DNA from: Leucobacter insecticola
Lineage (GTDB): Bacteria > Actinomycetota > Actinomycetes > Actinomycetales > Microbacteriaceae
Assembly (NCBI RefSeq): GCF_011382965.1
Contig: NZ_CP049934.1
Span: forward strand, 868,001-932,000
DNA: 64,000 nucleotides
Direction of reading: 5' to 3'
A program made the translations under genes and the position numbers. This document shows, piece by piece, positions 1 to 64,000 of the stretch. Below the pieces are notes generated by a model that ran no database searches, was not told where the DNA came from, and worked only from the letters and a program-made list of their open reading frames with translations. Within the stretch, counting starts at the first letter, position 1. Each line of letters begins with the position of its first letter.

Positions 1-380
1 TCTATTGATTCCCAGTGAAAATTCAGGCATGTACTGGGAAGTCGGCGTGCTGCGGGTGCTCCGACTTGAGTCGAACCGTAAAATCTGGCGCCGTCGAATT
101 GTTATGTTAAAGGTAGCTCGTCCAAGTTGCTATTTCCCACAAAGGTTCTTCTGCTGAATCTCTGTGGAAGTCGCTTGGACGCGTGGTGCTTGCGCGTGAA
201 CTCGCGTTGAGCTTTCTGACATGTATCCGAGGGAGATGCTGTGGTCCTTGCGTTTCCGCGCCCGACATCGTTTTCTGTCGAGTCCGTCAAGAGCGATCTA
301 TGGCCTTCCCCAGGAACGACAGGTTGATCGTGATGAGCACACCGAAGGCAATGCCGGAAACGGCAGGGAGAAGGGCAAGA
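1..380. other. Upstream region without a supported gene
   Basis: No open frame here has coding character or a convincing ribosome-binding site; the short frames are shadows. It lies directly upstream of the first surface-protein gene and is less GC-rich than the rest of the window around positions 85-160, so it probably carries the promoter of the pilus locus. I could not pick -35/-10 boxes with confidence. Confidence 0.5.
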
Positions 381-2504
381 ATGTTGACACGGGGGAGGAC
401 TGGGGTCAGGCGAACACTGTTCGCCGTCGTGGCGACGGTCGGTTTGGTCGCGACGGCGCTGACGCTGCCGCTTGGCGTTTCGAGCGAGGCACAGGCAGTG
501 CCGGGGGATCTCGAGGAGTGGTCAGGCACGGTGCTCGGCGGCACCGAGATTGAGCTGCCGGAGCGAACTGACAAGCTTGAGTTCAAAGAGATCTACGGCG
601 CGCCCAATGCCGGATACGGCATGGACACCGACAACAAGATCTGGGGCTGGGGTCTGAACGGCTACGGCAACCTCGGCAACAACGAGTACATCGGCTACTT
701 CAGGTTCGCCCCGCACCCTGTTCCCATGAAAGACATCAATGGCGATCAGATGGTCGCGAAGACGATGTCCTTCGGCGACAATTCTGCACTTGTGCTTGAC
801 CGAGACAACAAAGCTTGGACGTATGGCCGCAACGCCTTTGGCGAGCTAGGCAACCCCAATTTTCCGATGGGAGGAAACTCCTCAACCTACATTCCCCAGC
901 CCGTCCTCAACGAGGGCGGTGAGCAGATGGTCTTCGAAACAGTCAGCTCGGGTACCGCCTTTCATTTTGGGCTTGAGGCCGATGGCAGCGCGTGGGCTTG
1001 GGGTCGCAACTGGTTCGGCCAGCTCGGCACGGCGACGCCGCTGTATCAAGACTCACAGTTCGCGGCACCGGTGATTGACTCGACCGGTCAACAGATGAAG
1101 TTCAAGCAGATTGCAGGGGGGTCTGACTTCGCGATCGGGATTGACTTCGACGGCAATGCCTACGGCTGGGGTTCAGGCGATGGCTGCGCAAGTGGGTTCT
1201 GCGGCTTAGAGGTGCCCCGTCCAAGGCCGTTGCTTGATGCGAGTGGTCAACAGCGCAAATACGCAGCGGTCCACGCAGGCTATGGTGTCGCCTACGGTGT
1301 AGAAGCAGATGGCTCTGTGTGGTCTTGGGGCCAGCAGCTTAACCAGGCCCTGGGTAACCCGGCAACTCCAGAGTGGTCAGCGACTGGCGTGCCGCAAAAG
1401 GTGCTCGCCGCAGATGGCACCCAGTTCCGCGTCAAGTCGATGGATGTCGGCACGACAACCGTGTTTGCGCTGGACGAGGATCACCACGTCTGGGGTTGGG
1501 GAGGCAACCAGAGCGGTCAGCTTGGGCAGGATCCGGCAGTGTTGGGCACCGCAAGTGCGGTTCCGGTCCAGATTTTCGCCGCGCCGGGCGTGCCGATCGT
1601 CGCAGACCAGGTGCAGGCCGGCAACAACCACGGCATCTATCTCGGGGAATTTGACGAAGTTTCGAAGACGAACGTGTTCTCCTGGGGAGAGTCTGAACTT
1701 GGCCAGCTCGGCAACCCCGGTCTCGACGTGGTCTACGGCTCCGGGTCCTTCGAATTGACGCCAGTGCCGGTGCAACTCGCTCAGCCGAGTCTCAACAGCA
1801 TCGTGTATTTCGGCGACGATGACAGCTATGCGGTTACGGGGACGGTTTCGGGTGGTGTGCTGACGGTCAAATCGCCCGAACACTTCGCCTCTCGTGTGCC
1901 GGTATACGTTGCCTGGTACGGTTCCCAGCCGCCAACCACGCGCGAACTCGTGGGCTACTTCACCTTCATGCTTGATCCCGCGCTCACGGTGTCTCCTGAG
2001 AGTGTCGAGGTTGGAGAGTCTACAATCGTCACGGTGACGCTCCCCGATGCAGAGATTGCCCTGGTCGGCGAATCGCAGATGCAGTTTGCGCTCGATGCCG
2101 GCCTAACTACGGTCGCGGAGGGAGCGACGGGCGCAGTGACCCCGGTGCCGTTTGACGCTGACGGGAAGGCCACTCTGTTGGTGACCTCGGTGACGGATGC
2201 ACTCTACGACGTCACCGCGCAGGCCCTGGTGAATCAGGTGAACGGCGCGCCGATCGACCAGGGGCCGATGGTCGCTGTCAGCCCCAAGGTGTCTGGCGTC
2301 GCGGCCTTCGTGGCCCCAGACAAGCCGGAGAAGCCGGTGACGCCCCCAGTTACCCCGCCAACGACGCCCGACACGCTCGGTGGTCTGTCTTCGACCGGCT
2401 CGAGTACCCCCGTGATGCTGATTGGCGGTGGCGTTTTGGCTCTTCTGGTCGGAGCAGCCACCCTGCTTCTGGGCTGTCGCAGGAAGAGTGCTAGCCAACC
2501 ATGA
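381..2504 (+). CDS. RCC1-repeat (seven-bladed propeller) cell-wall surface protein
   Basis: Secreted, probably wall-anchored protein of 707 aa. A signal peptide (Arg-rich start, hydrophobic stretch, cut near SEAQA-VPG) is followed by seven RCC1-type repeats with the W-G-W-G-x-N-x-x-G-x-L-G signature (about residues 70-455), enough for one complete propeller. Then comes a short FG...W...ELVG domain (about 473-535), an Ig-like Big_1-type domain (about 535-635), a proline-rich spacer and a C-terminal sorting region LSSTG, hydrophobic helix and CRRKS tail. The motif departs from LPxTG in its first residues. I chose ATG 381 because GGGAGAAGGG lies just upstream; ATG 333 and 300 are in frame and possible. 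It precedes the pilin and sortase genes in the same direction, so an ancillary pilin role is inferred from context, not shown. Confidence 0.85.
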   Translation: MLTRGRTGVRRTLFAVVATVGLVATALTLPLGVSSEAQAVPGDLEEWSGTVLGGTEIELPERTDKLEFKEIYGAPNAGYGMDTDNKIWGWGLNGYGNLGNNEYIGYFRFAPHPVPMKDINGDQMVAKTMSFGDNSALVLDRDNKAWTYGRNAFGELGNPNFPMGGNSSTYIPQPVLNEGGEQMVFETVSSGTAFHFGLEADGSAWAWGRNWFGQLGTATPLYQDSQFAAPVIDSTGQQMKFKQIAGGSDFAIGIDFDGNAYGWGSGDGCASGFCGLEVPRPRPLLDASGQQRKYAAVHAGYGVAYGVEADGSVWSWGQQLNQALGNPATPEWSATGVPQKVLAADGTQFRVKSMDVGTTTVFALDEDHHVWGWGGNQSGQLGQDPAVLGTASAVPVQIFAAPGVPIVADQVQAGNNHGIYLGEFDEVSKTNVFSWGESELGQLGNPGLDVVYGSGSFELTPVPVQLAQPSLNSIVYFGDDDSYAVTGTVSGGVLTVKSPEHFASRVPVYVAWYGSQPPTTRELVGYFTFMLDPALTVSPESVEVGESTIVTVTLPDAEIALVGESQMQFALDAGLTTVAEGATGAVTPVPFDADGKATLLVTSVTDALYDVTAQALVNQVNGAPIDQGPMVAVSPKVSGVAAFVAPDKPEKPVTPPVTPPTTPDTLGGLSSTGSSTPVMLIGGGVLALLVGAATLLLGCRRKSASQP

Positions 2505-2575
2505 AACCTCACAACCCAAACGAGCACCGCCGCAACCCGCGGGTCGGCGCGAGTGGAACGAAAGGAAACACAGTA

Positions 2576-4186
2576 ATGAAACACGCTTCAATCGGGCGGA
2601 AGCTGCGCGGGGTTCTCGCGTTTGCGGCCGCGTGTCTCGTCGGGGTGGCGGGTTTCAGCGCCCCCGCCGTCGCGGCCCCCTTGGCGTCCGAGATCGACCC
2701 CCTGGCTAAAGGCAGCATCAACCTGCTCAAGTGGTCGACCCCGGCCGGACAGGAGTCAAATAAGCCGCAGAATGGTGCGAAAGACGATACTGCCCCGAGC
2801 ACAGGCTCCGTGCCGCTTCAGGGTGCTACGTTCCAGCTCTACCGGCTGACGTCCGGCACGAACCCTGACCTCACCACCAATGCGGGGTGGGAATGGTTGC
2901 AGAATGTGCGGGGTGGCATGACCACTAACAACCCGACGGTAGCGCAACTGGCCACGGCAGGCTTCACAGTGACTCCCGTTGGCGGCGCACAGGTCACTGG
3001 TAGCGACGGCAAGATTAACTGGACCGGCCTCGACATCGGGCTTTACTACGTCGCGGAGACAAGTGTGCCCGCAGGCCACAAGGCCTCGGCTCCGTTCCTG
3101 GTGACGATCCCGATGACGGACCCGGTAAATCGTGACAAGTGGGTCTACGACGTCTACGTCTATCCGAAGAACCTGAAGGACGACAGCGCCAAGGTGCCGC
3201 TCGATCTTGATGTACCGAAGCCAGGGGATCCCCTGACCTGGGAGATCAGCACCAACGTTCCCGGATCGGGAACGAATTACGTCACCACCATGCGCTTTGA
3301 AGACACGCTCAGCAATGATCTGGTCTTTAGCCCGGGACCCCCATCACCCGTGACGCTCAAGGTTGGCGGCACCACCTTTACAAACTCGCCGTACCAGTTG
3401 CAGGGCACTGACTACGTGATGGATTGGAATTCAGTCACTCGGAAACTCACGGTGACGATCAATTCCGACGGGCTTAAGGCACTCAATGGCCAGGGACCCT
3501 GGCCGGATCAGCGCGGAAAGCGCCTCTTCTTGCGGATCGATACGACGGTTGGTCCTAACTACGTTGGCGCGCTCAACAACCAGGCAAACATCATTACGAA
3601 CAAGCCCGGCACCACAGAGGAAACCACCACGACCACTCCCCAGAGCCTTGTCAAGTACGGCAAGGTGACCGTCAACAAGGTCGATGAGAAGGATCAGCCT
3701 CTGTCCGGAGCAACCTTCAAGGTGTACTACACTCACGTGAAGTACACATCGGTTCCGAGCAACCCCGTCACCGGCGACCCGAAAACCGGTATGAAGGACA
3801 CAGGTGTGACGTGTGTGATGAACGGCGGCAAGACCTCCTGTGACCTCGAACTGCGCTACTCGGACTTCGCCGAGAATACGCAGCTGGCGGAGCCGGATTC
3901 ACGTTGGAACTACTACTACCTGAAGGAGATGACCTCTCCGAACGGTTACGTTGTCCTGCCGGGGTTCATCCCCTTCCAGATCACGAAGGACAACACGAAC
4001 GGCAACACTCACGTCTCGGCATCTCTCAAAGTGAAGAACGTGAAAGACATCGGTGGCTTTGAATTGCCATTCGTTGGCGGCCCCGGAACCGCAGCGTTCA
4101 TGGTGCTTGGCCTGTCTGTTCTCGCTGGCTCCGCGGTCCTTGCTGTGCGCCGCACGCGCCGCAATCGCGTGAGCATTGAGGTCTAG
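2576..4186 (+). CDS. SpaA-type isopeptide-forming major pilin
   Basis: Backbone pilin of a sortase-assembled pilus, 536 aa. Visible are a signal peptide (cut near APAVA-APLA), a first prealbumin-like domain ending in YYVAETSVPAG, a canonical pilin motif WVYDVYVYPK whose Lys198 would be the polymerising lysine, a middle backbone-pilin domain, and a third Cna-B-like domain starting KVTVNKVDEK with E-box YYLKEMTSPNGY (Glu451) for an internal isopeptide bond. The C-terminus has LPFVG at about residue 497, a membrane helix and a basic tail. LPFVG has Val where Thr is usual. ATG 2576 follows GAAAGGAA; the open frame extends upstream to 2501 without a signal. It is followed by a strong hairpin and then the class C sortase. 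Confidence 0.92.
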   Translation: MKHASIGRKLRGVLAFAAACLVGVAGFSAPAVAAPLASEIDPLAKGSINLLKWSTPAGQESNKPQNGAKDDTAPSTGSVPLQGATFQLYRLTSGTNPDLTTNAGWEWLQNVRGGMTTNNPTVAQLATAGFTVTPVGGAQVTGSDGKINWTGLDIGLYYVAETSVPAGHKASAPFLVTIPMTDPVNRDKWVYDVYVYPKNLKDDSAKVPLDLDVPKPGDPLTWEISTNVPGSGTNYVTTMRFEDTLSNDLVFSPGPPSPVTLKVGGTTFTNSPYQLQGTDYVMDWNSVTRKLTVTINSDGLKALNGQGPWPDQRGKRLFLRIDTTVGPNYVGALNNQANIITNKPGTTEETTTTTPQSLVKYGKVTVNKVDEKDQPLSGATFKVYYTHVKYTSVPSNPVTGDPKTGMKDTGVTCVMNGGKTSCDLELRYSDFAENTQLAEPDSRWNYYYLKEMTSPNGYVVLPGFIPFQITKDNTNGNTHVSASLKVKNVKDIGGFELPFVGGPGTAAFMVLGLSVLAGSAVLAVRRTRRNRVSIEV

Positions 4187-4210
4187 CCAGGCACCAGCGT
4201 CCAAGTAGGT

Positions 4211-4239
4211 GGGGTGAGTTCGCTCCCTGAACTCACCCC
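4211..4239 (+). terminator. Hairpin between pilin and sortase genes
   Basis: A perfect 11-bp inverted repeat (GGGGTGAGTTC / GAACTCACCCC) with a 7-nt loop sits 25 nt after the pilin stop. There is no downstream U run. It could act as a partial terminator or a 3' stabiliser that keeps pilin mRNA in excess over sortase mRNA, an arrangement known from other pilin operons; that role is inferred. Confidence 0.65.
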
Positions 4240-4301
4240 ATCAGTCGCCCCGAACAAGCGGGGATCTAAGTATGCCGACACCGATCACAGGAGAAGAACA
4301 G

Positions 4302-5228
4302 GTGAAGAAATCAAACCGCGTGTGGTTACAGCGGCTTCCGATCGTGCTACTCGCCATGGTCGGTGCCGGGATACTGCTTTACCCAAGCATTTCTGACTGG
4401 TTCGCCACCATGGCGCAGCAGCAGCTGTATGGCGAATACTCGCAGAAGGTCAGCGAGATGAGCGAGGCAGAACGCCAGAGCTATCTCGACGCCGCCAGCG
4501 ACTACAACGAACATCTACCGAACGGGCCATTGCGCGACCCGTACGTTCTCACTGACGATGGAAAGACCGTCGATTCGCGTGAGAGCTACCTCGAATACTT
4601 GAAACAGCTTGATTTCGGTGATGGCCTGCCCATGGCTTGGGTGGAGATCCCGGGCATTAACGTAACACTGCCGATTCAGCACGGCACCAGTGACGATACA
4701 CTGGAATGGTCGGCAGGGCACCTCTTCGGTTCGGCCCTGCCCGTCGGCGGCGAATCGACACACGCAGTGGTCGCGGCGCATTCCGGCCGCGCAAACGCAA
4801 AACTCTTCTACGCGCTTGACCAGCTTGAGGAGGGGGATGTTTTCTCTGTTGAAGTGGTCGGCGAACGCTTCTACTACGAAACCCGCCGTATTGAGGTGGT
4901 CGACACTGAATACTTTGGCGATGGGGTGCGTCAGGTGCAGGGCGAAGATCACGTCACGCTGTTGACATGCACGCCGGTCGGCGTCAATTCGCACCGGCTT
5001 CTCGTGCGTGGTGATCGAATCCCCGCACCACCCGGGTCGGCAGACGCAACGGATATCCCCGTCGACAAGGCCGTTGCTTCAGCACCGTGGTGGATCGCCG
5101 GCGTGAGTGGTGCCCCAACGCTTGCCTGGGTGGGCCTCGCCGCCGCAGACCGCAGGCTCGTTAAGCGGCGGTCGCCAGCGCACCCTCATCAGACTTCCGC
5201 GTGTGCTTCGCACGCTTCGCAAAAGTAG
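4302..5228 (+). CDS. Class C (pilus-polymerising) sortase
   Basis: Membrane transpeptidase that would link pilins through the pilin-motif lysine, 308 aa. It has an N-terminal membrane helix (about residues 9-27), the class C lid motif DPY (residues 79-81), catalytic His160 in VVAAHSGR, Cys223 in TLLTCTP and Arg236 in LLVRGDR, then a C-terminal hydrophobic segment (PWWIAGVSGAP onward). All catalytic residues are present. I chose GTG 4302 because AGGAGAAG lies at optimal distance; ATG 4272 in the same frame has no such site. It lies between the major pilin and a giant RCC1 protein and is the only sortase in the window, so a housekeeping sortase must be elsewhere. Confidence 0.93.
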   Translation: MKKSNRVWLQRLPIVLLAMVGAGILLYPSISDWFATMAQQQLYGEYSQKVSEMSEAERQSYLDAASDYNEHLPNGPLRDPYVLTDDGKTVDSRESYLEYLKQLDFGDGLPMAWVEIPGINVTLPIQHGTSDDTLEWSAGHLFGSALPVGGESTHAVVAAHSGRANAKLFYALDQLEEGDVFSVEVVGERFYYETRRIEVVDTEYFGDGVRQVQGEDHVTLLTCTPVGVNSHRLLVRGDRIPAPPGSADATDIPVDKAVASAPWWIAGVSGAPTLAWVGLAAADRRLVKRRSPAHPHQTSACASHASQK

Positions 5229-5240
5229 GTAACGTAGGTG

Positions 5241-8200
5241 ATGTTTCCGGTGAACTCAAAGATGCAATCTCTCCGCGGTAGGGGTGTTTCGCGGTCGGTA
5301 GTGGCTGTCGTCGTAACCACGGCCGTGCTGATCTCCGGTCAGTCTGCTGCGTTCGCCCTGCCTGCCCCTTCTCTCTCGCAGGTGACGGTTGAGCAAAATG
5401 AAACCGCGACCACTCTCGAGGGTCAAGAGCCAGGATCCGGCGCGCCTGCGGAGGGTACCGAGCCCGAGACGGAGACTCCCGGGGGCGAGGAACCTGGGGC
5501 CGAACCCGAGTCTCCTGAGGCTCCGCCCGCTGAAGAACAACTGATCGAGGTTCCCGCAGACGGGGAACCCACCGCAGCGCAGACTGCACCCGCCGAGAGC
5601 CCTGACTTCGTCGGAATCGAGATCGAGACCCTTGACGCCCCTGCACCGGCCGCATACGCTTCCGATGCTAGTTGTCCTGCCGTGACCAACACTTTTGGTT
5701 TCGGCAAGGGCACCAGCTACTCGACCGGGGATCAGCCTACGGGCACGGTGCTCGGGTACGACGGTGTTCCCAGTGACCTCGGCGTGGCAAATCAGCACTT
5801 TGTGTATTTCCCGCTGCCAGGCGGCAACACCACGGTGACCTCGCCCTACGCCAGGACCCTCGACTTCGACAAGTGGATCGACGGCGATGGTGGGCAAGGT
5901 GCGTTGGGCCTTGACTCCCAGGGACGAGTTTGGACTTGGGGAGGCAATCGTCTCGGTCAGATGGGTACGGGCTCAGCGAGTACCAGCGAGGTCTACCCCG
6001 ACCTCGCGGCGTTTCCCAGTGGGGCACCGAGTAAGTTCGTGCAAGTTGCCGCGGGGGGTGGATTCTCGATGGCACTCGGTGCCGATGGTGACGTGTGGGC
6101 TTGGGGCAGCAACAACACCAACGGGCAACTCGGTCAGGGAAACACCACTCAGATCCCTGGGGGCAGCGCACTCCAGTGAAGGTCAAAGCCGATGTCAAAT
6201 TCGTGCAAATCAGTGGCGGGCACCAGTATGCGCTCGCGCTTTCGACGGACGGCGACGTCTACGCGTGGGGGTACGGCGGCTTTGGAGCAACGACGCTCTC
6301 GACAACTGGAACTCCAACAAAAGTTAGCGGGCTCCCGAAGATTAAGCAGATTTCAGCAGGTTTCCAGCACGCTGGTGCCGTTGCGCAGGATGGCTCACTG
6401 TGGATGTGGGGGTATCAGTTCAATGGGCGTCTTGGCAACGGGGCTTCTTCAGCGATAGCGGCCGGGCCGCAGAGGATCGGGACGGGAACTTGGAAGCAGG
6501 TTGAGGCGGGCAACGCGAGCACGTGGGGAATCGATTCCACTGGCACCCTGTATGGGTGGGGCAAAAACAACTATTACCAGCTAGGGATTAGCTCCACGAA
6601 GAATGACTTCCTTGTGCCGACGTCGACCTACCAATCTGGAGTAATCGACGTCGCAGGGAATCAGACCGCTGCGATCGCGGTCATGTCTGACGGAAGCGTG
6701 AGGTCTGCGGGTACGAATGACCCGACATCGAATTTGCTCGGTTCTGGCACTCCAGGGAGCGTGAACCAGATGTGGGCGGCAATCCCAAAGCTCACCGGTG
6801 CGAAAGAAGCCGCCATGGGAATGTCCGCGGCAGGCGTCGTCACAGATGTTCCGCAGGCCCAGACCTGGGGCAATTATGTCCAGGCTGGGCGTTTGGGTGG
6901 CACCAACGATCCCCTGACGAAGCCGTTTCGCATGAACCACGTCGGCAACATAGCCAAGAGCACGTCGGTGATTATCGCAGGCGGAATGACAGAGGCAGAC
7001 GCGGCGCAGAGCAAGATCGCGTTTGGTGACCCCACCACCAAACCACAGACGACGGCCGGTTGGCAACTTGCCAAGAATATCTCAGTGGTGACCGTCTTAG
7101 GCACCAAGTATTTGCGGGGAGATGTGCCGCTTCACAATGCGGGTCCTGTAGGCGTATACGTGAATTGGAACGACGGGAAAAACGTCTGGTCGTTGACCGG
7201 GTGCTATACCTACACCGTCGCCCTCAACCTCTTGGCGACACCAAAACCTGCCGCCGTTGATGACGTTGTCGATGTCACGCCCTCAGTACTGGATCCGAGA
7301 GAGAAACCGTATATTGGCTCTGCGGTCGCAGACCTCTCTATTGCCGCGCTCTCTGGATCGCCGGCTCCCCTTGTCCTCGCAGGCGGTTCGACCACGGGGC
7401 TCTCACTCTCGACCGCTTCGAGCGCGCAGGTGAAGCTTGCCACGCCGCTTCCCACGGCAAATAACGGAACCGACAAGTGGAAGTACCCTGCGACGGCAAC
7501 GGCGAGGGTGACCAACGGGGCCGGGGTGCAGATTACGGTGAGTCGCAACGTGGCCGCTACTGACATTGATTTCGTAAGGAACGGGGGTACCGGGCCTGAC
7601 CCCGACCCGACCTGTGACGTGCCACCAAAGTGGCTGAATGACACCAAGGTGAGTGGAGGTGTGCTCGGGTATCCCGCGGCTCCGACAACCGACTACTTGC
7701 TGCTGCCCGTGCAGGATGGTGGGCTGAAGGTGACGCAGGTTTCGATGGGCGCTGGCGCGCGGACGACGCAATCGCTTGACCCCTACGGGAACCGGCCGGC
7801 CCCCGGACAATCGCAGCTAAACACCGCCGAATCTACCGGAATGCACACCCTCTATCTTGACAACTCCGGCAACGTTTGGGCGTTGGGGCTCAACAAGTGG
7901 GGTCAAGTCGGAAACGGCACCGTCACAGATGTCACCACCCCAGTTATGGTTCTTGGCCCTACCTCCTCTGCGGTGGTGACCACCGGGGGTAGCAAAGTCA
8001 TCAGCGTATCGGCCGGTGGGAATCACTCGGTTGCGGTGACGGAAGACGGCAGCATCTACCAGTGGGGCTTAAGCTCGGAGCTTGGAATCGGCACCGGCCA
8101 GGCGGCGATCGACAAGCCCACTAAGCTCACTGTCGCAGGCGTTGCCTTCGAAGAGGTGTCCGCAGGATCCGCTTTCTCTCTCGCGTTGTCGAAGACCGGC

Positions 8201-10210
8201 AACGTGTATGTTTGGGGAACGAACGGGTTTGCGGAACTCGGCAGGGGATCCGTAGATTCAAACAGGTATCCCACTCCGCTGGTGGTGACAGGACTCTTGG
8301 GGCAAAAAATCACCAAGATTTCCGCCGGTGCTCGTCACGCGCTTGTATCCACAGGTAACGCCGTGTACAGCTGGGGTGCCGCCGTACAGGCGGGGAACGG
8401 CGACACGAACGGGGGATTCCTTCCCCCCCCGCAGACGACCCCTTACCTGATTCCTGCATTCTCGGGGAAGCAGATTAAGCAGGTCGAAGCTGCGGCAGAC
8501 AATTCGTACGTCCTGACCTCCGAAAAACTGTATGCCTGGGGTTCGCGGATCTGGGGATCCGCACTCATGCCGCATGAGTGGCCAGGGGTCAATACCGGTA
8601 ATCAGAACACGCCCCGCGAGGCGGATTTGCCTGCGACGCTCGACCCTCGTCAGATTACGGGAGTCTTCGCGGGAAAGTTCGTCGTCTACTTACTAACTGC
8701 GAATGGTGACGTGTATGCCGCGGGAAGTAATCGTCGCGCGGATACGTCATCGCCAATCGGTGACCTCGGCACCGAGCAAAGCTACTGGGATGCGTCGTAC
8801 TTGGAAGTGCCAGCCAAGGTTCCGGGCCTCAGCGGCAAGGGAATCACCTTCATCGCCGCGGGCGGTCGAGGCGATGTGCTTGGAGCGCCTTTGCTGAAAT
8901 CATCCCGAATTGCACTCACTGGCGACGGGACCACCTATGGCTGGGGTGGAAACCAGGTCGGGCAGTTGGGGCCGAGCGTTGGGGATATGACCTACACGCC
9001 AACCAAGATCGCGCTCGGGCAGAGAGCGCCTGTGACGAGTGGAACCGTGTACTTTGGGGCCCCGAGTCTGGGTGCTGGGCTTGACAAGTCCGTCGCGGTA
9101 GCCGTTGGACCCGGCGATATCGTGACACAGGGTGGCGTTCAGTACTTCAAAGTCGAGATCCCGAAGCACGTCGTCGGTACCGTTGAGGTTCACACAAGCT
9201 GGGGCGCGGGCGGCAGACAAGAGCTGGTCGGGTGCTACCAGTACCGCCTCCATTTGAACATCGCGCCCGATCCTGATCCGCAAACTGCCGGAAACGAAAT
9301 CACGGTGCGAGCATATGTCGATGCTGGCGAGGAGGCACTCACCGGTACCGCGCTAGTCGACTTCACGATCCCAGCGGTGGGCAATCAGGTGCAGCTCGTG
9401 TCGGGCGAAAAGCTCGCGAAGGTACCGTTTGTCAACGGCGTCGCGACCACCAAAGTGAAGTTGGGCGAGCCCTGGCCCACACCCAACTACAACGGCACCG
9501 ACTGGCGATATCCCACAGAGGCGATCGCAGGCATACCTTCCAGTCCTCTCTACCTTTCAATCCTGTCGGATCCGAACGCGGAGATTGTCAGCAGCAAGGC
9601 CACCAGTCCCAAACCCTGGGTGTGGTGGGTGCCGCCGCAGGTGACCGAATTCCCAGTGCATCTGCGAAAGATCGGTGAGTCGTCGAAGGGCAATCTCGTT
9701 GGCATGTTGGGATCCGAGTGGCAGATCTACAAAGACTCGGTGGCCACGCCGAACACACCGGATATGAACTCGCTGGTGGCAAACGTCACTACTCCAGTGA
9801 TGAACCCGCGCTACCAGACAGCGGACACAATCCACGGTTGGTTCACCGTGAACCTCGCCCCAGGCATGTACTGGCTCTACGAGACCAAGGCGCCGGCGGG
9901 GTTCCAGCTGATGGCGAAGCCGGTGCAGTTCTCAGTGAGTCCCGGAGGTGTGGTGCAGGTGCGAATTAATAAGAGTGGGTATATTTCTGCCACCGACGAC
10001 TGGGATCCGTTGAGCTATAACATCGACACGATCACGGTCCGGGATCCGGGGGCAACGTCTCTGCCGGATGCCAGTTCGCAAACGTGGCTCTGGATCACGC
10101 TCCTCGGTGCGGGGCTGCTCGGAGTAGTTTTGCTCCTGCTCGCTCGTCGGTACGTCCGTGCGGCGAGAATCGCAGACACACCACAAGGACCCCTCGCGCC
10201 TGACGCGTGA
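5241..10210 (+). CDS. Giant double-RCC1-propeller surface protein, probable tip or ancillary pilin (frame broken)
   Basis: About 1656 aa once the frame is repaired. Order: signal peptide (cut near SAAFA-LPAP), a Pro/Glu-rich stalk (5400-5640), seven RCC1 repeats (about 5870-7010), an FG...W...LTGCYTY domain (about 7015-7230), an Ig-like domain (to 7580), a second set of seven RCC1 repeats (about 7850-9000), another FG...W...ELVGCYQY domain (9045-9260), an Ig-like domain, a SpaA/Cna-B-like domain with E-box-like WLYETKAPAGF (about 9640-9990), then LPDAS at 10063, a membrane helix and an RRYVRAAR tail. The reading frame breaks at a G5 run (6159-6163); one extra G joins both parts with continuous RCC1 homology. 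The SpaA-like domain and place after the sortase suggest a pilus subunit. GTG 5238 is an alternative start. Confidence 0.85.
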
Positions 10211-10242
10211 GGCATCAACCCGAAACGATCAAAGGGAGCACG

Positions 10243-11978
10243 ATGAACAGGTTTCTGAACACCGCCAAGGCGTCGCGCATCGCGATTCTCGGCGGCCTCC
10301 TCGTGGCGACATCCCTTGCCGGACCCCAGGTGGCTCACGCGACAGGCGAAGAGCGCATGCCCGGCGGTCCAGGCGCAACAACCGGGGAGTGGATCGAAGT
10401 CCCCCCGCTGAATCCACTCCCCCTGCTCCACCGAAACCCAAGCCCTTCGCCGCAACGGAGTACGTAGTTGCTGGTACTGACCTCGCCTGCTCAGCGGCGG
10501 CAGATCCGACGGGCGTCGTAGGGGTCACCGACACAGCAGGCCTGCTTGACGTAACCCTCGACCTGACGAAGATCCCCGCCGGCTTCTCGGCGGTGTCGAT
10601 TCCCACCGAGATCGCCGAGAACTGCAGGAACGTCATCAGGCAAGTGACTTTTGTGGGTTCACCCGCGATCACTGAACTGTCAATTGGCGCCGACGCGTTT
10701 ACGCAAAACCTCTTGGGGAACGAGTTGGTTTCGGTGATTTTCCCGGAGGGGATTGAAAGGCTTGATGTTGGTGATCGCGCGTTCTATCAGTATGCGTGGG
10801 ACTTCGATCACACCCTCAGTGACATCCAGTTCCCCACCTCGCTTCGGGATCTGACGATCGGCGTCGGATCGTTTTCGCAGGGGCGAATGAATTTGTCGAA
10901 CGGTGCCAATGCACTGAAGAAGGTGACATTCCCTGAGGGGCTCGTCACCTTGACCATCGATGAGTATGCGTTCTACCAGATCGGCGGCGAGCAAAAGAGC
11001 GACTCCAACGAGCTCGCAGAGGTTTCCTTTCCGAGTACCCTGCGTACCCTCGATATTGGGTACCGCGCCTTCTCTCAGTGGGCGAATGGTGGCGGACGCA
11101 ACGCGCTGACTCGGGTCGACTTCCCTGAAGGGTTGCAGGTCTTGAAGCTTGCAGACGAGGCGTTCTATCAGTCCAACTTTGACGAAAACGTGCTCGAACG
11201 GGTGACGTTCCCCGGGACGCTACAGACCCTATCAATCGGTCGAGCGGCCTTCTTCGCGCGAAACCACCACGTCTTCCTCGAATTCCGTACCGCGGAGGCA
11301 CCTGGTATGGGGCCTGATTCGATCTTCTTGGATGATTGGATCGCCGCGCCCGGCGGACGAAGCGTGCTTTTTTGGTACGGCGAGCCAGAACAAACGAGCA
11401 GAGTTTGGGCCGATTCGTTGACCTCCAACGCGGTCGACTACACGATCATGGGCTACCGCAGGCTCGACATGCGGCTCTTTGGTGGACACATCACAGAGCT
11501 GAACGGATCCGAAAGCCGCTTCGCCTACCCCGATGGTGAGGGTCCGACCGCCTCTTTTGGTGGTGTACCCGCGTACACCGGTGTCTCGCCGGTGTGGCCG
11601 TTTGGTGCATACCGTTTGACGCTGCCCCAACCTGAACGCGAAGGTTTCACCTTCCAAGGCTGGTGTGAAGACGAGCCTGTCAACGGTACTTGTGCCAGTG
11701 TGAATGGTTCCATCCCTGCCGGATCAGAATATGAACTCACCAGCCCGAGCACCGACCCGACCGTGGTGTATGCGCTCTGGAAAGCCGTGCCGAAGCCTCC
11801 GGTGGAGCCTGGCCCCGTTGAGCCTAATCCCGTTGAGCCTGGCCCGGCTGAGCCGAGTGCCCCAGCCGAACAGCTTCCGGAGACCGGTACTGATTCTGCG
11901 AGCCTGTTCGCTCCGTTCATTCTTTGTGCCGCCGGAATTGCCATGGTGATGCTCGGGCGGCGTCGGGTGCGGAGGTAA
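10243..11978 (+). CDS. BspA-type leucine-rich repeat surface protein, LPETG-anchored (frame broken)
   Basis: About 578 aa after repair. A signal peptide (cut near QVAHA-TGEE) precedes a short Pro-rich linker and several LRR_5/BspA repeats of the form F-P-x-x-L-x-x-L-x-I-G-x-x-A-F (about 10670-11280). An InlB-type (Listeria-Bacteroides) repeat follows, recognisable by EGFTFQGWCED and VVYALWKA (about 11550-11790), then Pro/Glu repeats, canonical LPETG (about 11875) and helix plus RRRVRR tail. The frame breaks at a C6 run (10401-10406); a seventh C joins the halves in the linker. ATG 10243 follows AAAGGGAG. It is last in the co-directional surface locus and likely a wall-anchored adhesin, by family. 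Confidence 0.85.
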
Positions 11979-12146
11979 CCCAGCACTGTGAAACTTCCGC
12001 ACAGCCTTTGAGCGGGCCGTGCGTGCGCCACGGGAATTGTTGCCACCCACGCCCCCGCTGTACAGTGCGGCATGTGCACTGAATCAGGTGCTCAACGTCG
12101 AACCTGCTGGAGCTTGTTTGCCATGGAGCAGGGGACAGGAAACAGC

Positions 12147-13517
12147 ATGATCAACGGCAACATATCGCACTGGTGGGAACAGATCGGTGCACCGTCGCCC
12201 CGATCCGAACTCCCGGGTAATCTCAACGCGGATGTTGCGATTGTTGGAGGCGGCTACACGGGACTGTGGACCGCCTACTATCTGAAGCGGGCCAAGCCCG
12301 ATCTCCGGGTGGTGGTCATCGAGCAGCGGCATGTCGGTTACGGTGCGTCCGGTCGGAACGGCGGCTGGCTCACCAATTCCGTCACGGGTGGCCGCGAACA
12401 GTATGTGAAGAGCCACGGACGCGATGCTGCCGAGCGATTCCAACGGGTCATGAACGAGACCGTCGATGAGGTTATCCGGGTGTGCGGGGCCGAGGGGATC
12501 GACGCTGACATTAAAAAGGGCGGCGAGTTTGGGGTCGCCTACACCCCGGCTCAAGAGGCCCGACTGCGCGAATTCGCCGCCGCCGAGAAGAGCTGGAAGT
12601 ATACGGATCTCGAGCTCCTTGAGGCGGAGGAGGCGAAGGCGAAGATCAACGTCGCGGACACTCGCGCAGCCGTCTGGCATCCGCACGCGGCCAGGATCCA
12701 GCCCGCAAAGCTTGCGGCGGGTCTCGCCGATGCGGCCGCGCGCCTCGGGGTTGAAATCTACGAGCGTACCCGGGTGGTTGAGATTGCGCCGCACCGGGTC
12801 ATCACGACGCACGGCACCGTGTCGGCGGAGTACGTCGTGCGGGCAACTGAGGGGTTTACCGCGAACCTCAAGGGTTTGCATCGGCTGTGGCTGCCCATGA
12901 ACTCGTCGCTCATCGCGACCGAGCCGCTCTCGGCAAAGGTGTGGGACGAGCTGCACTGGAACAAGGGTGAAGTGCTCGGTGATTTTGCCCACGTGTACAT
13001 GTACGCGCAGCGCACGGCAGACGATCGCATTGCGATCGGCGGACGCGGAGTGCCGTATCAGTTCGGATCCAAGACAGACACCGATGGGCAGACGCCCTCG
13101 GTGACGGTGGAAACGCTGAGCGAGATCATGCACCGCTTTTTCCCGGCCACTCGCGGTGCCGCGATTGATCACGTTTGGTCGGGCGTGCTGGGGGTGCCGC
13201 GCGACTGGGCTGCGACGGTGGGTCTTGATCCCGCGACCGGCATCGCCTGGGGCGGTGGCTACGTGGGTACGGGCGTGACCTCCACGAACCTGGCTGGGCG
13301 AACGATCACCGACCTGATCTTGGGGGAACGCACGGAGATCGCCGAGCTTCCCTGGGTGAATCACCGTGTGCGCAAGTGGGAACCAGAGCCGCTGCGCTGG
13401 ATCGCGACGAAGGGCCTGTACGCGGCCTACGGTATTGCCGACCGTGCCGAACTGGCTGGTCGAAAGACAACGGCGCCGATCGCGCACGTCGCCGATGTGA
13501 TTACCGGCCGCGGCTGA
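12147..13517 (+). CDS. FAD-dependent oxidoreductase (DAO/PuuB-like)
   Basis: Flavoprotein amine or amino-acid oxidase of 456 aa. The N-terminus carries a Rossmann motif in DVAIVGGGYTGLWTAYYL and then VVVIEQRHVGYGASGRNGG, typical of the gamma-glutamylputrescine oxidase/glycine oxidase group; the C-terminal GGGYVGTGVTSTNLAGR closes the FAD site. The preceding N-terminal sequence (SHWWEQIG) fits this subgroup. ATG 12147 follows GACAGGAA; ATG 12123 and 12072 are upstream in frame. The neighbouring amine oxidases and Pot-type importer support an amine substrate, but putrescine or gamma-glutamylputrescine is an inference. Confidence 0.85.
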   Translation: MINGNISHWWEQIGAPSPRSELPGNLNADVAIVGGGYTGLWTAYYLKRAKPDLRVVVIEQRHVGYGASGRNGGWLTNSVTGGREQYVKSHGRDAAERFQRVMNETVDEVIRVCGAEGIDADIKKGGEFGVAYTPAQEARLREFAAAEKSWKYTDLELLEAEEAKAKINVADTRAAVWHPHAARIQPAKLAAGLADAAARLGVEIYERTRVVEIAPHRVITTHGTVSAEYVVRATEGFTANLKGLHRLWLPMNSSLIATEPLSAKVWDELHWNKGEVLGDFAHVYMYAQRTADDRIAIGGRGVPYQFGSKTDTDGQTPSVTVETLSEIMHRFFPATRGAAIDHVWSGVLGVPRDWAATVGLDPATGIAWGGGYVGTGVTSTNLAGRTITDLILGERTEIAELPWVNHRVRKWEPEPLRWIATKGLYAAYGIADRAELAGRKTTAPIAHVADVITGRG

Positions 13518-13530
13518 GCTGAGCCTCTTC

Positions 13531-13592
13531 GGTTCAGGTGTCACGGATGTGTAGTTCCGCGCGATATGGTACACATCCGTGACACTTGAACC
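13531..13592. repeat. Long hairpin between convergent genes
   Basis: Two 23-nt arms, GGTTCAGGTGTCACGGATG and on to TGTA, pair with one mismatch around a 16-nt loop. It lies between the ends of two convergent genes and could be a bidirectional terminator, although neither side has a T run. It resembles in layout, not in sequence, four other dyad elements in the window. Confidence 0.75.
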
Positions 13593-13614
13593 GCGGCTGA
13601 GCGCGCCCTCGCGC

Positions 13615-14925
13615 TCAGTGGGGCTGAATGCTGGTGATGATTCTGCGTGATTCTCTGAGGCCGCTCTCGATCGCGCCGTCGATGAAACCGCCCCACAAAT
13701 CCGCATTGTCGGTCGTCGCGAAGTGCACCGCGCCGTGAGGCTGCTGTAGCTCGGCGAGGTCGCGGGTGAGCTGGCCTGGGCGGTGCGTCATCCAGGTCGT
13801 GAGGGCGAGCGGGTCCGTCATCCAGTCGTGCGCGGTGACCTCGGTGATCGTGAGTCCGGGCCGAACCCGGTCGACGGCCTCCTGCATGCCCGCGAGGTCG
13901 TCGAGGTCGATGCGGCTGTGATCGGCGCCGAATCCGACGAGGATCGTGTAGTCCGTGCCGTCTTCATCTGTGCAGTAAAACTCTGCTTTCAACACGGAGA
14001 AGGGATCCTGCTGGCGGCCGTAGGCGGAGAATCGGGGGAAGTGCCCCTGCGCCCTCATCCACACCTTTGTACCCTGGGAGGCGACGGTTTCTGTGCCTTG
14101 CCTGCGCCAAACCTCGGGGAGTTCGGGGGAAAAGTGGATCCCGGCCGCGGCGTTCACCGGGAGTGTGTTGACGACGCGGCGTGCGTGGATCCTGTGGCCA
14201 TCGGCGGTCTCGACAACGGCGCCGTTGTCGTTCTGCGTGACCGAGGTGACGGTCGTGTTCAGCCAAATCTCGCCCGGGACGTCCGCAGCCATGAGCTCGG
14301 TGAGTCCGCTCATGCCGCCGTCGATCCGGTAGGTCGCAGAGGCCTCGTGCATGAGCTGCCAGTGCCCGCCCGTCGCCGCAACCCAGCGCAGTGCGCTCGC
14401 AATGCCGACCTGGTCGAGGGGCGCGTTTAAATGCCCCACCCACACCGACTCGTTGGCGTCGCGCGCCTCCTGGCTCAGCTGTAGCGTGTCGAAGCGATCC
14501 TGCACGCTGAGGTGATCGAGCTCGCGGATCCCGCCCTCCGCCGGTTCTGTGCCGCGCGGGATCGCTGAGCGCACGTCGTCGATGAGGAGCTGCTGGCCCT
14601 CGTCGATGAGGCTCATGAACTCGTCGACCGTGCCGCGTCGCTGCGAACCGTCGGCGCCGCGCCAATAGATTTCCTCGGTCTGCGGGTTGCGCACGATCCC
14701 GCGCTGATACCGCGTCATTTCGGCCCAGATGTGCGGTTGAACCCAGTGCACCCAGTTCGCCCCGATCTCGAGGTCGTGGCCGAGTCGGTGATCCGTCCAG
14801 GTGCGACCGCCGACGCGATCCCGCGCCTCCAGGGTGAGGACATCGAGACCCGCGTGCCCAAGCTCGCGGGCGGCGATGAGACCGGCGAACCCGGCACCGA
14901 TAACGACAACATCGACTGACTGCAT
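13615..14925 (-). CDS. Flavin-containing monoamine oxidase family protein
   Basis: Amine oxidase of 436 aa that would oxidise a primary or polyamine to an aldehyde with FAD. The N-terminus has VVVIGAGFAGLIAARELGHAG and the family hallmark LEARDRVGGRTWT; the C-terminus has GAVHFATTDNADLWGGFIDGAIESG, the FAD-binding end. Start ATG 14925 has GAAGGAG a few bases upstream. It is convergent with the DAO-type flavoprotein and is followed upstream by a PucR-type regulator and a second amine oxidase on the same strand. Which amine is used cannot be read from the sequence. Confidence 0.9.
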   Translation of the reverse strand: MQSVDVVVIGAGFAGLIAARELGHAGLDVLTLEARDRVGGRTWTDHRLGHDLEIGANWVHWVQPHIWAEMTRYQRGIVRNPQTEEIYWRGADGSQRRGTVDEFMSLIDEGQQLLIDDVRSAIPRGTEPAEGGIRELDHLSVQDRFDTLQLSQEARDANESVWVGHLNAPLDQVGIASALRWVAATGGHWQLMHEASATYRIDGGMSGLTELMAADVPGEIWLNTTVTSVTQNDNGAVVETADGHRIHARRVVNTLPVNAAAGIHFSPELPEVWRRQGTETVASQGTKVWMRAQGHFPRFSAYGRQQDPFSVLKAEFYCTDEDGTDYTILVGFGADHSRIDLDDLAGMQEAVDRVRPGLTITEVTAHDWMTDPLALTTWMTHRPGQLTRDLAELQQPHGAVHFATTDNADLWGGFIDGAIESGLRESRRIITSIQPH

Positions 14926-15040
14926 GTCACTCCTTCGTGAAGCTGTGATCCGTTGTGTTCGAGCGTACGGTGCGCGGGGGCGCTGCGGAATCGAGAATCG
15001 TAGGCAATTCTTGGAAGTCTCTTGTATGTAAGTATGAGGT

Positions 15041-16510
15041 TCAGCTAGTGCTCTCTGTCGCGGCGAACTCGGTCGTTTCGAGGTCCCCGCACGAGATCGC
15101 CGCCTGCACGGCGAGCCAGCACTCTGCGGTGTCTTCGATCGAAGAGAGATCTCGGTCGACGATCTTCTCGATGCGTGAGACTCTCGCGATCAGGGTTTGT
15201 CGGTGCACGAAGAGTCGTTCTGCGGCGCGCACCCAACTGCGATTCTCCTCGAGGAACACGCGCAGGGTTTGCGTGAGTTCGGTGCCGCGCTGTTCGTCGT
15301 AGGTTCGCAGCGGCCCGAGTACCTGCCTGGCGATGCCGCGCAGTTGATCCATGTTGCTGGGAAGAAACAGCGACGTCGTTTCGTCTTCTTCGAAGCGCAG
15401 CACACGGCCGGATTGGCGGTTGCGGATCAGGGCGCTGCGGGCCTGCTTGAGCGCTGCCGTGGTGTCACTCAGCTTCGAAAACTTTGCGCTGACCCCGATC
15501 CGCGTCGATTCGGTGGCCAGCAGCGTCAGTAACTTTTCGACCTGCTCGCCTGTTTCGGCCAGAAGGAGTACGTGGCCGTCCTTGATGGTGGCGAGGGCGG
15601 GAACACGTTCCGCGGCGAAAGCGGTTTGCACCTCGTCGAGAGCGGCGCGCGCGTTCTCCGTTTGAATCACCGCGAACAGGTAGGGGGAAAGGACCTCGTA
15701 GGCCGCAACCAGATGTTCCGCGGGACCGGAGGGGAGCGAATCGTCGCACAGATCCGCGAGCAGAAGGGAACCGTGCATCCATTCGTTTCGTCTCGCAGCG
15801 GCCTTCACCGAGAGTGCGCTGCCGATGATTCCCGCCGCGTGCAGCATGAGCGAGTGGTCTCCGGCATCGTCGGTGGTGAAGCGAAGACTTGGAGCGCCCG
15901 GGGCGAGGAGGCGGGTGGTGTAGCTCCTGGGTGAAACCTGGAGGATCGTTCCCGGCGGGGGCAAGTCCGGCCCCGACCCGACCTCTCGGCTGAAGTGTAA
16001 GCGGATCGTGCAGTTCAGCACCGGCTCGAGGGATTCGATAAGTTGCTCCACACTGTCGGTGACCTCGTGGTTTCCCGCAATGGAGTAGAGCTCTTCTGTC
16101 TGTCGAAGGCGTTGAGCACGCGCGCTGCGCACGTTCTCGGCGACCGCCATGGCGAGCTTGACGAACGGAATGTCGTGCGCGGTCTGCAGCACGGGGAAGC
16201 CAATGTTGGCAGCATAAGCGAGCGCGGCTTCGCTGAAGATCGGTGCCGCGGGATCGGGAACCTCATCGATTGCGATCGCTGAGATCCCGGCGGCATGGGT
16301 GTCTCGCAAGTATTCGAGTTGAGCTTCGCTCGTGGCGGGAATCCCGATACCGGTGGTCATGAGGAGTGCGCCCTGGCCAAGCCACCGCCAGGGCTTGCCA
16401 AGTTCGCACACGTGCGCCCACGTGATTTCGCGGTCTTCTCCGACACCCGGGGTCAGCGACGTGGTCTCCACCTCGGCGAGATCGAGCAGCGACCTAACAG
16501 TGAAGGTCAT
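15041..16510 (-). CDS. PucR family transcriptional regulator
   Basis: DNA-binding regulator, 489 aa. It has the N-terminal PucR domain (TVRSLLDLAEVETTSL, then TTGIGIP and AIAIDEVPDP), a degenerate GGDEF-like middle part and the C-terminal PucR helix-turn-helix (FLEENRSWVRAAERLFVHRQ, followed by RVSRIE). Such proteins control purine, amine and amino-acid breakdown genes. ATG 16510 begins the conserved domain; the frame extends upstream to 16576 without family similarity. It lies between two amine-oxidase genes on the same strand and near the divergent Pot-type operon, so control of this cluster is likely but inferred. Confidence 0.88.
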   Translation of the reverse strand: MTFTVRSLLDLAEVETTSLTPGVGEDREITWAHVCELGKPWRWLGQGALLMTTGIGIPATSEAQLEYLRDTHAAGISAIAIDEVPDPAAPIFSEAALAYAANIGFPVLQTAHDIPFVKLAMAVAENVRSARAQRLRQTEELYSIAGNHEVTDSVEQLIESLEPVLNCTIRLHFSREVGSGPDLPPPGTILQVSPRSYTTRLLAPGAPSLRFTTDDAGDHSLMLHAAGIIGSALSVKAAARRNEWMHGSLLLADLCDDSLPSGPAEHLVAAYEVLSPYLFAVIQTENARAALDEVQTAFAAERVPALATIKDGHVLLLAETGEQVEKLLTLLATESTRIGVSAKFSKLSDTTAALKQARSALIRNRQSGRVLRFEEDETTSLFLPSNMDQLRGIARQVLGPLRTYDEQRGTELTQTLRVFLEENRSWVRAAERLFVHRQTLIARVSRIEKIVDRDLSSIEDTAECWLAVQAAISCGDLETTEFAATESTS

Positions 16511-16523
16511 AGTCCATATAGTT

Positions 16524-17753
16524 TCATGGTTTGAGCACGGAATCCAACGCGGTGACGGCCCGATACCCGGAGGCAACCGCCCCGGAGAGGGATTGTGCGA
16601 GCCCGGTGTGTTCGCCTGCGATCGCCACTCGCCCGGCTGGTCTCGTAAACGCCTCGGCGTCCTCGGGCCGCCAGTTCAAGCCGGGCGCTGAGTAGGATCC
16701 CTTCGCCCACGGGTCATGGCTCCAGTCCGTCAACAGTACTTCACCGTCGATACGGAGTTGGGGGCGCATCGCGCGGACCGCGGCTACCCAGCGGTCAGGG
16801 CCCTCGTGCACGCCAAGTGCTTCGAGCGCACATGGGCCGCCGGCAAACTGGGAGAGTGCATTCACGCGGTTCTCTCCGTCAAACGACATCGAACGCCATG
16901 ACCACCAGGTGTGTTCGGGATCCTGGCGGGCGGGGTCATCGTCGACCTGAGTCAGCGGCACCCCGAGCTTCGCGGCGACACCCATGAAACGATGATCGAG
17001 CGCCCGCTGTTGCTCGTCGAGCAGCGCGAATCCAAGACGAATCTCGCGCAGGATCGGAAGCGGCACCGTGATCACTGCGGCGTCGGCGTCGATTCGTGTT
17101 CCGTCGCGGAGCAGGATCTGTACGCCGCTCACTGATTGGTCGATGCCCGAGACGGGACGCTCAAGACACACCCGATCCCCGAGCCTGCGGGCGAGTTCGA
17201 TTGACAGCGCCTGATTGCCGCCGACGAAGCGTCCACCATCTTCGATATACCCGCCGGTCGTTGAGGACTCGTGCAGCAAAACCGCTTCGGCGTTGACCTG
17301 CGCGGGATCCGCCGCCACTGAAGTTGTGGTGCGTCGGTAGACCGGATCGAGGCGGTAGTCAGGGCCGAGAGCCGCAGCGAAGATGCGTTCGAGGGAGACT
17401 CCTGATTCGCCATCCGCGAGCATCTGCGTCAGAGTAGCCTTCACCTGAGCGGTGGTCGCGGAGAGCTCGGCGAAGCTGATGATCCGATCCTGCACGGTGC
17501 GGCGCCCGTATCGAACGCCGTGCGACATGATGGGCACACCCACCTCCGCAGCGAGTTTGCGGACCGGGAATTCTGTCGGGAAGACGTATTCGCCGCCCCG
17601 CTCTGTGATCTCGCCGTTGCCAAGGCGGGCGGACCAGGTGCGCCCGCCGACGCGGTCGCGCGCTTCGAGTACCGTGCAGTCATGGCCTGCTTTGCTGAGC
17701 TCCCAGGCTGCCGTGAGTCCGGCGAGTCCGGCCCCGATGACGACGAGCTTCAT
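16524..17753 (-). CDS. Flavin amine oxidase (NAD(P)/FAD-dependent oxidoreductase)
   Basis: 409-aa amine-oxidase fold protein: KLVVIGAGLAGLTAAWELSK for the FAD dinucleotide, VLEARDRVGGRTWSAR, and C-terminal GRVAIAGEHTGLAQSLSGAV, the conserved FAD end. ATG 17753 has CAAGGAGGAAC upstream. It is the first gene of a leftward group (amine oxidase, PucR, amine oxidase) and divergent from the ABC importer genes, separated by 251 bp. Paralogous to the 13615-14925 gene in overall pattern but clearly different in sequence. Confidence 0.9.
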   Translation of the reverse strand: MKLVVIGAGLAGLTAAWELSKAGHDCTVLEARDRVGGRTWSARLGNGEITERGGEYVFPTEFPVRKLAAEVGVPIMSHGVRYGRRTVQDRIISFAELSATTAQVKATLTQMLADGESGVSLERIFAAALGPDYRLDPVYRRTTTSVAADPAQVNAEAVLLHESSTTGGYIEDGGRFVGGNQALSIELARRLGDRVCLERPVSGIDQSVSGVQILLRDGTRIDADAAVITVPLPILREIRLGFALLDEQQRALDHRFMGVAAKLGVPLTQVDDDPARQDPEHTWWSWRSMSFDGENRVNALSQFAGGPCALEALGVHEGPDRWVAAVRAMRPQLRIDGEVLLTDWSHDPWAKGSYSAPGLNWRPEDAEAFTRPAGRVAIAGEHTGLAQSLSGAVASGYRAVTALDSVLKP

Positions 17754-17903
17754 ACCTGTTCCTCCTTGAACGCGATGACCTGTTCATCGTAGGTGTGCGC
17801 GCGCGGTGAATGCGCGGCATCGCACTGATTCCTCCGCGATTTCTTATGTTTGTACGATCCGAGGTGGGTGTGCCGTACGAAGCTATGAAAAACGGTGATG
17901 GGT

Positions 17904-17954
17904 GGTAACGAAGGGGTAACGGCACGGGCAGCTATGTCGGTGGCCGCTGTTACC
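17904..17954. promoter_or_regulatory. Possible operator in the divergent amine-oxidase/Pot promoter region
   Basis: GGTAACG occurs at 17904 and 17915, 11 bp apart, and the inverse GTTACC at 17949, giving GGTAACGGC...GCCGCTGTTACC symmetry. The location, 50-100 bp before the importer genes and opposite the PucR-containing group, suits a regulator site. No binding evidence beyond symmetry. Confidence 0.35.
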
Positions 17955-18004
17955 TTCAGAGGACCCGTTCAGCGGACAAACCACAATGAAGTGAGGAAAC
18001 ACGA

Positions 18005-19131
18005 ATGGCCGCACTCAAAACGTTTACGACCCGGAAGCATGTCACGATGCTTGCTGCCGCCGCAGCTCTCGCGGTGACCCTGGCTGGCTGCAGCGGCAGC
18101 TCCGAGCCCGAAGAAGCCCCCGAATATGACCTCGGCGCTCCGGTGGCGGGTGAGATTAAGGAGGGTGTGTTTGACGGAGTCACACTGACCTTCGCCGGTT
18201 CCGGCGGTGTCTTCCAAGACGGTCAGACAGAAGCGCTGTGGGATCCCTTCGCTGAGGCGTCGGGCGCCCGCATGAAGCAGGACGCCTTCGATGCGGGCAA
18301 GCTGAAGGCGATGGTCGATAGCGGCAACGTCAGCTGGGACATCGTGAACACCACTCAGTTCGACACCGCGCGAGGGTGCGGCACGCTGTATGAGGAGTAC
18401 GACTACGCTCAGATCGACATCTCGAAGATCCCGCGGGCACGATCACCGACAAGTGCATGGTTCCGCAGATCCTGTACGGCTTGGTCCTGGTGTACAACAC
18501 CGACAAGTTTGGTGATAATCCGCCCACCAGCGCAGCTGACTTCTTTGACACGAAGACCTTCCCTGGCAAGCGCACGGTCAGCCAATCGACCTACGTTGAT
18601 CCCCAGACCGTCGAGTTTGCCCTCACTGCGCAGGGTAAAGACGTCAAGAGCTTGAAGCCCGAAGACATTGCAGGCGCCTTCGACATGTACAAAGACCTCG
18701 GCAACAACGTCATCGGCTGGACCACCGGCGCGCAGGCGCAGCAGCAACTCGAGTCCGGTGAGGCCGTCATGGGACTCGTGTGGTCGGGTCGCGGGTACGG
18801 TGCGGCGGCGGCCGGTGCTCCGGTCGCTCCGATGTGGGATCAGTGGATGATCATGGTTGACTCGAACGGGATCCCGAAGGGTGTGAAGAACCCGCAGGCG
18901 GCCTTCGCGGCAGTGAATTACTCTCTCGGCGCTGAGCAGCAGGCGAAGATGACCGAACTCACGTCCTACGGCGGGGTGAACGTTGATGCGAAGCCAAAGA
19001 TGGACGCAACACTGACCCAGTGGATGACCACCGAGCATCTCGACACCGGCATCGCGCCAAACGTTGATTTCTGGGTCGAGAACTACGACGCGCTCGCCGC
19101 GGCCTGGGCCGGTTGGGCGACGGGTAACTAA
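18005..19131 (+). CDS. Extracellular solute-binding lipoprotein, polyamine-type ABC importer (frame broken)
   Basis: About 375 aa after repair. The lipoprotein signal ends in VTLAGC (Cys near residue 29). The mature part follows the PotD/PotF pattern: LTFAGSGGVFQDGQTEALW, FDAGKLKAMVDSGNVSWD, VPQILYGLVLVYNTDKFG, and VMGLVWSGRGYGAA. The reading frame breaks at CCC (18430-18432); one extra C gives IPAGTITDKCMVP and restores the protein. The two permeases and the ATPase follow directly, so this is the binding protein of that importer. Putrescine/spermidine specificity is inferred from family and neighbouring amine oxidases. Confidence 0.87.
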
Positions 19132-19136
19132 GTAGC

Positions 19137-20051
19137 ATGACCACCCCAACGTTCACCGAGGGCGACGTGTCGACGCGCGCGATCGCCCTCGGCGCGGACC
19201 CCAAGGCCAGGAGCCGCGGCCCCAAGAATTGGCGGCCTCTGCTCCTGCTCATCCCGGCGTTCGTGATCGTCTCCCTGTTCTTCCTCGCGCCGCTCGGCGA
19301 CGTCTTCGTCCGTTCAGTGACCGATCCGCAGCCCGGGCTGCAAAACTATGAGTGGCTGTTTGGCACCCCCGCGAACCTCAACGTGGTGTTGCGCACCTTT
19401 GGCACCGCGATCCTCGTCACCGTGGTGTGTTTGCTTCTCGCGTACCCCTACGCGTACCTCATGACGATCGTGACGGACCGCACGCGCAACCTGATGCAGC
19501 TGTTCATCATGATGCCGTTGTGGACGTCGATCCTGGTGCGTACGCTGGCGTGGATGGTGCTGCTGCAAGACACCGGCCCCATCAACGGGATCCTGGCTGC
19601 GTGGTTCGGGATCGGACCCGTGCCGCTGATCCGCACCACTTTTGGTGTGGCGCTCGGCATGAGCCAGGTGCTGCTGCCGTTCATGGTGCTGCCGCTGTAT
19701 TCGTCAATGGCGAAGATTGATAAGCGTCTACTGCCGGCCGCCTCAAACCTCGGTGCAAAACCGGTCACTGCGTTCTTTACGGTGTACCTGCCGCTGTCCA
19801 AACCCGGCATCTTCTCCGGCGGGGTGACGGTGTTTATCCTGGGGCTCGGCTTCTACATCATCCCGGCGCTTCTCGGATCGTCGAAGGAGATCATGATCTC
19901 CGCACTGATCCAGCAGCAGATCAGCGTCTTCCTGATGTGGGGTCAGGGCACCGCGCTCGGGATCTTCCTGCTCGTCTGCACGATCCTGATTCTGGTGGTC
20001 GTCTCACGATTGAACAAGAACGGCAGTCTTTTTCCGGGGGTGGACCGCTGA
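19137..20051 (+). CDS. ABC importer permease, PotB-like
   Basis: Integral membrane permease, 304 aa. After a hydrophilic N-terminus come membrane segments beginning LLLLIPAFVIVSLFFLAPLG. The cytoplasmic coupling loop is AASNLGAKPVTAFFTVYLPL, the EAA-type motif that contacts the ATPase. It starts 5 nt after the binding-protein gene and its stop overlaps the next start (TGATG), so the operon is translationally coupled. Confidence 0.92.
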   Translation: MTTPTFTEGDVSTRAIALGADPKARSRGPKNWRPLLLLIPAFVIVSLFFLAPLGDVFVRSVTDPQPGLQNYEWLFGTPANLNVVLRTFGTAILVTVVCLLLAYPYAYLMTIVTDRTRNLMQLFIMMPLWTSILVRTLAWMVLLQDTGPINGILAAWFGIGPVPLIRTTFGVALGMSQVLLPFMVLPLYSSMAKIDKRLLPAASNLGAKPVTAFFTVYLPLSKPGIFSGGVTVFILGLGFYIIPALLGSSKEIMISALIQQQISVFLMWGQGTALGIFLLVCTILILVVVSRLNKNGSLFPGVDR

Positions 20052-20836
20052 TGACTTCCAAACGACTGCTCGGCGTGTTCGCCGTCTTGATCGTGCTGTG
20101 GCTGATCGTGCCGACGCTCGTGATCATCCCGATGTCCTTCAACGAGGCTCCCTCCTTCAATTTCCCGCCGAAGGGGTTTTCTACCCGGTGGTACGAGAAC
20201 TTCTTCACGGACCCGAACTGGCTCGAATCGCTGTTCGTGTCCCTGCAGGTCGCAGTGTTGACCATGCTCGTTGCCACCACGGTCGGGGTGTTGGCCTCGC
20301 TGGGCCTGTCCAAGGTCAAGTTTCGCGGCAAGGGGCTCCTCGAGGGGTACTTCCTGTTACCCCTGATCGTGCCCGGGATCGTGCTCGCCGTGGGGCTCTA
20401 CTCCCTGTTTCTGCGGCTCGACTTGCTCGGCACGCTGCCTGGGTTTGTGCTCGCGCACACGATCGTGTCCATGCCGCTCGTCATCACCAACGTGATGGCT
20501 TCGCTCCAGGGGCTGGATCCGCGGCTCGAACAGGCGTCCGCGAGCCTTGGCGGGGGTCGGGTGCGTACCTTCTTCAGCATCACCCTGCCGCTGATCGCCC
20601 CTGGCGTGACCGCGGGCGCACTGTTCGCCTTCGTGACATCGTTCGACGAGGTCATCCTGTCCCTGTTCATTCAGTCCCCCAATTTGCAGACGCTGCCCGT
20701 GAAGATCTTCAACAGCGTCACGCAGACCAATGACCCCACGGTGGCCGCGGTGGCGGTAATCACGATGTTCACTTCGGTGATCGTGATGCTCGTCGCGCAG
20801 TTTGCCACTCGGAAGAGAAAGCGACCGGTAGCGTGA
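20051..20836 (+). CDS. ABC importer permease, PotC-like
   Basis: Second permease of the importer, 261 aa. It has membrane segments from LLGVFAVLIVLWLIVPTLVI and the coupling motif QASASLGGGRVRTFFSITLP. ATG 20051 overlaps the stop of the upstream permease; in-frame starts further upstream lie inside that gene. Its own stop overlaps the GTG of the ATPase gene. Together with the PotB-like subunit it forms the heterodimeric channel. Confidence 0.92.
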   Translation: MTSKRLLGVFAVLIVLWLIVPTLVIIPMSFNEAPSFNFPPKGFSTRWYENFFTDPNWLESLFVSLQVAVLTMLVATTVGVLASLGLSKVKFRGKGLLEGYFLLPLIVPGIVLAVGLYSLFLRLDLLGTLPGFVLAHTIVSMPLVITNVMASLQGLDPRLEQASASLGGGRVRTFFSITLPLIAPGVTAGALFAFVTSFDEVILSLFIQSPNLQTLPVKIFNSVTQTNDPTVAAVAVITMFTSVIVMLVAQFATRKRKRPVA

Positions 20837-22023
20837 ACGCCATCACCCACAACGACACTCCCCTGCCCGCAGAGCACGAGCAAGAGCTGCGCGCCGAGGG
20901 CCTGAACACCCGCGCGATCCACACCATCGGCGAAGCGGGTATCAGCCTGAGTTCCGTCACCAAACGCTACGGTGACAGCACCGTGGTCGACGAGATCGAT
21001 TTGGTGATCGAGCCCGGTGAGTTCATGACATTCCTCGGACCCTCGGGTTCCGGCAAAACCACCACGCTGAACATGATCGCGGGCTTCACCTCGGTCACGG
21101 AGGGGCTCCTGCACATTTACGGCAAGCCCGTCGCGAAGCTGCCGCCGCACAAGCGAGACATCGGCATGGTGTTTCAAAACTATGCGCTGTTCCCGCACAA
21201 GACGGTCGCCGAAAACATTGCCTATCCGCTGCAGCGGCGAAAGCTCTCCAAGTCTGAGCAGAAGGAGAAGGTTGCCAACGCGCTCGGCATGGTGCGGATG
21301 GGCGATTTTGGGGACCGCTACCCGTCGGAGCTTTCCGGAGGGCAGCAGCAGCGTGTCGCACTCGCACGAGCCCTGGTCTACGAGCCCCGTGTGTTGCTCA
21401 TGGACGAGCCCCTGGGAGCGCTCGATAAGAAACTGCGCGAGTGGCTGCAGAACGAGATCAAGCGCATCCATCGTGAAGTCGGCTCGACCTTTGTGTACGT
21501 GACGCACGATCAGGAGGAAGCCTTGTCAATGTCGGACCGCATCGCGGTCTTCAACAACGGCAGGATCGAGCAGGTCGGTACCGCCGAAGACCTGTACGAG
21601 GCACCGCAGACGCTGTTTGTTGGTCGATTCCTCGGTGAATCGACGGTGCTGCTCGGTAAGGGCACGGCGGTGGGCGAGCGGCAGACTGCGATCGACGTCG
21701 CGGGACACCGTGTGATTGCGGACGGGCAGTCGATACACGAGGATCTCGCGATCTTGATCCGCCCCGAAAACCTGCGGCTTGAGCCTGCGGCAAACGCGCC
21801 AACCGCCACACAAAACTCGATCCCGGTCACCGTCACCGACGTCACCTACCTCGGCGCATCTCGCCGCTACACCGTGCAGTTACCGGATGGCACCGAGGGA
21901 GCTGTGCGGTTGGGTCAGGACGCGCGGATCCATAACCGCGGTGACAAGGTCGCGATGATGTGGGAGATTCCGTCGGGAGTATTGCTCGTCGATACCGGCG
22001 AGGCGGGCGAATCCGCGACGTAG
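20833..22023 (+). CDS. ABC importer ATP-binding protein, PotA-like
   Basis: Cytoplasmic ATPase, 396 aa. Walker A GPSGSGKTT, Q-loop VFQNYALFPHKT, signature LSGGQQQRVALARAL, Walker B VLLMDEPLGALD and H-loop YVTHDQEEAL are intact. The C-terminal TOBE domain (about residues 265-385) includes LIRPENLRLE, typical of PotA/FbpC. It is longer at the N-terminus than usual by about 35 residues. The GTG start overlaps the stop of the PotC-like gene. Last gene of the importer operon. Confidence 0.92.
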   Translation: MNAITHNDTPLPAEHEQELRAEGLNTRAIHTIGEAGISLSSVTKRYGDSTVVDEIDLVIEPGEFMTFLGPSGSGKTTTLNMIAGFTSVTEGLLHIYGKPVAKLPPHKRDIGMVFQNYALFPHKTVAENIAYPLQRRKLSKSEQKEKVANALGMVRMGDFGDRYPSELSGGQQQRVALARALVYEPRVLLMDEPLGALDKKLREWLQNEIKRIHREVGSTFVYVTHDQEEALSMSDRIAVFNNGRIEQVGTAEDLYEAPQTLFVGRFLGESTVLLGKGTAVGERQTAIDVAGHRVIADGQSIHEDLAILIRPENLRLEPAANAPTATQNSIPVTVTDVTYLGASRRYTVQLPDGTEGAVRLGQDARIHNRGDKVAMMWEIPSGVLLVDTGEAGESAT

Positions 22024-22047
22024 AGTGTCGCGGGGAGGGCCCGCGGC

Positions 22048-22851
22048 TCAGAGCCGGGCGACGATCCTGCTCAGGAGCTCTGCAAGCCGGGGCTCGGCCG
22101 CGCGGCCCGCTGCGAGCACCTCTTCGTGGCTGAGGGGATCGCCCATTCCCGCGGCGGGGTTGGTGACCAGAGATAGCCCCAGCACCTCCATGCCTGCTGC
22201 CCGCGCCGCGATGGCTTCGAGGCCGGTAGACATACCGACGATCTGACCGCCGATGGCGCGCAGGTAGTGGATCTCAGCGGGGGTTTCGTAGTGCGGCCCG
22301 GGGAGCTGCACATACACACCCTCGGCGATCTCGGGGGCAACGTTTCGGGCGATCTCGCGCAGCCGTGGCGCGTAGAGGTCGGTCAGATCCACGAAGTGTG
22401 CCCCCTCCAGCGGCGACGTCGCTGTGAGGTTGATGTGGTCGCTGATGAGCACCGCCTCGCCTGCGCCGAATGCCGGATCGATCCCGCCCGCACCGTTCGT
22501 TAAAATCATGACCCGCGCACCCGCCGCGGCCGCAGTGCGTACCCCGTGCACAACTGCGCGCACCCCTCGCCCCTCGTAGAGATGCGTGCGGGCGCCAATG
22601 ATGAGGGCGTGCGCGCCGTTTGCGAGCCGGATCGAGCGCAGCGTCCCCGAGTGGCCGGGGACTGCCGAACCGTGAAAGCCGGGCACTTCCTCCGCGGGCA
22701 CGACCGCCACGGTCTCGCCGATCACGTCGGCGGCCTTGCCCCAACCACTGCCAAGGGTGAGGGCAATGTCGTGCCGCTCCACGCCGGTGAGCTCGGCGAG
22801 CGTTCGAGCGGCGGTTGCGGCGAGGGCGTCCGGATCCTGCGATTCACTCAT
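22048..22851 (-). CDS. Purine-nucleoside phosphorylase
   Basis: Splits purine nucleosides with phosphate into base and ribose-1-phosphate, 267 aa. The trimeric (PNP/MTAP) type is shown by LTLGSGWGKAADVI, VPGHSGTLR, GARTHLYEG, ILTNGAGGID, PGPHYETPAEI and VGMSTGLEAIAAR. The length fits the family. Convergent with the ABC importer operon. The preceding decarboxylase gene on the same strand ends 134 bp upstream, with a dyad element between. Confidence 0.93.
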   Translation of the reverse strand: MSESQDPDALAATAARTLAELTGVERHDIALTLGSGWGKAADVIGETVAVVPAEEVPGFHGSAVPGHSGTLRSIRLANGAHALIIGARTHLYEGRGVRAVVHGVRTAAAAGARVMILTNGAGGIDPAFGAGEAVLISDHINLTATSPLEGAHFVDLTDLYAPRLREIARNVAPEIAEGVYVQLPGPHYETPAEIHYLRAIGGQIVGMSTGLEAIAARAAGMEVLGLSLVTNPAAGMGDPLSHEEVLAAGRAAEPRLAELLSRIVARL

Positions 22852-22870
22852 GCCGCTAGCTTAGATCCTG

Positions 22871-22954
22871 CGACGAGAACCCACTATTTCGACGAGAACG
22901 CATCTCCCGTGCGTTGCTAGGCTGGCCAGTCGTCGAAATACTGGCCTCTCGTCG
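22871..22954. repeat. Intergenic dyad element
   Basis: CGACGAGAAC occurs twice in direct order (22871 and 22890). The left arm, positions 22871-22894, pairs with 22931-22954 at 21 of 24 positions around a 36-nt loop. It lies between the PNP start and the end of the decarboxylase gene, in no gene. See the related-architecture finding. Confidence 0.7.
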
Positions 22955-22985
22955 GCGAAAGGCGGGCGGCCCGGCCCCGGCGCGC

Positions 22986-25796
22986 CTACCCCCGCAGTAC
23001 GCGGTAGCCGCGGCGCGCGTTGAAGCCGTGGATCTCGCGCGTATCGAGCACGGCCATGAAGTCGAGCACCTCGGCCGTGATGACCTGGCCGGGCACGAGC
23101 ACCGGGAACCCCGGCGGGTACGGTGTCACAAACCCCGCAGAGACCGGCTGCTCACCGCGCTCAACCCGGGCCCGAAGTTCTTCCGGCAGCACGTGTTCGA
23201 CCGTCCCGCGCTGCTGGCCCCTGAAGAACGCGGCGCGCAGATCGCCGTCCGGGAGCGATTCGTCGGTGGCGTAGCCGGGCGCGAACGCGCTGAAGTCGGG
23301 CAGGGGCGGATCGACTCGCTCCGCGCTCGGCAGCTCGGGATCGCGCTGCGCCTGCTCCTCCTCGAAGCGTTCTGCGAGCTTCACCAGCACCTCGATGAGG
23401 TACGCGATCGCGCTGCGTGAGGTGCCGATGTTGGTCATAAACAGCACCGTGTTGCGGCTGGTCTTGTTGACCTGAATGCCGTAGCGGTCCATGAGGTGCT
23501 CGTGCTTGAAGGTATCGCCGTCAACGCCGGTGCGGCTGATCTCGATGGTGATCCGCGAGGGGTCGATCACGAACTCGTCTTTCGCCCACGCCTCCCACAT
23601 CGTGGCGAGGCCATCGCGCAGCGGCATCGGACGCCCCGTCTCGCGATGCGCTGCGGGGATCAGGTCGTGGGCGGTGAGCACGCGGAAGGTGCGACGCAGC
23701 AGCGGGTGGCGGGCAATCGACTGCGCCAGGCTCGTTGCGAGGTCGAGCTGACGCTGCACGAGGTCAAACCCCTCCAACTCCACCTGGCGCCGCCCAATGT
23801 CGAGGGAGGAGAGGATCTGGTAGTTCGGCGATGTCGAGGTGTGGGTCATGTACGCTTCGTGGAACGATTCCTCGGCCTCGCGCACCCAGTCCTGGTCATA
23901 GACGTGGATCATCGATCCCTGCCTGAGCGCGGTAAGCGTCTTGTGTGTGGACTGTGTCGCATACACGCGCAGCCTGGCATCGGGCGAGGGGATGAGTCGT
24001 TCACTCAGCCAGACGTCATCGGTGGCTGGGGTGCCGTCTTCGGCGAACAACCGCTCCTGCTGCTCGCGGAACGCCGTCGCGTGCGCAGAGGACTTCAGAC
24101 GCCCCTCAAGTCGCTTCGCCGCAGCCATCGCCGTGCGGCGACGGGTGACCGGGTGGAAAGCGGCGAAGGCAAACCACGCCTCATCCCACAGGAACACCAG
24201 GTCCGGCTTGATCGCAAGACACTCAGCCATCACCCGCTCGGGATCGTAGACGATCCCGTCAAAGGTGCAGTTGGTGAGTGTGATCATGCGCACCTCGTCG
24301 AGCCGGCCGGCGGCGCGGTAGTCGAGCAGCATCTGCTTGATCCGGTCGATCGGCACGGCCCCGTAAAAGGCGAAGTCGTTGAGCGGGTACGCCTCAAGGT
24401 AGGCGGGACGGGCGCCGGTCAGCATCACCGCGTGGTGGTGCGACTTGTGGCAGTTGCGATCCACCATCACCACATCATTGGGGGCGACGAGCGCCTGATG
24501 CACGATCTTGTTGGCGGTCGACGTGCCGTTCGTGACGAAGAAGGTGTGTTTCGCACCGTAGGCGCGGGCAGCAAGATCCTGAGCCTTCTTGATTGCGCCC
24601 ACGGGGGCGAGCAACGAATCGAGGCCGCCGGAGGTCGCCGAGGTTTCTGCGAGCAGCAGGTTCAAGCCGTAGAACGCGGCAAGGTCGCGAATCCACTTCG
24701 AGGACACCACCGAGCCGCCGCGGGCGATGGGGAGGGCGTGGAACACCCCGACCGGGCGCCGGGCATGATCCTGAATCGCCGAAAAGAAAGGCGTGTCGTA
24801 GAGGTGAGAAATGCGGCGCAGCAGCGTCAGGTGCAGTTCAAGCTGATCTTCGCGGCGGAACACGCGGCGGAAGCGCCGGGTGAGTGCCCCGGCAAGCTCC
24901 TCGATGTGTGCGCCGGCCATCAGGTAGAGATCGAGCTCGGGGCGGATCGCGGCGAGGGTGTCGGCGAGGCCAAGCACCCGCTGTACCGAGGCGAGCGAAC
25001 TGCGTGAGGGGGCTGCGCCCGTTCCTGCATCCTGATCGGCGCGCGCGTAGGCGATCGTCTCGGCGAGATCCTTGCTGAGGCGCTGGCGCGAATGCTCGCT
25101 GAAACCCGGGCGCACGACGCAGGCGAGAATATTAGGGTTGGTGAGTACCGCGGCGACCGCGTCGTCTTCAGAAGGCACAATCACGTACTCGTAGATGAAC
25201 GCATCTGCCGGGCCGCGCAGCTTGAGCGCTTCGGCGCGCATGGTGTCGCGATCCAGCTCCGTGGTTTCGTCGATAACGAGCACCTCGAAGCGCGGCCGAG
25301 GATCGGCGTCACTCGTGATGTCGGTGCGCTCTTGATCGTCCAGGAACTCGTCGCGCGGTTCCTCGGGAACAGTGTCGCCGCGCAGCCGGTTGACGACACG
25401 GCCGATCCGTTCGAGCGCGGTCATGTAATCGCCGGCGGCTAGCAGCTCGCCGATCGCACGCACGTAGCGCTGCCCGAAACCCGCCCAGTACATCTCGATC
25501 GTCTCGAGGGCCCGCAGGGAGCGGGTGATCTCGCTGTCGGGGGCTATCGCGGTGACGTCATCGCTGCCGAGGGCGAGGCGCTTCACGCCGAAACGAAGGT
25601 ATTCCCACGCGTCGCTGCGGAGCCGCCAGGTGCTTGCTGGCATGCCGGGATCCCGCTCCAGGACCGCCGCGGCCTCGGAAGGGCGCGCTGAGGGAGTCAG
25701 CGCCCGGTCAATTGAGGTCTCCGCGCCGTCCGGAATCGAAACAGCATCCAGGAGGTCGTCTGCGAGTGCGCCGTGAGCGGATTCAATCCTCGTCAT
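22986..25796 (-). CDS. Orn/Lys/Arg decarboxylase family protein (PLP-dependent)
   Basis: Fold-type I decarboxylase, 936 aa, the length of large arginine/ornithine decarboxylases with an N-terminal wing domain. The PLP core shows FFVTNGTSTANKIVHQ, VDRNCHKSHHHAVMLTG, LVFLWDEAWFAF (cofactor Asp) and TQSTHKTLTALRQGSMIHV, whose SxHK lysine would bind PLP. The product would be agmatine, putrescine or cadaverine; the substrate is not decided by the sequence. ATG 25796 has AAAGGA upstream; ATG 25847 is in frame but less likely. Its neighbours (amine oxidases, Pot importer) support a polyamine link. Confidence 0.9.
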   Translation of the reverse strand: MTRIESAHGALADDLLDAVSIPDGAETSIDRALTPSARPSEAAAVLERDPGMPASTWRLRSDAWEYLRFGVKRLALGSDDVTAIAPDSEITRSLRALETIEMYWAGFGQRYVRAIGELLAAGDYMTALERIGRVVNRLRGDTVPEEPRDEFLDDQERTDITSDADPRPRFEVLVIDETTELDRDTMRAEALKLRGPADAFIYEYVIVPSEDDAVAAVLTNPNILACVVRPGFSEHSRQRLSKDLAETIAYARADQDAGTGAAPSRSSLASVQRVLGLADTLAAIRPELDLYLMAGAHIEELAGALTRRFRRVFRREDQLELHLTLLRRISHLYDTPFFSAIQDHARRPVGVFHALPIARGGSVVSSKWIRDLAAFYGLNLLLAETSATSGGLDSLLAPVGAIKKAQDLAARAYGAKHTFFVTNGTSTANKIVHQALVAPNDVVMVDRNCHKSHHHAVMLTGARPAYLEAYPLNDFAFYGAVPIDRIKQMLLDYRAAGRLDEVRMITLTNCTFDGIVYDPERVMAECLAIKPDLVFLWDEAWFAFAAFHPVTRRRTAMAAAKRLEGRLKSSAHATAFREQQERLFAEDGTPATDDVWLSERLIPSPDARLRVYATQSTHKTLTALRQGSMIHVYDQDWVREAEESFHEAYMTHTSTSPNYQILSSLDIGRRQVELEGFDLVQRQLDLATSLAQSIARHPLLRRTFRVLTAHDLIPAAHRETGRPMPLRDGLATMWEAWAKDEFVIDPSRITIEISRTGVDGDTFKHEHLMDRYGIQVNKTSRNTVLFMTNIGTSRSAIAYLIEVLVKLAERFEEEQAQRDPELPSAERVDPPLPDFSAFAPGYATDESLPDGDLRAAFFRGQQRGTVEHVLPEELRARVERGEQPVSAGFVTPYPPGFPVLVPGQVITAEVLDFMAVLDTREIHGFNARRGYRVLRG

Positions 25797-25909
25797 GCTG
25801 TCCTTTTCAACGTCTATGTCTGTTCGGTGCAAGTGCACTTGATGCACGATCTTACGGTGTGTTGGATACCGAGGCGAGTACGTGGCCGCGACCAGCGTAA
25901 GCTGGAGCC

Positions 25910-27349
25910 ATGGTGAAAGCGTATGAACGGAAGCACCGGATCGTTGTGTTGGGCGGTGGCCCCGGTGGGTACGAGGCCGCGCTTGCTGGAGCCCAGCTCG
26001 GCGCGGATGTCACGCTCATCGAGCGCGACGGCGTTGGCGGGGCAGCGGTGCTCACCGATGTCGTACCGTCGAAGAGCCTGATTGGCACTGCGGGTGCTGT
26101 GCAGGCGGTGCGTGACTCGGGCAAGCTCGGCGTGCAGGCGTTCGTGCCCGGCGGTGACGGCAAGCCGATCCGCCCGGAGATCGCGGTCAACCTCGCCGCG
26201 GTCAACAAGCGCCTCCTGGCGATGGCGGGCGCGCAGTCGGTCGACATGCTGCAGACCCTTGAGGCCGCCGGGGTGAACGTGGTGCAGGGCGAGGGGCGGC
26301 TCGACGGCGTGGGTGCCGTGCTCGTGTCGACGTCCGCGGGAACGGGCGGCACGGACTTTGACCGGATCGAAGCCGACACGATCGTGGTGTCGACGGGTGC
26401 GAGCCCGCGCGAACTCGACTCCGCGAAGCCAGACGGCGAGCGGATCCTGACTTGGAAGCAACTGTACGATTTGCCAGCGATCCCGGATCACCTGGTGGTG
26501 GTGGGGTCTGGTGTCACCGGGGCAGAGTTCGCAAACGCGTATCGCACCCTCGGTGCTGAGGTGACCCTTGTTTCGAGTCGGGATCAGGTGCTCCCGGGTG
26601 AAGACCCGGACGCCGCGGCGGTCATTGAGCGTGAGTTCACACGGCTCGGCATGAACGTGATGTCGAAGGCCCGCGCGCAGTCGGTCGCGCGCACCGAGAA
26701 CGGTGTGCTGGTCAGCCTTGAAGACGGCCGCACCGTCGAGGGGTCGCACTGCCTGATGGCGGTCGGATCGATCCCGAACACGGCGGGTCTTGGCCTGGAA
26801 GAAGCGGGCGTGCAGCTCACCGAGAGCGGCCATATTCGCGTAAACAAGGTCGCCCGCACGGCGGTGCCGTCGATATACGCTGCGGGCGACTGCACTGACT
26901 TCTTTCCGCTTGCTTCGGTCGCCTCGATGCAGGGACGCACCGCGATCATGCACGCGCTCGGCGACTTTGTACGCCCGATCGATCTGCGCAACGTCGCCGC
27001 CAACGTGTTCACCTACCCGGAGATCGCGACCGTCGGGTGGAACGCCCGCAGCCTCGCCGAGGCCCGCGATGTCGCGCAGGCCATCGAGCACACGATCCCG
27101 CTCAGCCTCAACCCGCGCGCCAAAATGATTGGCTTCACCGACGGCTTTGTGAAGTTGTTCGCGTGGAAAGCGTCCGGAACCGTGATCGGTGGCGTGATCG
27201 TTGCGCACCGTGCCAGTGAATTGATATTTCCCGTGGCGCTCGCCGTTGAGCACCGCCTGACCGTCGACCAGGTTGCGTCGGCGTTCGCGGTCTACCCGTC
27301 AATGACCGGTGCCATTACGGATGCGGCGCGTGCGCTGCACCGGCACTAG
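25910..27349 (+). CDS. LpdA-like flavoprotein (NAD(P)H quinone reductase type)
   Basis: Pyridine nucleotide-disulfide reductase fold, 479 aa: FAD motif IVVLGGGPGGYEAA, NAD(P) motif LVVVGSGVTGAEFA, FAD motif YAAGDCTD, and dimerisation domain from VFTYPEIATVGW. Where lipoamide dehydrogenases have the CxxxxC redox pair before PSK, this protein reads GGAAVLTDVVPSKSL with no cysteine. It also lacks the usual C-terminal His-Glu lipoamide base. This matches the mycobacterial LpdA (Rv3303c) group, which reduces quinones rather than lipoamide. Divergent from the decarboxylase gene. Confidence 0.88.
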   Translation: MVKAYERKHRIVVLGGGPGGYEAALAGAQLGADVTLIERDGVGGAAVLTDVVPSKSLIGTAGAVQAVRDSGKLGVQAFVPGGDGKPIRPEIAVNLAAVNKRLLAMAGAQSVDMLQTLEAAGVNVVQGEGRLDGVGAVLVSTSAGTGGTDFDRIEADTIVVSTGASPRELDSAKPDGERILTWKQLYDLPAIPDHLVVVGSGVTGAEFANAYRTLGAEVTLVSSRDQVLPGEDPDAAAVIEREFTRLGMNVMSKARAQSVARTENGVLVSLEDGRTVEGSHCLMAVGSIPNTAGLGLEEAGVQLTESGHIRVNKVARTAVPSIYAAGDCTDFFPLASVASMQGRTAIMHALGDFVRPIDLRNVAANVFTYPEIATVGWNARSLAEARDVAQAIEHTIPLSLNPRAKMIGFTDGFVKLFAWKASGTVIGGVIVAHRASELIFPVALAVEHRLTVDQVASAFAVYPSMTGAITDAARALHRH

Positions 27350-27414
27350 CGCCACCGGGGCGCGTGTGCGGCAGCGGCGATCGGCGTAGCCGTCAGGCAA
27401 CGAAAGGAAGTATT

Positions 27415-27801
27415 GTGAACAACATTCACGGGACCACTCGCAGGAGCGTGCTTGCAGGAGTTGCTGGAGCGCTCGGGATCGCGGCCGTCATTGCGCTTGC
27501 CGGGTGTGCAGCGCCGAGGCCAGTGCTTGTGCCTTCGGACGACGACGCCACCCCCGTGGTGACAGTACGCGCGTACGACAACTACTACGAGCCCGCCGAG
27601 GTCGAGATCAAGGCGGGCGAGGCCGTGAAATGGGAGTTCATGGGCCCCGCCGAACACGATGTGGTGAGCGACGATCGCAGTTTTGTGAGCGAGCTCGCGG
27701 TCAAGCACGAGTACACGCACGTATTCGATGAGGCCGGGGACTTCGCCTACCTCTGCTCGATCCACCCCGAGATGCGCGGCCTGGTAAAGGTGAAGGAGTA
27801 G
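27415..27801 (+). CDS. Cupredoxin-domain lipoprotein
   Basis: Small exported copper protein, 128 aa. GTG 27415 follows GAAAGGAAG. The N-terminus TTRRSVLAGVAGALGI has twin arginines and ends in ALAGC, so it may be a Tat-exported lipoprotein. The mature domain is plastocyanin-like: ligands His in AEHDVVSDD and Cys/His/Met in YLCSIHPEMRG form a type-1 copper site. It likely carries electrons at the outer membrane face; the upstream quinone-reductase-like gene is a possible functional neighbour, but no link is proven. Confidence 0.85.
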   Translation: MNNIHGTTRRSVLAGVAGALGIAAVIALAGCAAPRPVLVPSDDDATPVVTVRAYDNYYEPAEVEIKAGEAVKWEFMGPAEHDVVSDDRSFVSELAVKHEYTHVFDEAGDFAYLCSIHPEMRGLVKVKE

Positions 27802-27807
27802 GGTCCC

Positions 27808-29141
27808 CTAGCGCTCGAATACCGCGAGCGACTCGAAGTGGTGCGTGTGCGGGAAGATGTCGAACGCGCGCAGACTGGTGAGCTCGTACCCTGCGTCACG
27901 CAGCGTCTTCGTGTCCCGGGCCAGCGCGACGGGATCGCAGGCGACGTAGACGATGTTCGCGGGTGACAGCTCGATCAACTGCGCCGTCACGTCGCCGCCG
28001 GCCCCGGAGCGTGGCGGATCGAGCACCACGGTGCCGCGGCGCATGCGATCCCGGGCAGGCCCGGCCGCTTTCAGGAGCTCGCTCAGGTGACGGTCGACTC
28101 GCGCGGTCACGGCGAGCGCGCCCACAAGTTCTGCGAGGTTCTCTGCGGCATCGTCGGTGGCACCCGGATCAGACTCAACGGAGGTGACGCGGATCGCAGG
28201 CCCTGCGGCCTCTGCCATCGCGGCCGCGAGCAAGCCCACTCCGCCGTACAGGTCCAGATTGCTGGCTGCGGGATCGAAGCGGCCGGCATCGATGAGATCC
28301 TGGACCGCGTCGCGCACCGCGGTGAAGAGGATGGCGGGAGCTTCGCGGTGTACCTGCCAGAAACCTCCCGCGCGTACCAGAAAGCCGCGATCCTCGACGA
28401 GTTCGTGGATGACGTCACCGGCGCCCGTGCGGGTCTTCTCCCCGGCGAGTCCGATGAGCATGCGTGGATCGTCGGCCGCGGGATCGATGAGGTCCACGGT
28501 CGCCGCGCCCTCAAAGCTGTCGGCCAAAGGCGCGATCTGGTTGATGCCGTCGCTCGCCAGGGGCAATGATGCGACGGGAATGACGCGTCGGCTGCGCGCG
28601 GCGTAGGGTCCAACCATCCCCGATTCGGCATCGACGTGCAAGCGCACGCGGGTGCGGTACCCAAGACCGTTCGTTTCGTCGTCGCCGGGAGCAGGTTCCA
28701 CCAGATCGGCGAGCACTCCGGCAAGATCTTGGTCGTCTTCGCTTGCGAGCTCAACTCCTCCGAAGCGTTTCATCGCGTCGGCAAGCACCTCGGCCTTCAG
28801 TGCGCGCTGGCGTTCGAGGGTGATGTGGCCGAACTCGGCGCCGCCCGCGCGCTCTTCGGGGTCACGCTCGAGCGCGGCTTCTGCCCACACGTGCGGGCGT
28901 CGATCCGGCGAGGCTTCCAGTACTTCGGTCACGGCGGCCCGGGCGAATGATTTCTTCCGCGCCTCGGTGACCCGGGCCCGCACGCGCTCGCCCGGGATCG
29001 CGTCGGCGACAAACACGACGCGCCCATCGTGCCGGGCGACGCACACGCCGCCGTGTGCGATACCGGTGACGTCGAGTTCGATTTCGTCGCCGGGTGCGAG
29101 GGGGCGCCGCTGGCGGGTGTGGTGGTGCGGGTTTCAGACAT
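27808..29141 (-). CDS. TrmA/RumA-type RNA (uracil-5-)methyltransferase (frame broken)
   Basis: SAM-dependent RNA methyltransferase, about 444 aa after repair. An N-terminal TRAM domain (GDEIELDVTGIAHGG, then VVFVADAIPGERV) is followed by the Rossmann domain with DLYGGVGLLAAAMA, VLDPPRSGAGGD and VYVACDPVALARDT (catalytic Cys), ending FPHTHHFESLAVF with the Glu base. The frame breaks at a G5 run on the + strand (29100-29104). With one more base the N-terminus continues to ATG 29141 as MSETRTTTPASG. Without repair the gene would start at 29046 lacking half of the TRAM domain. rRNA versus tRNA target is not decidable. Confidence 0.87.
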
Positions 29142-29200
29142 GCTGACCATTCTCGCATTGAATGCGGGTGTGGCGGGATGGGCACCACATTCCCACAATT

Positions 29201-29226
29201 GTGTTACTGTAGTAATACAGTGACAC
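29201..29226. promoter_or_regulatory. Palindromic operator before the GntR/YtrA gene
   Basis: A 26-bp near-perfect palindrome with arms GTGTTACTGTA and TACAGTGACAC lies 36 bp before the GntR start. TACTGTA...TACAGTG symmetry is typical of YtrA-type GntR operators, which usually overlap the promoter. Autoregulation of the regulator-ABC operon is the simple reading. Confidence 0.7.
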
Positions 29227-29262
29227 GCGACGGAAGAAATCCGACGCGGGAGAGGAGAATCC

Positions 29263-29700
29263 ATGCGGATCGATGATTCACGCCCCATATGGGCGCAGCT
29301 CGTCACCGAGTTCTGTCGTCGCATCGCGGCGGGGGAATGGGTCGCGGGCAATAAGGTGCCGTCCGTGCGTGAGCTTGCACTGGAGCTCAGTGTGAATCCC
29401 AACACGGTGCAAAAGGCGCTGGGTGAGGTCGACCGGTTGGGCCTTACTCTTGCCGAGCGCACCGCCGGTCGCTTTGTCACGAGCGACGCTGACGCGATCG
29501 CGCGGCAGCGGGCCTCGCTGGCCGCCGCAACCGCCAGCGAGTTCGCCCGGGTCGCGGCGGGGGTCGGCATGTCCCTGCCCGAGGCGACCACGCTGCTCGC
29601 CGAGCAGTGGGCGGTGAACGGCCGCGCCGATCCTGAACCTGGCGCGCCGAGCACCACACCACAGACCACCACAGACCACCACAGAAAGGATCCCCGATGA
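29263..29700 (+). CDS. GntR family regulator, YtrA subfamily
   Basis: Short repressor of 145 aa: winged helix at residues about 8-75 (PIWAQLVTEFCRRIAAGEW, VPSVRELALELSVNPNTVQK) and only a short C-terminal tail, as in YtrA proteins that control adjacent ABC exporters. ATG 29263 follows GAGAGGAGAA. Its C-terminus is encoded by a tandem ACCACAGACC decamer repeat (about 29654-29683). Its stop overlaps the ATG of the ABC ATPase. Confidence 0.92.
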   Translation: MRIDDSRPIWAQLVTEFCRRIAAGEWVAGNKVPSVRELALELSVNPNTVQKALGEVDRLGLTLAERTAGRFVTSDADAIARQRASLAAATASEFARVAAGVGMSLPEATTLLAEQWAVNGRADPEPGAPSTTPQTTTDHHRKDPR

Positions 29701-30407
29701 GCGCGCACACGCAGCCGGTGATCGAGGTCTCCGGCCTCACCAAGAAGTACCGCGGGCGAGCCGCGCTGAGCGGGCTCGACCTGAGCCTGCAACCCGGGCA
29801 GATCGTCGGATTGATGGGCGACAATGGATCGGGCAAAACCACCCTCCTCAAGATTCTCGCGGGTGTGCTCGCAGACTGGGAAGGCTCCGTCCGGATCGCC
29901 GGTCACGCACCCGGCCCCGAATCAAAAGCGCTCGTGTCGTTTCTTCCCGACGCTTCGTTCCTGCCGGATCGACATCGCCCGGCCGACGCGATCGCGCAGT
30001 ACGCCAGGTTCTTCGCCGATTTTGACGAGGAAAAAGCAACACAGATGATCGACTTCTTTGGACTGCCGTGGGATCGCAGCCTCAAGGAAATGTCGAAGGG
30101 GATGCGCGAGAAGCTGCAGATCTCCCTCGCGATGTCGCGCCAGGCGCGGGTGTACCTGCTCGACGAGCCCATCTCGGGCGTGGATCCCGCGTCGCGAGAC
30201 GTGATCCTGAAAGGGATCCTCTCGAACTTCGCAGAAGACGCGCTGCTGCTCGTCTCAACCCATCTCATCCAAGACGTCGAAGCGATTGTTGATTCGGTTG
30301 TGTTTCTGCGCGGCGGCCAAGTGATGCTCGCTGGCGATGCCGACGCGCTCCGCACCGAACACGGCAGCAGTCTCGACGCACTCTTTCGAAAGGTGTATGC
30401 AGCATGA
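29697..30407 (+). CDS. ABC transporter ATP-binding protein
   Basis: ATPase of 236 aa with Walker A GDNGSGKTT, Walker B VYLLDEPISGVD, and H-loop LVSTHLI. The signature position reads MSKGMREKLQISLAM, a degenerate LSGGQ as in YtrB-like exporters. It overlaps both neighbours by 4 nt, so it is co-translated with the GntR regulator and the permease. The substrate is unknown; this family often responds to cell-wall stress. Confidence 0.92.
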   Translation: MSAHTQPVIEVSGLTKKYRGRAALSGLDLSLQPGQIVGLMGDNGSGKTTLLKILAGVLADWEGSVRIAGHAPGPESKALVSFLPDASFLPDRHRPADAIAQYARFFADFDEEKATQMIDFFGLPWDRSLKEMSKGMREKLQISLAMSRQARVYLLDEPISGVDPASRDVILKGILSNFAEDALLLVSTHLIQDVEAIVDSVVFLRGGQVMLAGDADALRTEHGSSLDALFRKVYAA

Positions 30408-31237
30408 TCGGCACACTGATTGCCCAAGAATGGCGCGCAACCCGCAAGTGGTTGCTGGCGACGGTGGGTATCGCGCTCTTGGCGGCCGCGGTATCCTTGG
30501 TTCCCGGGCTGATGCGGGTGCCGATCCTGAGCGAGTTCGGCTATGTTGTTGCGATCATCGCCATCGCGCTGATCACCCCCACGGTGCTCGGTCTACTCGT
30601 CGAGAACTACTGGCGCACGATGCACGGGCGCGAGGGGTACTTCACCATGACGCTGCCCGTGCGTGGCCGGACGATCTTCACCGCGAAGGTGCTCTACGGA
30701 GCGCTGGTTGCGTTGATCGGGGTCGTGCTGACTCTGGCGGGCGTCCTCGGAGTGAGCCTTGTGCTCATTACTGCGCAAGGCGGGGACGTGCAGGCACAAG
30801 CGCAAGCCGCGCTGGCTGTATTTGACGGGCCGATGATCTGGTTCCTCGTGTGTGCGGTGGTGGTGCAGGCGCTTGTCGCGGTGATGGCCGGTGCAGCGGC
30901 GATGTCGGTTGGCGCGACGGCTCGGTTCAACCACCTCGGCTTTGGTGCGCCGGTGCTCGGCATCGTGTTCTTCTATCTCGCGCTGCAGTTCGTCGACCTC
31001 CTCGCGATGCTGTTTGTGCCGCTCGGGATCCGGGTCGACGCTGCTGGCGGCAGTGAGTTTGTTGCTCAGGGTACGCTCGACGACTTCGTCCAAGCCCTTG
31101 GGGACCTGTCGGCTGCGGCACCGGAACCGCAGTCGGTCGTCATCGGTCTGGGGATGGTGTTCGTGAACCTCGCCGCGGTGATCCTGCTGGCCTGGTGGGG
31201 ATCGCGGTCGGTTGATCGGCACATCTCGCTGCGATAG
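30404..31237 (+). CDS. ABC-type exporter membrane subunit
   Basis: Membrane protein of 277 aa with about six hydrophobic segments, beginning WLLATVGIALLAAAVSLVPG and including YVVAIIAIALITPTVLGLLV. No recognised substrate motif. The start overlaps the ATPase stop, and the two proteins would form the exporter regulated by the GntR gene at the head of the operon. Family assignment rests on context and hydropathy. Confidence 0.85.
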   Translation: MIGTLIAQEWRATRKWLLATVGIALLAAAVSLVPGLMRVPILSEFGYVVAIIAIALITPTVLGLLVENYWRTMHGREGYFTMTLPVRGRTIFTAKVLYGALVALIGVVLTLAGVLGVSLVLITAQGGDVQAQAQAALAVFDGPMIWFLVCAVVVQALVAVMAGAAAMSVGATARFNHLGFGAPVLGIVFFYLALQFVDLLAMLFVPLGIRVDAAGGSEFVAQGTLDDFVQALGDLSAAAPEPQSVVIGLGMVFVNLAAVILLAWWGSRSVDRHISLR

Positions 31238-31337
31238 GTGGGCTCGCGTGGTGCCCGGGACATCAGTGATGCCCGGGCGCCACAACTGGAGGTTCTAGCC
31301 GAGCGCGCGGGTGTGGCCGCAATCTCCTGAAGCTGCA

Positions 31338-31437
31338 GGGTGTCAGGGCGGGATGCAGCGTGACGCGTGTGCGCAGATGGTTCTTATGGGTCGGGATAAA
31401 AACGAACTGCGCACACAACGACCCCCCGTCGCACCCC
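31338..31437. repeat. Intergenic nested dyad element
   Basis: Inner arms GTGTGCGCAG (31367-31376) and CTGCGCACAC (31407-31416) are perfect; the pairing extends imperfectly into the loop (GTTCTTAT / ATAAAAACGAAC). Outer stretches at 31338-31356 and 31417-31437 are also imperfect inverse copies. Located between two ABC operons in the same orientation. It may terminate the first. Confidence 0.65.
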
Positions 31438-31475
31438 GGCGGAGCACGCGGCACCCGAGGAGTAGAGTGAACAGC

Positions 31476-32195
31476 ATGGAGCAACCGACGGTTCTTGTGC
31501 GCGATCTCAGGGTGAAACGCGGCCGTAAATCAGTGTTCGATGGCATCGGCTTCGATATTCCGCGGGGCGAGGTGACCGGCCTCTTGGGGCCTTCCGGCTG
31601 CGGCAAAACCACGCTGCTGCGCGCGATTGTCGGCGTGCAAGCGGGGGTTGCCGGGGATGTGACGGTGCTCGGCGAGGCTGCAGGATCCCGCTCTCTCCGC
31701 CATCGCGTCGCCTATGCAACGCAGGCAGCCTCGGTTTACGACGATCTGTCGGTGCGGCAGAATCTGAGCTTCTTCGCGAAGGCTCTGGGCGCACCGCGCG
31801 GCGACGAGGATCGTGTCATCGACCTTGTTGGCTTGCGGGAGCAGGCGGGGCGCCGGGTCGAGGCCCTGAGCGGCGGCCAGCGCAACCGGGTGTCGCTCGC
31901 GGCGGCGCTGCTCGGATCACCAGAACTGATCGTGCTCGACGAGCCGACCGTGGGGCTGGATCCGGTGCTGCGGGCCGAACTGTGGGCGCTGTTCCGAAGA
32001 CTCGCGAGCCAAGGAGCGACACTCATCGTCAGCAGCCACGTGATGGATGAAGCTCTGCACTGCGACCGGCTGATCCTGCTGCGCGAGGGCGAGATCGTCG
32101 CTGACACGACGCCCACAAAACTGCTCGAGGAGACCGGGCAGCGTGATCCCGAGGCAGCGTTTCTTGCTGTGATCGAGAGCGGGGAGGCGTCGTGA
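31476..32195 (+). CDS. ABC transporter ATP-binding protein
   Basis: ATPase of 239 aa: Walker A GPSGCGKTTLL, signature LSGGQRNRVSLAAAL, Walker B LIVLDEPTVGLD, H-loop IVSSHVMDEA. The arrangement is of the ABC-2 drug/lipid exporter type. ATG 31476 starts the conserved domain; the frame is open to 31311 but that stretch contains the dyad element. The stop overlaps the permease start. Confidence 0.92.
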   Translation: MEQPTVLVRDLRVKRGRKSVFDGIGFDIPRGEVTGLLGPSGCGKTTLLRAIVGVQAGVAGDVTVLGEAAGSRSLRHRVAYATQAASVYDDLSVRQNLSFFAKALGAPRGDEDRVIDLVGLREQAGRRVEALSGGQRNRVSLAAALLGSPELIVLDEPTVGLDPVLRAELWALFRRLASQGATLIVSSHVMDEALHCDRLILLREGEIVADTTPTKLLEETGQRDPEAAFLAVIESGEAS

Positions 32196-32926
32196 ACCCG
32201 AATCGGACCCTCGCCGTCGCCGGGCGCGTGCTGCGGCAGCTCGCCCACGACCCCAGATCCATCGTGCTCCTGATGCTCGCCCCGAGCCTGCTGGTGGGGC
32301 TGTTTTCCTGGCTGTTCAGCGAGCAGGAGGGCACTTTCGACCGGTTTGGCGGGCCGCTTCTCGCCCTCTTTCCCTTTGTCCTGATGTTCATCATCACCTC
32401 GGTGACCACCCTGCGTGAGCGGCGATCCGGCACTCTCGAACGGCTGATGTCCACGCCGCTCGGCAAGGGCGACTTCATTGTGGGGTACGGGATCGCGTTC
32501 GGGATCGCGGCGACCGTGCAGGCGGTCGTGACCGTGACCTTCGCGGTCGTGGTGTGCGGACTGGAGGTCGCGGGCCCCACGTGGCAACTCGGTGCTGTTG
32601 CGGTGGTGGACGCCCTGCTCGGCACCGCGTTGGGGCTTCTCGCGAGCGCGTTCGCGCGCACGGAGTTTCAGGCGGTGCAGTTCATGCCGGTGGTGGTGTT
32701 CCCGCAGATCATTCTGGGTGGCCTATTCATGCCTCGGGATCAGATGCCGGACGTGCTCACCGCCATTTCTGACTGGCTGCCGCTGAGTTATGCGATTGAC
32801 GCGGTGACGGCGGTCACCGATGGCAGCGAAGGCTGGGATCTGGGCCGTCCGCTCGTGATTATTGCGGCTGTGACGGTGGTGGCGCTCGTGGTGGCCGCGG
32901 CGACGCTGCGGAGGCGTTCGCCGTAG
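32192..32926 (+). CDS. ABC-2 type transporter permease
   Basis: Membrane subunit of 244 aa with six hydrophobic segments. The conserved ABC-2 pattern is visible in LRERRSGTLERLMSTPL and FPQIILGGLFMPRDQMP. GTG start at 32192 overlaps the ATPase stop by 4 nt. With that ATPase it forms an exporter of unknown substrate. Confidence 0.92.
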   Translation: MNPNRTLAVAGRVLRQLAHDPRSIVLLMLAPSLLVGLFSWLFSEQEGTFDRFGGPLLALFPFVLMFIITSVTTLRERRSGTLERLMSTPLGKGDFIVGYGIAFGIAATVQAVVTVTFAVVVCGLEVAGPTWQLGAVAVVDALLGTALGLLASAFARTEFQAVQFMPVVVFPQIILGGLFMPRDQMPDVLTAISDWLPLSYAIDAVTAVTDGSEGWDLGRPLVIIAAVTVVALVVAAATLRRRSP

Positions 32927-32994
32927 GCGGGGCGTCGTCCGTGAGGAACACCGTGCTCCTCTCCAGTTAAGGCGGTGTCTGTAGACTGTGCGAT

Positions 32995-33444
32995 GTGGTT
33001 AATCCAGACATTCAAGGCCGGGTCTACCCCGAGACCGCCCCGTATCTTGTTGGCCGTGAGAAGGTTCGCGAGTTCGCCCGCGCTGTGCAGAGCGAATCCC
33101 CGCTTCACTTCGATCCCGCAGCCGCGCGCGCGGCGGGCTTCAGCGACGTCATCGCACCTCCGACGTTTGCCGTGACGGTGCAGGAATCGACGCTCGCACA
33201 GTTACTCGCTGACGATGAAGCCGGGGTTGATTTCAGCAGGGTGGTGCACGGGGATCAGCGCTTCAGCTATTCGCGTCCGATCGTCGCGGGTGATGAGCTC
33301 ACGGCCACCCTCACGATCACAGCGGTGAAGCAGCTGAGGGGACATTCGATGGTGACGGCGTCGAGCGAGATTGTTGACGAGAGCGGCGCCCACGTGGTGA
33401 CCGCGATCTCCACGCTCGTGGTCCGCGGGGAGGACGCAGCATGA
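32995..33444 (+). CDS. MaoC-family dehydratase subunit (HadA/HadC-like, FAS1-like N-terminal domain)
   Basis: 149-aa hot-dog fold protein: GRVYPETAPYLVGREKVREF, ESPLHFDPAAARAAGF, VIAPPTFA, VVHGDQRFSYSRPI. This matches the N-terminal half of actinobacterial (3R)-hydroxyacyl dehydratases of the HadA/C type. It overlaps the following MaoC gene, its likely partner; together they would dehydrate beta-hydroxyacyl thioesters. GTG 32995 is the start. As in other actinobacteria the pair lies beside murB. Confidence 0.9.
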   Translation: MVNPDIQGRVYPETAPYLVGREKVREFARAVQSESPLHFDPAAARAAGFSDVIAPPTFAVTVQESTLAQLLADDEAGVDFSRVVHGDQRFSYSRPIVAGDELTATLTITAVKQLRGHSMVTASSEIVDESGAHVVTAISTLVVRGEDAA

Positions 33445-33869
33445 GTCAGGCAGCAGTCTTTGATCAGCTCGTAGTTGGCGAGGTTGTTGCGGAACGTGAG
33501 CTGCTGCTCACCCGTGACTCGCTCGTGCGGTATGCCGGTGCCTCGGGCGATTTCAACCCCATCCACTACCGTGATGACTTCGCGCAGTCGGTGGGGTTGC
33601 CGGGCGTGCTCGCCCACGGGATGCTGACCATGGGCGTTGCAGGATCCGTCGCCACGGAGTGGCTGGGAGCGGCCGGCTGGGTGCAGGATTTCCAGTCGCG
33701 ATTCACCCGCCCCGTGCCGGTTGACGCGCAGGCGGGCGCAGCGATCACCGTCACCGCAACGGTCGGCGCCCTCGATTCCGAGGCCCGAACTGCTCGCATC
33801 GATCTGAAGGTCGTGTTTGACGGCTCGACCGTGCTGGGCAAAGCGCAGTTGGTGGCGGCGTTCGCGTGA
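33441..33869 (+). CDS. MaoC-family dehydratase subunit (HadB-like)
   Basis: 142-aa catalytic partner with the hydratase motif: YAGASGDFNPIHYRDDFA supplies Asp and His, and LPGVLAHGMLTMG completes the hot-dog helix. It is coupled at both ends: ATG overlaps the preceding stop, and its stop overlaps the murB GTG. Forms with the upstream protein a heterodimeric hydroxyacyl dehydratase; whether the substrate is ACP- or CoA-bound is unknown. Confidence 0.92.
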   Translation: MSQAAVFDQLVVGEVVAERELLLTRDSLVRYAGASGDFNPIHYRDDFAQSVGLPGVLAHGMLTMGVAGSVATEWLGAAGWVQDFQSRFTRPVPVDAQAGAAITVTATVGALDSEARTARIDLKVVFDGSTVLGKAQLVAAFA

Positions 33870-35044
33870 GCTACCCGGATATCGTGCCGGAGCCCGATGG
33901 CGACGGGACCCTCTTTGCGGAGCTGACCACGATGCGCGTCGGCGGCCCGGCCGAGCGGCTGCTCGTGGCTCACAGCACCGAGGAACTGATCGCGCACGCC
34001 ACAGCGCTCTGGGATGATGAAGAACCCTGGATGCTGCTCGGCGGCGGATCGAACACGGTTGTCTCTGACGAGGGATTTCCCGGCACCGCGTTGCTCGCGC
34101 GCAACACCGGCGCGGCGCCCGTTGCGCCAGCGGCCGGCGAAGCAGCCACCCCACCCGGCTTTGTGCGGCTCAGGGTGCAGGCCGGTCACAACTGGGACGC
34201 GCTCGTCGCCGCCTGCGTTGATCGTGGCTGGGCGGGAATCGAAGCGCTCTCGGGGATCCCAGGCCTCGCAGGAGCAGCCCCGGTACAGAATATTGGTGCC
34301 TACGGCCAGGAGCTGTCGCAGGTGTTGCACTCCATCGAGTTCCTTGACCGCGATTCCGGGGCCGTCCGTCGCATGGACGCCGCAGAGCTTGAACTCGGCT
34401 ACCGGGACTCGATCCTCAAGCGCGGCCTCGAGGGTGTGGTGCTGTCAATCGACCTGCTGCTGACGGAGGCAGCGGAGACGACGGATCCGACGGCGCCGGT
34501 CGCGTACGCTCAACTCGCCAACGCCCTCGGCGTAAATCTTGGCGACCGGGTACCGATCCGGTTGCTGCGCGACTCTGTGCTGCGCCTGCGCGCGGCAAAG
34601 GGCATGGTGCTTGACAGCGACGATCACGACTCGTGGAGCTCGGGATCCTTCTTCACGAACCCGATCGTGTCCGCGAGGTTCGCCAGGAGCCTCCCTGCCG
34701 ACGCTCCCCGTTTCCCTCTCCACGAGGAGGAACCACAGCCCGCTGTCACCTCGTTTGAGGAACTCGCGGCCGGAGTGCCCATGCGTCTGCCACAGCCCGC
34801 ACCCGAGCCCATGGTCAAGCTGTCCGCCGCCTGGCTGATCGAACACTCGGGGGTTGCGCGCGGGTTCAGGCTGCCAGGATCCGGTGCCGCGATCTCCTCC
34901 AAACACACGCTCGCGATCACCAATCGCGGAGGGGCATCGGCCGCCGAGGTTGCGGAGTTGGCGCGATTCGTGGTGGAGCGGGTGCGACAGGAGTTCGGGA
35001 TCATCATGGTGCCCGAACCCAAGCTGTATGGGCTGGAAATCTAG
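33866..35044 (+). CDS. murB: UDP-N-acetylmuramate dehydrogenase
   Basis: Reduces UDP-GlcNAc-enolpyruvate to UDP-MurNAc in peptidoglycan synthesis, 392 aa. FAD-binding features: TTMRVGGPAERLLVA, WMLLGGGSNTVVSD, GIEALSGIPGLAGAAPVQN, IGAYGQE. C-terminal SSGSFFTNPIV holds the catalytic Ser, and KLSAAWLIEHSG and the final MVPEPKLYG the Glu. It is longer than E. coli-type enzymes through an insert near residues 195-225. The GTG start overlaps the dehydratase stop. Confidence 0.95.
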   Translation: MSYPDIVPEPDGDGTLFAELTTMRVGGPAERLLVAHSTEELIAHATALWDDEEPWMLLGGGSNTVVSDEGFPGTALLARNTGAAPVAPAAGEAATPPGFVRLRVQAGHNWDALVAACVDRGWAGIEALSGIPGLAGAAPVQNIGAYGQELSQVLHSIEFLDRDSGAVRRMDAAELELGYRDSILKRGLEGVVLSIDLLLTEAAETTDPTAPVAYAQLANALGVNLGDRVPIRLLRDSVLRLRAAKGMVLDSDDHDSWSSGSFFTNPIVSARFARSLPADAPRFPLHEEEPQPAVTSFEELAAGVPMRLPQPAPEPMVKLSAAWLIEHSGVARGFRLPGSGAAISSKHTLAITNRGGASAAEVAELARFVVERVRQEFGIIMVPEPKLYGLEI

Positions 35045-35799
35045 TGTCGGGTCTTTCGGCGGTGGCACCCGCTGAGAGGGCGTGGATCCGGGCTGCTCGG
35101 ATCCAGGTGGTTGGGCACGGTCGTCTCGGCACCGCGATTGATGCTGCGCTGCGAGCTGCCGGAGCCGAGATGGCACCGATTGGCGGCCGCGGATCTGATG
35201 GCGCGGACGCCGATATTGTGCTGCTCGCGGTACCGGATGCCCAGATTCGAGATGCCGCGTCGGCCATTGCCCCCGGGCCGCTCGTTGGGCATCTTTCGGG
35301 CATCACCTTGCTCGCTGACGTGCAGCCGCGCGTGGCGTTTGCGCTGCACCCGCTGCTCACCGTGACGGGCCCCGGCGCTTCGTTTGCGGGGGTCTTTGCC
35401 GCGATTGCAGGGGCAAACGAGACCGCGCTGAACACGGCGCGTGCGCTCGCGGAACTGCTCGACATGCGGCCGTTCGAGGTCGCCGATGAGGATCGCACCG
35501 CATACCACGCGGCCGCGTCGATCGCATCAAACTTTCTCGTCACCCTCGAGGGCGTCGCCGAGCAGCTGGCCGCGTCGGCCGGGGTGCCGCGCGCCGCGCT
35601 TGTGCCCCTCGCTGCGGCCGCCCTCCGAAACTTTGAGGCGCTTGGCGCTCGGGATGCTCTCACCGGGCCTATCTCGCGCGGTGACGAGGCAACGGTTGCT
35701 AGGCAGCGTGAGGCCGTTGCGGAGCGTCTGCCGGATCAGCTTGGACTTTTCGATGCGCTCGTCACCCACACCCGCAAGCTTTCCGGAGGGACCTCGTGA
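35044..35799 (+). CDS. Rossmann-fold DUF2520 protein
   Basis: 251 aa. The N-terminal NAD(P)-binding motif is IQVVGHGRLGTAIDAALRAAG, followed by IVLLAVPDAQIRDAA and VGHLSGI; the C-terminal helical half has AYHAAASIASNFLV, characteristic of DUF2520 proteins such as mycobacterial Rv3603c, which likewise precedes panC. The fold resembles ketopantoate and pyrroline-5-carboxylate reductases. No other ketopantoate reductase is seen here, so a role in pantothenate synthesis is plausible, but unproven. Stop overlaps the panC start; the start overlaps murB's stop. Confidence 0.88.
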   Translation: MSGLSAVAPAERAWIRAARIQVVGHGRLGTAIDAALRAAGAEMAPIGGRGSDGADADIVLLAVPDAQIRDAASAIAPGPLVGHLSGITLLADVQPRVAFALHPLLTVTGPGASFAGVFAAIAGANETALNTARALAELLDMRPFEVADEDRTAYHAAASIASNFLVTLEGVAEQLAASAGVPRAALVPLAAAALRNFEALGARDALTGPISRGDEATVARQREAVAERLPDQLGLFDALVTHTRKLSGGTS

Positions 35800-36662
35800 G
35801 GATCGTTCGCACTATCCACGAGCTGCGAGACGCGTTGCAGTCGGTGCGCACCGGCGGTTCGATTGGCGCAGCCCGTGTGGGCATGGTTCCCACGATGGGG
35901 GCGCTGCACGAGGGACACCTCTCGCTCGTGCGCACGGCCCGCGCCGAGAACGACTGCGTGGTGATGTCGATCTTCGTGAACCCGACGCAGTTTGGCGAGG
36001 CCGCTGACCTTGCGGCATACCCGCGGCAAGAGGCGCAAGATGTTGAGCTCGCCGAGAGCGCCGGGGTGGATCTCGTTTTTGCCCCCTCGGTCGCCGAGAT
36101 GTACCCGACCGGTTTCGCCACCGCGGTGCACGTATCGGGGCCGCTGACCGAGGTGCTTGAGGGTGCCGGAAGGGGCAGCGCCCATTTCGACGGGGTCGCG
36201 ACGATCGTGTCAAAGCTGTTGCTCGCAGTCCTCCCCGACAACGCCTACTTCGGCCAGAAGGACGCCCAACAGCTGCGTGTGGTGCAGCGCATGACGCAGG
36301 ATCTCGGGATCCCGACCCGGATCCGCAGCTGCCCGACGCTGCGTGACGAGGACGGCCTCGCGCTGTCGAGCCGGAACGCGCTGCTCAGTGACACCGAGCG
36401 AGCGAGCGCGTCAAGGATCCCGAGCGCCCTCACCGCGGTGACCGCCGCGCTCGCGGCGGGTGACATCTCGGTTTCTCGCCTGCGGGCGGTGGCCGAGGAG
36501 GTCCTTGTCGGCGGGAATCTTGACGTTGAATACGTGGAGATCGTGGATCCCGATACCTTTGAATCAGTGAAGTTTGTTGAACGTCCCGCCCTGTGCGCGA
36601 TTGCGGCGCGAGTGGGTACTGTCAGACTGATTGATAACACCCTGCTTGTGCCGCAGCGGTGA
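35796..36662 (+). CDS. panC: Pantoate--beta-alanine ligase
   Basis: Joins pantoate and beta-alanine with ATP to give pantothenate, 288 aa. Signature motifs are VPTMGALHEGHLSLVR, SIFVNPTQFG, YPRQEAQDVEL, FDGVATIVSKL, FGQKDAQQL and LALSSRNALLS. GTG 35796 overlaps the stop of the DUF2520 gene. panB follows after 29 bp with its own ribosome-binding site. Confidence 0.96.
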   Translation: MRIVRTIHELRDALQSVRTGGSIGAARVGMVPTMGALHEGHLSLVRTARAENDCVVMSIFVNPTQFGEAADLAAYPRQEAQDVELAESAGVDLVFAPSVAEMYPTGFATAVHVSGPLTEVLEGAGRGSAHFDGVATIVSKLLLAVLPDNAYFGQKDAQQLRVVQRMTQDLGIPTRIRSCPTLRDEDGLALSSRNALLSDTERASASRIPSALTAVTAALAAGDISVSRLRAVAEEVLVGGNLDVEYVEIVDPDTFESVKFVERPALCAIAARVGTVRLIDNTLLVPQR

Positions 36663-36691
36663 TCATCCCCATACCGTCAAGGAGAGCCCAG

Positions 36692-37540
36692 ATGTCACGG
36701 GTAAGTATTCCCCGCCTGATCGAGAAGCGAGAAAAGCGGGAACCGATCGTGATGGTGACCGCCTACGACTATCCGGCGGCGCGCGCCGTCGAACGCGCCG
36801 GTGTCGACATGGTGTTGGTGGGCGACTCGGGCGCGCAAGTGCTTCTCGGCTACGCCTCCACGGTGGAGGTGTCAGTTGAGGAGATGCTGATGATGTCGAA
36901 GGCGGTGCGGCGCGGCACCGAGTCGGCGTTTATGGTGAGCGATCTCCCCTTCGGCAGCACCGAGGAGTCAGACGTGCAGGCCGTGCAGACCGCCGTGCGT
37001 TTCGTGCGGGAGGCGGGTGTTGATGCGGTGAAGCTTGAGGGGGCCAACGAGTCTCGCTTGAGCAGGATCCGCGCGATTGTGGCCGCCGGGATCCCGGTCG
37101 TCGGGCATATCGGTCTCACCCCGCAGACCGCGACCGCTCTCGGCGGCCTGCGCGCGCAGGGGCGTACCATCGAGAGTGCCGAGCGGCTCGTCGGTGAAGG
37201 GCTTGCTGTGCAGGCCGCGGGAGCGTTTTGCCTGGTCATTGAGGCGGTGCCTTCGGAGGTTGTGGACGTGCTGCGCGAGGCGCTCACGATTCCGATCATC
37301 GGGATCGGCGCGGGCAAAGCGGATGGCCAGGTGCTGGTGCTGCACGATCTGCTCGGGATCACCGAGGGCAAGACCGCGAAGTTTGTGAAAACGTTTGGGA
37401 CCATCGGTGATGATACGGTCGCCGCGATTGCCGCCTACGCTGACGAGGTGCGTGCGGGATCCTTCCCGGCCCCCGAACACCAGTACCCTGTCACCCCCGA
37501 GGCCGTTGAAGCGGCCCGCGCGGCCCTGCTTCGCGCCTGA
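36692..37540 (+). CDS. panB: 3-methyl-2-oxobutanoate hydroxymethyltransferase
   Basis: First committed step to pantoate, 282 aa: transfers a hydroxymethyl group from methylene-THF to ketoisovalerate. TIM-barrel motifs VMVTAYDYPAARA, VLVGDSGAQVLLGY, DAVKLEGA, VVGHIGLTPQ, IGIGAGKADGQVLVLHDLLG are present. ATG 36692 follows AAGGAGA; the frame is open further upstream. panD is not in the window. Confidence 0.95.
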   Translation: MSRVSIPRLIEKREKREPIVMVTAYDYPAARAVERAGVDMVLVGDSGAQVLLGYASTVEVSVEEMLMMSKAVRRGTESAFMVSDLPFGSTEESDVQAVQTAVRFVREAGVDAVKLEGANESRLSRIRAIVAAGIPVVGHIGLTPQTATALGGLRAQGRTIESAERLVGEGLAVQAAGAFCLVIEAVPSEVVDVLREALTIPIIGIGAGKADGQVLVLHDLLGITEGKTAKFVKTFGTIGDDTVAAIAAYADEVRAGSFPAPEHQYPVTPEAVEAARAALLRA

Positions 37541-37549
37541 ACCCCGGCC

Positions 37550-38263
37550 TCAGCCTCGCGCGGCGGTGAGTTGGAACTCGACGAAGCCCGTCGGCTCCAC
37601 CGACACGAAACCGAGATTTGGGGCGGTCACCCCGAAATCAGCGAAGGTGATCGGGATCGATCCTGCAATCGCGGCGGTCGTGCCGTCGCTGCGCACCTCC
37701 ACGGCCACCGTGACATCACGGGTGACTCCCGCGATCGTCAGATCCCCGGTCGCCTCAGCCTGCACCACATCGCCCGAGTCGGGAGCGGAGGACAGGGTCA
37801 CCGGCTGGGTGAGCGTGAACGTCGCGGCAGGGTGTTCATCCACACGCAGCGCCTGATCCCGGAAGTAGGAGTCGCGCTGGGGACTGTCAGTCGTAATCGA
37901 CGCAACATCGACCGTCAGCTCCGTCTGCTGCAGCGTGAGCCCGGTCTCGTCGATCGTGAAGGAGCCGCTCACCTTGTCGGTGCGACCGGTGACGGTGACG
38001 TCGGTGCCGTTCAGGACCTCGTCGACGCGGTAGCCGGCTTCGGAGTTGTCGCTGATCCTCCAGCTTCCGGCAAGGGCGGCAGGGTCGAGCGGCTTCCCCG
38101 AATCCATCAGCCCCTCGCTGGCGCTCAGCGTCGGCGCTTCCGCCGCGGGAGCAGCAATGAAGTCGCGATAGATGATCGGTCCCGCAATCGCTGCCGTCGC
38201 GCCGAGCATCAGTATGCCGACCCCGACACCGATCAGCACCCTCTGAGACTTCTCCACGATCAC
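37550..38263 (-). CDS. YceI family protein, membrane-anchored
   Basis: 237 aa with an N-terminal membrane helix (VLIGVGVGILMLGATAAIA) and an extracellular YceI beta-barrel, a lipocalin-like polyisoprenoid-binding fold: GSWRISDNSEAGYRV, KVSGSFTID, DSYFRDQALRVDEHPAATF, VTVAVEVR and a C-terminal FVEFQLTA. Function in the cell is unknown; the family binds isoprenoid quinones. Convergent with panB, 9 bp apart. Confidence 0.9.
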   Translation of the reverse strand: MIVEKSQRVLIGVGVGILMLGATAAIAGPIIYRDFIAAPAAEAPTLSASEGLMDSGKPLDPAALAGSWRISDNSEAGYRVDEVLNGTDVTVTGRTDKVSGSFTIDETGLTLQQTELTVDVASITTDSPQRDSYFRDQALRVDEHPAATFTLTQPVTLSSAPDSGDVVQAEATGDLTIAGVTRDVTVAVEVRSDGTTAAIAGSIPITFADFGVTAPNLGFVSVEPTGFVEFQLTAARG

Positions 38264-38348
38264 TCCTCAACGCTGACTGTGGAACCAAACATGTCAGATT
38301 CCGCAATGAAACGCCTCCGAGAGTGTCGGGAGGAAGCTGGCAATCGCG

Positions 38349-39338
38349 CTAACGCACACGCAGGACGGTGTCGACGGAGACCTCAAAGGCTGTCGCCTCG
38401 CCGAGTTCTTCGCCGTCAATTTCGAGCATCAGGGGCATCGGAAGCTCGACGCGCACGCTGCGCGCGCGGAGGTGGGAGGCGGAGTTCGAGCTTTCCGCGG
38501 AGGGGGTATCCGAGGCCATTTGCCGGATAATCCGCTTCACCCCGTTGTCCCAGACCATGTTGCGCATGGTGTCGAGCCAGGCGGCCAGGCCGTCCGCACG
38601 CAGCACGAGCAGGTCGAGTTCGCCATCATCGGGCACGGCGTCGGGCAACAGGGAGAAGCCCCCCGGGAGTGTGCCGCAGTTCGCGATCAGCAGCGTGTGG
38701 GCGCGCTCGGGCATCGCCTCGCCGCCGTCGATGAAGAGTGAAAAGTCGACCACGTCGGTGCTTGCGGCGGCGCGTCCCAGTGACTCAACGTAGGCCAACC
38801 AGCCGGCCTTTGCTTTCAGCTCGTCGTTGGTCTCCACAATCATTTGGGCGTCGATCCCGAAGCCAAGCATCACCACAAAGTCGGCGCGTGTCCGTGAGCC
38901 GTCAGCGCGAGTGACCTCGACCGTGCCGAGATCGAGGGGCGCGGCCTCGCGGGTGAGCGCGCGCTCGAACGCGGCCTGCGGGTTGCCGAGCGGGATCTGG
39001 AGGTTGCGGGCAAGCAGGTTGCCGGTGCCGAGCGGGACGATGCCGAGCTCCGCGCCGGATCCTGCCGGCTCACCTGGCTTGCTGGACTCACCCAGTTGCT
39101 CGGCGACCGCGCGCACGGTGCCGTCACCGCCAACCGCGATGATGAGCGAGCACCCGGCCGCGAGCGCCCGCGCGGTAGCTTCTTGCCCCGGATCGTCTGG
39201 CGTCGTCTCGAACCAGTGTGCGTCGGGGGCGGGATCCTCGGCGCCGAGAGTCGCTTGCAGCGCCGCGTCGAGCGCATCCTGGAGCACGCCACTGTCGACC
39301 TTTGTTGGGTTCCAGACAATGCCGAACGATGTTCCCAT
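38349..39338 (-). CDS. Diacylglycerol kinase-fold lipid kinase
   Basis: 329-aa member of the DAGK/sphingosine kinase/YegS family. The catalytic site shows IIAVGGDGTVRAVAEQL, GIVPLGTGNLLARNLQIPLG, and GFGIDAQMI; the C-terminal beta-domain ends with LMLEIDGEELGEATAF. It would phosphorylate diacylglycerol or a related lipid with ATP. ATG 39338 has GGGGAGA upstream; the frame runs further to 39824 but without family similarity. Confidence 0.9.
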   Translation of the reverse strand: MGTSFGIVWNPTKVDSGVLQDALDAALQATLGAEDPAPDAHWFETTPDDPGQEATARALAAGCSLIIAVGGDGTVRAVAEQLGESSKPGEPAGSGAELGIVPLGTGNLLARNLQIPLGNPQAAFERALTREAAPLDLGTVEVTRADGSRTRADFVVMLGFGIDAQMIVETNDELKAKAGWLAYVESLGRAAASTDVVDFSLFIDGGEAMPERAHTLLIANCGTLPGGFSLLPDAVPDDGELDLLVLRADGLAAWLDTMRNMVWDNGVKRIIRQMASDTPSAESSNSASHLRARSVRVELPMPLMLEIDGEELGEATAFEVSVDTVLRVR

Positions 39339-39400
39339 GGGTGTCTCCCCGCTGTGTGTCCCGGTCCGGATGCTTTGCAGCGTACTCCGCGGCGCTGTGC

Positions 39401-39423
39401 TCAGGATCAGGATCAGGATCAGG
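39401..39423. repeat. Tandem hexanucleotide repeat at a stop codon
   Basis: TCAGGA is repeated about four times. Read on the minus strand it places four TGA codons in frame, one every 6 nt, at the end of the SRPBCC-like gene. Likely chance expansion, but it makes read-through impossible. Confidence 0.7.
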
Positions 39424-40009
39424 TGAGCGTTGCGAGCAGGGATTTCCAGTGCGCGCGCCACTCCTCGATGTTGTCTCCGTCGGGGAGCCCGTCTTGGCTG
39501 ACCGCGACAATGATCTTGGTACCGGAGTCGTTGGCGTTGTCGCCGGGCTTGACGCTTGCTGCGACCTCCACCCGCCCGGCGCCCTCGATGTCGCGCCGCC
39601 AAAACGTGCGCTTCTCGGTGCGGGATCGCCGCGGCTCCCCGGCTGCGTACCCCAGATGCTCGGTGAGGGGATCCGCCGCCGCGGCCCACGCGGTGATGAG
39701 CGCGTCGCGGTCCCCGAAGAGCGTGCGGCTCGCGCTCACTCGAAACGAGCCGGTCGACGATTGCCCTGGCACCCGCAACCCGGTGTGCTGCTCGTAGGCG
39801 ATCGCGATTCCCTGTGCCCACCAATCAGGGTTCTTGACGGTGTCCGGCACGGCGGCACGCGCGATGATGGCGATCTTCGAGTGTGGTAGCTCGCGCGCGC
39901 CCTGTGCCTCGAAGATCTCCACCCAATCCGCCCAGCTGCGCCCGGTCGCCCGCTCGATCCCGGGGACCGACTCGGGTCGCGTCTGATTCGCGCTGGGGGT
40001 GGTGCTCAT
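39419..40009 (-). CDS. DUF4287/SRPBCC-like hypothetical protein
   Basis: 196 aa. The N-terminal part (TGRSWADWVEIFEAQGAREL, then NPDWWAQGIAIAYEQHTGLR) looks like the DUF4287 segment found before SRPBCC domains in actinobacteria; the C-terminal half (VSASRTL, RVEVAASVK, WRAHWKSLLATL) fits a small ligand-binding AHSA1-like fold. No catalytic residues recognised. Divergent from the dGTPase gene by 72 bp. Confidence 0.75.
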   Translation of the reverse strand: MSTTPSANQTRPESVPGIERATGRSWADWVEIFEAQGARELPHSKIAIIARAAVPDTVKNPDWWAQGIAIAYEQHTGLRVPGQSSTGSFRVSASRTLFGDRDALITAWAAAADPLTEHLGYAAGEPRRSRTEKRTFWRRDIEGAGRVEVAASVKPGDNANDSGTKIIVAVSQDGLPDGDNIEEWRAHWKSLLATLT

Positions 40010-40081
40010 TCTCTGCCTCCTGGACTTCTCGACATTCTATCCCTCGGCGGTGTTTGGCAGTGGGCGTGCTTGAATGGTGGC

Positions 40082-41755
40082 ATGAGCGATGTGCACAGCG
40101 GCGAGCGCGTGATCCGCGAGTCTCGGCGATACACCGAGACCGAGGGGTCGCAACACCGCCTGGCGCCCTCGGGCGCGGGCGAGTCCCTTGACCTTGAAGC
40201 CATTGCTGCTGAGGCAGACGGGTTCGTCGCGGACGATTCGGGTGGGCAGACGCGTGATCCCGAGTCTTTCCGCATCGATCTTGAGCGGATCCGCTTCTCG
40301 TCCTATTTCGCCAGGCTTTCCGATGTCACCCAGGTGGTGCCCAGATCCGGCGTCGGCCCGGTGATGCACAACCGGCTCACCCACTCGCTGAAGGTGAGCG
40401 CTGTCGCCCGCGTGATCGGGTCTCAGCTTGCGGGGCACGCCAGGCGCCACGCGGAATTTGTGCGGGGTGAGCGCGCCACGGACGATGTGGCGGGAGCGAT
40501 CGTAACCCGGCTCGGCGGCTGCGACACCATCGTCGTGCAAGCCGCCGCCCACGCGCACGATCTCGGGCATCCGCCCTTCGGTCACCTCGGCGAGCGCGTG
40601 CTCGACCGTGTTGCCCGCGAACAGTTGGGGCTCGCCGAGGGGTTCGAGGGAAACGCACAGAGCTTCAGGATCCTGACCCAGCTCGATACGCTCGGGCGCG
40701 ACTTTCCGGGGCTGAATCTGACCGCTGCCGTGCGGGCAGCGACGCTGAAGTATCCGTGGACGCGGTCGGAGTGGATCGGTGTGAGCCTCAGTGATGTTCC
40801 CGTGGCTGAGCGGCCGCGCGGCGTGGGCCACGATGTTGCCGGCGGTGCCGAAAAGTTCTCCACCTATTCGCTTGAGGCTGCGGAGATGGAGGAGGCGCTC
40901 GCCGCGTTCCCGCAGATCGCGCGCGGCGCGCAGACGGTGGAGTGCGCGGTGATGGATCTCGCCGACGACATTGCGTACGCGGTGCACGATCTGGATGATT
41001 TCACCCGCGCCGGTGTGCTGCAGCAGGCCGCCGTGACGGGCGAGTTGCGGGCGTGGCTGGATCGCGCCGCGGGCTTCGCCGATGCTGAACTGTCGGAGTT
41101 GGGAACTCGCTGGCGGGCACCGGGCTGTTCCCTCGAACTGCTCTGGCGTCGCCTGCAACTGAAGGACAGTTGGATCGCTGATCGTGATGCGTTTGCCGCC
41201 GCCGTCGAACACGTCAGCCAGGAAATCGCGGAGTCGCTGCTCGCTGTTCCCTACGACGGCGGGATCGAGAGCGAGCGGGCGGTGTCGGGTTTCACTCGCC
41301 GCTGGATCGAACACCTGCGCACCTCCATCGTTGTTGAGGAGTATCCGCACGTTCGTAGTGGTCACGTGCGCCTCGACCAGCAGGCCTGGCACGAGGTGAT
41401 GGTGCTGAAGTTCGTGCACTCGCACTTCGTGCTTGAACGCCCGGAGCTCGCGCTTCCGCAGCGGGGCCACGCGCACATTGTTGAGAGCCTGGTGCTCGGC
41501 TTTGACGAGTGGCTGAGTGAACCGCAGGACGCGGTGCGGGCGCCCAGACGCCTCGTCGAGTGGGTGGATGAAGCGACCGAGGCGGCATTCGTGTTGCGGG
41601 CGGATCGGCCGGAGCTGGTGAGCGGCGACACGAGTGACACCGGCCTGGTGCGGCAGGGGCGTACCCGCGCGATCCTGGACTACGTCTCGTCCCTCAGTGA
41701 CCAGCAGGCGATCACCACCTATCGCGCCCTCTGCGGCGAAGCTGGCGATCGCTAA
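40082..41755 (+). CDS. dgt: Deoxyguanosinetriphosphate triphosphohydrolase-like protein
   Basis: HD-domain nucleotide hydrolase, 557 aa, splitting dGTP (or other dNTPs) to nucleoside and triphosphate. The HD motif is plain: VMHNRLTHSLKVSAVAR, AAAHAHDLGHPPFGHLGE, and MDLADDIAYAVHDLDDF. Longer than the common 420-aa form through N-terminal and central inserts. ATG 40082 chosen; ATG 40070 is equally in frame. Confidence 0.92.
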   Translation: MSDVHSGERVIRESRRYTETEGSQHRLAPSGAGESLDLEAIAAEADGFVADDSGGQTRDPESFRIDLERIRFSSYFARLSDVTQVVPRSGVGPVMHNRLTHSLKVSAVARVIGSQLAGHARRHAEFVRGERATDDVAGAIVTRLGGCDTIVVQAAAHAHDLGHPPFGHLGERVLDRVAREQLGLAEGFEGNAQSFRILTQLDTLGRDFPGLNLTAAVRAATLKYPWTRSEWIGVSLSDVPVAERPRGVGHDVAGGAEKFSTYSLEAAEMEEALAAFPQIARGAQTVECAVMDLADDIAYAVHDLDDFTRAGVLQQAAVTGELRAWLDRAAGFADAELSELGTRWRAPGCSLELLWRRLQLKDSWIADRDAFAAAVEHVSQEIAESLLAVPYDGGIESERAVSGFTRRWIEHLRTSIVVEEYPHVRSGHVRLDQQAWHEVMVLKFVHSHFVLERPELALPQRGHAHIVESLVLGFDEWLSEPQDAVRAPRRLVEWVDEATEAAFVLRADRPELVSGDTSDTGLVRQGRTRAILDYVSSLSDQQAITTYRALCGEAGDR

Positions 41756-41972
41756 CCGCGGGCCCGACTCTTGCCGCAGGATCGTCACAGAACGAAAAAT
41801 TATTGCAGAAATCGAGGGTGGCCCACAAGCCTCAGATTTCGTGATTCTGAGACTTTGATGACTGTCTAGACTGTTGGCTCGGTGTGGGTATATCTTGTGA
41901 TTCACATTGAAGCTCGCTCTTCATGGGGAACGCAGATGCAATCCTCGGAGCACTCAGTCAAAGGAGACGGAC

Positions 41973-42218
41973 ATGTCGGATCACGAGCAAGTCGGACAGG
42001 GCCAGGCATCGGCAGAAATGCGCAGCATTCGCGACTGGGCTGATCTTGGCCAAGAAATGTGGTCGTACCTCACGGGACGTCACGCCATGGTGAATTACTC
42101 ATTCGACGATATGACCGTCGAGGTGCCGCGAGACATTGGCCCGGACGCGCCGCGTGCGGTCTGGAAGTTCAACGGCACCGTGCGGATCACGACCAGCGAT
42201 GATCATGCAGAGGGGTGA
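41973..42218 (+). CDS. Small hypothetical protein paired with an FHA protein
   Basis: 81 aa, acidic, no membrane segment. Visible: IRDWADLGQEMWSYLTGRHA and FDDMTVEVPRDIG. ATG 41973 has AAAGGAGACGG upstream, a strong site. Its stop overlaps the start of the FHA-domain gene, so the two are translated together and probably interact. I do not recognise a family. Confidence 0.8.
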   Translation: MSDHEQVGQGQASAEMRSIRDWADLGQEMWSYLTGRHAMVNYSFDDMTVEVPRDIGPDAPRAVWKFNGTVRITTSDDHAEG

Positions 42219-43129
42219 GTGTTGTGGCTACCACGACCCGATTCGATGTCGATGTCAGCTTCGGGGTAACACTGCCCGGGGCTGACGGCCACCACGAGAA
42301 GCACGTGACGGGCACCATTCAGGCCGCCGGATCCGACATCGTCGTAAACTGCGACAGCCCGGAGGCGTTCCTGGAAACCGGTGCCAAGCACCAGACGGCC
42401 CTGCGCGCGTTGGCCGAAGTACTGGCCGCTCAGGGCACCACGATTTCCGTTGAGGGCCCCGGCGGAATGGTCGTTCGCATGGGCGATCTGCAGGGTCCCC
42501 TGGTGCAGCGTCTGTTGCTGCGAAGCCGTCATATCGAGTTTGGGCCCGGCATCAAACTCACCTCGTTGCTCAGCGCGGGAGGGGCTTCACGGCACGCAGA
42601 TTCGACGCTCTCGTTGCTCCCTCCCTCAACGCTCAGCCCAATGCTCCCCACCTTCCGGCGGAACATCGTGAGGACGGTCACCACCACCAACTTCGGCTAC
42701 GGCGCGGGCCACCCCCGGCTCGCGTACGTGCTCGACTCTGAACGGTGGAACGGTTCTGCTCCCCGCATTTTCGATCTCACCAAGAAGGTGACAACGATCG
42801 GATCCGCGCAGGAATCGGACCTGGTGCTTCCCGGGGCGAGACTGCTGCACGCTGAGATTCGGCACACGCCCGAGGACGAGTATGTGCTCATCACGCACGG
42901 TCCAGCAAGCACGGGCATCGATCCCAAGCACACCACGGCAAAGGGCGCAGAAGGAGGAGTGCTGCTGCGCAGCGGAGCCAGGATTGGGATCGGGGAGTGG
43001 CGCTTGGCCTTCTTCCGGGAAGAGTATGCCGATCACGGCCGACCGTTTGGAGGACGAGCCGGCGGGGAATGGGCGCATCAGCGGCCTCAGCCGCCGAGGA
43101 AGATCTACCGTGAAGAGGGAGATGAGTAG
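42215..43129 (+). CDS. FHA domain-containing protein
   Basis: 304 aa. The C-terminal forkhead-associated domain reads TTIGSAQESDLVLPGARLLH, then VLLRSGARIGIGEWRLAFFR; the usual RxS phosphothreonine-binding residues are only partly kept, so phosphopeptide binding is uncertain. The tail (ADHGRPFGGRAGGEW) is common in actinobacterial FHA proteins. The N-terminal half (residues 1-150) is of unknown fold. GTG start overlaps the upstream stop. Confidence 0.85.
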   Translation: MSVVATTTRFDVDVSFGVTLPGADGHHEKHVTGTIQAAGSDIVVNCDSPEAFLETGAKHQTALRALAEVLAAQGTTISVEGPGGMVVRMGDLQGPLVQRLLLRSRHIEFGPGIKLTSLLSAGGASRHADSTLSLLPPSTLSPMLPTFRRNIVRTVTTTNFGYGAGHPRLAYVLDSERWNGSAPRIFDLTKKVTTIGSAQESDLVLPGARLLHAEIRHTPEDEYVLITHGPASTGIDPKHTTAKGAEGGVLLRSGARIGIGEWRLAFFREEYADHGRPFGGRAGGEWAHQRPQPPRKIYREEGDE

Positions 43130-43162
43130 CGGGAATCGTTCGCGGGGAGGTGCCGCAACTCC

Positions 43163-43855
43163 TTAGCCGGGCAGGTGAAACTCGCGGGTGACATCCCACT
43201 CGGGTGCCCACTCGAGCGCGGTAAACAGGTTCGAGAGCAGGATCCCCGTGAAGCCCCAGACGATACGTCCGCCAAACCGCGGGGCCAGCTGGAAGGCGGG
43301 CCCCCGGAAGGTGGTTCTGCCGCGTCTGAGCACCGAGGTGCCGCGGGCCGCCGGATCCAGGAGTTCTGCGACCGGCGTGCGAAACACCTCGACCGACTCG
43401 CTCGTATCCGCCGCCACCGGGCTCGGCAGTGACCACCAGCCGAGGACAGGAGTGACGAGATTGTTGCTGACGGGAATATGGACCTCGGGGAGCGCTCCCA
43501 GTACCTCCACGCCGCTGGGATCCAGGTCCGTCTCCTCCGCGGCCTCGCGCAGTGCGGTCATGCTGAGATCACGATCCCCGGGCTCCACGCCGCCGCCGGG
43601 AAACGCGATTTCGCCGGGGTGGTGACGGAGCGTGTCAGCGCGCCGGATCAGGAGCACGTCAAGCTCCGGCGCGACGGTGATAGCGGCGGAGGGATTGGTG
43701 GCGAGGCTGCGATCGAGTGCGCCAAACAGGATCAGCACCGAGGACTGCCGGATGGGCTGCTCGGCGCGGAAGCCCTGGGGCGTGTAGTCCAGCGTCACAC
43801 CGCGCTGCATGAGCGCACGAAGCTCCTGACGGGCCTGTTCGGCTGAGCGTGACAT
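43163..43855 (-). CDS. Nudix hydrolase, CoA pyrophosphatase-like
   Basis: 230 aa. Nudix box with GGGVEPGDRDLSMTALREAA and EETDL, preceded by RHHPGEIAFPG, the LLTxR/NUDT7-type signature of CoA diphosphatases. Would cleave CoA or a related nucleotide to phosphopantetheine and nucleotide. ATG 43855 is the probable start; ATG 43891 is in frame upstream. Confidence 0.88.
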   Translation of the reverse strand: MSRSAEQARQELRALMQRGVTLDYTPQGFRAEQPIRQSSVLILFGALDRSLATNPSAAITVAPELDVLLIRRADTLRHHPGEIAFPGGGVEPGDRDLSMTALREAAEETDLDPSGVEVLGALPEVHIPVSNNLVTPVLGWWSLPSPVAADTSESVEVFRTPVAELLDPAARGTSVLRRGRTTFRGPAFQLAPRFGGRIVWGFTGILLSNLFTALEWAPEWDVTREFHLPG

Positions 43856-43916
43856 GCCAGCCAGCCTATCCCTCGCTTCGCCCGCCGTCACGCTCCGCGC
43901 TGTCTAGCCGGAGGGT

Positions 43917-43999
43917 GAGGTCCCAGAAAGCTGGCGAGGTCCCATGAAAACTGCGCGCAAAGATCCTGGGACCTCGCAGTTATTGTGGGACCTCGCCAG
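43917..43999. repeat. Intergenic interleaved dyad element (A-B-A'-B')
   Basis: The word AGGTCCCA occurs twice direct and twice inverse. GAGGTCCCAG (43917) pairs with CTGGGACCTC (43966), while CTGGCGAGGTCCCA (43931) pairs with TGGGACCTCGCCAG (43986). The pairs interleave, a pseudoknot-like order. It lies between the Nudix start and the end of a surface-protein gene. Confidence 0.7.
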
Positions 44000-44020
44000 C
44001 CCGAAGCAGCCCCGTCTTCG

Positions 44021-45721
44021 TCAGGCGCTGCGGCGCAGGCGGCGGAGCAGGACGCTCCCTCCAGCGGCGAGGAGCAGGATCGCGCCAAGGGTGACGGGCA
44101 GCGATGCGCTCGCGCCGGTAACCGCGAGCGCCGGGGCGGCAGCCGCCCCGCCCGAGGTGGTCGCTGCAGAGCTGCCCGCTCCGGTCACGGTCGTGGGTGT
44201 TGTGAGATCCTTGTCCTCCTGCGCGTACACCGCCCGCAGAGTGATGTTGCCCATAGATCCCGCCGCCACGATCGTGCTTGGATCATTGATGACCACCTCC
44301 GAGCCAGCGACCCCGTCCCTGCTCAGCACCCAGTGCGAGAAATACTCGGAGGAGTTACCCGGCACCGGCTTGCTTGAGAGCCCGAGGGTGTCTTCGATCG
44401 TGTAGCTCGTTGGCGCGGTGACACCGCTTGGCCAGTTTCCGCCGTGCAGATCGTAGGTGATTGTGTATTTGATTGGGCGGACGTCTGCGACGAACTGGTA
44501 GTTGTGGAAGGTGCCCTTGGTGATGGTGTAGGAGAATACGGGATCGCTCGCGTCATCGATCAGCCAGCCGAAGAACTCGTAGCCGGGTTTCGGATCAACC
44601 GTCGGGTTGGCGATCGAATCCTCATCGACGTTCGTGAAATCAGTGAGTGCGGGGCCGGTGAGCGAGGCGTGCGGACCGGGATCAAAAGAGATGACGGATC
44701 GTTCGACCGGCATCATCACGCTGCCTGTTTGACCAAACCCTGTGAGGTCGATCGGCGAGGCCTGCGGTGCCGTGACCCACAGGCCGGCGTCGCCTGCGAC
44801 CGCGTCGCTCCACGTCGCTACTGTGCCCACTGCCGGCGCGGCCGCCGATGAGAAGGCGTCGCCGCCGGCAAATGCGCCGACGAGGTCGCCAGCGAACTGG
44901 GGTGACGCACCCGAGGCGCGCACGCGGGTCGGGTGCGCGTAGTCGCTGCCGGTGATGGTGATGCCCTCGATGCGGATGGGGCTGTAGCCGCCACCGATAC
45001 CGGAGCCGTAGGTGCTTCGGGCGGTAACGTCGCCGCCGCTGATCGTGATGCCGGTGGTGCCGCCCGATCCGCTGCCGCCGCCGATGCCAGCGCCACCCTT
45101 TGAGGTGGCGGTGATGGTGCCGCCTTCGATGAAGATGTTGGAACCGTCAGTAAGGCGCTGACCGCCGATGGCCGCCCCGTCGCCCGTCGTGGTTGCGGTG
45201 AGAGTGCCCGTGGTGCCGGGCGCATTGGCGATGGTGAGCTTACCGTCGACGTTGCTCTTCTGTAGCGCGGCGCGTGTCGAGGTGACCCCGTTGTCTTGCA
45301 GGAGCGTGTTGCTGCCTGAGAGGAGGATCGTCACGTCGGCGCTCGGCTCAGCCACTTCGATGGCGGCATTTGCTGCTCCCGGTGAGGAGATGTTGACACC
45401 GTCAAGCGTCAGTTCAACCGTGCCGGTGACCGGGGCCCAGTTGCCTGGCTGGATCACGATCGTTGTCGTTGTGGGTGTCGCTGGATCGGCTTGTGTCACC
45501 GTGTGGCTGCCGGTGCCGAGCACGAGAGCCGGAGTTGCGCCGACCGTGCCGCACGTCATGTGGTCGACGCTGTCCGTCGTGACGAGCAGATCCCCGCAGC
45601 TGAAGTCGGCAGCGCTTGCGGGTTGGGTTGTGGCCAGAATCGGTGAGAGCACCAAGGCCCCGACCATTGCAACTGCTCCAGTTGTAGAAAAAAAGCGCCC
45701 AGTTGGCACACTATCCCCCAT
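44021..45721 (-). CDS. Cell-wall surface protein with InlB-type repeats, LAVTG sorting signal
   Basis: 566-aa secreted protein: signal peptide (cut near PASAA-DFSC), a Gly/Thr/Ser-rich beta-helical carbohydrate-binding-like region (for example GGAGIGGGSGSGGTTGITIS), InlB/Listeria-Bacteroides repeats (GYEFFGWLIDD, YDLHGGNWPSGV, YFSHWVLSRDG), and a C-terminal LAVTG, helix and RRLRRS tail. LAxTG motifs in this family are used by housekeeping class E sortases in actinobacteria. ATG 45721 overlaps the sequence GGGGGATAG. No adhesion target is evident. Confidence 0.88.
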   Translation of the reverse strand: MGDSVPTGRFFSTTGAVAMVGALVLSPILATTQPASAADFSCGDLLVTTDSVDHMTCGTVGATPALVLGTGSHTVTQADPATPTTTTIVIQPGNWAPVTGTVELTLDGVNISSPGAANAAIEVAEPSADVTILLSGSNTLLQDNGVTSTRAALQKSNVDGKLTIANAPGTTGTLTATTTGDGAAIGGQRLTDGSNIFIEGGTITATSKGGAGIGGGSGSGGTTGITISGGDVTARSTYGSGIGGGYSPIRIEGITITGSDYAHPTRVRASGASPQFAGDLVGAFAGGDAFSSAAAPAVGTVATWSDAVAGDAGLWVTAPQASPIDLTGFGQTGSVMMPVERSVISFDPGPHASLTGPALTDFTNVDEDSIANPTVDPKPGYEFFGWLIDDASDPVFSYTITKGTFHNYQFVADVRPIKYTITYDLHGGNWPSGVTAPTSYTIEDTLGLSSKPVPGNSSEYFSHWVLSRDGVAGSEVVINDPSTIVAAGSMGNITLRAVYAQEDKDLTTPTTVTGAGSSAATTSGGAAAAPALAVTGASASLPVTLGAILLLAAGGSVLLRRLRRSA

Positions 45722-45871
45722 TGTTATTGGTACACAGAATCCTTAGTTTATTCCAAACTGAATGATTGTAGCTTGGGGTTCAGATGGTGTCAACGGTCCC
45801 GGATCCGGACCCCAGTTCCCCACTCAGGGGTGCCTCTTTTGGGTTGTCGGTTACTCTCCTTTGGCCTCTCC

Positions 45872-47121
45872 CTACGGCCCGAGCGTCGTCAGCGGCACCA
45901 CATGCACACCGTCACCTCGTGTGTGCGCAACTCCAATGGGAACGACGACCACGCAGGCGGCAGGCGGACGTTCGAATTTTGCGGTGACCCGAAGGAGGTT
46001 GTGCGCCGCCGCGTCAACCGCTGCCTGGCCGAGCTTCACCTCGATGGCGACCCAGTCGCCATCTGTCCCCTCCACAACAATGTCAATCTCATCGCGTCCC
46101 TTCGTATCGCGATAGTGAAAGACTCCCCGCGCCCGCGCGGCCTCCGCGTAGACAAAGCAATCGTGCGTTACCTGTGATTCGAAGAGGTGGCCGAGTGTTT
46201 CGCGCTCTCGCAGCAACCTCTCGGTGCCGGCGCCCAGAAGTGACGCCGCAAGCGACGGATCTGCCAGATGTCGTTTGGGGTCTGCATCGCGGTGGTCCGA
46301 GATCTCAGCTTCGGGGACCACGCCGCCTGATCTTCAAGTACATACATGCGCTGGGCGATATCCACGAGGGTGCGAATGAGCTGGTCTCCGGCGGAAATAT
46401 GCTCCGTTTCGTTGACGCGCCGCTGCATCGCGGCAAGGCTGGCCGGCTGTGCCACCAGCGCGGCGAGGCCCCGGAGAAGGGCGCGGAACCGGCGCGGGTC
46501 CCGCCCCGATCCTGCGAGTGTTGGGAAATCGTGCTCCACGAGATCCGTCACGTAGGCGAGGGCGCGCTGTTGCGCCTCGCCCTCGTCGAGCGTCTGCCAG
46601 CCGGGCCAGCCGCCCGTGATGATACGCCGCACCACGCCCTCAAAGTCAACTTCACTCTGCACGGGCGCTATTGTTTCCCCCTGGAGCAGTGCACGCAACG
46701 AAACCTGTCCGGTGGAGTGCTCTGTCTCGGTGAAGGTCATGGTTCGCATCCGAACGTGGGCAAACCGCCCGGCCCCCGAATGTCGGAGGGGAGTGAGATC
46801 TGGAGCTGCAGATCCGGAGAGAATGAACTGTCCGACGGATCTGCGCGCGTCGACAGCGTGCCGCACCTCATTCCACAATTCCGGCACCATCTGCCACTCG
46901 TCGAGGAGCCGGGGAGTGTCCCCGGCGAGAGCCACCGTTGGCTGCTCGCGACTCAGGATCGCGAGAGGGTCACTGCTGTCGAGACGCAGCTCGGATTTCG
47001 AGAATCGACGAGCACTCTCCGTCTTGCCGACGGCTCTTGCTCCGTCGATCGCGACCGCACCGGCGAACGTCAGCGATTCGGTGATGAGCTGATCCGTGGT
47101 TCGCCGAGTGTAGTCGTCCAT
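45872..47121 (-). CDS. AAA_14 / DUF4143 ATPase (COG1373 type; frame broken)
   Basis: About 416 aa after repair. P-loop GARAVGKTES (Lys33), Walker B RLLDEWQMVP and a sensor-like FILSGSAAPD form the ATPase domain (1-170). A winged-helix linker and the C-terminal DUF4143 region follow, ending in a nuclease-like motif DEIDIVVE...WVAIEVKLGQ of the PD-(D/E)XK type. The frame breaks at GGGG (46313-46316, + strand); one more base joins both parts. The same length and Lys33 position as the ATPase at 55997-57247. Start ATG 47121 follows TATATT by a few bases only, suggesting leaderless mRNA. Function of the family is unknown. Confidence 0.85.
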
Positions 47122-47141
47122 GACGTCAATATAGTGCAGAA

Positions 47142-47233
47142 CAACGGATAAATCCACACCTCATCAACGGATTACTCCACTGCTCATCAACGGATTACTC
47201 CACTCCTGGCCAAGGGCTACTCCACCTTGCGGT
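47142..47233 (-). repeat. Four tandem 23-bp repeats before a DUF4143 ATPase gene
   Basis: Units start at 47142, 47165, 47188 and 47211 (+ strand coordinates). The middle two are CAACGGATTACTCCACT plus six bases and nearly identical; the outer ones are degenerate. Read in the gene's sense each unit is GGAGTAATCCGTTGAT with 7 more bases. The gene-proximal unit abuts a -10 TATATT (47128-47133) and the ATG at 47121. Probable operator or iteron array. Confidence 0.88.
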
Positions 47234-47256
47234 GGGGCACGCCCCTCGCGCGGTGC

Positions 47257-47529
47257 CTACCCGCCAGGAAGCTCGTCGATGCCCTCGGGCACACGCTGCG
47301 ACCGCGCCCAGGGTTCGCGATCCCGCCGCGCAACACGCTTCATTCGCTGCGTTTCCTCGGTTCGTACCCGAGTGAGCACCGCGATCACGGCCGCGCGTTC
47401 CTCGTCGCTGACCGTGCGAGTGACAAAGTGAATGTCTTCTCCGCGCAGGGTCGTGTCAGCCTCGCCAGCGCCCTCGCGGCGAGCTGCGTCGCGTGCAGAG
47501 GCGTCGGGCGGGAGCATCTTCCCGCTCAC
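47257..47529 (-). CDS. Acyl-CoA carboxylase epsilon subunit
   Basis: 90 aa, the size of AccE/PccE. The conserved end [17 protein letters not shown] and the C-terminal REPWARSQR pattern are those of the small actinobacterial carboxylase subunit that tightens the alpha-beta complex. The start overlaps the stop of the beta subunit gene upstream, so they are coupled. Confidence 0.85.
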
Positions 47530-49115
47530 AGCGGAATGTTTCCGTGCTTCTTTGCCGGCTGCTCGGTGCGTTTACCGCGGAGCCCGCGCAGCGCCTTGAT
47601 GACGGCCAGTCGGGTACCGGCAGGCTCGAGCACGTTGTCCAGTTCGCCGCGCTCAGCCGCCAGGAACGGAGACGTCACGTCGGCCGTGTACTTCGCGGTC
47701 AGTTCCGCGCGCAGCGCCTCAACATCCTCGCCCGCTGCCGCCGCCGCGGCAAGCTCCTTGCGGTACAGAATATTCACGGCGCCCGCGCCACCCATCACCG
47801 CGATCTCAGCGGTGGGCCACGCGATGTTGAAGTCGGCGCCCATCTCCTTCGACCCCATCACAATGTAGGCGCCACCGTAGGCCTTGCGCGTGATGATCGT
47901 GACGAGCGGCACCGTCGCCTCTGCGTACGCGTAGAGCAGCTTCGCGCCGCGGCGGATCACGCCCTGGAACTCCTGGTCGGTGCCGGGCAGGTAGCCGGGC
48001 ACATCGACGAGGGTCAGGATCGGGATCGAGAACGCATCGCAGAACCGCACGAAGCGCGCGGCCTTCTCGCTCGCGTCGATGTTGAGAGTGCCGGCCATCT
48101 GATTCGGCTGGTTCGCGACGATCCCGACCGTGCGCCCCTCGACCCGGCCGAACCCGATCAGCATGTTCGGGGCGAACAGCGGCTGTACCTCAAGGAAGTC
48201 GCCGCCGTCGAGGATCGCCTCAATCACGACCTTCATGTCGTAGGGCTGGTTCGGGCTGTCCGGGATCAGCGTGTTCAGGCGGCGATCCGCTGCCGTGATT
48301 TCGAGCGCAGTGTCGCTGTCGTAGACCGGCAGCTCTGACATGTTGTTGTCGGGAAGGAAGCTGATGAGCGAGCGAGCGTAATCCAGCGCGTCGAGTTCGT
48401 CGCTCGCGAGATAGTGGGAGACTCCGCTCGTCTTGTTGTGCGTCAGCGCACCGCCGAGCTCCTCGAAGCCGACCTCTTCGCCGGTGACCGTCTTGATCAC
48501 CTCGGGGCCGGTGACGAACATGTGGCTGGTCTTGTCGACCATGATGACGAAGTCGGTGAGGGCGGGGGAGTACACCGCGCCGCCCGCGGACGGGCCCATG
48601 ACGAGCGAAATCTGCGGGATCACGCCCGAGCACATCGTGTTCAGGCGGAAGATCTTGGCGTAGTTCGACAGCGCGACGACCCCCTCCTGGATGCGCGCGC
48701 CGCCCGAGTCGAGAATGCCGAGGACCGGCGCACCCGTCTTCAGTGCGAACTCCATCGCCTTCACGATCTTCTCGCCGGCAACCTCGCCGAGCGAACCACC
48801 GAAGGTGGTGAAATCCTGCGAGTACACGACAACTTGACGGCCGTGGATCGTACCCGCGCCGGTAACGACGGAATCACCGAAGGGGTGGCTGTTCTCCATA
48901 CCGAAGCCCACGCTGCGGTGCTTCACGTACTTGTCGAACTCGACGAAGGAGCCGGGATCGAGCAGCGCGGTGATCCGTTCGCGGGCGGTCATCTTGCCGC
49001 GCGGGTGCTGTTTTGCGGCGGCGGCGGCATCGCGGTCGCCTACGGCTTCTTGGTACTTACGGCGGTGGTCCGCGATCCGGCCGGCGGTGGTAGCGAGGGA
49101 ATTGTCTGCATTCAC
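47526..49115 (-). CDS. Acyl-CoA carboxylase beta (carboxyltransferase) subunit
   Basis: 529 aa, PccB/AccD5 type. It moves the carboxyl group from carboxybiotin to acetyl- or propionyl-CoA. Motifs: [71 protein letters not shown], and [18 protein letters not shown], the two oxyanion-hole turns. GTG 49115 fits the family start; ATG 49166 is in frame. The alpha subunit is not in the window; birA is divergent next door. Confidence 0.93.
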
Positions 49116-49245
49116 GCCTGCCAGCCTAGCGCGGTGACCATTCCCTTCGCCGGAGTTCTCCTCCAATGGATCCTGGGATCCTTGTGCGATTGTCTACAGT
49201 TTTGGCCTTACGGCTGGGCTGCGGCCGGGCCGGTAGTCTCGGAGC

Positions 49246-50091
49246 ATGGAATTGACAGGGACCCGCGAACTACTGCCCCGCGTGCTGTGGCGGGAGAGTT
49301 CACCCTCAACAAACGCGGAGCTGCGCGAGCTGGTTGCGGCCGAGGGTGCGGAGGTGCCGCACGGCACGCTGCTCGCGACCTCGGAACAGACCGCGGGGCG
49401 GGGCCGCCTCGGGCGAGACTGGGTGACGCCTGTGGGGACCGCGGTCGCCGCTTCGATCCTGATCCGTGATTTCGGCGCACGCGCTGCGCTCCCCGCGAGC
49501 TGGCTCCCGTTGATTGCGGGATCCGCGGTGACGGGTGCGCTGCAGCCGTTCTTTGCGAGCGGATACCCCGGCGAGGCGCGCCGAGTCGGCGTGAAGTGGC
49601 CCAACGATGTGCATGTGCGCAGCGAGGCGGACGCCGAGATCGGGGACCCCGGCAAGAAGCTGTGCGGGATCCTGTGCGAAATGCTGCCGGACGGTGCTGT
49701 GGTTGTTGGGATGGGCATCAACTTGCTCGTCCCGGAGTGGGAGTTGCCGACCGACCGCGCGACGTCGCTGCTCGCCGCTGGCGCAGAGCTGGGCGGTGCG
49801 GAGAGCCTCACCGACTCTGCAGGTGAGGCGCTGCTCGACCGGGTGCTGCACGACGTGGCTTCCGGGCTGCTGCGGCTCACCGAGCTTGCCGAGAAGGATC
49901 CGGCCGCGGTCAGGATTCGCGTGGCGCGTCACTCGCTCACGCTCGGAAGCGAGGTCCGGGTGCATCTGCCGAACGAGCAGCTGGTTGATGGCCGCGCCCG
50001 TGAACTTGCCGACGACGGCTCCCTCGTCGTCGACCTGCCGACCGGCGGACAGCTCACCGTGTCCGCCGGTGACGTGCAGCACCTGCGTTAG
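49246..50091 (+). CDS. birA: Biotin--[acetyl-CoA-carboxylase] ligase
   Basis: 281 aa, class I ligase without an N-terminal repressor domain. It attaches biotin to the carboxylase carrier. Motifs: ESSPSTNAELRELV, ATSEQTAGRGRLGRDW (biotinyl-AMP loop), GVKWPNDVHV (ligase signature) and KLCGILCEML. Divergent from the carboxylase beta gene, 131 bp apart, which fits its role. Confidence 0.93.
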   Translation: MELTGTRELLPRVLWRESSPSTNAELRELVAAEGAEVPHGTLLATSEQTAGRGRLGRDWVTPVGTAVAASILIRDFGARAALPASWLPLIAGSAVTGALQPFFASGYPGEARRVGVKWPNDVHVRSEADAEIGDPGKKLCGILCEMLPDGAVVVGMGINLLVPEWELPTDRATSLLAAGAELGGAESLTDSAGEALLDRVLHDVASGLLRLTELAEKDPAAVRIRVARHSLTLGSEVRVHLPNEQLVDGRARELADDGSLVVDLPTGGQLTVSAGDVQHLR

Positions 50092-50147
50092 ACGCCGGTG
50101 CTGGCGAGCGCGGCTGGTTGCGAGTACGTGACCCAGCCGCCCCCGTC

Positions 50148-51563
50148 TCAGTGGCGGCTTCCCTCGAGCGGGTAGTCCTCACCGAGCTGGTCGATCTGCT
50201 CGGTCGTGGGATCCTGCTCGGAGAAGTCCATCTTCGGCACGGGGCGCCTGAAACCGCCCGTCACCATCGCGATGATACCGACCCCGAGCAGTACCCATAT
50301 CAGACCCACGATCCAGGTGGTCGGTTGCAGCGAGGTCCACAGCCAGATTGTCAGGGCGAAGCCCACGAGCGGGAAGATCAGGTGCAGCACGATGTGCTTC
50401 GCGCGCAGCGGTTCGCGCCGCCCGCCGCGCGGAAAGATGTAGGTTCGGATCACCGAGAGGTTGACCATCGCGAAGGCCGCCAGCGCGCCAAAACTGATCA
50501 TAAACGCGACGGTATCGAGAGACAGGAACAGCGCCGACAGTGCGAACACCGACACCGTGACGGCGGCCACGATGGGCGTGCCGAAGCGCTGGTGCAGACG
50601 AGAGAGGGGCTTCGGGAGCATGCCATCGCGGCCCATCGCGTAGAGGATCCGCGATACCGACACCTGTCCGGTCATACCCGAGCCGAACGCTCCCACAACG
50701 TAGACGGCGACAAAGAGCGAGGTCATCCACGGGACGCCGAAGTTATCCATCACCGTGGTGCCAGCCGCATCCACTTCGGCCTGCGAAAGGGTTGCCCAGT
50801 CGGGTCGGAAGGCCAGCGATCCGGCCCAGGACACGATGATGAAGAGAAGCCCTCCGACGAGCGTGGAGAGCACAATGGCGCGGGGGATGTCCTTGCGGGG
50901 CTGTTTGGCTTCTTCGGACAGGGTTGATACCGCGTCAAATCCGAGGAACGACAGCGCGAGAATGCCCGCGCCGGAAGCGATGGCACCGATGCCACCGGAG
51001 CCGAAGGTGAAGGGTTCGATCAGGCTGACGGAGGCGTCGCCGCCAAACGCGGTCTTGAACGAGAGCGCAACAAACACGATGACCAGGATCACCGACAGCC
51101 CGATGATCGCCATGTTGAGTTTGCTCACCAGCGTGATCCCGAGAATGTTGAACACGAGCACAAGGAGCAGCGCCGCGAGCGTGAATGCCCAGACCGGGAT
51201 CGCCGGGAACTGGGTGTTCAGGTAGATCCCGATCAGCATGAAGTTGATCATCGGGATAAACAGGTAGTCGAGCAGCATCACCCATCCGGTGAGGAAGCCG
51301 GCGGCGCCACCGAAGGACTGCTGCGTGTAGGTGTAGGCGGATCCCGCCACCGGGTACCGTCGCACCATCGCGCCGTAGCTCGCGGCGGTGAAGAGCATCG
51401 CGACGACCGCGACGATGTAGGCGGCGGGGAGGTGTCCGTCGGTGACCTTGTTGACGATGCCGTAGGTCGTGAACACCGTGATCACGGTCATGTAGGTGAC
51501 GCCGAAGAGCGTGAGGCCGGTAAGGCCCAGGGTGCGCTTGAGCTGGGGGGTGGTGTTACTCAC
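50148..51563 (-). CDS. APC family amino acid/amine permease
   Basis: Membrane transporter, 471 aa, about 12 segments. The APC pattern is visible in GLTLFGVTYMTVITVFTTYG, YPVAGSAYTYTQQSFG, and ILALSFLGFDAVSTLSEEAK. GTG 51563 has AAAGGAGAAA upstream. It lies just downstream of an amidohydrolase gene on the same strand (50 bp), so import and hydrolysis of the same compound is likely. Substrate unknown. Confidence 0.92.
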   Translation of the reverse strand: MSNTTPQLKRTLGLTGLTLFGVTYMTVITVFTTYGIVNKVTDGHLPAAYIVAVVAMLFTAASYGAMVRRYPVAGSAYTYTQQSFGGAAGFLTGWVMLLDYLFIPMINFMLIGIYLNTQFPAIPVWAFTLAALLLVLVFNILGITLVSKLNMAIIGLSVILVIVFVALSFKTAFGGDASVSLIEPFTFGSGGIGAIASGAGILALSFLGFDAVSTLSEEAKQPRKDIPRAIVLSTLVGGLLFIIVSWAGSLAFRPDWATLSQAEVDAAGTTVMDNFGVPWMTSLFVAVYVVGAFGSGMTGQVSVSRILYAMGRDGMLPKPLSRLHQRFGTPIVAAVTVSVFALSALFLSLDTVAFMISFGALAAFAMVNLSVIRTYIFPRGGRREPLRAKHIVLHLIFPLVGFALTIWLWTSLQPTTWIVGLIWVLLGVGIIAMVTGGFRRPVPKMDFSEQDPTTEQIDQLGEDYPLEGSRH

Positions 51564-51613
51564 GATTTCTCCTTTGAATGGGGTGTGAGAATGATGGGAG
51601 ATGTGTCGGAATG

Positions 51614-53241
51614 CTAGTTGCTTGCTGCGGGATCGAAGGTACGCTCACCCGCGAGCCAGGTGCCGTGCACGGCGAGTTGCGGGATCTCCTCGGGGGCAAT
51701 GTCGAGGGGGCTCGCTGACAACCACACTGCGTCGGCGACCATGCCGACCGCGAGCGTGCCGCGGTCGGAAACCTGAGCCTGGCGGGCGATCCCGCGCGTG
51801 TAAGCGGCGAACGCCGTTTGTGGATCGATCTGCTCCTCGGGCAGCCACGCGTCGCCGTGCGGCTCGCTGCGCCTGGTGATCCCGGTCGCGAGCGCCGGTC
51901 GCCAGTCCGGAGTGGTCACCGGCCAGTCGCTGCCGAAGGTCACGGTGGCGCCGCTGCGCTGCACCGAGCCGATGAGGTACTGCCAGCTGTCGCGCGGTGA
52001 ACCGAGGTGCGGGATCGTGAGGTCGCGCATGACGGCGTCGCACTGCGCCCAGTAGGGTTCGAAGTTCGCGATCACACCGAGATCAGCGAAGCGCTTCACC
52101 TCGGCCGGATCGAGCACGGCGACGTGTGCGATGACGTGGTGCCGTTCCCGAGGGGCTGCTGTGCGCTGCGCCGCCTCGACCGCGTTCAACGCCGTGTGGT
52201 TCGCGGCGTCGCCGATCGCGTGGAGGTGTAGCTGGAAGCCCGCCTCGTCAAACGCAGTGGCCGCCGCGTTCAGCTCGGCCGCGTCCCAGTTGTGTAGTCC
52301 GCGGTCATCGGGGCGATCGGCGTAGGGTTCGGTGAGGGCTGCGGTGTGGCTCTCCACGACGCCGTCCAAGAAGAACTTGATGGTCTCCGCGGTGAGGCGA
52401 TCGGACCCGAGCGCGCGCACTTCGTCTCTGATCGCGACGAAGGAGGCGAGCTGATCGCGCCACTGCGCGGGATCCGCCCGCAGGGCCAGGTTGATCCGGG
52501 TGTGGAGGCGCTGCTGCTGGACCGCGGCGATGTAGGCGGCAACGTCGTCCGCCTCCACCCACGCGTCCTGCACCCAGGTGGTGCCCTGGGCTGCGTACAA
52601 CCGTGTCGCGCGCTCGAGTGCGTCGAGTCGCTGCTCGAGGGTGAACGCGGGCGCAACGTTCGCCAGGAAGTCGTTTGCGGCCGCCTCCTGCAGCGTGCCG
52701 AGAGGGGATCCGTCCGCGCGCCGCACGATGCGGCCGAGGTGCGGATCCGGGGTGTCCGCGGTGATTCCACCGGCGGCCAGTGCTGCGGAGTTGACCCAGG
52801 CGGTGTGGTAATCCCAGGATCGCAGAATGGTGGGGGTGTCGCCGGTGACCTCGTCGAGCCACCGCGCGTCGAAGAGTCCCTGCTCGGCAAAGGTGGCGTC
52901 GTAACTTCCGCCGACGATCCAGTCGGCGTCGGGGTGGGCCTCGCGCCATTCGGCGACGGCGGAGAGGATCCCGGCGAGATCCTTCGCCTGCCGGATCTGC
53001 GGGCCAAACGCCTCAACGCCGCCGAGCATCGGGTGGGCGTGGCCGTCGCCGAGGGCGGGCACGAGAGCCCCGCCTGCGAGATCGATGACGGTGGAGCTTG
53101 GTTCGCTGCTGAGCGCCTCGGCTTCGGCATCGAGTGCCACGACCTTGCCGCCGCGAATCGCGAGAGCGCGGCTCACGAGGGGGTGCCGCCGGGTACCGGA
53201 TCGACCAGGATCGTGCCTCCGGTAAAGACGGTGACAGACAT
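51614..53241 (-). CDS. Amidohydrolase, YtcJ-like (frame broken)
   Basis: About 542 aa after repair. Metal-dependent hydrolase of the amidohydrolase-3 group: GDGHAHPMLGG, then QLHLHAIGDAANHTALNAVE, and VTFGSDWPVTTPDWRPAL. The frame breaks at a G5 run on the + strand (53179-53183). With one base more, the N-terminus reads MSVTVFTGGTILVDP and ATG 53241 gains a strong site AAGGAGGCGC. Otherwise a poor GTG at 53176 would be the start and the usual N-terminal beta-strand would be missing. Same strand as the APC permease. Confidence 0.87.
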
Positions 53242-53370
53242 GAGCGCCTCCTTCGTTGTGAGGGTCCGGGTTAAATGAACATAGTTCTTTTTGTGTTCGA
53301 CTACCGAGGATAGTACGAAACCGCCCCCAATGCGCAACTTCTCCTCACGCTGCCCCTGCCCTGGCCCGCA

Positions 53371-53462
53371 CGAGCGTCCCCCAAACGGACGAGAGTCCCC
53401 CTTTCCGGCGCCATGACGCGCACGGGTTTGTGGGACGCTCGCTAGTTTGGGGGACACTCGTC
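53371..53462. repeat. Intergenic interleaved dyad element (A-B-A'-B')
   Basis: CGAGCGTCCCCCAAAC (53371) pairs with GTTTGTGGGACGCTCG (53426) with one mismatch; GACGAGAGTCCCCC (53388) pairs with GGGGGACACTCGTC (53449) with one mismatch. The two pairs interleave as in the element at 43917-43999, although the sequence differs. It lies in the divergent space between amidohydrolase and TetR genes. Confidence 0.72.
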
Positions 53463-53485
53463 GATTGGCGGTAGTCTCTGAAGCC

Positions 53486-54163
53486 ATGGAAGCACAGCAA
53501 CCACGTCGCGCGGGCCGACCGCGCACCCCGCTACTCTCGCGGCAGATCATTCTCGAAACCGCGCTGCGCCTCCTTGACGAGCGCGGCGAGTCCGGCGCCG
53601 GGATGCGTGAGATCGCGCGCGAGCTCGGCGTGCGACCCTCGGCGCTCTACAACCACGTGGCGGGCAGGGAAGACCTGGTCGGTGGGATCCGCGAGCTCAT
53701 CAGCGACCGCATCGACGTCGCATGCTTCGATGAGCTTGCCTGGGACGACGCCCTGATCTGCTGGGCCGACTCCTACCGTGCGGCGTTCGCGGCCCACGTC
53801 CCCACGGTTGCCTTGCTCGCAACGACCCCCCTGACGCCCGACTCTCGCACGAGTCTGATGTACGACGCGGTTGTGCGGGCGCTCATGCGTGCGGGGTGGC
53901 CAGAGCAGCGCGTGCTAACGGTGATTGTTGCGATCGAATCATTCCTGCTCGGCGCCGCCCTCGACGCGGCCGCGGATCCCGCGATGCTCGACCCGGGGTC
54001 GCGCCCCGACACCGCAGCTTTCGCGAGCGCCTTCGCATCGCGCAGCGCGGATCTTGCTGCCGCGGGCATCGATCCCGCGACGGCCGCGTATCAGCTTGGA
54101 ATCCGCGCGCTCGTCGCGGGACTCAGAGCTGAGTTTGTGGCGCTGTACGGCGCGCAGGCCTAG
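53486..54163 (+). CDS. TetR family transcriptional regulator
   Basis: 225 aa. The N-terminal helix-turn-helix reads RQIILETALRLLDERGESGA, MREIARELGVRPSALYNHVA and GREDLVGGI; the C-terminal part has a TetR_C-like ligand domain (AFASRSADLAAAG). ATG 53486 is the likely start; 53447 is in frame. It stands divergent from one amidohydrolase and its stop overlaps the stop of the other by 4 nt (CTAG), so it probably represses the permease/amidohydrolase genes. Confidence 0.9.
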   Translation: MEAQQPRRAGRPRTPLLSRQIILETALRLLDERGESGAGMREIARELGVRPSALYNHVAGREDLVGGIRELISDRIDVACFDELAWDDALICWADSYRAAFAAHVPTVALLATTPLTPDSRTSLMYDAVVRALMRAGWPEQRVLTVIVAIESFLLGAALDAAADPAMLDPGSRPDTAAFASAFASRSADLAAAGIDPATAAYQLGIRALVAGLRAEFVALYGAQA

Positions 54164-55805
54164 ACCGCGGGGTTGCGGTACACGATCTCGCCGTCGACGA
54201 CGGTGAGCAGCACGGGGAGCTCCAGCAGCTCGTCCACGGGCGTCGTTACCGGATCGCCGCCGAAGACGGTGAGGTCACCGAGGCAGCCGACGGATAGGTG
54301 GCCGCGATCCTCGTGCCCCCGCGCGAGCGCCGGCCACAGCGTGTAGGCCAACAGGGCCTCTTCGCCACTCAGCTGCTGCTCTGGCTCGAAAACGGCGGAA
54401 GGATCCGCGCCCGGCGTGTGCCTGCCCCGCGCCCAGGCCAGGCCGATCCGCGGATCAAGCTGCGCCACCGGCCAGTCGGAGCCGAGGGTCAGCCGCGCCC
54501 CTGTCGCGAGCACGCTGCGCACGCGGTACCCCGTCGATCGGCGCTCGGCGCCCAGGCGCGCGGACCAGTTGTCCGGCTTCCGCCACTGCATATGTAGGGC
54601 TGCATGGAGGCGGTAATGCCGGAGTGCCCCAGTTTTTCAACATCGGCATCGCTCATCACCTCGAGGTGCTCGATGGAGTGGGCGGGGAGCTGCGGATCCC
54701 GCGGGGGCAGCGCGGCATAGGCGTCGAGCACGTCGTTCACCGCGCGATCGCCCACAGCGTGCGTCGCGATCAGCATGCCCGCCTCGTGGTACCTGCCGAT
54801 GACCTCTGTGTAGCGATCCCAGTCGGGCCATGCGGCGCGCAGCCCCTCGCCCTGGGCGTCTTCCGCGTGCAAGAGCGCCGTGCCCGTGTCCACCACGCCG
54901 TCGGAGAAAAGCTTGATGGCGCCGCCTTCCCACAGCCGCCCGCGCTCATCCTTCTCGCGGATGATCCGATCCTGGTCCTCGTCGGTGAAGTGGACCTTGT
55001 GCCACTCGTGCACGACGAGTCGCTGTTGCAGGCGGCCCCTCGATTCGAGTTCGCGAAGAAAATCGCGGGTGCGCGCCGAGCCGTCCATGATCGCGCAGCC
55101 GGTGAGGCCGACCTCAGCGAAGCGGTCGAGCACGGCGGCGAGTCGGTCGAGTTCCGCTTCGAGGTCGAGGATCGGGATGGCGTCGGTGATGTAGCTGAGG
55201 ATCGACATCTCGCTGAGTTCGCCGGTAAACCTTCCGGTCTCGTCGACCACCGTCTCGCTGCCGTCGGGGTAGCGGATGGGTTCGGTGATCCCGGCGGCGC
55301 TCAGCGCGGCGAGCGAGGCGAGGCCGGTGTGCGCGTCGTAGAACCGCAAGAGAACGGGCCGATCGCCCGTCACGTCCTCGAAGATGCCGCGGTCGATCCC
55401 GCTCTCCTCGAACATCTCATACTCGAGATTCCACCCCTCAAGCCATGCGCCGGGAGCGAGCCTGGCATGCTCTGCCGCGAGACGCCGCCTGAGTTCTTCC
55501 GGGGTGTCGACTCCACCGAGATCGATGCCGCGGGTCCACACGGCACCCGAGTCGGGGTGCGCGTGCGAGTCCCACAGGCCGGGGGTGACCGTGGCTCCCT
55601 GCGCATCAACGATGGTCGTGCCGTGGGGTGCGGCCGCTTGAATCTCGGCGTCAGAACCGATGGCCTGGATCCTGCCATCCGTGATCAGCAGCGCGGTTGC
55701 GGGTGATGCTGTCTCTGCGCCGTTCTCTGGCAGGTTTCGGCGCAACTGCGCGCCGACGATGGCGAGTGATCGTGCTTCGGATCCTGCCGCTTCAGTGATT
55801 CGCAT
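54160..55805 (-). CDS. Amidohydrolase, YtcJ-like, second copy (frame broken)
   Basis: About 548 aa after repair. Amidohydrolase-3 motifs: VTPGLWDSHAHPDSG, MLIATHAVGDRAVNDVLDAY, HSIEHLEV, and after the break LTLGSDWPVAQLDPRIG. The frame breaks at GGG (54597-54599, + strand); one more base gives SMQPLHMQWRKPDNW, a normal family stretch. N-terminus IVGAQLRRNLPENG is followed by the usual LLITDGRIQAIG. Distinct from the 51614-53241 copy. Likely hydrolyses amides or related compounds imported by the APC permease (inference). Confidence 0.86.
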
Positions 55806-55894
55806 TGGTGCTTCTTTCTGCTCGTTCGAGATCTGACCCCAATAGCCTCCGCAACGAACCTATCTGTTTCGATACTGCCGCGTCGATGCGCCGC

Positions 55895-55986
55895 GGCTAT
55901 TTCCGATAAATTTATGCGGCTGTTTCCGATAAAGAAGAACGGCTATTTTCGATAAATAACCTCGGCTGGTTCCGATTCTGAGCTAT
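55895..55986 (+). repeat. Four tandem 23-bp repeats before a DUF4143 ATPase gene
   Basis: Units start at 55895, 55918, 55941 and 55964. Consensus GGCTATTTCCGATAAA plus 7 variable bases; the fourth unit diverges after GGCTGGTTCCGAT and merges with a -10 TATGCT (55984-55989) about 8 nt before ATG 55997. Period and place match the array at 47142-47233, and TCCG is at the same unit position. Confidence 0.9.
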
Positions 55987-55996
55987 GCTGGGCGAT

Positions 55997-57247
55997 ATGA
56001 GTGACCTGATAGTGCGGAGTTTGAGCGCGGTTTTGCCTCATCGGGTCGCAGAGACACCTGTGATGCTTTTGGAAGGGCCGCGAAGCGTTGGAAAATCTAC
56101 GCTGCTCGCGGAGCTCACGCCATCGAGTGGGCATCCAATCTTCGACCTTGATCAGGGGCAGTTCCGGCGACTTGCCGAGCAAAACGAATCCGCGCTCGTC
56201 GCCAGCGAATCGCCCGTACTGATTGACGAGTACCAGCGTGTGCCCTCCCTGCTCGACGCCATTAAGGCGCGGCTGAACCAGAGCTCCCGTCCCGGAATGT
56301 TTGTGCTCGCCGGATCATCCAGCTATGACTCGCTGCCTCAGGGCACCCAAGCGTTGACCGGTCGAATACAGCGCCTGACAGTGATGCCCTTTACCCAGAC
56401 AGAGATTGATGGCACCGACAACCGTTTCATCGAGCGCGCATTTGAATCATCCATCACGCACTCTGCGACTCCGGCTCTCACGGAGCGTGCTGAGTATATT
56501 GATCGGATTATGCGCGGTGGGATGCCCCTCGCGGTCGCTGCGGGATCAACCGATGCTCGGAGTCGTTGGTTGCAGGGTCATGTGCGGCAGTCGCTGGAGC
56601 GGGATGCTGGGGAAATTCGCCGGATCCATCGCAAGGCTGACTTGCGCCATTTCCTCAATAGAATCGCGGGGCAAACGGCGAGCTTGCTGAACGTGAGCAA
56701 GCTTGCTCAGGGCTTGGAGTCGTCGCGTGACACTGCGGCCGCCTACCTCGAACTGCTGGAATCGTTGTTTCTGGTGAGCTCGTTGCCTGCATGGGGCACG
56801 ACGATCTCGTCTCGAAGCGTGGCAGCACCAAAAATACACGTCGTCGATTCGGGCATCGGTGCACATTTGCTTCGGTTGAGCAGTGCCAAGTTGCGTCGGC
56901 TTGATCCTTCGGCCATGACCGAGTTCGGCCATCTGCTCGAGTCGTTCGTGGTGCAAGAAGTGATCCGACAAACGACGTGGATGAGTGCGCCCGTCTTTGT
57001 GGGGCATTGGCGTACGCGTGACAACGATGAGGTTGACCTGATCCTCGAACGTAGCGATGGCGCGGTGATCGGTATCGAGATAAAGGCAGGTGAGCAGGTG
57101 GAGAGCCATCAATTCTCTGGGCTCAGGAAGCTTCGGGACCGCCTCGGGTCTTCATTTGTCGCCGGGATCGCCTTCCACCTTGGCAAGGTCGGTTATCAAG
57201 TGGAGGATCGACTCCATTCGCTCCCGGTGGATCGACTGTGGCGGTAG
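55997..57247 (+). CDS. AAA_14 / DUF4143 ATPase (COG1373 type)
   Basis: 416 aa. P-loop EGPRSVGKSTLL (Lys33), Walker B VLIDEYQRVP, and FVLAGSSSYD form the ATPase domain. The DUF4143 part follows, with a winged-helix linker (LNVSKLAQGLESSRDTAAAY) and a C-terminal nuclease-like DEVDLILERSDGAVIGIEIK motif. Intact, in contrast to its broken relative at 45872-47121, and of the same length. ATG 55997 lies close behind a -10 box; 55985 is in frame. Base composition is lower in GC than the neighbours. Biological role unknown; families of this kind are often mobile. Confidence 0.9.
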   Translation: MSDLIVRSLSAVLPHRVAETPVMLLEGPRSVGKSTLLAELTPSSGHPIFDLDQGQFRRLAEQNESALVASESPVLIDEYQRVPSLLDAIKARLNQSSRPGMFVLAGSSSYDSLPQGTQALTGRIQRLTVMPFTQTEIDGTDNRFIERAFESSITHSATPALTERAEYIDRIMRGGMPLAVAAGSTDARSRWLQGHVRQSLERDAGEIRRIHRKADLRHFLNRIAGQTASLLNVSKLAQGLESSRDTAAAYLELLESLFLVSSLPAWGTTISSRSVAAPKIHVVDSGIGAHLLRLSSAKLRRLDPSAMTEFGHLLESFVVQEVIRQTTWMSAPVFVGHWRTRDNDEVDLILERSDGAVIGIEIKAGEQVESHQFSGLRKLRDRLGSSFVAGIAFHLGKVGYQVEDRLHSLPVDRLWR

Positions 57248-57255
57248 CTGGCGTG

Positions 57256-57424
57256 CCTAGTGTCCCGTGTCGCAAATTCGCTTCACATATCCCGGCACTC
57301 CGGCGGCGCACCGCGTCGTTGTCGTCGCTCGACGATGCAACGGCATCGCCTCACTCCTCCGCCTAGCGTTGCATCCACCGGAGCACCGGGATCTGCAAAG
57401 CAACTTGCGACACAGGACACTAGC
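57256..57424. mobile_element. MITE-like element with long imperfect terminal inverted repeats
   Basis: About 168 bp. The ends CTAGTGTCCCGTGTCGCAA (57256) and TTGCGACACAGGACACTAG (57405) pair at 18 of 19 positions; similarity continues inward for about 45 nt (ATCCCGG, CTCCGG). An internal hairpin CGTTGTCGTCG/CGACGATGCAACG lies in the middle. No open frame. The CTAG at both ends may be a target duplication. The right end forms the stop codon of purU. Confidence 0.75.
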
Positions 57425-58304
57425 GGAAAATGATCGTCCGATCGCCGTCTGTGAGGATCCGGTTCTCGGCAAACCAGTTCACCGCGCGGCGCAGCACCCG
57501 CGCCTCCTCATCCTGGCCCAGCTGCACGAGCTCGCGCGCGGAATAGGAGTGGTCGACGCGGGTGACGTCCTGCTCGATGATCGGCCCCTCGTCGAGATCA
57601 GTCGTGACGAAGTGCGCGGTCGCGCCGATCAGCTTGACGCCGCGCTGGTGCGCCTGCTTGTAGGGGTTCGCGCCCTTGAAACCGGGCAGGAACGAGTGGT
57701 GGATGTTGATCGCCTTGCCGGCAAGCGCCGCGCACAGTTCCGGCGACAGGATCTGCATGTAGCGGGCGAGCACCACCAGCTCGATGTTGAGCTCTTCGAC
57801 CGCCGCAAGCACCCGCGCCTCGAACGCTGCTTTGTCGGCGGGGCTCGAAATCGCGAGGTGCTCAAACGGAACGTCATAAAACTCGGCGATATCGCGCATG
57901 GTGGTGTGATTTGAGAGCACCAGCGGCACCTCGATGGGCAGCTGGCCGCCGCGACGACGGTAGAGCAGATCGTTGAGGCAGTGTGTAGCGGTGGAGCCGA
58001 GGATCAGGGTGCGCACTGGCCGCCCCACGGTGTCGAGGCGCCATGACATGCCGTAGTGCTCGGTGACGGGGGCGAGCGAAGCTTCGAAGCGCGTCTGGAA
58101 GGATTCGGGATCCCGCACCGCCTCGACCTGCAGGCGCATGAAGAAGCGGCCCGTGTCGGCGCTCGCGAACTGCTGGCTCTCGGCGATATTACCGCCCGCT
58201 GCGACGACCGCCCCGCTGATCGCGTGAACGATTCCGGGCCCGTCGATGCAGGAAAGGGTAAGGACCCACTGGGTGTCGGCGCTGGCGGGGAGAACTGTGT
58301 TCAT
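57420..58304 (-). CDS. purU: Formyltetrahydrofolate deformylase
   Basis: 294 aa: hydrolyses 10-formyl-THF to formate and THF. The N-terminal ACT domain (VLTLSCIDGPGIVHAISGAV) is followed by the formyltransferase-like domain with VLSNH, VLARYMQILSPE and INIHHSFLPGFKGANPY (catalytic His), and GATAHFVTTDLDEGPIIEQD. ATG 58304 starts the ACT domain. The stop codon lies in the tip of a MITE-like element, so the last residues were possibly changed by insertion. Fits with glyA and folD nearby in C1 metabolism. Confidence 0.94.
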   Translation of the reverse strand: MNTVLPASADTQWVLTLSCIDGPGIVHAISGAVVAAGGNIAESQQFASADTGRFFMRLQVEAVRDPESFQTRFEASLAPVTEHYGMSWRLDTVGRPVRTLILGSTATHCLNDLLYRRRGGQLPIEVPLVLSNHTTMRDIAEFYDVPFEHLAISSPADKAAFEARVLAAVEELNIELVVLARYMQILSPELCAALAGKAINIHHSFLPGFKGANPYKQAHQRGVKLIGATAHFVTTDLDEGPIIEQDVTRVDHSYSARELVQLGQDEEARVLRRAVNWFAENRILTDGDRTIIFR

Positions 58305-58385
58305 GGAATACAAGGGTATCGCGTCGGGTTGCATGCAGAGAGTACGCGTATGGCAAAACGTAATACGTTCGCGTAAACTTATGAC

Positions 58386-58652
58386 GTGAGAACCATTATT
58401 CATCAGCACGCTTTCGTGCACGGCTTGAATGAAGAACAGATTCATTCTGCATTTGAGACCGGTGCTACAGAAGCGCGAATTCGCTGGCGCGATTCAGAGT
58501 CTGACCCGCCTCGGTGGGGAATCATTGGATTTGACAACTCTGCCCGTGCAGTAGAACTGGTTGCAGTCGAGCTCGGAGATGGGGACCTTTTGATCATTCA
58601 TGCAAACTATTTGACTGCTGGATTTGAAAGAGAAATGAGGGATGCGCGATGA
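58386..58652 (+). CDS. Small toxin-like protein (DUF4258/BrnT-like)
   Basis: 88 aa. HQHAFVHGLNEEQIHSAFET, then RWGIIGFDNSARAVELVAVE and LLIIHANYLT: this pattern resembles actinobacterial proteins in the DUF4258/BrnT-like RNase toxin group. GTG 58386. Its stop overlaps the ATG of the next gene, a typical toxin-antitoxin pairing with the toxin first. GC is visibly lower than around it. Toxin activity is inferred. Confidence 0.8.
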   Translation: MRTIIHQHAFVHGLNEEQIHSAFETGATEARIRWRDSESDPPRWGIIGFDNSARAVELVAVELGDGDLLIIHANYLTAGFEREMRDAR

Positions 58653-58924
58653 ATAAATATGTAGCTGCTGACGGCACTGTTCTCACGGATGAAGTTATTG
58701 CGCAGCTTGCAAGAGAAGCCGAACTAGGGTTTCCAAACTCTAAATTGAGCCGTGATGAGGTCGCACCTTGGAAGAGGCGGGAGCCAATGGAAACGCATAG
58801 TATCCGTGTGCCGGCTCGACTTTGGGCGCTTCTCGAATTGCGGGCGGCCGAAGAGCAACTGAGCACGAGTGAGTTTGCGCGGCAGGCACTTGCCCAAAGC
58901 TTACTGGGAGGGCGAGCTGCATAG
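58649..58924 (+). CDS. Ribbon-helix-helix antitoxin-like protein
   Basis: 91 aa. The C-terminal half METHSIRVPARLWALLELRA, then EEQLSTSEFARQALAQSLL is a CopG-type ribbon-helix-helix; the N-terminus (TDEVIAQLAREAELGFPNSK) is the usual antitoxin linker. It overlaps the preceding gene by 4 nt and probably autoregulates. AT-rich, likely acquired. Confidence 0.82.
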   Translation: MNKYVAADGTVLTDEVIAQLAREAELGFPNSKLSRDEVAPWKRREPMETHSIRVPARLWALLELRAAEEQLSTSEFARQALAQSLLGGRAA

Positions 58925-58938
58925 TCCGTTTTTCGCTC

Positions 58939-58961
58939 GCAACTTGCGGCACGGGGCACTA
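58939..58961. repeat. Related MITE end
   Basis: GCAACTTGCGGCACGGGGCA and CTA follow at the end. 18 or so of 23 positions match the right end of the element at 57256-57424, in the same orientation. It stands alone just after the antitoxin-like gene. Possibly a remnant copy. Confidence 0.5.
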
Positions 58962-59065
58962 AGATGATGAACGTCGTGACTGGCGTGCAGATGGTTCACC
59001 ATCGGGAAACGACACTCAAGTTTTAGGCCGCTCGCCTGGGTCGCATATTTCATGGAGGAATTTCT

Positions 59066-60364
59066 ATGTCATCCCAGTCCGCCTTCTTCAACGAGCCGCT
59101 CGAGGTTGTCGATCCCGAGATCGCCGCCGTGCTCCGCGACGAGCTGAACCGCCAGCGATCCACCCTCGAGATGATCGCCAGCGAGAACTTCGTGCCTCGC
59201 GCCGTACTCGAGTCCCAGGGTTCGGTGCTCACCAACAAGTACGCCGAGGGCTACCCCGGCCGCCGCTACTACGGTGGCTGCGAGTTCGTCGATGTCGCAG
59301 AAGATCTCGCTCGGGATCGCGCCAAGAGCCTCTTCGGCGCTCAGTATGCGAACGTGCAGCCCCACTCCGGCGCATCCGCCAACGCGGCGGTGCTCTCGGC
59401 AATCGCTGAGCCCGGCGACACGATCCTGGGCCTTGAGCTCTCCCACGGCGGCCACCTGACGCACGGCATGAAGCTCAACTTCTCGGGCAAGCTCTACAAC
59501 ATCGTGGGCTACGGCGTGGATCCCGAGACGTTCCTCATCGATATGGATGTGGTGCGCCAGAAGGCTCTCGAACACAAGCCGAAGGTGATCATTGCCGGTT
59601 GGTCGGCCTACCCGCGCACCCTCGACTTCGCGGCGTTCCGTGCGATCGCCGATGAGGTGGGCGCGACGCTCTGGGTGGATATGGCGCACTTCGCGGGCCT
59701 CGTGGCCGCAGGCCTCCACCCGAACCCGGTGCCGTACGCGCACGTCACCTCTTCGACCGTGCACAAGACGATCGGTGGCCCACGTTCGGGCTTCATCCTC
59801 ACCAACGATCTTGAGATGTACAAGAAGATCAACTCAAACGTCTTCCCCGGTCACCAGGGTGGCCCGCTGATGCACGTCATCGCTGCAAAGGCGACCGCGT
59901 TCAAGCTCGCCGCGAGCGACGAGTTCAAGGACCGCCAGGTGCGGACCCTCGCGGGCGCGAAGCTGCTGGCGGACGCTCTGACCACCGAGGCTTCGAAGGC
60001 TGCAGGGATCGATGTGCTCACCGGCGGCACCGACGTGCACCTTGTGCTCGCGGATCTGCGCAACTCTCCGATCGACGGGCAGCAGGCGGAAGACGCGCTG
60101 CACGCGGTCAACATCACCGTCAACCGTAACTCGGTGCCCTTCGATCCGCGCCCGCCGATGGTGACGAGCGGCCTGCGGATCGGCACCCCCGCTCTCGCGA
60201 CCCGCGGCTTCGGAGACGTCGAGTTTGCCGAGGTTTCGGACATCATTGCGCTGACGCTGCAGCATGCCGCGGGCAAGGGTTCAACGAGCGTTGAGGAGCT
60301 GTCGGCGCGCGTGCAGACACTCGCAGACGCGTTCCCGCTCTACCCGGGCCTCGAAGAGTGGTAA
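59066..60364 (+). CDS. glyA: Serine hydroxymethyltransferase
   Basis: 432 aa. Converts serine and THF to glycine and methylene-THF. PLP motifs: [46 protein letters not shown], and [17 protein letters not shown] with the PLP lysine. ATG 59066 follows GGAGGAAT. The folD start overlaps or touches its stop, so both are in one operon. Confidence 0.96.
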
Positions 60365-60369
60365 GCCAG

Positions 60370-61269
60370 GTGCCAGATATCGTTTCCGGCACCGCGCAAA
60401 AGCTCGACGGCACGCAGGCCGCGGCCACGATCAAGCACGAACTCGCCGAGCGGGTTTCTGCGTTGAAGGCTCGCGGCATCGTTCCCGGGCTTGCGACCGT
60501 GCTGGTGGGCGAGGATCCCGGATCCCAGTGGTACGTCGCGGGCAAGCACCGCGACTGCGCTGAGGTCGGCATTGCTTCGATCAAGCGCGAACTCCCCGAG
60601 TCGGTGACGCAGGAGGAACTCGAGACGGTTCTCGACGAACTGAACGCGAATCCCGAGTGCACGGGGTACATCGTGCAGTTGCCGCTGCCGAAACACATCG
60701 ACACCGACCGCATTCTCGAGCGCATGGATCCCGCGAAAGATGCTGACGGGTTGCACCCGACGAATCTGGGTCGCCTCGTGCTCAACGCCACCACCGAGAT
60801 CACTTCGCCGCTGCCGTGCACGCCGCGTGGAGTGATCGAGCTGGTGGAGCGCAACGGGCTCTCCTGGGCCGGTAAGCACGTTGTGGTGGTCGGCCGCGGC
60901 GTGACGGTGGGCCGTCCGATCGGGCCGCTGCTCACACGCCGCGCCGTGAACGCGACTGTCACGCTGACGCACACTGGCACGAAGGATCTGGGCGCCGAGC
61001 TGCGCCGGGCCGACGTGATCGTAGCGGCGGCGGGCGTCGAGGGGATCGTGCGCGCGGAGGATGTGAAGCCCGGCGCGATTGTGCTCGACGTGGGGGTGTC
61101 GCGGCGCGTTGATCCTGAAACCGGGAAGAGCCGCGTGGTGGGCGACGTGGATCCTGCGGTCGCGTCTGTCGCGGGCTGGATCTCGCCGAATCCCGGCGGG
61201 GTCGGCCCGATGACCCGCGCGCTTCTCCTCAAGAACGTCGTCGAGATGGCGGAGCGCGCTTCGGCGTAG
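60370..61269 (+). CDS. folD: Methylenetetrahydrofolate dehydrogenase/cyclohydrolase
   Basis: 299 aa. Oxidises methylene-THF and hydrolyses methenyl-THF to 10-formyl-THF. Motifs: [20 protein letters not shown] (substrate lysine), [36 protein letters not shown] and [19 protein letters not shown] 60370 is the probable start; GTG 60358 overlaps glyA. Works directly with glyA and purU. Confidence 0.95.
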
Positions 61270-61275
61270 TGTGTA

Positions 61276-61310
61276 CCCGCCCCCGCCGGGATCATCTCAG
61301 CGGGGGCGGG
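61276..61310 (+). terminator. GC-rich hairpin between folD and the DedA gene
   Basis: CCCGCCCCCGC pairs perfectly with GCGGGGGCGGG around a 13-nt loop. It begins 6 nt after the folD stop and ends 4 nt before the DedA ATG. No T run follows, so it may attenuate or occlude translation as well as terminate. Confidence 0.65.
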
Positions 61311-61314
61311 CATA

Positions 61315-62008
61315 ATGAGTCTCGTGACACTACTGATCTCCGCCGCGCTCGCGACAACCCCCGCTCTGCTCGGGATCGACTGGCTCGATCCCGAAACCCT
61401 ACTGAAAGCCGGGGTTGGGCGGCGCTGATCCTCGCCTGCGCCTTCGTGTTCCTGGAGACAGGGGTGCTGGTCCTCGCATTTTTGCCTGGCGATTCGCTGC
61501 TGTTCACGGTGGGGCTCTTCACCGCGACCGGCATCATCGACGTACCGATCTGGATCACCTGCATCTTGCTGTTTGCGTTTGCGTTTGCGGGGATCAGATG
61601 GGCTTCATGATCGGTCGCAAGCTCGGGCCAAAGATCTTCTCGCGGAAGAAGAGCCGCCTGTTCAATCCGGAAAACGTTGAACGCACCCACGCGTTCTTCG
61701 AAAAGCACGGCCCGAAGGCGATCATCATCGCGCGCTTCCTGCCCGTGTTTCGGGCGTTTGTGCCGGCCGCAGCCGGCGTCGGCAAGATGAGCTACCGGCA
61801 CTTTGTGACCTACAACGCGATCGGTGCGCTGCTGTGGGGTGTGGGGGTGACGCTGCTCGGCTTCTTCCTGGGGCAGATCCCGTTTGTGCGGGACTACAGC
61901 GAGGTGTTCATTATTGTGCTCGTGTTGATCCCGGGTGTCCCGATCCTGATTGAGCTGTGGCGGGCATTTCGCTCCTGGCGTGCGAAGAGAGTCACCGCGG
62001 CTGAGTAG
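61315..62008 (+). CDS. DedA family membrane protein (two frame breaks)
   Basis: About 231 aa after two repairs. DedA/SNARE-associated fold: AALILACAFVFLETGVLVLA, FLPGDSLLFTVGLFTA, then GDQMGFMIGRKLGPKIF and IIIARFLPVFRAFVPAAAGV, the paired re-entrant helices. Frame breaks: GGGG 61411-61414 (or GGG 61417-61419) and GGGG 61589-61592; adding one G at each joins three partial frames without loss. Probably flips undecaprenyl phosphate or phospholipids, as known for DedA/UptA relatives; not shown here. Confidence 0.85.
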
Positions 62009-62064
62009 AGCGCACGAGCCACGGCTTCTACGCAATTGCATATTCCCCACTCGTAGATCGACGA

Positions 62065-62100
62065 TTTTTACACTGAGATATGACATTTTTTTACTGAGAT
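62065..62100. promoter_or_regulatory. AT-rich direct repeat upstream of a surface-protein gene
   Basis: TTTTTACACTGAGAT (62065) and TTTTTTACTGAGAT (62087) repeat with about 22-bp spacing in an unusually AT-rich stretch. The next gene start is about 165 bp downstream, across 62101-62266 in which I see no gene. Possible activator site or promoter. Confidence 0.4.
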
Positions 62101-62266
62101 GAAGCACGTAATTGGTCATTGGGACTTACTGCGTGACACACTTGATTGTTAGGGAATTCCGGCTTCCTGCAGCGCGATCAGCGCTCGGTAGCCGATGACT
62201 CAGGGGGATAGGGACAACAGCCATTCCCCGCGCCGTTTTGAGTGTTTCAACGAGGGGGAACTGTTA

Positions 62267-64000
62267 GTGGTTATTTGGCGTGCAAAAAAGAGCTTTGGCT
62301 CGGGTGTGGGTAACAATTCGAGGCAACGGCGCGTGGTGCGCCTGCTCGCGCTTGCTGCGGCAGCGGTGATTGGCGTTTCGGGTCTCGCTCCCGCGGCGCC
62401 CGCTGAGGCTGCGAACAGTGTGGCAGCTGGCATCATCCGTGTCGATGCGCCAAACCCGGTTTCGTACATCTATTTGAACAGCGACTATACCCAGCAGTAC
62501 ACCTCCCGCACGCTCGGGGGAAACGCCTTCTACCAGAATGGCGGCCCGCCGTCGGCGTACCCCGTCGTCGTTGACCTCGCAACGGGCGCCAACCTGACAC
62601 GCTCCACGGGAACGCGCACCTTCGGAGGCACCGGGACCATTACAGATCCGTTCTGGCTCGAGACCTCAGGTGCGATGGTGTCTCCCCAGAACACGCTCGT
62701 TCTGACGCAAAGACTGAGCCATGTGCCAGGTACCGAGTACATGCGCAATGACATCAGCATCACAAATAACGGTGCTGCGACAAGGTCCCTGCAGTTTGGA
62801 CAGTTTGGTGACTGTTACTTCAACGGCAGCGACTCCGGAACGTCGAACGTCGAGCCCGGCAAGATGGTGCAGTGCATCAAGGGCGACAAAGCGATGTCAC
62901 TCATCGACAGTTCAGGCGGGGCAGTGTTCGCGGGCGGCTACTTCGGCGGCGTTCGTTTCGCTGTACAGTCACCACTTGTTGGCACTGCGAACGCTGATAA
63001 GTGCTGGGTCTCCAGCGCCACGATCGGTTCATGTGCGGTCAACGTTGATAACGGTTTTGGCATGGCTTGGGCTACAGACATTGCGCCGGGGGAAACCGCC
63101 GTTCGCACCGCTTACCTCAGCTACACGCAGGATCTCGCCTTCGTTGATCTCGTTCCCGGCTCGTCGGTCAGCACAAACCAGGCCTCTATCGGCGAAACCG
63201 TGAAGTACACCCTCTCGCTGCGCAATGCTGGGCCGACACCGCGCGCAACAACGAGCTCGCGTTTGCGCTGCCCGCTGGCTTGGCTTTTGAAGAGGCGACT
63301 GGCGATGGCGCATACGACGCCGTCGCAGGTGCGTGGAAGATCCCGACTCTGGCTGCGGGAGAAACCGCGAGTATCACCATTTCCGCTCGAGCCGAGGAGC
63401 CAGGCGTACATACGACGCAGGTGACCGCGACCTCTTCCGATGGAATCGACTCCAATGCGTGCCAGGTCACTGGCACCTGTGGTGAGCCACTCTCCGTCAC
63501 GGTACTCGCGACCGGCACCGCTGCGAAGAGTCAGATTGCGGCGGCTCCCGCCACGGTCACAGCTGACGGCGAGAGCGCTTCAACGATCACCGTGACCGCG
63601 TTTGATGCTGCGGGCGAGCGCATCAACATTGGTGGCGCGAAGGTCGAACTCGTGAGTGATTTTGGTACTGTCAGCGAAGTTGTGGACAACAAAGACGGCA
63701 CCTACACGGCCACGATCACGTCGACGGTGGCAGGAACAGCCACCATCGGCTTCACACTGAATAACGTGGCAGCCACCCCCAAGGCGACGGTTGCCTTCGT
63801 TGCCGGCGCTGTTGATCCTGAAAACGCAGACACCAAATACTCGGTGTCTGAGAACGAGATCACCGTGGGCGAGGGATCGCACACTGTCACAGTGAAGCTT
63901 GTTGACCGCTACGGCAACCCGGTGCTCGGTCAGGCTGCGGGCCTTCGTGCGTCAACCGAAGACGACCTTGGTGGCGGGGATATCACCGATTTTGTCCCGA
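62267..64000 (+). CDS. Ig-like/invasin-domain surface protein, cut by window end (frame broken)
   Basis: Partial, at least 578 aa. Signal peptide (basic start, LLALAAAAVIGVSGLAPAAP, cut near AEAAN), an N-terminal domain of unknown fold (to about 63110), a DUF11/CARDB-like repeat (VKYTLSLRNAGADTARNNEL after repair) and at least two Big_1/invasin Ig-like domains (AAPATVTADGESASTITVTA, SVSENEITVGEGSHTVTVKL). Frame breaks at GGG (63230-63232); one G repairs it. GTG 62267 has GAGGGGG upstream; ATG 62195 is in frame. A wall anchor would lie beyond the window. Confidence 0.82.

Follow-up and report, generated by a model that had tools for sequence, protein, structure and literature searches.

Plasmid iterons are private tandem direct repeats of about 17–22 bp. 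They are read by the product of the adjacent gene, which also controls its own promoter. In phage repressor immunity groups and in the C-protein control of restriction-modification systems, operator and regulator diversify fast, and related elements coexist. Their regulators are dedicated small proteins, and their sites are mostly palindromic. At a defence locus, RptR, a separate 9-kDa protein, is the autorepressor of a restriction-modification defence island (PMC12255303).

Many of the DUF4143 ATPase genes analyzed here carry tandem repeats upstream. As described for RptR (PMC12255303), direct repeats are located at the promoter of a (candidate) defence locus and overlap the promoter core. 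RptR is the product of the first gene of its locus and binds the repeats, whereas here the gene directly behind the array is that of the ATPase itself. The RptR repeats are 9 bp long and come with a conserved TAGCTA site; here they are 22–23 bp long with gene-specific letters, and the protein is a large ATPase. With plasmid iterons the loci share tandem direct repeats of about 17–22 bp, but no replication initiator is adjacent (two proteins of the window were scanned) and the sites are phased to the promoter. Unlike immunity groups and C-proteins, they combine a large ATPase with direct repeats. The literature on DUF4143, COG1373, PF13635 and PDC-S01, in a partial coverage with few subscription journals and no preprints, contained no promoter arrays or autoregulation. 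Within that coverage this agrees with a sequence-only reading of the same DNA, which knew of no described system for COG1373 ATPases. The novelty would be that an unexpected protein family has private tandem operators of the kind seen in iterons and immunity groups; PDC-S01 and its abundance are known.

Two DUF4143 ATPase genes and their upstream repeats

The window is the whole 64,000-nucleotide stretch of Leucobacter insecticola DNA that was analyzed. The focal locus has the following features.

47204..47225, minus strand: outermost decayed unit, at a 22-bp step; 13 of 22 letters identical to the next unit (by eye)
47181..47203, minus strand: operator unit 2, GTGGAGTAATCCGTTGATGAGCA (sequence, TRF)
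47158..47180, minus strand: operator unit 3, GTGGAGTAATCCGTTGATGAGGT, ending GGT (sequence, TRF)
47135..47157, minus strand: operator unit 4, GTGGATTTATCCGTTGTTCTGCA, promoter-proximal (sequence)
47128..47133, minus strand: -10 hexamer TATATT, with a 6-nt spacer to the ATG at 47119–47121
46168..47121, minus strand: focal ATPase gene, first frame, covering AAA_14 and the start of DUF4143 (ORF, Pfam)
45872..46321, minus strand: remainder of DUF4143 in the other frame, with the frameshift near 46.28 kb

The sequence-only reading had described four 23-bp units at the -10. The array and the TATATT before the ATG were confirmed, but the array (window 47135–47225) consists of three clear 23-bp head-to-tail units and a decayed fourth one. 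TRF reported the repeat at 47142–47207 with a period of 23, 2.9 copies and 88% matches. In a profile search, AAA_14 was found in the focal gene at 1.8e-13, and DUF4143 was spread over two reading frames. The gene is probably broken by a frameshift. The split may reflect decay or, less likely, programmed frameshifting. A CCCAAAC heptamer is located at the frame junction, about 46280. As the cause of split members, programmed frameshifting was considered and dropped, as the inspected loci resembled ordinary truncation and frameshifts.

The second locus is intact.

55894..55983, plus strand: operator array with four units of the CGGCTATTTCCGATAAA type, in front of the intact paralog (sequence, TRF)
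55984..55989, plus strand: -10 hexamer TATGCT, 7 nt before the ATG at 55997
55997..57247, plus strand: intact COG1373/PDC-S01 ATPase with AAA_14, predicted winged helix and DUF4143 (Pfam, PADLOC, AlphaFold2)
56633..56785, plus strand: predicted winged helix-turn-helix, residues 213–263, recognition helix 244–256 (AlphaFold2, mean pLDDT 91.9)

The window was divided into 440 half-overlapping 290-nt segments. At lag 22/23, the two arrays were the only ones to reach 15 of 20 identities, and chance is therefore a poor explanation of them. The units of the two loci share GG and TCCG, as the earlier reading had noted; they are identical at 8 of 16 positions. The eight units of the own genome matched each other at best rotation with a mean of 9.32/16 and a maximum of 12, about as well as shuffled units did (mean 8.94/16, 95th percentile 11), so little weight can be placed on the shared GG and TCCG. 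A two-copy 21-bp repeat was also seen at window 62055–62100; the ORFs flanking it had no Pfam match over the cut-off and no PADLOC match.

Identity and distribution of the family

The intact gene matched PF13173 (2.9e-20) and PF13635 (2.6e-41) and thus has the AAA_14 plus DUF4143 architecture. The protein encoded at window 55997–57244 matched PADLOC model PDLC04790 at 4.7e-139, and all four proteins given to PADLOC, including the focal gene's first frame, matched PDC-S01 models. Over all prokaryotes, PDC-S01 is described as fourth in frequency among defences, with validation pending for most such candidates (PMC12988326). PDC-S01 is a defence candidate by its PADLOC listing, and any link to defence here is a presumed one.

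The own genome contains eight DUF4143 genes (nine matches, two of which are the halves of the focal gene). With the own genome included, any member was present in 7/54 genomes of the genus, 27/199 of the family, 54/149 of the order, 43/148 of the class and 51/149 of the phylum. Besides the own genome, 6/53 congeners had a member, a patchy distribution. Truncated or frameshifted members recurred (L062, L383, L362, L376, L384), suggesting rapid gene turnover. Patchiness together with several broken members is what genes with frequent gain and loss should show. Relatives were found on 360 of 72,556 plasmid records. Phage records gave eight weak matches among 50,697, and among viral contigs 64 stretches matched the search patterns, of which two encode a relative. 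A phage origin was rejected on this rarity; the family is not a phage gene so far as seen.

Arrays upstream of relatives

Further members were collected from searches by rank (up to 30 loci each), multi-copy genomes, an order-level protein search, genome contigs (best 80 of 485) and four plasmids. Loci were kept only if a single open frame of the gene contained both a Walker A and a C-terminal PD-(D/E)XK-like pattern (131 loci, for example, gave 104 genes), and genes with identical cores were left out of the counts. The focal gene, being split, was read by eye and is outside the computed counts. Alignment A2 held 46 of the 50 sequences first listed. To score arrays, the about 290 nt preceding the Walker A region were compared with themselves at a given lag, and the best 20-base identity stretch was taken.

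By eye, 22/23-bp direct repeats with differing letters adjoined the start in 8/8 members of the own genome, and by score 7/7 open-frame members had an array. Across 316 distinct genes, 228 scored at least 14/20 at lags 22–24, 200 at least 15 and 164 at least 16. For 267 genes at lag 22/23, a score of at least 15 was reached by 156 upstream regions, 2 coding controls and 0 dinucleotide-shuffled controls, and by 1 upstream region at lag 26/27; at a threshold of 14 these numbers were 180, 4, 4 and 8, respectively. Of 1370 background segments taken from these loci, 43, 16 and 7 passed thresholds of 14, 15 and 16; neighbouring members may account for some of them. In the lag spectrum of 233 genes at 16 or more, lag 22 was found in 26 genes and lag 23 in 91, and the doubled lags 44 and 46 in 16 and 55. 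Minor bumps were present at 33 and 42 (7 and 5 genes), other lags from 14 to 51 had 0–2 genes, and the coding control had 0 at lag 22 and 1 at lag 23.

At 14 or more and lags 22/23, arrays were present in 5/5 genes of the genus and in 204/280 of other Actinobacteria, a group whose phylum was assigned by search rank or record title; 76 of these genes were without an array. The coding control of this large group gave 4/279 at 14 or more. Outside Actinobacteria and Bacteroidota, 7/11 members had an array, including an Acidobacteriota MAG, Thermus and an Agrobacterium plasmid. None of the 13 Bacteroidota members had a 22/23-bp array at 14/20 or more. These counts indicated that the array plan is neither universal nor confined to Actinobacteria. 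The proposal that paralogs share one plan with different letters was thus extended from two loci to all eight paralogs, many Actinobacteria and some other phyla. In some Bacteroidota upstream regions (L287, L292, L303, L305, L293, L297 were read by eye), inverted TTTGCAAA or GGGAATC...GATTCCC was seen beside the promoter. Possibly, these inverted motifs are the same control in another layout.

Anatomy of the operator and promoter

The repeats are direct, not inverted. In 163 arrays, the period was 23 bp in 126, 22 bp in 33 and 24 bp in 4, and the copy number was two (36), three (55), four (53), five (15) or more (4). In 85 genes with period 23, the phase was fixed to the -10: counted upstream from its first base, the core from -8 to -23 was 0.64–0.79 identical to the neighbouring copy, the 4 nt beside the -10 were 0.38–0.47 identical, and this profile recurred with the period. 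In a register fit from DNA alone, 126 of 171 genes deviated by at most 3 nt from one phase, and 27 lay about 8–13 bp off it, near one helical turn and partly at the edge of the range tried. Between adjacent copies (187 pairs, 91 genes), identity was 0.81 for the core and 0.54 for the linker; the pairs had been picked on their first 18 positions, a choice that gives the core an advantage. A kept core and a less kept linker are expected of protein sites and not of fresh duplications.

Of 198 genes, 167 had a distance of 6 or 7 nt between the -10 and the start; the score by which the -10 was picked prefers this spacing, so the values lean that way. The composition of 154 genes, chosen for a spacing of 6 or 7, was TAnnnT with G at -2 (0.61) and G or T at -3. 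No -35 box was apparent in these genes: the best TTGACA match averaged 2.48 against 2.31 for shuffled sequences, and 1/154 genes reached at least 5/6. From these features we infer leaderless promoters that resemble the extended -10 kind and whose -35/spacer region is covered by the nearest unit. In one subclass (L034–L036, L041), the repeat unit by eye contains a -10-like TATAGT, and each unit could be a promoter.

Proposed self-control of the ATPase genes

We lean, with modest confidence, towards each ATPase gene being controlled by its own product through a private tandem operator, probably by repression. The operator would consist of two to five head-to-tail sites of about 16–17 bp, repeated every 22–23 bp up to the -10. 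The promoter would be leaderless and lack a -35 box, and transcription presumably starts at the ATG. The STAND-like ATPase, which has a predicted winged helix, would bind these sites head to tail, probably as an oligomer whose assembly may depend on the nucleotide state. Direct repeats fit such an assembly, and head-to-tail assembly is usual for AAA/STAND proteins. Bound ATPase would cover the region that RNA polymerase needs and keep its own expression low until it is lost, titrated away or altered in its state. Quick joint change of operator and protein would leave resident copies that share no sites.

Since the promoter itself is overlaid by the unit closest to it, repression is preferred; the lack of a -35 box keeps activation in play. 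The ATPase could bind its private repeats and bring RNA polymerase to a -35-less promoter. MalT is a STAND activator that binds direct repeats, and the STAND-like fold, the direct rather than inverted repeats and the lack of a -35 element all suit such auto-activation. However, the nearest unit covers roughly -20 to -36, whereas for a class II activator a position near -41.5 would be expected, and G at -2 (0.61) with T or G at -3 suggests an extended -10 that is workable without an activator. An activator that works through the spacer might also be compatible with sites centred near -28. We regard auto-activation as unlikely.

Alternatively, a host regulator other than the ATPase might bind the arrays, as the ATPase is only the presumed binder. 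Against this, the letters differ among the eight genes of one genome at constant period and phase, so one regulator could hardly read all eight arrays, and outside the arrays themselves the genome had no site within one mismatch of either of the two operators searched. We consider such a regulator very improbable.

If self-control through the array holds, the gene-specific tandem operator is a first handle on how PDC-S01 genes stay silent or switch. The array makes the question of the inducer directly testable with reporters, and some 200 natural protein–operator pairs could be used to study specificity.

Privacy of the operators and their relation to the protein

The focal 16-mer was found exactly twice in the whole genome, both times in the array. 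The next-best matches were one site with two mismatches (genome 720437) and eight with three, one of which is the array's last unit. The focal pattern with up to three mismatches had 11 matches, three being its own units; the other eight compare with four for the reversed control. The site at genome 720437, the best of these eight, had by eye no surrounding array and was taken as chance. The other array's 17-mer, at up to three mismatches, had three sites in the genome, all in its own array, and the control had four. For these two of the eight operators, the genome thus contained no copy within one mismatch outside the own array.

For between-genome pairs, rotation-free unit similarity stayed at the background of about 9.7–10.1 of 18 up to 50% protein identity. 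It was 10.6 at 50–60%, 11.8 at 60–70%, 13.4 at 70–80% and 14.4 above. The Mantel rho between letters and protein was 0.13, and the highest of 500 permutations was 0.092 (127 genes). As far as these sequences tell, the link between unit letters and protein is confined to close relatives, above 55–60% identity. None of 181 within-genome pairs reached 15/18, with few pairs closer than 50% and about 0.4 predicted from the between-genome rates. At equal protein identity, within-genome pairs were no less alike than between-genome pairs.

The idea that each ATPase co-evolves with a private operator was therefore borne out in part: two operators were private, 0/181 within-genome pairs had an operator in common and the Mantel correlation was positive, but tracking was seen only above about 55–60% identity. 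Such short-range tracking is also what plain descent with fast drift would give. The sites may be truly autoregulatory and carry no identity code, with protein and operator drifting jointly by descent and the copies being old, unrelated acquisitions. The range of the tracking, the patchy distribution (6/53 congeners) and the within-genome pairs being no less alike are all in its favour. It is compatible with the operator anatomy of the self-control proposal and denies only selection for distinctness, and we see even chances for it. A further-reaching possibility, which we hold to be doubtful, is that the genes form immunity groups across the family: private operators and the reading domain would diversify by selection, each resident copy would govern itself alone, an incoming copy with the same operator would be silenced when it arrives, and the winged helix would read the DNA.

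Predicted fold and candidate reading residues

The intact ATPase is predicted to have a STAND-like NBD-HD-WHD fold. Its model was structurally similar to PABY2304 (2qen), SSO1545 (2fna), CED-4, NLRs and Avs5. Compared with those STAND ATPases, the family adds the DUF4143 end, and a DNA-reading winged helix is a proposal made here only. In the model, the predicted winged helix-turn-helix is a plausible reader of the operator; in STAND proteins this helix is the WHD, which does not have to contact DNA.

The suggested comparison of letters with the DNA-binding helix gave a signal with one similarity measure and none with two others. Rotation-free operator similarity (200 arrays) favoured residues 230–272, and this signal came from 117 genes, not the other 83, at both the 0.6 and the 0.7 cap. 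Register-fixed and shift-tolerant measures mostly favoured residues 313–364. The top residue–base pairs of one analysis did not return in a later one. If a STAND-like winged helix does read DNA, this would bear on where the STAND proteins of animal and plant immunity obtained their winged-helix domain.

The islet around the focal gene

The focal gene and its array lie in a small variable islet.

43875..47270, no strand: islet of about 3.4 kb with 44021–45721, the focal ATPase gene and the array (comparison with sister loci)

In the search for sister loci, 52 of 54 genomes had a match, and the 11 best-scoring loci outside the own genome were taken as sister loci. The islet was absent in 11/11 of them: the match up to window 43.67–43.87 kb ended within about 160 bp of the match from 47.27 kb on. 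Repeats of 22–23 bp in direct order resemble plasmid iterons, and with the focal gene in a variable islet and relatives on 360 plasmid records, the arrays might be iteron- or partition-like sites serving replication, partition or mobility of the islet. Yet they are in phase with the -10 and adjoin the start in many genes, the genes here are on a 2.9-Mb contig, and a scan of the intact protein and of the focal gene's first frame gave no Rep family. A role of this kind is scarcely probable, and self-control by the ATPase is kept as the preferred reading. In the islet, 44021–45721 encodes a 566-aa putative surface protein with weak matches to beta-helix and List_Bact-repeat families, below the Pfam cut-off. 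The islet is flanked by a NUDIX gene and by what is presumably an acyl-CoA carboxylase gene.
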